Assembly (NCBI GenBank): GCA_031290455.1
Contig: JAITNP010000048.1
Coordinates: 1 to 32,261, forward strand
Reading direction: 5' to 3'
Length of the DNA stretch: 32,261 nt
Source of the DNA: Treponema sp.
Lineage (GTDB): Bacteria > Spirochaetota > Spirochaetia > Treponematales > Breznakiellaceae
Positions 1-32,261 of the stretch are shown in pieces. Numbering within the stretch: position 1 is the first letter of the stretch; every line of letters starts with the position of its first letter. Below the pieces are notes generated by a model, which did no database searches, was not told the origin of the DNA, and was given only the letters and a program-made list of their open reading frames with translations. A program made the translations under genes and the position numbers.

Positions 1-564
1 CGCCCTCCGTAAAATATAGCATTGTCTATGACAACCCCGGTTATTTAAAATAACCTTATAACAATATATAGCACATTTATTTTTCCTTGTCCATAGAAAT
101 ACAGAAAAAAATAAAAAAAGTAGCGCTTACCTGGATTGCCTGCAAAATAGCGGAAATAGCAGCAAAGCACGGGTTCTCCAAAAAACCGACGGGGATTTGG
201 CCGAAGGTGGTGCTTTTTCCGATTTTAGGGGTGATATTTCAATGGAAAAGAAAAGTCACCTGGGTTATTTTACCAGAGTCCTGACGGCGCTGCCAGCGCT
301 TGTGGTCTTTATTCGCTCATTGAAACTGCTCGCCAAAACAGATGTGTCTCCTCCCGCTATTTGACCTATAATTTGAACCCGCTCCTCATGCGGTTTCTCT
401 TGCCGATTGGGAGGCTTTACTGCCCTGGAATGTCAAATACCGACTGGTAAAGATTTGACGGATACGCGCTGGGCAGCAGGTGCACCTCCTAAAAAATCCC
501 TTGCTCATTGTATGGATATGTAATATTATGGTATATATTTACTATTTTGTTATGGAGGAATTGT

Positions 565-1836
565 ATGAAAAGAGTCAGTCTGATGGTTCTGGGAATGGTT
601 TTGGGCGGCGCCTTAATCCTTGCCGGATGCTCGAAACCGCAGCAGAGCGGTCCCGCTCCCGCCGGAGGGTCCACTGCCGGGACACAAGGCTCGGGGGCCG
701 CAGCTCCCTACCACATTGGGATGGTTACCGGTACCGTGTCCCAGTCGGAGGATGATCTCCGGGGTGCCGAGGAACTCATCAGGCGTTATGGGAAGGTAGC
801 CGATGGCGGCATTATCCAGCATATCACCTATCCGGATAACTTCATGGACCAGCAGGAAACGGTCATCACCCAGGTGGTAACCCTGGCGGACGATCCTTTG
901 ATGAAGGCCATTATCTTTAATCAGGCCATACCAGGGGCGGCGGAAGCCTTCAAGCGGGTCAAGGAACGCCGGCCTGATATTCTGCTCTTCGCGGGAGAGG
1001 CTCATGAGGACCCGCTGGTTATCCAACAGGCGGCAACCCTTGCCGTCAGCGCGGACTTTATTTCCCGGGGCTACACCATTGTCTGGGCCGCTCAACAGCT
1101 TGGGGCCGATACCTTCGTGCATATCTCCTTCCCCCGGCACATGTCCTATGAAACCCTGGGGCTTAGACGGCAGATATTTGAAGTGGCCTGCAATGATCTG
1201 GGACTGAAATTCGTGTTTGTGACCGCCCCGGACCCTACGTCCGATGTGGGAGTGGCTGGCGCTCAACAGTACATTCTTGAGCAGACTCCCCAGTGGATAC
1301 AAACCTACGGCGAGAAGTCGGTGTTCTTCTGTACCAATGATGCCCACACCGAGCCCCTCCTCAAGCAGCTTTTGACCTACGGCGGCATGTTCGTGGAAGC
1401 GGACCTCCCCTCGCCGCTCATGGGGTATCCCGGGGCCTTGGGGATCGATCTTACCGCCGAGACGGGTAACTTCCCCGCCATCCTCAAGAAGGTTGAAGAT
1501 GCGGTCGTTGCCAAGGGTGGGACCGGCAGGTTCGGTACCTGGGCCTTCTCCTATGGTTTCTCCGCATCCGCAGGGCTTGGCGAATTCGCCAAGCGGATCC
1601 TCGACGGAAAGGCGACCCTGGAAAGTATGAACGATCTCTATGCCGCCCTTGGGGAATTCACCCCTGGCGCCAAATGGAACGGTGGCTATTACGTCGATGC
1701 CAATACCGGTGTTCGCGCCCGGAACCAGGTCCTCATCTATATGGATACCTATATCATGGGCCAGGGATATCTGCCCACCACCGCTCAGACGGTTCCTGAA
1801 AAGTACTACAACATCAAGTTCCAGAAGAGTAATTAG
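565..1836 (+). CDS. DUF3798-like periplasmic substrate-binding lipoprotein of an ABC importer
   Basis: Internal Met at 565 of the 508..1836 ORF follows a GGAGG-like RBS. Lipobox signal peptide MKRVSLMVLGMVLGGALILAGCSKP. Followed directly by ABC ATPase and permease genes. Confidence 0.8.
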   Translation: MKRVSLMVLGMVLGGALILAGCSKPQQSGPAPAGGSTAGTQGSGAAAPYHIGMVTGTVSQSEDDLRGAEELIRRYGKVADGGIIQHITYPDNFMDQQETVITQVVTLADDPLMKAIIFNQAIPGAAEAFKRVKERRPDILLFAGEAHEDPLVIQQAATLAVSADFISRGYTIVWAAQQLGADTFVHISFPRHMSYETLGLRRQIFEVACNDLGLKFVFVTAPDPTSDVGVAGAQQYILEQTPQWIQTYGEKSVFFCTNDAHTEPLLKQLLTYGGMFVEADLPSPLMGYPGALGIDLTAETGNFPAILKKVEDAVVAKGGTGRFGTWAFSYGFSASAGLGEFAKRILDGKATLESMNDLYAALGEFTPGAKWNGGYYVDANTGVRARNQVLIYMDTYIMGQGYLPTTAQTVPEKYYNIKFQKSN

Positions 1837-1854
1837 GTCGCATGAGGAAGACCG

Positions 1855-3495
1855 ATGGCAAACAACGTGCCCCTTTTACGAATGGAAGGGGTTTCCAAGG
1901 ATTTTTACGGTACCACGGTTCTGCAGGATGTTACCTTTTCCCTTAATCGGGGGGAGATTGTCGGGCTGGTGGGGGAAAATGGCGCGGGAAAAACCACCCT
2001 GATGCACATACTTTTTGGTATGCCTGTCATCGCCGATACCGGTGGGTACGGTGGACAGGTCTATATACAGGGTGAACCCGTGGCCTTTAAAAGTCCCTTC
2101 GACGCCCTGGATGCGGGGATTGGCATGGTCCATCAGGAATTTTCCCTGATTCCCGGCTTTACCGCTTACGAGAACATCATGCTCAACCGGGAACCCCTGG
2201 GTTCAAACCTGGGGGTGGCAATCTTTGGGGAACGGCTTGGTACCCTTAAGCGGGATGTCATGATACGTCGTTCCCGGGATGCCATCAATAAACTGGGGGT
2301 AAAAATTGCGCCGGAAACGGTAGTAACTGAAATGCCGGTGGGACACAAGCAGTTCACCGAGATTGCCCGGGAAATAGACCGGGACCAGGTCAAGCTCCTC
2401 GTGCTGGATGAGCCGACGGCGGTGCTCACCGAAGGAGAGGCGGAAATTCTCCTTGGGGCGCTGAAACGGCTGGCCGAAGGGGGGATCGCCATCATTTTCA
2501 TCTCCCACCGCCTCCAGGAAGTTACCCGCCTGGTAGACCGGGTGGTGGTGCTCCGGGACGGCAAGATCATTAAGGATGTGCCTAATACCAGGCTGACGGT
2601 GTTGGATATCGCATCCTGGATGGTGGGCCGGGAAGTGGGCGCTGCTGGGGATCGCCTGGGGGAACGCCCCCTGACCGGGGAAGCCCTGCGGGTCGAACAC
2701 CTCTGGGTGGACATGCCCGGCGAAACGGTTCGGGATGTGTCTTTTTCCGTAAAACAGGGGGAAATTTTCGGCATCGGCGGACTTGCAGGCCAAGGGAAGC
2801 TGGGAATCCCCAATGGTATCATGGGGCTCTATGCCGCAGGGGGAACGGTGTTGCTTGACGGCGCGGCGGTCCCCTTGGGAAACCCCAAGACCGCCCTGGA
2901 CACGGGGATGGCCTTTGTCTCCGAGGACCGCCGGGGAGTGGGTCTCCTCCTGGATGAGAGCCTTGACTGGAACATCGCTTTTGGGGCCATGCAGACCAAG
3001 GGGGCTTATCTCAAATCCTACGGTGGTGGTCTCTTTCATCTTCGAGACGAAAAGGCCATGAGCGCGCTGGCAGCGGAGTATATCCGTAAGCTGGAAATCA
3101 AATGCACCGGCCCTAAGCAGCCCGCCAAGGAACTGTCCGGGGGGAATCAGCAAAAGGTCTGCCTTTCCAAAGCCTTTGCCCTGCACCCGAAACTGCTCTT
3201 CGTTTCCGAGCCGACCCGGGGCATTGACGTGGGGGCCAAGAAGATCGTCCTCGAAACCCTTGAGGCCTATAACCGGGAAGCGGGGACCACCATCGTGATG
3301 GTTTCCAGCGAGCTTGAGGAACTCCGTTCTATTTGCGATCGTATCGCCATCGTGGATGAGGGGCGGATCGCGGGGATCCTCGCCCCTGGTTCAGCGGCAG
3401 CGCAATTCGGCATCCTCATGTCCGGTGGACATATCACGGCTGACGGCTCGGTCGTAACCGGTGAAACCGTTATATCCGATGGAGCGCAGGTATGA
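1855..3495 (+). CDS. Sugar/nucleoside-type ABC transporter ATP-binding protein with two ABC domains (RbsA-like)
   Basis: Walker A GENGAGKTTL, Walker B LLVLDEPTAVL, second-domain signature LSGGNQQKV and EPTRGIDVGAK. Confidence 0.93.
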   Translation: MANNVPLLRMEGVSKDFYGTTVLQDVTFSLNRGEIVGLVGENGAGKTTLMHILFGMPVIADTGGYGGQVYIQGEPVAFKSPFDALDAGIGMVHQEFSLIPGFTAYENIMLNREPLGSNLGVAIFGERLGTLKRDVMIRRSRDAINKLGVKIAPETVVTEMPVGHKQFTEIAREIDRDQVKLLVLDEPTAVLTEGEAEILLGALKRLAEGGIAIIFISHRLQEVTRLVDRVVVLRDGKIIKDVPNTRLTVLDIASWMVGREVGAAGDRLGERPLTGEALRVEHLWVDMPGETVRDVSFSVKQGEIFGIGGLAGQGKLGIPNGIMGLYAAGGTVLLDGAAVPLGNPKTALDTGMAFVSEDRRGVGLLLDESLDWNIAFGAMQTKGAYLKSYGGGLFHLRDEKAMSALAAEYIRKLEIKCTGPKQPAKELSGGNQQKVCLSKAFALHPKLLFVSEPTRGIDVGAKKIVLETLEAYNREAGTTIVMVSSELEELRSICDRIAIVDEGRIAGILAPGSAAAQFGILMSGGHITADGSVVTGETVISDGAQV

Positions 3496-4550
3496 ATAGC
3501 AGTATTAACGGGAAGCTCAGGGAATTTATCCTTGATTTTGGGTGGCCCCGGCTCATCATCTTCTGTTTTGTGGCGCTCCTCTTCATCGCCGCCCCCTTTG
3601 TGGGGGTCCGGGTGGACAACTCCCTCATGAACGTGTTGGTCCGGTTCGGCCAGAACGGGGTCATGGTCTTGGCCTTGGTACCCATGATGCAGGCCGGAGC
3701 AGGGCTTAACTTCGGGCTTCCTGTGGGGATCATCGCCGGGCTTTTGGGGTCCACCCTGGCCATGCAATTCGAGTTGACCGGCGCCCTGGGCTTCTCAGGG
3801 GCCATCGTCCTCAGCCTCCCCTTTGCCCTGGGCTTCGGCTGGCTCTACGGCCTCCTCCTCAACAAGGTTAAGGGTGAGGAGATGACCATCGCCATGTACG
3901 TGGGTTTTTCCATTGTTACCTTCATGGCCATCTTATGGCTCATCCTTCCCTACACCAACCCTACCATGGTATGGGGCTATACCGGGCAGGGACTGCGGAC
4001 CACTATCACCTTGGAAGGGTACTGGGCACAGATACTCAACAACTTCCTGGTGGTTAAAATAGGGCGCAATTTTGAGTTCCCCACCGGGACCATCCTCTTC
4101 TTCGCGTTCATGGCCTTTATCATGTGGCTCTTCATGCGGAGCCGTACCGGGACGGCCCTTACCGCGGTCGGGTCCAACCCCGATTTTGCCCGGGCCGGAG
4201 GCGTTTCAGCGGACCGGATGCGGACCATCAGCGTCATCGTGTCCACGGTGTACGGCGCCATCGGCATCCTGATGTACCAGCAGAGTTTTGGCTTCATCCA
4301 GGTCTACCAGGCTCCCATTTACATGGCCTTTCCCGCGGTGGCGGCAATACTTTTGGGAGGCGCTTCGGTGAACAAGGCGAGCATCCTCAACGTGGTGGTG
4401 GGAACCTTCCTCTTCCAAAGCATCCTCGCCATGACCCCCTCGGTGATCAACAGCATCCTCAAGACCGATATGTCCGAGGTTATCCGGATCCTCATCTCCA
4501 ATGGCATGATCATCTATGCGTTGACCCGGAAAACGAAGGTTACGAAATGA
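3492..4550 (+). CDS. ABC transporter permease (BPD_transp_2 / RbsC-like)
   Basis: Hydrophobic protein overlapping the ATPase gene by 4 nt. Typical motifs AVGSNPDFARAGGVSADRMR and LLGGASVNKASILNVVVGTFLF. Confidence 0.9.
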   Translation: MNSSINGKLREFILDFGWPRLIIFCFVALLFIAAPFVGVRVDNSLMNVLVRFGQNGVMVLALVPMMQAGAGLNFGLPVGIIAGLLGSTLAMQFELTGALGFSGAIVLSLPFALGFGWLYGLLLNKVKGEEMTIAMYVGFSIVTFMAILWLILPYTNPTMVWGYTGQGLRTTITLEGYWAQILNNFLVVKIGRNFEFPTGTILFFAFMAFIMWLFMRSRTGTALTAVGSNPDFARAGGVSADRMRTISVIVSTVYGAIGILMYQQSFGFIQVYQAPIYMAFPAVAAILLGGASVNKASILNVVVGTFLFQSILAMTPSVINSILKTDMSEVIRILISNGMIIYALTRKTKVTK

Positions 4551-5659
4551 AAAAGCGCTTTCGATTCGGCCACTTTCTGGCGGATAACGCGGTGGTGTTC
4601 ATTTTCCTGGTGATTACCCTGGGGGCAACCCCCATATCAGGATTGTCGATTGTTTCTATAATCCAGGAAATATTCACCCGGATAGGCCGGAACTGCTTCC
4701 TGGTCTTCAGCCTGATCCTCCCCATCATGGCGGGGATGGGGATCAACTTCGGGATGATCCTGGGGGCCATGGCAGGACAAATCGGCCTTATCTTCGCGGT
4801 GGACTGGAACATTGTGGGGGTACCGGGGCTTATCTTCGCCAGCCTCATTGCCGTGCCCGTTGCCGCGGGGCTGGGCTGGCTGGCCGGGCAGATCCTCAAC
4901 CGCGCCCGGGGAAGGGAAATGGTTACCGGGTACATCCTGGGCTTTTTCATGGACGGCTTTTATCAGTTGGTGGTACTCTACCTCATGGGTGGGGTGATCC
5001 CGATCCATTCCCTGAACATCACCCTCAGCCGGGGCTACGGGATCCGGAACACCCTCACCCTGGACTCGGTGCGCCAATCCCTGGACCGGCTCTTCCCCCT
5101 GCGTATCGGTCCTATCGTCCTTCCCCTGGCCAATTACTGCATCATCGGCCTTTTGTGTCTTTTTATCATCTGGTTCAGGCGGACCAAGCTGGGTCAGGAC
5201 ATGCGGGCGGTGGGTCAGGACCAGGCCGTGGCCCACGCTTCGGGGATACCGGTGGACAGGACCCGGATCATCGCCATTGTGATCTCCACCATTCTGGCAA
5301 GCCTGGGCCAGCTCATCTTCCTGCAAAACATGGGGAACATAGCTACTTACAATGCCCATAAGCAGACCGGCTTCTTCGCCGCCGCCGCGATCCTCGTGGG
5401 GGGCGCTTCGGTGAGCAAGGCCACTATCCCCAATGTCTTCATCGGGACCGTGCTGCTCCACCTGATGTATATCGTGGTGCCCCGGGCCGGGGCCAATCTC
5501 TTTGGTTCGGCCATGATCGGGGAATACTTCCGGGATGCCTTCAGTTATGGGGTCATAGCCCTGGCTCTGGTGCTACACGCCTGGCGCAAGCGGGCCAACG
5601 CAGAACTCGCCCGTTCAGGACTGCGGGGTGTGGCCGCCGGCAAGCAAGGGGGAGCATAA
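4547..5659 (+). CDS. ABC transporter permease (second, paralogous)
   Basis: ATG at 4547 overlaps the previous stop (ATGA). Protein MKKRFRFGHFLADNAV... with AVGQDQAVAHASGIPVDRTR and LVGGASVSKATIPNVFIGTVLL, parallel to the upstream permease. Confidence 0.9.
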   Translation: MKKRFRFGHFLADNAVVFIFLVITLGATPISGLSIVSIIQEIFTRIGRNCFLVFSLILPIMAGMGINFGMILGAMAGQIGLIFAVDWNIVGVPGLIFASLIAVPVAAGLGWLAGQILNRARGREMVTGYILGFFMDGFYQLVVLYLMGGVIPIHSLNITLSRGYGIRNTLTLDSVRQSLDRLFPLRIGPIVLPLANYCIIGLLCLFIIWFRRTKLGQDMRAVGQDQAVAHASGIPVDRTRIIAIVISTILASLGQLIFLQNMGNIATYNAHKQTGFFAAAAILVGGASVSKATIPNVFIGTVLLHLMYIVVPRAGANLFGSAMIGEYFRDAFSYGVIALALVLHAWRKRANAELARSGLRGVAAGKQGGA

Positions 5660-5661
5660 GG

Positions 5662-6123
5662 ATGCAGCAGGGAGACAAAAAAACAAAGCAGCGCCGGTTC
5701 ATGATACGGGGAGCGCTGGTCCTCCTGTGGATAGGTCTGGGGGCGGTACTCTTCATCTTCAATCGGGGGCACACCCTTTTGGTGGATAACCGTAACGGGG
5801 AAAATCCCCGCCTCAGCGCGCCGGACCGCATCACCGTGTCGGTGGACCAGGGGCAAAGGCTTGAGTTTTTTCGGGGTGACCGGGACCGCTTTGCAGTGGT
5901 CGGTTCAAAGCATCAGATATGGATCGAATTCAGCGATGGGACGCCCCCTTTTACCGGCCAATTCACCCTGCCCATTCGAAACGATATGTACTTCCTCTCG
6001 ATACCCAAGATGATCAACGGCATTGAGCCTTTCGTGGAGGTCTTCCACACCGCCCCGGAACCCCGGAATACCGCTGCGGAGGAGGAACTGCCCCTGGGTG
6101 AGGATGAGTTGATCGGTGAATGA
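5662..6123 (+). CDS. Small membrane-anchored hypothetical protein, last gene of the ABC operon
   Basis: One N-terminal TM helix (MIRGALVLLWIGLGAVLFIFN) followed by a beta-rich-looking ectodomain. Starts 3 nt after the permease stop. Confidence 0.7.
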   Translation: MQQGDKKTKQRRFMIRGALVLLWIGLGAVLFIFNRGHTLLVDNRNGENPRLSAPDRITVSVDQGQRLEFFRGDRDRFAVVGSKHQIWIEFSDGTPPFTGQFTLPIRNDMYFLSIPKMINGIEPFVEVFHTAPEPRNTAAEEELPLGEDELIGE

Positions 6124-6173
6124 GCATGAAGCGCATTTTATTTGGTTATGGTGTTTTTTAAGGAGAATATAGT

Positions 6174-6352
6174 TTGAAAAAAGCATCGGTCGTTTTCGGC
6201 TTGGCCTTGGTGTCCCTGATGATGCTCTGTCCGCGTGCGGTATTGGCCGGAGGAGACAAACAGGAAAGTCAAAAGAGATCGCAAAGATTTTTATCATTCT
6301 TTTTCCTCTGCGTCATATCTTTCCTCAAGGAGTATAAAAAACAAGTACAATC

Positions 6353-6356
<4 letters not shown>
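6174..6356 (+). pseudogene. Truncated gene: signal peptide followed by unrelated sequence
   Basis: TTG start after a GGAG RBS. MKKASVVFGLALVSLMMLCPRAVLAGGDKQ is a good signal peptide, then a short tail RSQRFLSFFFLCVISFLKEYKK ends just before the phosphonate cluster. Confidence 0.45.
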
Positions 6357-10642
<4,286 letters not shown>

Positions 10643-10661
10643 GGGGTCAAATAGCCGGTCG

Positions 10662-10865
10662 TTACGCGAAGAAATCGACATTATTCCCCAGGTTGGGATC
10701 GGTAACTACCCCAACGGAATCTACCAGGTTTAAGAGAGCGGCCCCTTGAGCCGATGCGTTCTGCAGCGACATGGCTTGGATCCGCATTGCCGCTTCTTGC
10801 CGAATCCACTGCTGGGATAGGGTTGTCGATAAAGATAGTATATCCATGGTTGTACTATCGGCCAA
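10662..10865 (-). CDS. YjfB-family putative motility-associated small protein
   Basis: MDILSLSTTLSQQWIRQEAAMRIQAMSLQNASAQGAALLNLVD...PNLGNNVDFFA matches the YjfB-like pattern (LSxxLSQQ ... LL ... PxLGxxVD). Confidence 0.7.
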   Translation of the reverse strand: MADSTTMDILSLSTTLSQQWIRQEAAMRIQAMSLQNASAQGAALLNLVDSVGVVTDPNLGNNVDFFA

Positions 10866-10883
10866 AAAGGTCCAAAATATGAT

Positions 10884-12065
10884 ATGATTTTATACGATCC
10901 GGGCCTGAATATGGTCTATAAAGCCTATGGTATCATGCTGCCGATCTCCCCTTCCCGGGCGGATCGGATTATGGATTTCCTTGAACAGGCGGCTGTTTTG
11001 GAGACTCCGGGGGTGGGACCGGTTTATACGGTTGCCGAGGCCCTCGATTTTCTGGGGGAACCCAGGGCTTCGGATGAAGCCCTGGAAAACGCCGTCATTA
11101 GCCGGGAGGACCTGGAACGGGTGCATCAAAAAGAATTTATCGCGACACTCTACGAAGACGGTCCTGATCCAGGTGGACTGGTACAGGCGCTGCTCAACGC
11201 CTGGGAACTCATCGACGACCAGGGACGGCTCAACCGTTATGAGCCGGACAAGGCCATGAAGCCCTTGCAGGAGCTTTTCCGCATGGTCCGTGCCCAGGTG
11301 GGTGGTACCTACCTGGCTGCCCGGCTTGCCCTTTCAGCAGGTGCCACAACCGGTACGCCGCCTTTCTGCTATTACCTCGGGGGTGGTATGCATCATGCCC
11401 GGTACGACAGCGGGGCCGGGTTCTGTCTGCTCAACGATATCATGATAGCGGCCCGGAAACTGCACGCTGAAAACCGGGTGAACCTTATATGGGTGGTGGA
11501 CGTGGATGCTCATAAAGGATGCGGTACTGCGGAACTGGTATGCTTCGCCCGGGAAAAGGGCGACCTGGGGGTGCATACAAATGACCCGACCGGTGGAACC
11601 GCCGGTCATGTAAAGAGCAGGGATATCCTCAACCTTTCGATTCACATGGCCCGGGGCTGGCCCCTGGATGCGGAGACGCTGAGTACTGCCCAGCCGGGAA
11701 GGGCGCCCCGTGTCCCTGGGGATGTAGAAATCCCTATCGAACAGGGGGCTGAAGCCGACTATATCTCGGGACTTGCCCGGGGACTTCATAGATTGGAGGC
11801 GCTTTCCGGTGGAGTGAAACCGGACCTCGTCCTGGTGGTTGACGGCGCGGACCCTTATGAGCATGACGGGCTTCTTTCAAGCGGTCTGCTCAAGCTGACT
11901 TTGGAGCAGTGTGTCCAACGGGATCGTCTGATCTATGACTACCTCCAAGAACGGAACATTCCATCGGCATGGATCATGGCAGGCGGCTATGGGGAACGGG
12001 CCTGGGAACCGGGGGCGCATTTTTTAGGGATTTTGGGGTTACGGATGGACGCGGATAACCAATGA
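10884..12065 (+). CDS. Histone deacetylase / acetoin utilization (AcuC-like) family metal-dependent hydrolase
   Basis: GGGMHHARYDSGAGFCLLNDI, VDVDAHKGCGTAEL and VDGADPYEHDGLLSSGLLK are the HDAC His-His, DxH and Asp metal-ligand motifs. Confidence 0.9.
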   Translation: MILYDPGLNMVYKAYGIMLPISPSRADRIMDFLEQAAVLETPGVGPVYTVAEALDFLGEPRASDEALENAVISREDLERVHQKEFIATLYEDGPDPGGLVQALLNAWELIDDQGRLNRYEPDKAMKPLQELFRMVRAQVGGTYLAARLALSAGATTGTPPFCYYLGGGMHHARYDSGAGFCLLNDIMIAARKLHAENRVNLIWVVDVDAHKGCGTAELVCFAREKGDLGVHTNDPTGGTAGHVKSRDILNLSIHMARGWPLDAETLSTAQPGRAPRVPGDVEIPIEQGAEADYISGLARGLHRLEALSGGVKPDLVLVVDGADPYEHDGLLSSGLLKLTLEQCVQRDRLIYDYLQERNIPSAWIMAGGYGERAWEPGAHFLGILGLRMDADNQ

Positions 12066-13001
12066 AAAATGTTGGTTTAAATCTTAATATAAATTTTTTG
12101 GAAGAAGGAGAAACAAAAAAGGTAGCGGCGAAGATAGTAAGCCAGCACCAAGCGCGAGACCAGCAGGAAGTGACGCCGGGAACGGATAGAGCAAAAGAAC
12201 AAGAGCAGGCTGCCAAGAAGATAGAACGGATAAAGGCGAAAGCGAAAAAGATAGGGGAGTTTCTGTTGACACACCAGCCGAAACTGGGGAGTGGAGGGGA
12301 AGTTGCGCTGTTTGAACCGCTGCTCACACAGGTGGAAGAAATCATGGCGAGCTGACGAGCAAGGAGAAGCCGCTTAAAAAGGCACTTGTGTTAGGGGACA
12401 CGGGGTATTTTTCAGAGGAGAACTTAAAGGTAGCGGAGGAACATGAGGTAGCAGTACTCATACCCGATCAGCAATTCCACAAACGGGACGAACGGTTTGA
12501 AGGCCGATTGGATCAGGTCAAGAGCACGGGCCGGTACCCATTGAATCAGTTTATGTTTAATGAAGAAACGAACAGCTATAGTTGTCCTGAGGGGAAGGAG
12601 TTAAGCTATAAAGGAGCGGTAAAGCTCAACCGAAACCGTGGAAAAAATATCAGGCGAAGAGCAGTGATTGCAAGGAATGTCCGAGTCGTGAAAAATGTAT
12701 TGCGTCACGGGGAGGCGCGAAGGCGCCGAAGCGGACGTTATTTGTGTCTGACAAGGCTGGGAGTGACAACCGGTGTGAGCGGATGCGGGAGAAAATAGGC
12801 GAGGTAGAAAACAGGATCAAATACGGACAACGGATGCACATAAGAGAGCCGGTATTTGCGAACATCAGGTATTGCAAAGAGATGAACCGGTTTACGATGC
12901 GGGGAAAAGAGCAGGTGAACCGGCAGTGGCTCTGCACCGTGCACAACAGAGGGAAATGCGCGGAGGCTTATGGCCCGAGGAAGCATGGCGGGGTGAAATA
13001 G
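12062..13001 (+). pseudogene. IS1182-like transposase relic (5'-truncated, internal deletion, frameshifts)
   Basis: Three consecutive ORFs in different frames: IERIKAKAKKIGEFLLTHQPKLGSGGE; ALVLGDTGYFSEENLKVAEEHEVAVLIPDQQFHKRDERFEGR (with the CKECPSREKC...RGGAKAPKRTLFVSDKAG segment in another frame); MREKIGEVENRIKYGQRMHIREPVFANIRYCKEMNRFTMRGKEQVNRQW. Confidence 0.8.
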
Positions 13002-13117
13002 GGGGACAGGGCGAGGAAGAGGCGTCCTATTGGGCGCCGGAACACGTGCGGGGTGTATACATAAAAATAAGTTTTTGGGGAGAGGATACAAGTTCTGGGA
13101 AACAGTTTTTCTGCAAA

Positions 13118-13295
13118 TTCAACAGAATTGTTTACGCTTCGCCACCTTACGACGGCTCGGGCTACGGTTTTGCTAGGTCATTCCGCTACGCTCCATTCCC
13201 ACGCAAAACCTCCGCCACATTTTGTCCGCCCTGCAAATGCTACGCATTTGCTTATTCGGGCGGCCAAAACGTTGTAAACAACCAGAACGTTATGC
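13118..13295. repeat. Highly structured palindromic segment (attC-like or other structured element)
   Basis: Inverted pairs read directly: TTGTTTAC...GTAAACAA (outer), GGTTTTGC...GCAAAACC, CCGCCC...GGGCGG, GCAAATGC-TAC-GCATTTGC. Ends at GTTATGC; begins with ATTCAAC (RYYYAAC). Confidence 0.5.
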
Positions 13296-13311
13296 GCAAT
13301 TTTGAATGCCC
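13288..13311 (+). repeat. Left copy of 24-bp inverted repeat flanking the R-M module
   Basis: CGTTATGCGCAATTTTGAATGCCC. The reverse complement of 15288..15311 is CGTTATGCGCTGTTTTGAATGCCC (22/24 identical). Confidence 0.85.
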
Positions 13312-13397
13312 AAAATTTTCAGAAAAAGGCATCTAATATCGCAACAAAAAACTGAAAAATTCAGGGAGCTTCGTCTTCCGTCGGTGGCGCCGATGAG

Positions 13398-14690
13398 GTG
13401 ATTATGCAAAGCAGCATAGAATTTTTAAGGAAAAACGGTCTCTGCCCCCCCTATACAAAACTCAATAAACTTGATAAAGTAAAATCTATGGATATGCCAG
13501 CCTCTTTATTTGATATTGATTCCTCCTCTGTTGCAGTTCCAAAACAGGCAAAAAATCGCTCTTTTGCGCCAACCCTTGACTTATTTGAAGCATTATATGA
13601 AAATAATGACTATCTTACTAAGCAAATTATTACTTACATAGGCAATAAACGTTCGCTTTTGCAGTTTATTACCAAGGGAATACAGAAGGTTCAAAAATAC
13701 TTGAACAAAAACAGGTTAAATATGTTTGATGTGTTTTCTGGATCAGGGATTGTTGCAAGGCATTTTAAGCAATATTCAAACCTTCTCCTTGTTAATGATT
13801 TGGAAAAATATGTAAAAATTACCAGTGAATGTTATTTGTCAAACAAAAGCGACTTGGACATGAATTTGTTAAAGTCTTTATATACCGATCTTTCTGAAAC
13901 AATTACAAAAAAACCGCTCGTCTCCGGTATTGTTACGGAATTATACGCTCCAAAAGATGATGAAAATGTACAGAAGGATGAACGGGTATTTTATACACGC
14001 AAAAACGCAATGTATATAGATACCATGCGCGGTTTGATTGACGCTATTCCTCAAAAATATCAAAAATACTTCCTTGCACCGTTACTTTCGGAAGCTTCGG
14101 TTCATTCCAATACATCTGGTGTGTTTAAGGGATTTTACAAAAACAGAGAGATCGGGATTGGTCAATTTGGCGGAATCAATCAGGATGCCCTATCGAGAAT
14201 AAAAGGCGATATTGCGCTACCATTTCCTATTTTCAGTAACTTTACTGGTGATTTTATCGTTTATAATGGAGATTCAAATGCTGTGATAAAAGAAGCGTCG
14301 GAAGTTGATTTAGCGTATTTAGACCCACCATATAATCAACACCCTTATGGTTCCAATTATTTTATGCTTAACCTGATTCTTGAAAACAAATATCCTGAAC
14401 AAATGAGCAAAATATCAGGCATTCCAGAAAATTGGAATCGCTCCGCATATAACAAGAAGCAATGTGCCTATAACGCGCTCAGTGATTTGGTTACAAATAT
14501 TAAGGCAAAATATGTTCTCATATCTTTTAATTCAGAAGGATTTATTTCACTTGACGAAATGAAAGGTATGTTGGCGAAAATTGGCAAAGTAGAGGTCTTG
14601 GAAACAACGTATAATACATTTCGCGGTTGCCGAAATTTGGCAAATCGTGACATTCATGTTAAAGAATATCTGTATTTGTTGGAGAAATAA
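13398..14690 (+). CDS. D12-class N6-adenine DNA methyltransferase
   Basis: YIGNKRSLLQFI, motif I MFDVFSGSGIVARHF, motif IV DLAYLDPPYNQHPYGSNYFMLNLI. AT-rich compared with neighbours. Confidence 0.92.
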   Translation: MIMQSSIEFLRKNGLCPPYTKLNKLDKVKSMDMPASLFDIDSSSVAVPKQAKNRSFAPTLDLFEALYENNDYLTKQIITYIGNKRSLLQFITKGIQKVQKYLNKNRLNMFDVFSGSGIVARHFKQYSNLLLVNDLEKYVKITSECYLSNKSDLDMNLLKSLYTDLSETITKKPLVSGIVTELYAPKDDENVQKDERVFYTRKNAMYIDTMRGLIDAIPQKYQKYFLAPLLSEASVHSNTSGVFKGFYKNREIGIGQFGGINQDALSRIKGDIALPFPIFSNFTGDFIVYNGDSNAVIKEASEVDLAYLDPPYNQHPYGSNYFMLNLILENKYPEQMSKISGIPENWNRSAYNKKQCAYNALSDLVTNIKAKYVLISFNSEGFISLDEMKGMLAKIGKVEVLETTYNTFRGCRNLANRDIHVKEYLYLLEK

Positions 14691-15204
14691 ATGGCGCACA
14701 AAGATGCATTGCGAAACCAATGGACAGGAACTATAATCAATTAGATTTGATTCTTCTTCGATGCGTCCTGGCGGTGGCGTTTTAAGCATTTTGTCAAAAA
14801 ACGAAAACAAAAAATACCCGATACTGATTACCGAAGTAAAAAATCAAGGTACAAATGATTTGAGAGCTAAAGAGGGGAAAACGAAACAGGCAAAAGGAAA
14901 TGCCATTGAGCGATTAGGAAAAAATGTTATCGGTTTTAGAACCGCGTTATTGCATGAATCAATTTTCCCGTTTGTTTGTTTTGGGGAGGGTTGCGATTTT
15001 GCTCCTGATTCATCAATTTTAGATAGAGTGATAACAATATCCATGTTTGGTGACTTGAATAAAATTAGCGTTCATAATGAAGGACCGAATGGCATATTTA
15101 ATCACGGCAGTTTCTATTTTAGGGAAATAAAATGGACTGTGGATGAAATGGCGAAAATTATGAAGGAATTTGCGGAAAAAAGTGTTTTGTATAAAAACCG
15201 TTAA
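14691..15204 (+). pseudogene. EcoRI-family type II restriction endonuclease relic (N-terminus deleted, catalytic Asp replaced)
   Basis: ATG at 14691 gives MAHKDALRNQWTGTIIN then stop. In another frame, SSMRPGGGVL...YPILITEVKNQGTNDL...KQAKGNAIERLGKNVIGFRTALLHESIFPFVCFGEGCDF aligns by eye with EcoRI SSIKPDGGIV...VVLVAEAKHQGKD...MAAGNAIERSHKNI...LSESHFPYVLFLEGSNF. Confidence 0.78.
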
Positions 15205-15272
15205 GACATCTGTGGCATGCCGCTTCGTTGCAGTATTTTGTTGAAAAAAGTTGTGCTAAAGTGGGAATAGTA

Positions 15273-15287
15273 GCCGCCGTTGGCGGC
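15273..15287. repeat. Short perfect hairpin GCCGCC-GTT-GGCGGC
   Basis: 6-bp GC stem with 3-nt loop, directly abutting the right inverted repeat. Confidence 0.6.
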
Positions 15288-15311
15288 GGGCATTCAAAAC
15301 AGCGCATAACG
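15288..15311 (-). repeat. Right copy of 24-bp inverted repeat flanking the R-M module
   Basis: GGGCATTCAAAACAGCGCATAACG, reverse complement of the left copy except for 2 nt. Confidence 0.85.
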
Positions 15312-15374
15312 AGGTTGCAGAAAAACTCTAGACAAACAGACCATAATCGTGGCTTTATGGCACATGACAAGACG

Positions 15375-15562
15375 ACCAACGGGACGTGGGAACGCCCCCC
15401 CAGGTAAGACCGGGCCGCGCCAATTTTTTCTTCGCTATCCGTGTAGCCCAGGGCCTTTTGCAAAATCCGAACTGCCTCAGATTTTTCAGTCCGTTGCAGG
15501 GGCAATCCCCTGAACCTGTCCTTTACCCTAAGGCCCGTGCGTCCTAAGGTGGTTTGCATCAT
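15375..15562 (-). pseudogene. Aldo/keto reductase relic (N-terminal fragment with internal deletion)
   Basis: Minus-strand MMQTTLGRTGLRV...RGLPLQRTEKSEAVRILQKALGYTDSEEKIGAA resembles the AKR N-terminus (LGRTGLxV, GxPLQR, EAVxxLxxAL, GYTDSEEKIG) but lacks the NFxDTA segment and the rest of the barrel. Confidence 0.6.
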
Positions 15563-15782
15563 ACTCAGTCATCTTAGCCCAGAACAGCCCCACGCCACCG
15601 ACGGTGGCGTATTCCGCATCTCTGGGATGTTCAAAGGGTACCACATCCATGCCGATATAGCTCAGGGTAGCGGTTCTCCCAGAGCCGCTCTTCCCCTTCT
15701 CATGAGGTTATTTCGGGATATTGAGAGACAGCGCCGGAAACACAGTCCTCGCTGCTCTTTAACTTTAATGGCGCTTTAGGTT

Positions 15783-16061
15783 ATGATAAGCAAAACCTAT
15801 ACCTTGGGGGATTATATTGTGAATGTTATTATGATTTGCATGGGAAGCTCCTGCTTTAGCCGGGGCAATGTGCATAACGCCGAATTTATCAAGCGGTACA
15901 TCGTGGAAACCGGGCAGCAGGACAACGTTGCGCTGTCCGGATGCCTCTGCCGGAATGCATGTAAAAAGGGACCCAATATTATCGTTGACGAGAACATGAT
16001 TTCCCAGGTCTCACCGGGAATACTACCGGATTTGCTCGATCAATTACTGGGGAACCGGTGA
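15783..16061 (+). CDS. Thioredoxin-like 2Fe-2S ferredoxin domain protein (true start possibly GTG near 15822)
   Basis: Cys pattern ICMGSSCFSRGN ... SGCLCRNACKKGPNIIVD. Overlaps the hydrogenase-like gene by 4 nt. Confidence 0.8.
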   Translation: MISKTYTLGDYIVNVIMICMGSSCFSRGNVHNAEFIKRYIVETGQQDNVALSGCLCRNACKKGPNIIVDENMISQVSPGILPDLLDQLLGNR

Positions 16062-17818
16062 GTATGATGCGGTTTCACTATCCTATTTACTCCACCCCTG
16101 CCAACTGTCAGGATTGCTACAAATGTATTCGCCGTTGTCCGGTCAAGGCAATCAGCGTCGTAAAGGGTCACGCCCAAATTGTTGAAGCCATGTGTATTCT
16201 TTGCGGACGCTGTGTCATCAATTGCCCCTCCTTTGCGAAACGCCCGCGGAACGATACGGAGCGGGTCAAACAGCTCATGCAGGGGCATAAAAAAGTGTTT
16301 ATCTCCCTGGCGCCTTCATATATTGCGGAATTGAGCGAATTTACACCCCGTCAACTTGAAATAGCCCTTAAACAGCTGGGTTTTTTTGCGATTTCAGAAA
16401 CGGCGCTGGGCGCTGATTTGGTTTCAGCGCAGATTGCCGATGATTTGCAGCGGGGAGCGGCAGAAAGGGACGGGCAAAAACTGGTTATTTCATCGACCTG
16501 TCCCTCAGTGGTTGAATACATAAAACGCTACGCCCCAAGTTTTACGCCGTATATTACCAGCCGGGCCTCTCCCCTGCTGGTCCATGCACGGCTTTTGCGC
16601 AAACACTATGGCAATGATATCGGCGTAGTGTTTGCCGGTCCCTGTATCGCAAGAAAACGGGAGGCCGACCAATGGAAAGAAATCGACGCCGCCATTACCT
16701 TTCATGAACTGCGAAGCTGGTTCAAAGATGAAGGTATATCCGGTGGGACCATCGTAGCGGATAGGGAGGCGGAGTTTGTGCCCTGCCGGGCCGGGAAAGG
16801 CGCGCTTTTTCCCCTGGGTGGCGCCATGATTACCGCCCTGAACCAGTACAGCACGAGGGAGGACAAAACCCCTCCGTTCTTTTCGATAGCGGTTTCCGGT
16901 ATTGACCAAATCAAAGAAACCCTCCAGGTTTTTGATCCCGCATCTTTGACCCGCCCGCTTTTTCTGGACTTGCTTTCCTGTGATGGGGGCTGCATAAACG
17001 GTCCGGGCATGACAAACACCAGTTCCGGCCTCATGCGCCGGGTGAAAATTCTTGAGTACGGGGAAACCGCCAGCGGCACCCTCAACGAGACAGCCCTCGA
17101 AAATGACCTACTGGTTTCAGAGACCCTTCTGGCGCAGGACATGCCGCAGATAACCCACACCGAAGGGGAGATCCGGTCGGCGCTGCGGCTGGTAGGAAAA
17201 TTCACCGCACAGGACGAACTGAACTGCTCAAGCTGCGGGTATGAAACCTGCCGCGACTTTGCCGGGGCAATGCTTGATAACCGGGCGGAACGGACCATGT
17301 GTACCTCCTATATGCGGCTGTTGGCGCAAAAAAAAGCGAACGGCCTTATTCGCGCCATTCCCAGCGGTGTGGTCATTGCTGATAAAAATCTGAAAATTGT
17401 TGAGTGCAATCAGAGTTTCGCCCGGCTTATGGGGCAGGATATCGAAGTAATGTTTGAAGTGACCCCAGGACTTGAAGGGGTCGATTTGCGGAAAATCACC
17501 GGATCGGCCCATTACTTTAAGGATGTGCTTGCGGTGGACAGCCCCGAGGGTATTGAATGTGATATCCGTGAAGGTAAAAAGATTCTGCACATCAATGTAT
17601 TTGTGGTCGAAAAAGGGGAAATCGCCGCCGGCGTTATTGAAGACATTACGGTTCCACAAATCCGGCGGGACGAGACCATATCCCGGGCTCAGAAGATCAT
17701 CGACAAAAATGTGGCCACGGTACAAAAAATCGCCTTCCTCCTGGGGGAAAACGCGGCGGAAACCGAATCAATTCTCTATTCGATTATCGATTCCTATTCC
17801 GAAGGAGCAGATGAATAA
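16058..17818 (+). CDS. [FeFe]-hydrogenase-like protein with 2x4Fe-4S, C-terminal Fe-S and PAS domains (putative H2 sensor)
   Basis: CQDCYKCIRRCP and CILCGRCVINCP; hydrogenase motifs L1 SSTCPSVVEY, L2 GPCIARKREAD, L3 LLSCDGGCINGPG; SSCGYETCRDFAGAMLDNRAERTMC; PAS-like IPSGVVIADKNLKIVECNQSFARLMG. Confidence 0.88.
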   Translation: MSMMRFHYPIYSTPANCQDCYKCIRRCPVKAISVVKGHAQIVEAMCILCGRCVINCPSFAKRPRNDTERVKQLMQGHKKVFISLAPSYIAELSEFTPRQLEIALKQLGFFAISETALGADLVSAQIADDLQRGAAERDGQKLVISSTCPSVVEYIKRYAPSFTPYITSRASPLLVHARLLRKHYGNDIGVVFAGPCIARKREADQWKEIDAAITFHELRSWFKDEGISGGTIVADREAEFVPCRAGKGALFPLGGAMITALNQYSTREDKTPPFFSIAVSGIDQIKETLQVFDPASLTRPLFLDLLSCDGGCINGPGMTNTSSGLMRRVKILEYGETASGTLNETALENDLLVSETLLAQDMPQITHTEGEIRSALRLVGKFTAQDELNCSSCGYETCRDFAGAMLDNRAERTMCTSYMRLLAQKKANGLIRAIPSGVVIADKNLKIVECNQSFARLMGQDIEVMFEVTPGLEGVDLRKITGSAHYFKDVLAVDSPEGIECDIREGKKILHINVFVVEKGEIAAGVIEDITVPQIRRDETISRAQKIIDKNVATVQKIAFLLGENAAETESILYSIIDSYSEGADE

Positions 17819-19050
17819 TGGCGGTATCTTTAACGGATGTATCTTTAGACGAGGATCTGTCTGAAACCTTCATAGAGGTGGATCATTTTCAGGTACGCAA
17901 GTACCATGAAAAAGCAGCGGGAGATGTTTTTCTGTCCCAGAAGAATCACACCGACGGGCGGGTTATCGCGACCCTGTCTGACGGCCTTGGTTCGGGAATC
18001 AAGGCCAGCGTTCTTGCGACCCTTGCCGCCACCATGGCGACCAAATTCATTTCCTTTAATATTCCGATCCGGCGCGCGGCGGAAATTATTATGAACACCC
18101 TTCCGGTATGCAGCGAGCGGGGCATCAGCTATGCGACCTTTACCCTGGTTGATATTGAAACCACTGCGGTGGTAAAAATCATTGAATATCACAATCCCGG
18201 TTATGTGTTGATACGCCAGCAAACCATGATCGAACCAATCAAGGAAATGACCCCCTTTAAGCGGAAAAATAAAAAGACCGGCCCGAAGCAAGACTCGTTT
18301 TTGTTTTATTCAAAGTATGCCGCACGTCCCGGCGACCGGCTGGTGTTCTTTTCGGATGGTGTAACCCAATCGGGCATGGGAACCAAGGAGCGTCCTTTCG
18401 GCTGGGGGGTAGGGGCGCAGCTTTTTATTCTGGAAACCATAAAAAAAACACCCGATATAAGCGCCCGGGATCTGGCCCGGGTGATTGTGCAGGAAGCGGC
18501 TTTTAACGACGGCGGCAAACCCCAGGACGACATTTCCTGCGCCGTGGTCTATTTCAGGCATCCCCGCAACATGCTGATACTAACCGGCCCGCCGGTGTAT
18601 CCTGAAAACGATCGGGAAATCGCACGGCTTTTGGGGGCCTTTGAGGGCATAAAAGTTATCTGCGGGGGGACCACCGCGAATATCATTTCCCGGGAGTTGG
18701 AAAAACCAATAACCATGTCGTGGACAGACTTTGATCCCAAAGTGCCGCCTATGTCCCGGATTGAAGGCGCCGACTTGGTTACTGAAGGAATTATCACCAT
18801 GGGGGTTGTATCAGAAATTCTTTCCGCCAACGGGGAGTATGAACCGGGAAAAAAGAATGCCGCGACAAAAATAGTTGACCTCTTATTAAACAGCGACCGA
18901 ATAACTTTCGTGGTGGGAACAAAGATCAACGAGGCCCATCAGGATCCCAGTATGCCGGTGGAGCTTGAAATACGGCGCAATGTGATAAAAAAAATCGCCG
19001 CCCTGCTGGAAGAACGCTACTTAAAAGAAGTACGGATTCAATATTTTTGA
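17818..19050 (+). CDS. SpoIIE-family PP2C-type serine/threonine phosphatase
   Basis: LSDGLGSGIKASVLA, ATFTLVDIETTAVVKIIEYHNPGYVLI, DRLVFFSDGVTQSGMG and DDISCAVVYFR. Start overlaps the upstream stop. Confidence 0.88.
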   Translation: MAVSLTDVSLDEDLSETFIEVDHFQVRKYHEKAAGDVFLSQKNHTDGRVIATLSDGLGSGIKASVLATLAATMATKFISFNIPIRRAAEIIMNTLPVCSERGISYATFTLVDIETTAVVKIIEYHNPGYVLIRQQTMIEPIKEMTPFKRKNKKTGPKQDSFLFYSKYAARPGDRLVFFSDGVTQSGMGTKERPFGWGVGAQLFILETIKKTPDISARDLARVIVQEAAFNDGGKPQDDISCAVVYFRHPRNMLILTGPPVYPENDREIARLLGAFEGIKVICGGTTANIISRELEKPITMSWTDFDPKVPPMSRIEGADLVTEGIITMGVVSEILSANGEYEPGKKNAATKIVDLLLNSDRITFVVGTKINEAHQDPSMPVELEIRRNVIKKIAALLEERYLKEVRIQYF

Positions 19051-19100
19051 TCCGCTTCAATGTGGGATGGGTGCGGGGATCGGGGCCGATAATCAGCGGA

Positions 19101-19231
19101 CGTGAGGGGGCAGGAAAATCCCTGGGGCGCTCATGCTAGGGTTCTGGGACGAGATTGGATTGAGCTTCACGCTTTGGGGCCAGAACCCGTCGGTCACATG
19201 AGCGCCCCAGGGATTTTCCTGCCCCCCCACG
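19101..19231. repeat. 131-bp long inverted repeat / hairpin element
   Basis: 35-nt arms CGTGAGGGGGCAGGAAAATCCCTGGGGCGCTCATG (19101-19135) and CATGAGCGCCCCAGGGATTTTCCTGCCCCCCCACG (19197-19231) with one mismatch; inner 9-bp pair GGGTTCTGG (19139-19147) / CCAGAACCC (19180-19188). Confidence 0.95.
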
Positions 19232-19291
19232 GACGATGGTTCCGGCGTGGTCGCGCAATATCCCGAAAAATGATACAATACGGTACAGCAG

Positions 19292-19780
19292 TTGACCGAA
19301 CAGGAGGCCCTGCTGCAGCCCTTTGACGGGAAACGCAACAACTTTGAACTGCATATTTGGCCCGGCTCCCAAAAGAACGGGTACTATGACAACGAGGAGC
19401 TATTCATCAATCTCCGGGCCAATGAAGATTGCTATTTTGTGGTGTATCAGGTTGATATTGACAACAACATGCATCTACCCCAACTTCTGGGAGATCGGCA
19501 AAAATGTCCTCAAGGTGGGGGTTACCCGGACCATCCCGGAAGACACCAGTTTTGTGCTTCACCCCCTTACGGAGAAGAACGGATCTTCGTGTACGCTTCC
19601 CAGCGCCCCTTCACCATTCCTGAAGACCAGTACAGCCCCCAGTCCATTTCCCGGGAGCGTCTTGCCTCCCCCAGGCGCTCTGGCGGATTGAGAGCGGTTC
19701 CGGCGACGGTTCCAAAGCCTTGTCGGTAGTTCCCCGGGGCGCTACCGGACAATTCAGCTATACCATACTGCCGAAATAGA
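19292..19780 (+). pseudogene. DUF4384-like protein relic with two frameshifts
   Basis: Reading across frames: FELHIWPGSQKNGYYDNEELFINLRANEDCYFVVYQVDIDNNMHL / IYPNFWEIGKNVLKVGVTRTIPEDTSFVLHPL / YGEERIFVYASQRPFTIPEDQYSPQSISRE. Confidence 0.6.
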
Positions 19781-19874
19781 CGGACATTTTATACACCCTG
19801 CCGGAATTAAACCCCATGTGACCTCCGATCTAGTTTATGTGGGTTAAATTTGTATTTTTAGGCAATGCATCCCC

Positions 19875-19902
19875 TTGACATTGGCCAAGACATCAGTATA
19901 AT
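19875..19902 (+). promoter_or_regulatory. Consensus sigma70-type promoter TTGACA-N16-TATAAT
   Basis: TTGACA at 19875-19880 and TATAAT at 19897-19902; predicted TSS about 19909, where riboswitch P1 begins. Confidence 0.8.
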
Positions 19903-19908
19903 AAAATT

Positions 19909-20070
19909 TGTATACTTCAGAGGAAGTGAGGTGAAATGCCTCCGCTATCCCGTAACTGTAATCGGGTACGATTCTATCAGGGCAACCACTGGTTATAAAG
20001 AAAGTATTTTCTTTTTCCGGGAAGGTTGATGGAAAAGGTTGATCCGTAAGTCAGGAGACTTTGGTATACA
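19909..20070 (+). ncRNA. Cobalamin (B12) riboswitch
   Basis: GGAAGTGAGGTGAAATGCCTCCGCTATCCCGTAACTGTAATCGGG ... GCAACCACTGG ... CCGGGAAGGTTGATGG ... GATCCGTAAGTCAGGAGAC. Closing P1 stem TGTATAC (19909-19915) / GTATACA (20064-20070). Confidence 0.92.
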
Positions 20071-20182
20071 TAATCTTATTTGCCAGGCTTCGTGGATAGG
20101 GCCGGAGGTATCATTCGTTTCTTATAAACGGCTTTATCGAAGAATGCTTGCATGTAAGGTTTTTTATTTTTTTGTGAAAATA

Positions 20183-20245
20183 GAACGTCGTAACGAACAT
20201 GCTTTTAACGGTTTTCGCATGATTCGTTATGGCGTTCTTTATTGT
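20183..20245. terminator. Imperfect hairpin, likely bidirectional terminator between the riboswitch transcript and mtaB
   Basis: GAACGTCGTAACGAACATGC (20183-20202) pairs with GCATGATTCGTTATGGCGTTC (20217-20237), T-rich on both exits. A T-run GGTTTTTTATTTTTTT at about 20159-20173 precedes it. Confidence 0.6.
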
Positions 20246-20247
20246 CT

Positions 20248-21678
20248 TTATTCAAGCCGTTCCGCCAGCGCGTCAAAACGGGAATTTTCTTCCCCTTCCA
20301 CCGGGAGGCTGCGGAGCCTGCAGCGCACCATACTTCCCGGTGGAAGGGCTTGTTCATGGGGCAGGGTAATCAGCAGTTTTAGATAATTATCAGATACCCC
20401 GGTGGCCAAACCCGAAGTCCCCGGCCCCTTCACCTTCGATTCAATGATGGCTTCCACCGTTCTTCCCATCCACCGGTGGATATACCCCTGCCGTCCCTGC
20501 TGGCCAAGGACCAGGAGCCGCTCCACCCGGGCAACCGCCTCCCGTTCACTGACCGGTTCCTTGAAATGATATGCCTCGGTGCCGGGCCGGGGGGAATAGG
20601 GAAAGGCATGTATCCAGGCAAACCCAATGCTCCGGCATAATTCGTAGGTTTTTTCAAATTCTGCCTCGGTTTCCCCGGGAAACCCCGTGATAATATCACT
20701 CGCTAAGAAGGGGTCATCTTTGACAGAACGCAAACGACTTACTCCCTGCTCAATAGTATCAGGGGTATAAGGACGCCTCATTTTTTCAAGGATGCGGGAA
20801 CTGCCGGACTGCACGGAAAGGTGAAAATGGGGGCGTATCCGCGGATGAGCCAGGATGGTAATAAAATCCTCCCGCATCCCTTCCGGTTCAAGAGAGGAGA
20901 GCCGCAGCCCTATCCGTTCTGTTCTGTCCAGGAGATACCCCAGAAGCCCTGCAAGGTCCAACCCTGAGCGATACCGGCTAATATTGACCCCGGTTAGCAC
21001 CGCTTCTCCATAGCCCTTGGCTTCCAAGGCCTGCAGGGCGGACAAGACCTGTTCCGCCTCAAGGCTCACCCCCGGCCCCCGTGCCAGGCTGACCCGGCAG
21101 TAGGAACAGCGGTTATCGCATCCGTCCTGAATTTTTAAGAAAGCCCTGGAATGAAAAGAACAATCCGTCTGGTTAAACCGGAACCGTTCATGCTTATGGG
21201 GCGACCATTGGGCTAAGAGGTTCGGTAATACCAGCGATACCATTGCCGGATCCGCTGCCCTGGCATGGGTCTCCCCTCCCATCGCTTCAGAGAGCAATCG
21301 AGGCAGGTCCAGGAGGGCGCTTTTGTGATCCCCCGGAACCACGAAGAGCCGATCTTCATGACAGAAGAGGCCGCCGGCCTCCATTTCCAAAGCCCTCAGG
21401 CGCTCACCCTCTAACTGGGCATAGCAGCCGGTTACGATAATAACAGCCCGGGGATGGTCTCGCAACATTTTCCGGATAATCCTGCGGGCCTTCTGTTCAG
21501 CCTTGGAGGTTACTGTACAGGTGTTGACCACGAGGATATCCGGGACACCGTGCCGGTCAAGGTCCCCTGATTCCCAAGGAAGAATTTCAAAACCTTCACG
21601 CTTAAAGGCATCGGCAATGGATTCACTTTCAAGCTGATTTAACTTGCAGCCCAAAGTATAGGTGGAAAGAGCAAGCAT
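20248..21678 (-). CDS. mtaB: tRNA t6A37 methylthiotransferase MtaB (radical SAM)
   Basis: YTLGCKLNQLESESIADAF, VVNTCTVTSKAEQKARR, radical SAM KIQDGCDNRCSYCRV, C-terminal TRAM-like region. Confidence 0.92.
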   Translation of the reverse strand: MLALSTYTLGCKLNQLESESIADAFKREGFEILPWESGDLDRHGVPDILVVNTCTVTSKAEQKARRIIRKMLRDHPRAVIIVTGCYAQLEGERLRALEMEAGGLFCHEDRLFVVPGDHKSALLDLPRLLSEAMGGETHARAADPAMVSLVLPNLLAQWSPHKHERFRFNQTDCSFHSRAFLKIQDGCDNRCSYCRVSLARGPGVSLEAEQVLSALQALEAKGYGEAVLTGVNISRYRSGLDLAGLLGYLLDRTERIGLRLSSLEPEGMREDFITILAHPRIRPHFHLSVQSGSSRILEKMRRPYTPDTIEQGVSRLRSVKDDPFLASDIITGFPGETEAEFEKTYELCRSIGFAWIHAFPYSPRPGTEAYHFKEPVSEREAVARVERLLVLGQQGRQGYIHRWMGRTVEAIIESKVKGPGTSGLATGVSDNYLKLLITLPHEQALPPGSMVRCRLRSLPVEGEENSRFDALAERLE

Positions 21679-21684
21679 GCAAAT

Positions 21685-22323
21685 CTATCGGGAACCGAGC
21701 TTTTGACGCGCCCGGTCCATCCCTCTGCGGGCATCGACAAGCTGGGCATTCAGGGACAGGGCCCGCTCATAGGCAATGATGGCTTCGGATAAATCCCCGG
21801 CATTTTCCCGGGCATACGCAAGCCGGGTCCACCACGCCGCGTTTCCCGGCAGCCAGTGGACCGCCGTCGAAAGGGCAATATCCGCATGGCGGAACCGGCC
21901 AAGGCGGATATAAATTTCCCCGATAAGATAATACACGGTTTCAATGCGTTGACCCTCGGGAGCAATGTTTATATATTCCTGAAAATACTGTAGGGCCTCG
22001 CTGTTTCGGCCTTCATAATAGCTGATTTCCCCCAGGATCTCGATAATCCGCGGGTCATACCGGCTGAGGCCCCGGCCCAAACGGGCATAATTCAGGGCCT
22101 CCGCATACCGGCCAAGCCGTATAAGGCTCCAGCAAATGACCACATGGGCATCCAGGTTTTGCGGGTTTGTATTGATTTCATTCACACAGATAGCAATGGC
22201 CCGTTCATAATTACCCATTCGGTATTCCGCCAGGGCATCAGGTCTCATCTGGGAAAAAACACACATTCCGGAGAACAGGAGCAAAAAAATGCATACCATA
22301 CTCCCCTTACCCATCGTTTTCAT
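21685..22323 (-). CDS. TPR-repeat exported protein
   Basis: N-terminal signal sequence and repeated TPR patterns (AEYRMGNYERAIAICVNEI, GRYAEALNYARLG, GDLSEAIIAYERALSLN). Confidence 0.85.
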   Translation of the reverse strand: MKTMGKGSMVCIFLLLFSGMCVFSQMRPDALAEYRMGNYERAIAICVNEINTNPQNLDAHVVICWSLIRLGRYAEALNYARLGRGLSRYDPRIIEILGEISYYEGRNSEALQYFQEYINIAPEGQRIETVYYLIGEIYIRLGRFRHADIALSTAVHWLPGNAAWWTRLAYARENAGDLSEAIIAYERALSLNAQLVDARRGMDRARQKLGSR

Positions 22324-22685
22324 ATTGGTGAACTTTTTTCAGGCATGGTACAGGATCCATTAAACAGGCATCCGATTTCCATACCAATTTCCGGGGTGAT
22401 GATGTTTCCCCGCAGTTTTCCCGTGCCCGTTACTTCCACCCTATCGGCAGCGGTTACATCGCCCGTTACCGAACCCCGGATTATCACCCTCGGCGCGGTT
22501 ATGGTAGCATCTACCACCGCCGCCTCATCAACCACCAGCATCCCCGTGGCAATGATTTCCCCGACAAGCTTGCCTCGGATAAGAAAGGGCTTTTCAAAAC
22601 TGAGGGTCCCGGAAAAATCAATATCAGCGGATAAAATAGTATCAAAATCTTCATCATCCAGTTCTTCGTTATGAATATCGGTCAT
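22320..22685 (-). CDS. Bactofilin-family polymer-forming cytoskeletal protein
   Basis: Beta-helical repeat pattern FLIRGKLVGEIIATGMLVVDEAAVVDATITAPRVIIRGSVTGDVTAADRVEVTGTGKLRGNIITPEI. Overlaps the TPR gene by 4 nt. Confidence 0.88.
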   Translation of the reverse strand: MTDIHNEELDDEDFDTILSADIDFSGTLSFEKPFLIRGKLVGEIIATGMLVVDEAAVVDATITAPRVIIRGSVTGDVTAADRVEVTGTGKLRGNIITPEIGMEIGCLFNGSCTMPEKSSPI

Positions 22686-22815
22686 GCTTACCCTCCGTTA
22701 ATCTAGGTATCTAGCATAAATTTATCGGGCTAAGAACCTCACGTCAATACCTACTTGAGGTATCTTCTATTTTATACTATAATTATATAGGATCCTTATC
22801 TTCAGGAAGCAATGG

Positions 22816-25296
22816 GTGCACGCCATAAAACGTTTTTCCGAACCATGCAGAGCGCAGCTCAAAGCCGAAATTAAGGACGCCGGGGGGAATGAGGTGTTTG
22901 CCCTGGGGTTCCTTGATGAGCAGGGGCTGGTTGCGAACATTGAGGTCTCGGCCCGGGGTAACGAAGTGTCGGTGCTTGCCTTGACCCAATGGTTTGAACC
23001 TGCGGATACGCCCTTCCCTGATGTGTTCATCCACAATCATCCTTCAGGGGGTTTGACCCCCAGCGATAATGATCTTGTCATAGCGACCCGGGCTGCGGAA
23101 GCAGGGATAGGCTGCTTCATCGTGGATAACCCGGTGGAAAAGGTCTATGTGGTGGCGGAACCCGCCAAGAAACGGATCATTACAAAGCTTGATGCCACCG
23201 GTATTATCGCCGCCCTGGAGGCCGGCGGGGCCATAGCCAAACGGCTCCCTGCCTATGAAACGCGGCAATCCCAGCTTGATTTGATGCGGCTTATTGTCAG
23301 GGGCTTTAACGAGGATGCCCTGGTGGCTGCCGAGGCGGGAACCGGGGTGGGGAAGTCCTTTGCCTACCTGCTCCCCGCCTTGAGCTATGCCCTGCTCAAT
23401 GATGAACGGATCGTCATTTCCACTGCCACCATTACCTTACAGCAGCAGCTCTACGAAAAGGACATACCCCTGGTTACTTCGGCCATGAAAAAGAAGGTTA
23501 AGACCGTCCTCATGAAGGGGCGGGGGAATTACCTCTGCCGCCGCCGGCTTGCGGATGCCCGTAAGGAACCGGACCTGGGCGATGGGGAGCACGAGGATAT
23601 TGCTGCGGTGGCTGCCTGGGCAGAAACCACCCAGACCGGGAGCCGTTCGGACCTTCCCTTCATGCCCAGCGGGGGACTCTGGTCCCGGGTCTGTTCCGAG
23701 ACGGATCTCTGTATGGGCATGCGCTGTGCTGAACGGGAACGCTGTTTTGTGCTTACCCTCCGCAAGGAATCCGCCGACGCCCGGATCATTGTGGTGAATC
23801 ACCACCTCCTCTTTGCGGACCTTGCCGCCCGGCATGAGGGCGCGGGGTATGACAGTGTGGTGGTGCTTCCCCCCTACAAGCGGGTCATCATCGACGAGGC
23901 CCATACGGTGGAAGGGGCGGCCACGTCCTTCTTTTCAAAGGAATTCAGCCGTCTGGGGATATACCGGCATCTTGGGCGGCTCTACCGCAACCGCCGGGGA
24001 AACCGGATGGGCCTCCTGCTCCGCCTAACAGCCCTGGTTTCCAGCGATATCCTTGCCATTGAAGGGAAACTCAGTCAATTCGAAGGGGCGGTTCAAAGTC
24101 TCCGGGACATTGCGGATACCCTGGATAAGTCGGCCCTGGAACTCTGTCAGTATGAGGGGGGCTTTCGTTTAACCCCGTCCCGGGAAGCCCTGATTAAGAC
24201 CGCCCTGGTCCCGCACCTCATTGCCCTTCGTAAAGGCATCACCGCCCTGGTTACAATCATCCGGGATATGCTGGAAAGCCTCTCCTCCAAGTACGAGGAT
24301 GACGCTGCGGTCTGGGAGATCAAATCCATTCTCCGGCGGCTTGGAACCATTGGGACCATCTGCGGTTCTTTTATCGAATTTAAAGAACGGACCGCCGAGG
24401 TTCTATGGATAGAACGGCAGAGCGGCGGTAATGCGACGGACGCACCGGGGACCGGCTGGGTGCGGTTTACGATAACCCCCCTTGCAGTGGCCCCCGCGCT
24501 GCAGGAGGCCCTCTTCGAGCCTCATAAGACCGTGATTTGTGTATCCGCCACCTTAACCGTGGCCAAGTCCTTTGATTACTGGAAAAACCAGTGCGGGCTG
24601 AGTCTTATCACCGAACGGAACGTTTATACCGGGCAGTTCCCCTCCCCCTTTCCATACTCGTCCTCGGTATTGTTGGCAATCCCCGCGGACGCCCCCCTGC
24701 CTGACCAGGGGACCTACCGGGCCTTTGTGGACAAGGCGGCGGCGCAGATGGTCCTCACCGCCGGCGGCTCCGCCCTGGTTCTCTTCACCTCCTACGAGGC
24801 GCTGCGGAGCGCCTACTCCACCGCCCTCCCGATGCTGGAACCCGCGGGGATCCGCTGCCTGAAACAGGGGGATGATGACCGGACCCGGCTTTTGCAGACC
24901 TTTTTACAGGATGAAAAGAGCGTGCTCTTTGCCACGGATTCCTTCTGGGAAGGGGTAGATGCCCCCGGCGATACCCTGCGCCTGGTGATCCTCTGCCGCC
25001 TGCCCTTCAGGACTCCCAACGAACCGGTCTTTGAGGCCCGCTGCGAGGCCCTCCAGGGGCGAGGGGGCAATCCCTTCATGGAATTATCCCTTCCCGAATC
25101 GGTGATGAAGTTCAAGCAGGGTTTTGGACGGCTCATGCGCCGTTCCAGTGATCACGGGGTGGTGGCCGTCCTGGATGGGAGGATACTGCACAAACGGTAC
25201 GGTGAATACTTCCTCCGTTCCCTGCCTAAAACCAAGCAGAGTTTTCATGCATTTGAGACCATTCTCCGGGAGATGGAACGCTTTTTGGAGTCATAG
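22816..25296 (+). CDS. RadC-like JAMM/MPN domain fused to DinG/XPD-type Fe-S DNA helicase (GTG start)
   Basis: N-terminal FIHNHPSGGLTPSDNDLVIA (RadC JAMM motif). Then AEAGTGVGKSFAYLLP, Fe-S cysteines GNYLC...DLCMGMRCAERERCF, IDEAHTVEG, and motif VI QGFGRLMRRSSDHGVVAVLDGRI. Confidence 0.88.
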   Translation: MHAIKRFSEPCRAQLKAEIKDAGGNEVFALGFLDEQGLVANIEVSARGNEVSVLALTQWFEPADTPFPDVFIHNHPSGGLTPSDNDLVIATRAAEAGIGCFIVDNPVEKVYVVAEPAKKRIITKLDATGIIAALEAGGAIAKRLPAYETRQSQLDLMRLIVRGFNEDALVAAEAGTGVGKSFAYLLPALSYALLNDERIVISTATITLQQQLYEKDIPLVTSAMKKKVKTVLMKGRGNYLCRRRLADARKEPDLGDGEHEDIAAVAAWAETTQTGSRSDLPFMPSGGLWSRVCSETDLCMGMRCAERERCFVLTLRKESADARIIVVNHHLLFADLAARHEGAGYDSVVVLPPYKRVIIDEAHTVEGAATSFFSKEFSRLGIYRHLGRLYRNRRGNRMGLLLRLTALVSSDILAIEGKLSQFEGAVQSLRDIADTLDKSALELCQYEGGFRLTPSREALIKTALVPHLIALRKGITALVTIIRDMLESLSSKYEDDAAVWEIKSILRRLGTIGTICGSFIEFKERTAEVLWIERQSGGNATDAPGTGWVRFTITPLAVAPALQEALFEPHKTVICVSATLTVAKSFDYWKNQCGLSLITERNVYTGQFPSPFPYSSSVLLAIPADAPLPDQGTYRAFVDKAAAQMVLTAGGSALVLFTSYEALRSAYSTALPMLEPAGIRCLKQGDDDRTRLLQTFLQDEKSVLFATDSFWEGVDAPGDTLRLVILCRLPFRTPNEPVFEARCEALQGRGGNPFMELSLPESVMKFKQGFGRLMRRSSDHGVVAVLDGRILHKRYGEYFLRSLPKTKQSFHAFETILREMERFLES

Positions 25297-25408
25297 ACAA
25301 AAAATGCCGCGGATGCAAAAAAACACGGTTGACGGTTGACATGATGCATTGACAAGATGTTGAAGGTATAATATACTACTAAAAATTGTATTTTAAGGAG
25401 AAAATTAT

Positions 25409-26443
25409 ATGAAAAAGATGTTGGCGGCGCTGCTTTGTGCGGCATTGATTTTGATGGCGTGCAGCAAGAAGACTGAAAGCGGCAGTGCTACGGCAACAAA
25501 GGCGGCGCCTGCATTGACCATCACCATGGCTCACAATCAAACTTCCCTTGAAAACCCCTATGCGTTTGGGGCGATCACGTTCAAACAGGTGATGGAGCAG
25601 CTTTCCGGCGGCACGGTGAACGTGGTGGTGCACCACGGTACCTTGGGGGAAAACGAAAACGAGCTGGTCGAAAAGCTGGACATGGGCGCGGTAGACATTA
25701 TCGTGTGCTCCCCCGGGTTTATGACGGCGATTGGTGTGCCCGAAGTGGACATGTTGTCCCTGCTTTACCTGTTCAACAGTTTTGACCACTGGGAAGCCGC
25801 GATGGATGGAGCGTTTGGCAACGCGATGAAAGACATTATCGCCACCAAGACAAACAACCGTTTCCTGGTGCTGGGTTACTGGACCGCCGCAGTGCGCGAT
25901 TACTATGGAAAGAAACCGGTAGTTACCCCGGCGGACTTGCAGGGCATGACCCTTCGCACGCAAACCGCGCCGGTAGTGCAGGATTTTTGGAAGGCCTGCG
26001 GCGCCATTCCCACTTCAGTGGCATGGGGCGAGCTTTATCAGGCATTGCAGCAGGGCGTAGTCGATTCGGCTGAAAATGACTACACCAACTTCATGCTCAA
26101 GGACCACCACAAAACCGCCAACGGTAAATACATCAGCGAAACCCACCATGACTTTACCACGCGCCTGTTTCTGACCTCCGGAACCTTCTGGAACAAGCTG
26201 TCCGACCAGCAAAGGGCATGGGTAACCGAGGCAAGCAAGGCCGCAACCGACGAAGACCGTGTGGTAACCTACCGCATGGCCGATGAGTCCAAGGCCAAGG
26301 TTATTGCCGACGGCGCCATGGTAACCGAGTTTGTCAACGTGGACATTCCCGCGTTCCAGGCAATCGCGCTGCCCATTCAGAACAAGTTTGCAGCCACAAA
26401 CAAGATGGAAAACCTGCTGGAAATGGTTCGCACGACCAGATGA
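25409..26443 (+). CDS. dctP: TRAP transporter substrate-binding protein (DctP family)
   Basis: Lipobox MKKMLAALLCAALILMACSKK and DctP-like GMTLRTQTAPVVQDFWKACGAIPTSVAWGELYQALQQGVVDSAENDYTNF. Confidence 0.93.
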   Translation: MKKMLAALLCAALILMACSKKTESGSATATKAAPALTITMAHNQTSLENPYAFGAITFKQVMEQLSGGTVNVVVHHGTLGENENELVEKLDMGAVDIIVCSPGFMTAIGVPEVDMLSLLYLFNSFDHWEAAMDGAFGNAMKDIIATKTNNRFLVLGYWTAAVRDYYGKKPVVTPADLQGMTLRTQTAPVVQDFWKACGAIPTSVAWGELYQALQQGVVDSAENDYTNFMLKDHHKTANGKYISETHHDFTTRLFLTSGTFWNKLSDQQRAWVTEASKAATDEDRVVTYRMADESKAKVIADGAMVTEFVNVDIPAFQAIALPIQNKFAATNKMENLLEMVRTTR

Positions 26444-26922
26444 AAAAAATTATTGCCCTGCTGCAAAAGTTACAAATAGTAGCAGGGGGTATATTTCTAA
26501 CCATCTTTTTGCTCTCGGTAGTTACACAAATATTCGCCCGTTATCTTGGCATCGCGGTTACCTGGACCGAAGACGTTTCGTTGTACGCGTTCATTTGGGC
26601 CGTGTTTATGGGCGCCAGCGCGATGGTGTACGAACGGCGGCATTTCGCCTTCACGTCCTTGAGCGATTCGATAAAATCACGGTCAAAAAAACTCCTCATT
26701 TCACTGTGTATCTCCTTGGCCATGCTGATTTTCGGAGTACTCATGCTGTACTACGGGGTACGCATTTCAAGGCAGTTTTGGAACTACCGCTGGGTAACCA
26801 TAGGCGCATTCAAGCGCGGGCCGGTGTGGCTGTGCCTGCCTATTGCGGGCGCCACCATCGGTTTGTACACCGTGTATCATATAGTCAACGATGTGGGGTT
26901 GTTTTGTAAGGGGAGTACGTAA
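26440..26922 (+). CDS. dctQ: TRAP transporter small permease (DctQ)
   Basis: Four hydrophobic segments, RYLGIAVTWTEDVSLYAFIWAVFMGASAMVYERRHF. Overlaps dctP. Confidence 0.9.
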   Translation: MKKIIALLQKLQIVAGGIFLTIFLLSVVTQIFARYLGIAVTWTEDVSLYAFIWAVFMGASAMVYERRHFAFTSLSDSIKSRSKKLLISLCISLAMLIFGVLMLYYGVRISRQFWNYRWVTIGAFKRGPVWLCLPIAGATIGLYTVYHIVNDVGLFCKGST

Positions 26923-28203
26923 ATGGGCGTTCTACTGGTTCTCATGTTTATTGTTTTTATCGCGGTGGGGGTGCCGATTTCCTTTGCCCTCGGAATCGTT
27001 TCTTTTACTGGCATTGCAGCGCTGCCCGGCATTCCAAACATGGTGGTGTTTACCAAAATGTTCAACGGCTTGGGCAGCTTTACCCTGCTGGCAGTACCGC
27101 TGTTTATCCTGGCAGCCAACTTGATGAATGAAGGCTCCATTTCCGATCGGCTTATCAAGGTGAGCACATCCCTGGTGGGGCATGTGCGAGGCGGTTTAGC
27201 CCACGCCAATGTGCTGGTGTCCATGATTTTCGCCGGCATCTCCGGCTCGTCCCAAGCCGACACCGCAGGTATCGGCAAAATCCTGATACCGGCAATGGAA
27301 AACGAAGGGTACGACAAGGAAACCTCCGTCGGCGTAACCGCGGCATCGTCCACCTTGGGCTCGATTATACCCCCAAGTATCACGATGGTCGTGTTTGCCG
27401 GCATTGCCAACGTGAGCACCGGCGGCTTGTTTATGACAGGGCTTTTGCCGGGCATCATGCTAGGGCTTGCCCAAATGGCGGTGATATTTTCCAAGCGTAA
27501 AAACTTTCCCAAGGGCGAGGGTTTACCGATTGCGGTCATTGTGCACCAGATATTCAGCGCCCTGCCGGCACTGATCACGCCGGTTATCCTGATCGGCGGC
27601 ATTGTTACCGGCCTGTTTACGCCCACCGAAGCGGCGGCTATCGCCTGCCTCTACGCCCTCGTTATCAGCATGCTCTTTTACCGCAGTATCAAGGTCAAAG
27701 ACCTGCCGCGTATCCTGGTTGAAACGATGAAGCTGTCATCCCTTTCCCTTTTTGCGTTGGCCACTGCCAACGCCCTGGGCGAACTGATGAGTTATTACCG
27801 CCTGAACGAGGCGGTGCAGGGCTTTTTTGTGTCGATTCCCGGTGGACAGCTCGTGTTTTTGCTTGTGGTGGTACTGTTTTTTATATTTGTCGGCACGTTT
27901 ATGGACGCCATTCCGGCGATGATCCTTTTTGTACCGATTGTCCTTCCTTCTGCATTGACCCTGGGCATTCATCCTATCATGCTGGGTTTGATTGTCTGCA
28001 TCACCTTGTCCCTCGGTCTGGTTACGCCGCCCTATGGTTTGTGCCTGCTCCTTGCCGCCTCAATTAGCGGCATTTCCATTGAGCGCGCCTTTCGGGGTGT
28101 ACTGCCCTACCTCTTGGTGTCCCTCGTGGTGCTGCTTATTTTAGTGGCCTTTCCCGGCTTTTTCCTGCTGATACCCAAAACGCTCTTTCCGGCGCTGTAC
28201 TAA
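26923..28203 (+). CDS. dctM: TRAP transporter large permease (DctM)
   Basis: SGSSQADTAGIGKILIPAMENEGYDKETSVGVTAASSTLGSIIPPSITMV and VTPPYGLCLLLAASISGISIE. Confidence 0.94.
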   Translation: MGVLLVLMFIVFIAVGVPISFALGIVSFTGIAALPGIPNMVVFTKMFNGLGSFTLLAVPLFILAANLMNEGSISDRLIKVSTSLVGHVRGGLAHANVLVSMIFAGISGSSQADTAGIGKILIPAMENEGYDKETSVGVTAASSTLGSIIPPSITMVVFAGIANVSTGGLFMTGLLPGIMLGLAQMAVIFSKRKNFPKGEGLPIAVIVHQIFSALPALITPVILIGGIVTGLFTPTEAAAIACLYALVISMLFYRSIKVKDLPRILVETMKLSSLSLFALATANALGELMSYYRLNEAVQGFFVSIPGGQLVFLLVVVLFFIFVGTFMDAIPAMILFVPIVLPSALTLGIHPIMLGLIVCITLSLGLVTPPYGLCLLLAASISGISIERAFRGVLPYLLVSLVVLLILVAFPGFFLLIPKTLFPALY

Positions 28204-28281
28204 TTATGGTCATATTCTGTTCCTCTCTCCATACAGATTCATCCCTGAGCTGCTATCATGGATATATGAAAAAGAAGTCTC

Positions 28282-29319
28282 GTGGTCATCCTGGGTATTG
28301 AATCATCCTGCGATGAATGTGCCGCAGCGGTGGTGGAAGACGGGAAACGGGTCCTGTCTAATGTGGTGGCTACCCAGATTCCCTTTCACGCGGCCTATGA
28401 CGGGGTGGTCCCTGAAATCGCGAGCCGTATGCATACGGAGTGGATCTACTCGGTGGTGGAGGAAAGTCTCCACCAAGCCGGCTTAGGTCCCGGCGATATT
28501 GAGGGAGTCGCCGCAACGGCCCACCCGGGACTACTGGGGTCCCTGCTCGTGGGGTTGAGTTTTGCCAAGGCATTTGCCTGGGCCCGGAATGTCCCTTTTA
28601 TCGCGGTGGATCACATGCTGGCCCACCTCTATGCGTCCCGATTATCCGATGAGGCGCCGGACTATCCCTTTTTAGGACTGCTGGTTTCCGGGGGACACAG
28701 CATCATCTGCCGGGTGGATAATTTTGACGCAGTTACCGTGCTGGGCGCCACCATTGACGATGCCGTGGGGGAAGCCTTTGATAAGGTATCAAAACATTAC
28801 GGCTTTGGGTATCCCGGCGGGGTCGCCATAGACACACTGGCACAAACCGGGAACCCCCTGGCCTTCCGGTTCCCCCTGCCCAATCTGCACAAGGGTGAAC
28901 ACCGGTATGACCTCTCCTATTCAGGGCTTAAGACCGCGGTAATCAACCAACTGGAACAGTTCCGGGTACCGGAGCGCGGGGAGACAGCGATTCTACCGGC
29001 AGTGAAGCCTGAAGATATTGCCGCTTCTTTTCAGAAAACTGCGGTGGCAATCCTCCTAAGAAGCCTGTTCCGGGCTGCTGAAGATACGGGGCTTACCACC
29101 ATTGTTGCCGGGGGGGGCGTGGCGGCCAACTCCTGCCTCCGTTCCCGGCTTGCGGAACGGCAGGACCTCCGGTGTATCTTCCCGCCCCTGGACCTCTGCG
29201 GGGATAACGGCGCCATGATCGCGGGCCTTGGCTACCCCTACCTCATCCGGGGAGACCGTTCCCCCCTCAACGTCGTCGCCTCCGCACGGGTACGAGCTTT
29301 TAAACGGAATTATCCTTAA
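28282..29319 (+). CDS. tsaD: tRNA N6-adenosine threonylcarbamoyltransferase TsaD (GTG start)
   Basis: ILGIESSCDECAAAVV, VVPEIASRMH, VDHMLAHLYAS, LLVSGGHS, GGGVAANSCLR and DNGAMIAGLGY. Confidence 0.96.
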   Translation: MVILGIESSCDECAAAVVEDGKRVLSNVVATQIPFHAAYDGVVPEIASRMHTEWIYSVVEESLHQAGLGPGDIEGVAATAHPGLLGSLLVGLSFAKAFAWARNVPFIAVDHMLAHLYASRLSDEAPDYPFLGLLVSGGHSIICRVDNFDAVTVLGATIDDAVGEAFDKVSKHYGFGYPGGVAIDTLAQTGNPLAFRFPLPNLHKGEHRYDLSYSGLKTAVINQLEQFRVPERGETAILPAVKPEDIAASFQKTAVAILLRSLFRAAEDTGLTTIVAGGGVAANSCLRSRLAERQDLRCIFPPLDLCGDNGAMIAGLGYPYLIRGDRSPLNVVASARVRAFKRNYP

Positions 29320-29331
29320 ATAAAGGGCAGG

Positions 29332-30279
29332 CTATCTATACATGTCCCGGTTGATCGGCCTGCCTATGGGGATTCCCTCACTCAGAAAATCCACGACCCG
29401 GCCATCTATCAGAATTTGCACATCCTTGAGATGGGGAAATTCCTGGACGGTCCAGAGGATCTGTTTTAATTGGGCCGTGTAACCTTCAGCCCCAAAGGTA
29501 TTGTATTTAAAGTCGTCACTGAAGCTGATATATGCGGTTTCCCCCCGGATAATAACCGATAAAATCCCGGTCCCCTGGGGTATGAGGGATATAAGGCCCC
29601 GCCCCTGTTCCTCCACGGTTGGTCCCTGCAAAAGCTCCTTGAGCACGTCAAGCAGGGGGGAATTGGAGGCGGGGAATTTCCTCGTTACCCGGATCTGCTG
29701 GATGTCGCCGTTCTGGTCAACCTGGATAAAATACAGCGCCCTGACGGTTTCCGTAAGCTCCATTGGGGAGGGCGATTCGGGAAAAGCCGGGGACAATGAA
29801 CCAGCGGGGTTCGACACATCCGGGATGGTTTCGGGGGATTCTGGAACCGCAGCAAGACGCGATTCGGAATGGTCAAGCCCATCATCAGGACCAACCGTAG
29901 ACCAGTCTTCAGGCGCCTCCTCATCGGGCAAAGGCGCTACCAAAACCGATGCAGGCCCCTCATCCGGTATTGGTACCGGCGTATTGTGTTCACCCGAGAC
30001 CTGCTGTTCCGCCTGCGGCTTGCTAAACCAGGCGGGAAGATGGGACTCCTGCACGGTTTTACGGATACGGTTTCGGTATACCATGAAAAGGCACGCCATC
30101 AGCACCACAAAGAGCAGCCAAAAAATAATGACTCCCCGCCGCTTCCGGGCCCAGGAAGTTTGATAGGAGGGCTTATTAAAGGTATGATAGGCGGTTCTTT
30201 TTTTGTTTTTTTTTGTCATAGACACCATTATATGATACGGCGAATGACCAGGGGGGGTCAAGGGAAGGACCGGCCACAC
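29332..30279 (-). CDS. GerMN-domain membrane-anchored protein
   Basis: Single TM (GVIIFWLLFVVLMACLFMVY), Pro/Ser-rich linker and C-terminal GerM-like SPLLDVLKELLQGPTVEEQGRGLISLIPQGTGILSVIIRGETAYISFSDDFKY. Confidence 0.8.
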   Translation of the reverse strand: MWPVLPLTPPGHSPYHIMVSMTKKNKKRTAYHTFNKPSYQTSWARKRRGVIIFWLLFVVLMACLFMVYRNRIRKTVQESHLPAWFSKPQAEQQVSGEHNTPVPIPDEGPASVLVAPLPDEEAPEDWSTVGPDDGLDHSESRLAAVPESPETIPDVSNPAGSLSPAFPESPSPMELTETVRALYFIQVDQNGDIQQIRVTRKFPASNSPLLDVLKELLQGPTVEEQGRGLISLIPQGTGILSVIIRGETAYISFSDDFKYNTFGAEGYTAQLKQILWTVQEFPHLKDVQILIDGRVVDFLSEGIPIGRPINRDMYR

Positions 30280-30363
30280 ACGCCCGCCCCAGACTGGGGC
30301 GGGCGTGACTCACGGAAAACGGTGGCAGGCGCCAAATTTTATGGATTTGTCTGTGCCTTGTTT

Positions 30364-30639
30364 TTAGACCGAAAGCGACAAGCCCAAAAGCTGCCAATCA
30401 TAACGCACCTGGTAGCGCTGCTTATCGCCGCGGGCGCCCTCAAGACAGCGGTCAATGGGGTTTACCTTGAGGTCCACCGCTTCGGCAACAACGCATTTCT
30501 GCGGCACCTTGCCGGCAAGAAATACCGATTCCTCCTTTTCTATCTCCAGACCGAGCCGCTGCTGCATGGCCTCCGTGATAACCAGCGGCCCCGCCCTGGT
30601 GTCGACAATGGCATCGACCGTTCCCGTCGGGGAATCCAA
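30364..30639 (-). pseudogene. Clan AA aspartic protease relic (DTG changed to DTR, internal deletion)
   Basis: VDAIVDTRAGPLVITEAMQQRLGLEIEKEESVFLAGKVPQKCVVAEAVDLKVNPIDRCLEGARGDK. The pattern resembles retropepsin-like VDTGAxxLVI, but with Arg for Gly and a shortened core. Confidence 0.55.
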
Positions 30640-30669
30640 TCATTACTCATACCGTGCTCCTGTTCACTC

Positions 30670-30711
30670 ATGGGCCATGGCCTATCGTTAATGGGCCATA
30701 GCCTTTCATCA
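30670..30711. repeat. Two imperfect 21-bp direct repeats
   Basis: ATGGGCCATGGCCTATCGTTA followed by ATGGGCCATAGCCTTTCATCA. Confidence 0.55.
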
Positions 30712-30821
30712 ATGAAACCCGCATCGGTACCGGCGAATGGGTGTCTGGTACCCCTTCACGGGAGCGCGCACGGCGGGTTGCCTATCCTGCCGGCACGCCC
30801 GCCTCCCGCTTGTCTCGTCTC

Positions 30822-32261
30822 CTACTGCTGCGTCCAAATGGCGCCGTCACGGGTATACATTCCCGCTTTTGTTCCGGTGGTATACGCAGTCCACAGGTTG
30901 TTACCGGTGCTACCGTAGTTGTTGTCAGGGAAACTATCGTTATTCCACGCCGTTGTGATGTTGCTTCCTGCCCCAAAGATTATGCTGGTAAGGCCGCTGC
31001 AATCGCGGAAAGCGTAGGCCCCAATGCTGGTAACGCTGCCCGGTATGCTCACGCTGGTAAGGCCGCTGCAATAGCGGAAAGCCTCCTCCCCAATGCTGGT
31101 AACGCTGCCCGTTATGGTCACGCTGGTAAGGCTATGACCTTGGAAAGCGGCGGCTATTGTATTGGTAACAACGTTCCCCGTTATGGTCACGCTGGTAAGG
31201 CCGTTGCAACCGTAGAAAGGGGAGTCCCCAATGTTGGTAACGTTGCCTGGTATGGTCACGCTGGTAAGGCCGCTGCACTCGTCGAAAGCGTAGTCCCCAA
31301 TGCTGGTAACGCTGTCCGGTATGGTCACGCTGGTAAGGCTGCTGCACTCGCCGAAAGCCATCGCCCCAATGCTGGTAACGCTGTCCGGTATGCTCACGCT
31401 GGTAAGGCCGCTGCAATCCTTGAAAGCGTATTCCCCAATGGTGGTAACGCTGCCCGGTATGGTCACGCTGGTAAGGCCGCTGCAATCGTAGAAAGCCTCC
31501 TCCCCAATGGTGGTAACGCTGCCCGGTATGGTCACGCTGGTAAGGCCGCTGCAACCGGCGAAAGCGCCGTACCCAATGCTGGTCAGCGTATTAGGCAGGT
31601 TGTTTAGCGCACCGCTTATCGCCCCAGGTACGCTAATGATGGTCGTTTTGTCGTTATTGTACAGTATGCCATCCTGCGCGGAGTATGCGGTATTGTCCGC
31701 TGCCACCGTAAATGACGTAAGGACCCTGCAACCGGAGAAAGCGATGTCCCCAATGCTGGTAACACTGCCCGGTATGGTCACGCCGGTAAGGCCGGTGCAA
31801 CCGGAGAAAGCGGAGTTCCCAATGCTGGTAACGCTGTCCGGCAGGTTTAGCGTACCGCTTTTCGCTCCCGGTACGCTAACGACGGTTGTTTTGGCTTTAT
31901 TGTACAGTATGCCATCCTGCGCAGAGTAGGCGATATTGTTCTCTGCCACAATAAACGCTGTAAGGCCGCTGCAACCAGCGAAAGCGCCCTCCCCAATGCT
32001 GGTAACGCTGCCCGGTATGGTTACGCCGGTAAGGCCGCTGCAATACCAGAAAGCTTCCCGCCCTATGCTGGTAACGCTGCCCGGTATGGTTACGCTGGTA
32101 AGGCCGGTGCAATAGGCGAAAGCCAGGAAGCCAATGCTGGTAACGCTGTTCGGTATGGTCACACTGGTAAGGCCGGTGCAATTGGCAAAAGCGTAGTTTT
32201 CGATCGTTGCTATACCCACAGGCAGGACCAAGCCCTTTATCCTGTTGCCCCCATCAATAGA
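30822..32261 (-). CDS. BspA-type leucine-rich repeat (LRR_5) surface protein, partial (open at right edge)
   Basis: Tandem 23-aa units such as GLTSVTIPGSVTSIGEEAFRYCS (69-bp DNA repeat). The frame stays open upstream of the listed Met to the window end (SIDGGNRIKGLVLPVG). Confidence 0.93.
   Translation of the reverse strand, partial: SIDGGNRIKGLVLPVGIATIENYAFANCTGLTSVTIPNSVTSIGFLAFAYCTGLTSVTIPGSVTSIGREAFWYCSGLTGVTIPGSVTSIGEGAFAGCSGLTAFIVAENNIAYSAQDGILYNKAKTTVVSVPGAKSGTLNLPDSVTSIGNSAFSGCTGLTGVTIPGSVTSIGDIAFSGCRVLTSFTVAADNTAYSAQDGILYNNDKTTIISVPGAISGALNNLPNTLTSIGYGAFAGCSGLTSVTIPGSVTTIGEEAFYDCSGLTSVTIPGSVTTIGEYAFKDCSGLTSVSIPDSVTSIGAMAFGECSSLTSVTIPDSVTSIGDYAFDECSGLTSVTIPGNVTNIGDSPFYGCNGLTSVTITGNVVTNTIAAAFQGHSLTSVTITGSVTSIGEEAFRYCSGLTSVSIPGSVTSIGAYAFRDCSGLTSIIFGAGSNITTAWNNDSFPDNNYGSTGNNLWTAYTTGTKAGMYTRDGAIWTQQ

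Follow-up and report, generated by a model that had tools for sequence, protein, structure and literature searches.

The window, i.e., the whole 32,261-nt stretch of DNA that was analysed, was an entire contig of a 2.9-Mb MAG (G000), and it was compared with two other genomes of the genus (G001 and G002). All three were fragmented MAGs with 79–90% completeness, and the two sister genomes were close to each other. On the plus strand, a promoter scan located a sigma-70 type promoter (TTGACA-N16-TATAAT) at 19875–19902 with 12/12 consensus matches, in agreement with the perfect promoter described in the initial annotation of this DNA. A cobalamin riboswitch aptamer lay at 19896–20082 (+). The cmscan search, an Infernal/Rfam check that had been proposed earlier, matched the complete RF00174 model (1–189) with 73.7 bits (gathering threshold 31.5; E 1.4e-16); this was the sole Rfam match in the window and confirmed an intact riboswitch. 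The P1 stem (about 19909–20071) started about 6–7 nt 3' of the -10 box, which matched the earlier placement of the transcription start at P1. The convergent neighbour mtaB, outside the unit, was located at 20248–21678 (-) (TIGR01579, 386 bits vs. a cut-off of 357). Its stop at 20248 was 166 nt from the end of the aptamer, so the convergent 3' end reported downstream was also found.

The aptamer was followed by a P13-like hairpin (CCAGGCTTCGTGGATAGGGCCGG) and a Shine-Dalgarno-like GGAGG (20104–20108), together at 20083–20108 (+). P13 with its flanks (20072–20112) was 85% identical between the window and the sisters and 100% identical between the sisters. The GGAGG was kept in all three species, with an ATG at 8-nt spacing in the sister units L015 and L018; in the window, no start codon was present at proper spacing behind it. 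In the sisters, GGAGG-N8-ATG opened a frame of 28 or 34 aa that ran into the next hairpin, T2.

A long hairpin (20072–20161) with a U tract (20160–20174), designated T1, covered 20072–20174 (+) and ended in a 15-nt T-rich run (TTTTTTATTTTTTTT); it is a putative intrinsic terminator and a candidate expression platform. Its MFE in the window was -32.6 kcal/mol (z -4.0, 0/200 shuffles). In the predicted folds of the window, the 5' arm of T1 contained the P13/SD segment and used both arms of P13; T1 and P13 would therefore be mutually exclusive. The sisters had a similar fold, but its stability was not significant (z -0.7 and -1.6), and they did not conserve the 3' arm of T1. Because of this low stability in the sisters, T1 may be specific to the window species.

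T2 consisted of a 21-pair hairpin (20182–20238) with a T-rich tail (20182–20250, +) and is a putative effector hairpin and/or terminator. It was terminator-like on both strands, and its loop of about 14 nt held the conserved segment TTWACGGTTTTC. The z value of T2 was -6.9 in the window (0/200 shuffles) and -5.0 and -4.1 in the sisters. The T-rich terminator-like run and the long hairpin noted in the initial annotation were thus both real in the window; the reuse of the P13/SD segment by T1 and the standing of T2 as a separate conserved hairpin had been missed. Alignment of the three sequences showed three compensatory pairs (changed on both sides) in the T2 stem, with 94% of cells paired. None of six slid controls had compensatory pairs, and the shuffle control was modest (24/500), as three sequences were available.

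T2 was present in 3 of 202 genomes of the family, all of the same genus, each time solely at the riboswitch unit. A T2 model gave no significant match beyond the three units among about 40 riboswitch loci of the family. These two results show the gene-less riboswitch unit to be restricted to the genus, as far as the genomes examined go. In a pattern scan of GTDB species genomes, the matches were confined to the sister MAGs, Treponema sp. Pq454_bin73 and Po218_bin31, which we take to be termite-gut MAGs, and the same scan of viral contigs gave no matches. T2 was also considered as a dispersed repeat, and this was rejected: it was single-copy in the three genus genomes and was not found in the other 199 genomes of the family. 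When conserved antisense partners of the T2 loop (GAAAACCGTNAA) were sought, eight matches came up, including the units themselves, and none was orthologous across the three genomes.

Downstream of the window aptamer, no plus-strand ORF with a known domain was found; a 115-aa frame at 20039–20386 had no Pfam match. The earlier statement that no recognisable gene follows the riboswitch was therefore upheld. The closest relatives of the window riboswitch were L015 (G001:C75) and L018 (G002:C171), both beside recA and about 80% identical to it. The order of TTGACA promoter, aptamer, P13 segment and T2 was the same in both, and TTGACA and the -10 area were found again in each. Similarity between the window and the sisters began at TTGACA, ended at T2 and was confined to the unit. 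In G002, the next recognisable gene was recJ, in convergent orientation, and no co-directional gene was recognised; a 128-aa TTG frame before recJ started inside T2. In G001, no gene lay between the unit and the contig end. Among the other cobalamin riboswitches examined in the family, most had a co-directional ORF near the 3' end.

A B12 gene at the unit in close relatives, which the initial annotation had named as counter-evidence, was looked for, and both sisters were gene-less. Recent gene loss in the window genome was therefore rejected. The earlier suggestion that the regulated gene had been lost fails as a recent, species-specific event and stands as a possible loss in the genus ancestor. 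The GGAGG in three species, with a normally spaced ATG behind it in the sisters, suggests an origin of the unit from an ordinary riboswitch–gene pair.

The fourfold sites of mtaB, SpoIIE, hydrogenase, TPR, recA and recJ were used as the neutral yardstick, an imperfect measure; gaps were left out, and Fisher tests were applied. Between the window and G001/G002, these sites were 56–67% identical across the genes, with pooled values of 0.607 (528/870) and 0.633. Against this level, window–sister identity was 0.86 for the aptamer (129/150; p 2e-10 and 2e-8), 0.85 for the P13/SD segment (35/41; p 7e-4 and 2e-3) and 0.75 for T2 (51/68; p 0.012 and 0.033). When T2 was compared with the fourfold sites of the most conserved gene, p was 0.06–0.10 (window vs. 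sisters). Identity was 0.45–0.48, at or below neutral, in the interval from P13 to T2 in which a gene would be expected to begin. The whole 28-nt promoter was only about 60% identical to the sisters, which is neutral, except for the hexamers. Between the two sisters, T2 (69/69; p 1e-3) and P13 (41/41) were unchanged, and the middle stretch was at the neutral level. The window aptamer scored 73.7 and that of L018 73.4, so there was no drop in the CM score, in contrast to a true relic of the window genome (C153), which reached 30.4 bits. By this yardstick, the aptamer and P13 evolve more slowly than neutral, and T2 likewise, more weakly. Since the gene-less state is common to the three species, the constraint was exerted, at least largely, on a gene-less riboswitch.

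In the window, a MITE-like repeat with 45-bp inverted arms (19054–19275) lay beside the inserted block, and a truncated DUF4384 gene fragment (19280–19804, +; Pfam E 6.5e-8; 91% identical to G001:C169) lay between the repeat and the riboswitch unit. The repeat matched dozens of sites in G000 but was not found in either sister genome. In G000, recA and recJ were on other contigs, neither with the unit. The homology upstream of recA ended just before the promoter position, and the breakpoint entered a repeat (CTTCAATTCGGAATATGCG...), the same as at 19054–19275 of the window. The recA copy was gone, and the MITE-like repeat occurred both at the breakpoint and next to the copy in the window; the unit therefore probably relocated as a whole. 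The positions of the two repeat copies suggest a repeat-mediated rearrangement.

Judged by the three genomes, the unit is a real, conserved orphan riboswitch; its gene-less layout recurs in three species under constraint, which lends weight to the orphan, B12-controlled non-coding RNA proposed in the initial annotation. We give slightly better than an even chance to the reading that the unit is an autonomous, protein-less transcription unit for a B12-responsive, gene-less and probably trans-acting RNA. The unit of about 340 nt would consist of a constitutive-looking promoter, the aptamer, the P13-like regulatory hairpin, T1, and T2 as the end. We infer that it is transcribed and controlled by B12, with T1 as the putative switch point. 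B12 binding would most likely set the transcription length, giving a short RNA to T1 (about 265 nt) or a long RNA to T2 (about 340 nt). The T2-bearing RNA would then act in trans, by protein sequestration or RNA pairing. In known cobalamin riboswitches, the ligand stabilises P13 via a loop–loop contact. If cobalamin does so here, B12 would favour read-through into T2, since T1 and P13 would exclude each other; this direction is a guess of low confidence.

The strongest alternative, although unlikely, is an ordinary riboswitch–gene–terminator unit whose gene disappeared in the ancestor of the genus, leaving promoter, aptamer, SD and terminator functionless and decaying slowly. The sisters keep GGAGG and ATG at normal spacing with only the 28- or 34-aa frame behind them, relic riboswitches exist in the window genome (C153), the window lies in a mosaic of repeat and pseudogene sequence, and T2 may be no more than a bidirectional terminator that was retained. 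Against slow decay, the aptamer and the P13 segment change far more slowly than fourfold sites (p 2e-10 and 7e-4) while the gene-less state is shared. The changes in T2 are compensatory, the CM score is undiminished and the promoter is perfect in the window. The unit also sits at different places (mtaB vs. recA) and yet is intact, which favours a functional unit over a relic. On this evidence a functional non-coding RNA is favoured, at about an even chance, with a relic considered unlikely.

It is improbable that the riboswitch controls a very small protein, encoded by the 28- or 34-aa frame of the sisters and lost or changed in the window. Such a protein would fit the SD and ATG of L015 and L018, which are 8 nt apart, and the frame survives one indel with the same stop. 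On the other hand, every codon difference between the two sister frames was non-synonymous (by inspection), the window has no start codon there, and the identity of the stretch is neutral or lower. The small peptide behind GGAGG was rejected, as it is not conserved.

The initial annotation had also proposed antisense transcription into mtaB, and control of mtaB by transcription interference or read-through is now considered very improbable. Its basis was the convergent orientation, with 166 nt from aptamer to mtaB stop, and cobalamin riboswitches acting antisense at a 3' end are known (AspocR) or predicted (PMC9943018). Yet this layout was absent in both sisters: their mtaB directly adjoined the SpoIIE-type gene that also neighbours it in the window, no riboswitch separated the two, and the equivalent unit was beside recA. 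The 1.2 kb at 19052–20254 between the SpoIIE-type gene and mtaB was found in the window genome only, and T1 and T2 intervene before mtaB is reached. The convergent neighbour of the unit differed, being mtaB in the window and recJ in G002. Antisense to mtaB was rejected on synteny. Because the sister mtaB genes have no riboswitch near the 3' end and the unit lies by recA there, comparative synteny indicates that mtaB is an accidental neighbour in the window genome, and on the same grounds the suggested link between B12 and tRNA modification was not supported. The synteny comparison called for earlier therefore supported the gene-less unit in relatives and not its adjacency to mtaB.

Equally improbable is that the unit is a bystander of an unseen gene or an assembly artefact, with the regulated gene dropped or misjoined: the three MAGs are fragmented (79–90% complete) and the G001 unit is near a contig end, but the sequence continues well past the unit in the window and L018, and in all three assemblies T2 follows the P13 segment at a short distance that holds no gene.

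EutX (Enterococcus) and Rli55 (Listeria) are sponge RNAs for EutV controlled by an AdoCbl riboswitch (PMC5821096, PMC8079631). Such RNAs act in trans, so that their genomic position is free, and according to a review they could sit anywhere in the genome (PMC5821096). The window unit resembles them in having its own promoter, a cobalamin aptamer, a terminator-like hairpin, a further hairpin and no protein gene. It differs in that T2 is a single 21-pair hairpin with a loop of about 14 nt and not the dual hexaloop hairpins of ANTAR sites, in that the guessed direction of the B12 response is reversed (read-through favoured), and in that it comes from a spirochaete and not from Firmicutes. No ANTAR-type dual hairpin was present in the predicted folds of the unit, and a PF03861 (ANTAR) search gave no match in the three genus genomes, nor in the control genomes, so the control was uninformative. 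In layout the unit is built like EutX/Rli55; membership is not claimed.

AspocR (Listeria) is an antisense RNA to pocR under a B12 riboswitch (PMC8079631, PMC9943018). Here too a cobalamin riboswitch heads a candidate non-coding transcript convergent with a gene; unlike AspocR, the unit has no conserved convergent partner, and T1/T2 come before mtaB. The Bc1 c-di-GMP riboswitch has a dual terminator, T1/T2, 28 bp apart (PMC11218506). The window unit likewise has two terminator-like hairpins in quick succession behind the aptamer; however, the ligand is different, and Bc1 precedes genes whereas the window unit has none. The btu-type riboswitches L014 and L017 of the same genus shared the aptamer type and the P13 motif with the unit (about 75–80% identical) but were without T2; L014 precedes B12 uptake genes, and L017 ends before a gene. 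The co-directional gene of a canonical cis-acting layout was not recognised in the window or L018.

To our knowledge, experiments have so far described only a few non-coding RNAs under riboswitch control, and those for cobalamin (EutX/Rli55 and AspocR) are from Firmicutes. The literature searched held nothing on orphan cobalamin riboswitches of spirochaetes. A more specific reading, which we put forward tentatively from comparative data, is a B12-sensing, trans-acting spirochaete RNA with T2 as a new conserved effector hairpin unrelated to ANTAR sites, evolved independently when loss of a gene left an mRNA leader to persist as an RNA of its own. Conservation of a gene-less cobalamin riboswitch, together with its movement as a block and a retained second hairpin, would mean that mRNA leaders can turn into free-standing regulators in another phylum, and the unit offers a concrete case with defined parts. 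Divergence relative to fourfold sites, together with sister species, is a simple discriminator between a live orphan riboswitch and a relic.

Other riboswitches were found in these genomes. In the sisters, another riboswitch without T2 lay beyond the neighbouring hydrogenase block; that of G001 preceded a lipoprotein-like gene, a TonB receptor and BtuF/C/D-like genes. In the window, the left side of the hydrogenase block was occupied by a D12-class adenine methyltransferase and an EcoRI-like endonuclease (13398–15204); the equivalent position in G001 held the riboswitch-controlled B12 uptake genes. In G000, L012 (C153:13020–13185, -) was a true relic, with 30.4 bits (below gathering) and the 5' half missing; its remaining part was 86% identical to L016. 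A further cobalamin riboswitch of G000, L013 (C144:260–486, -; 51.8 bits), faced a contig end that finished in a long G run, and its regulated gene was absent from the contig. On another G000 contig (C227), a caspase-domain and FGE-sulfatase fusion protein (L093, 1131–2975, -) adjoined recJ.
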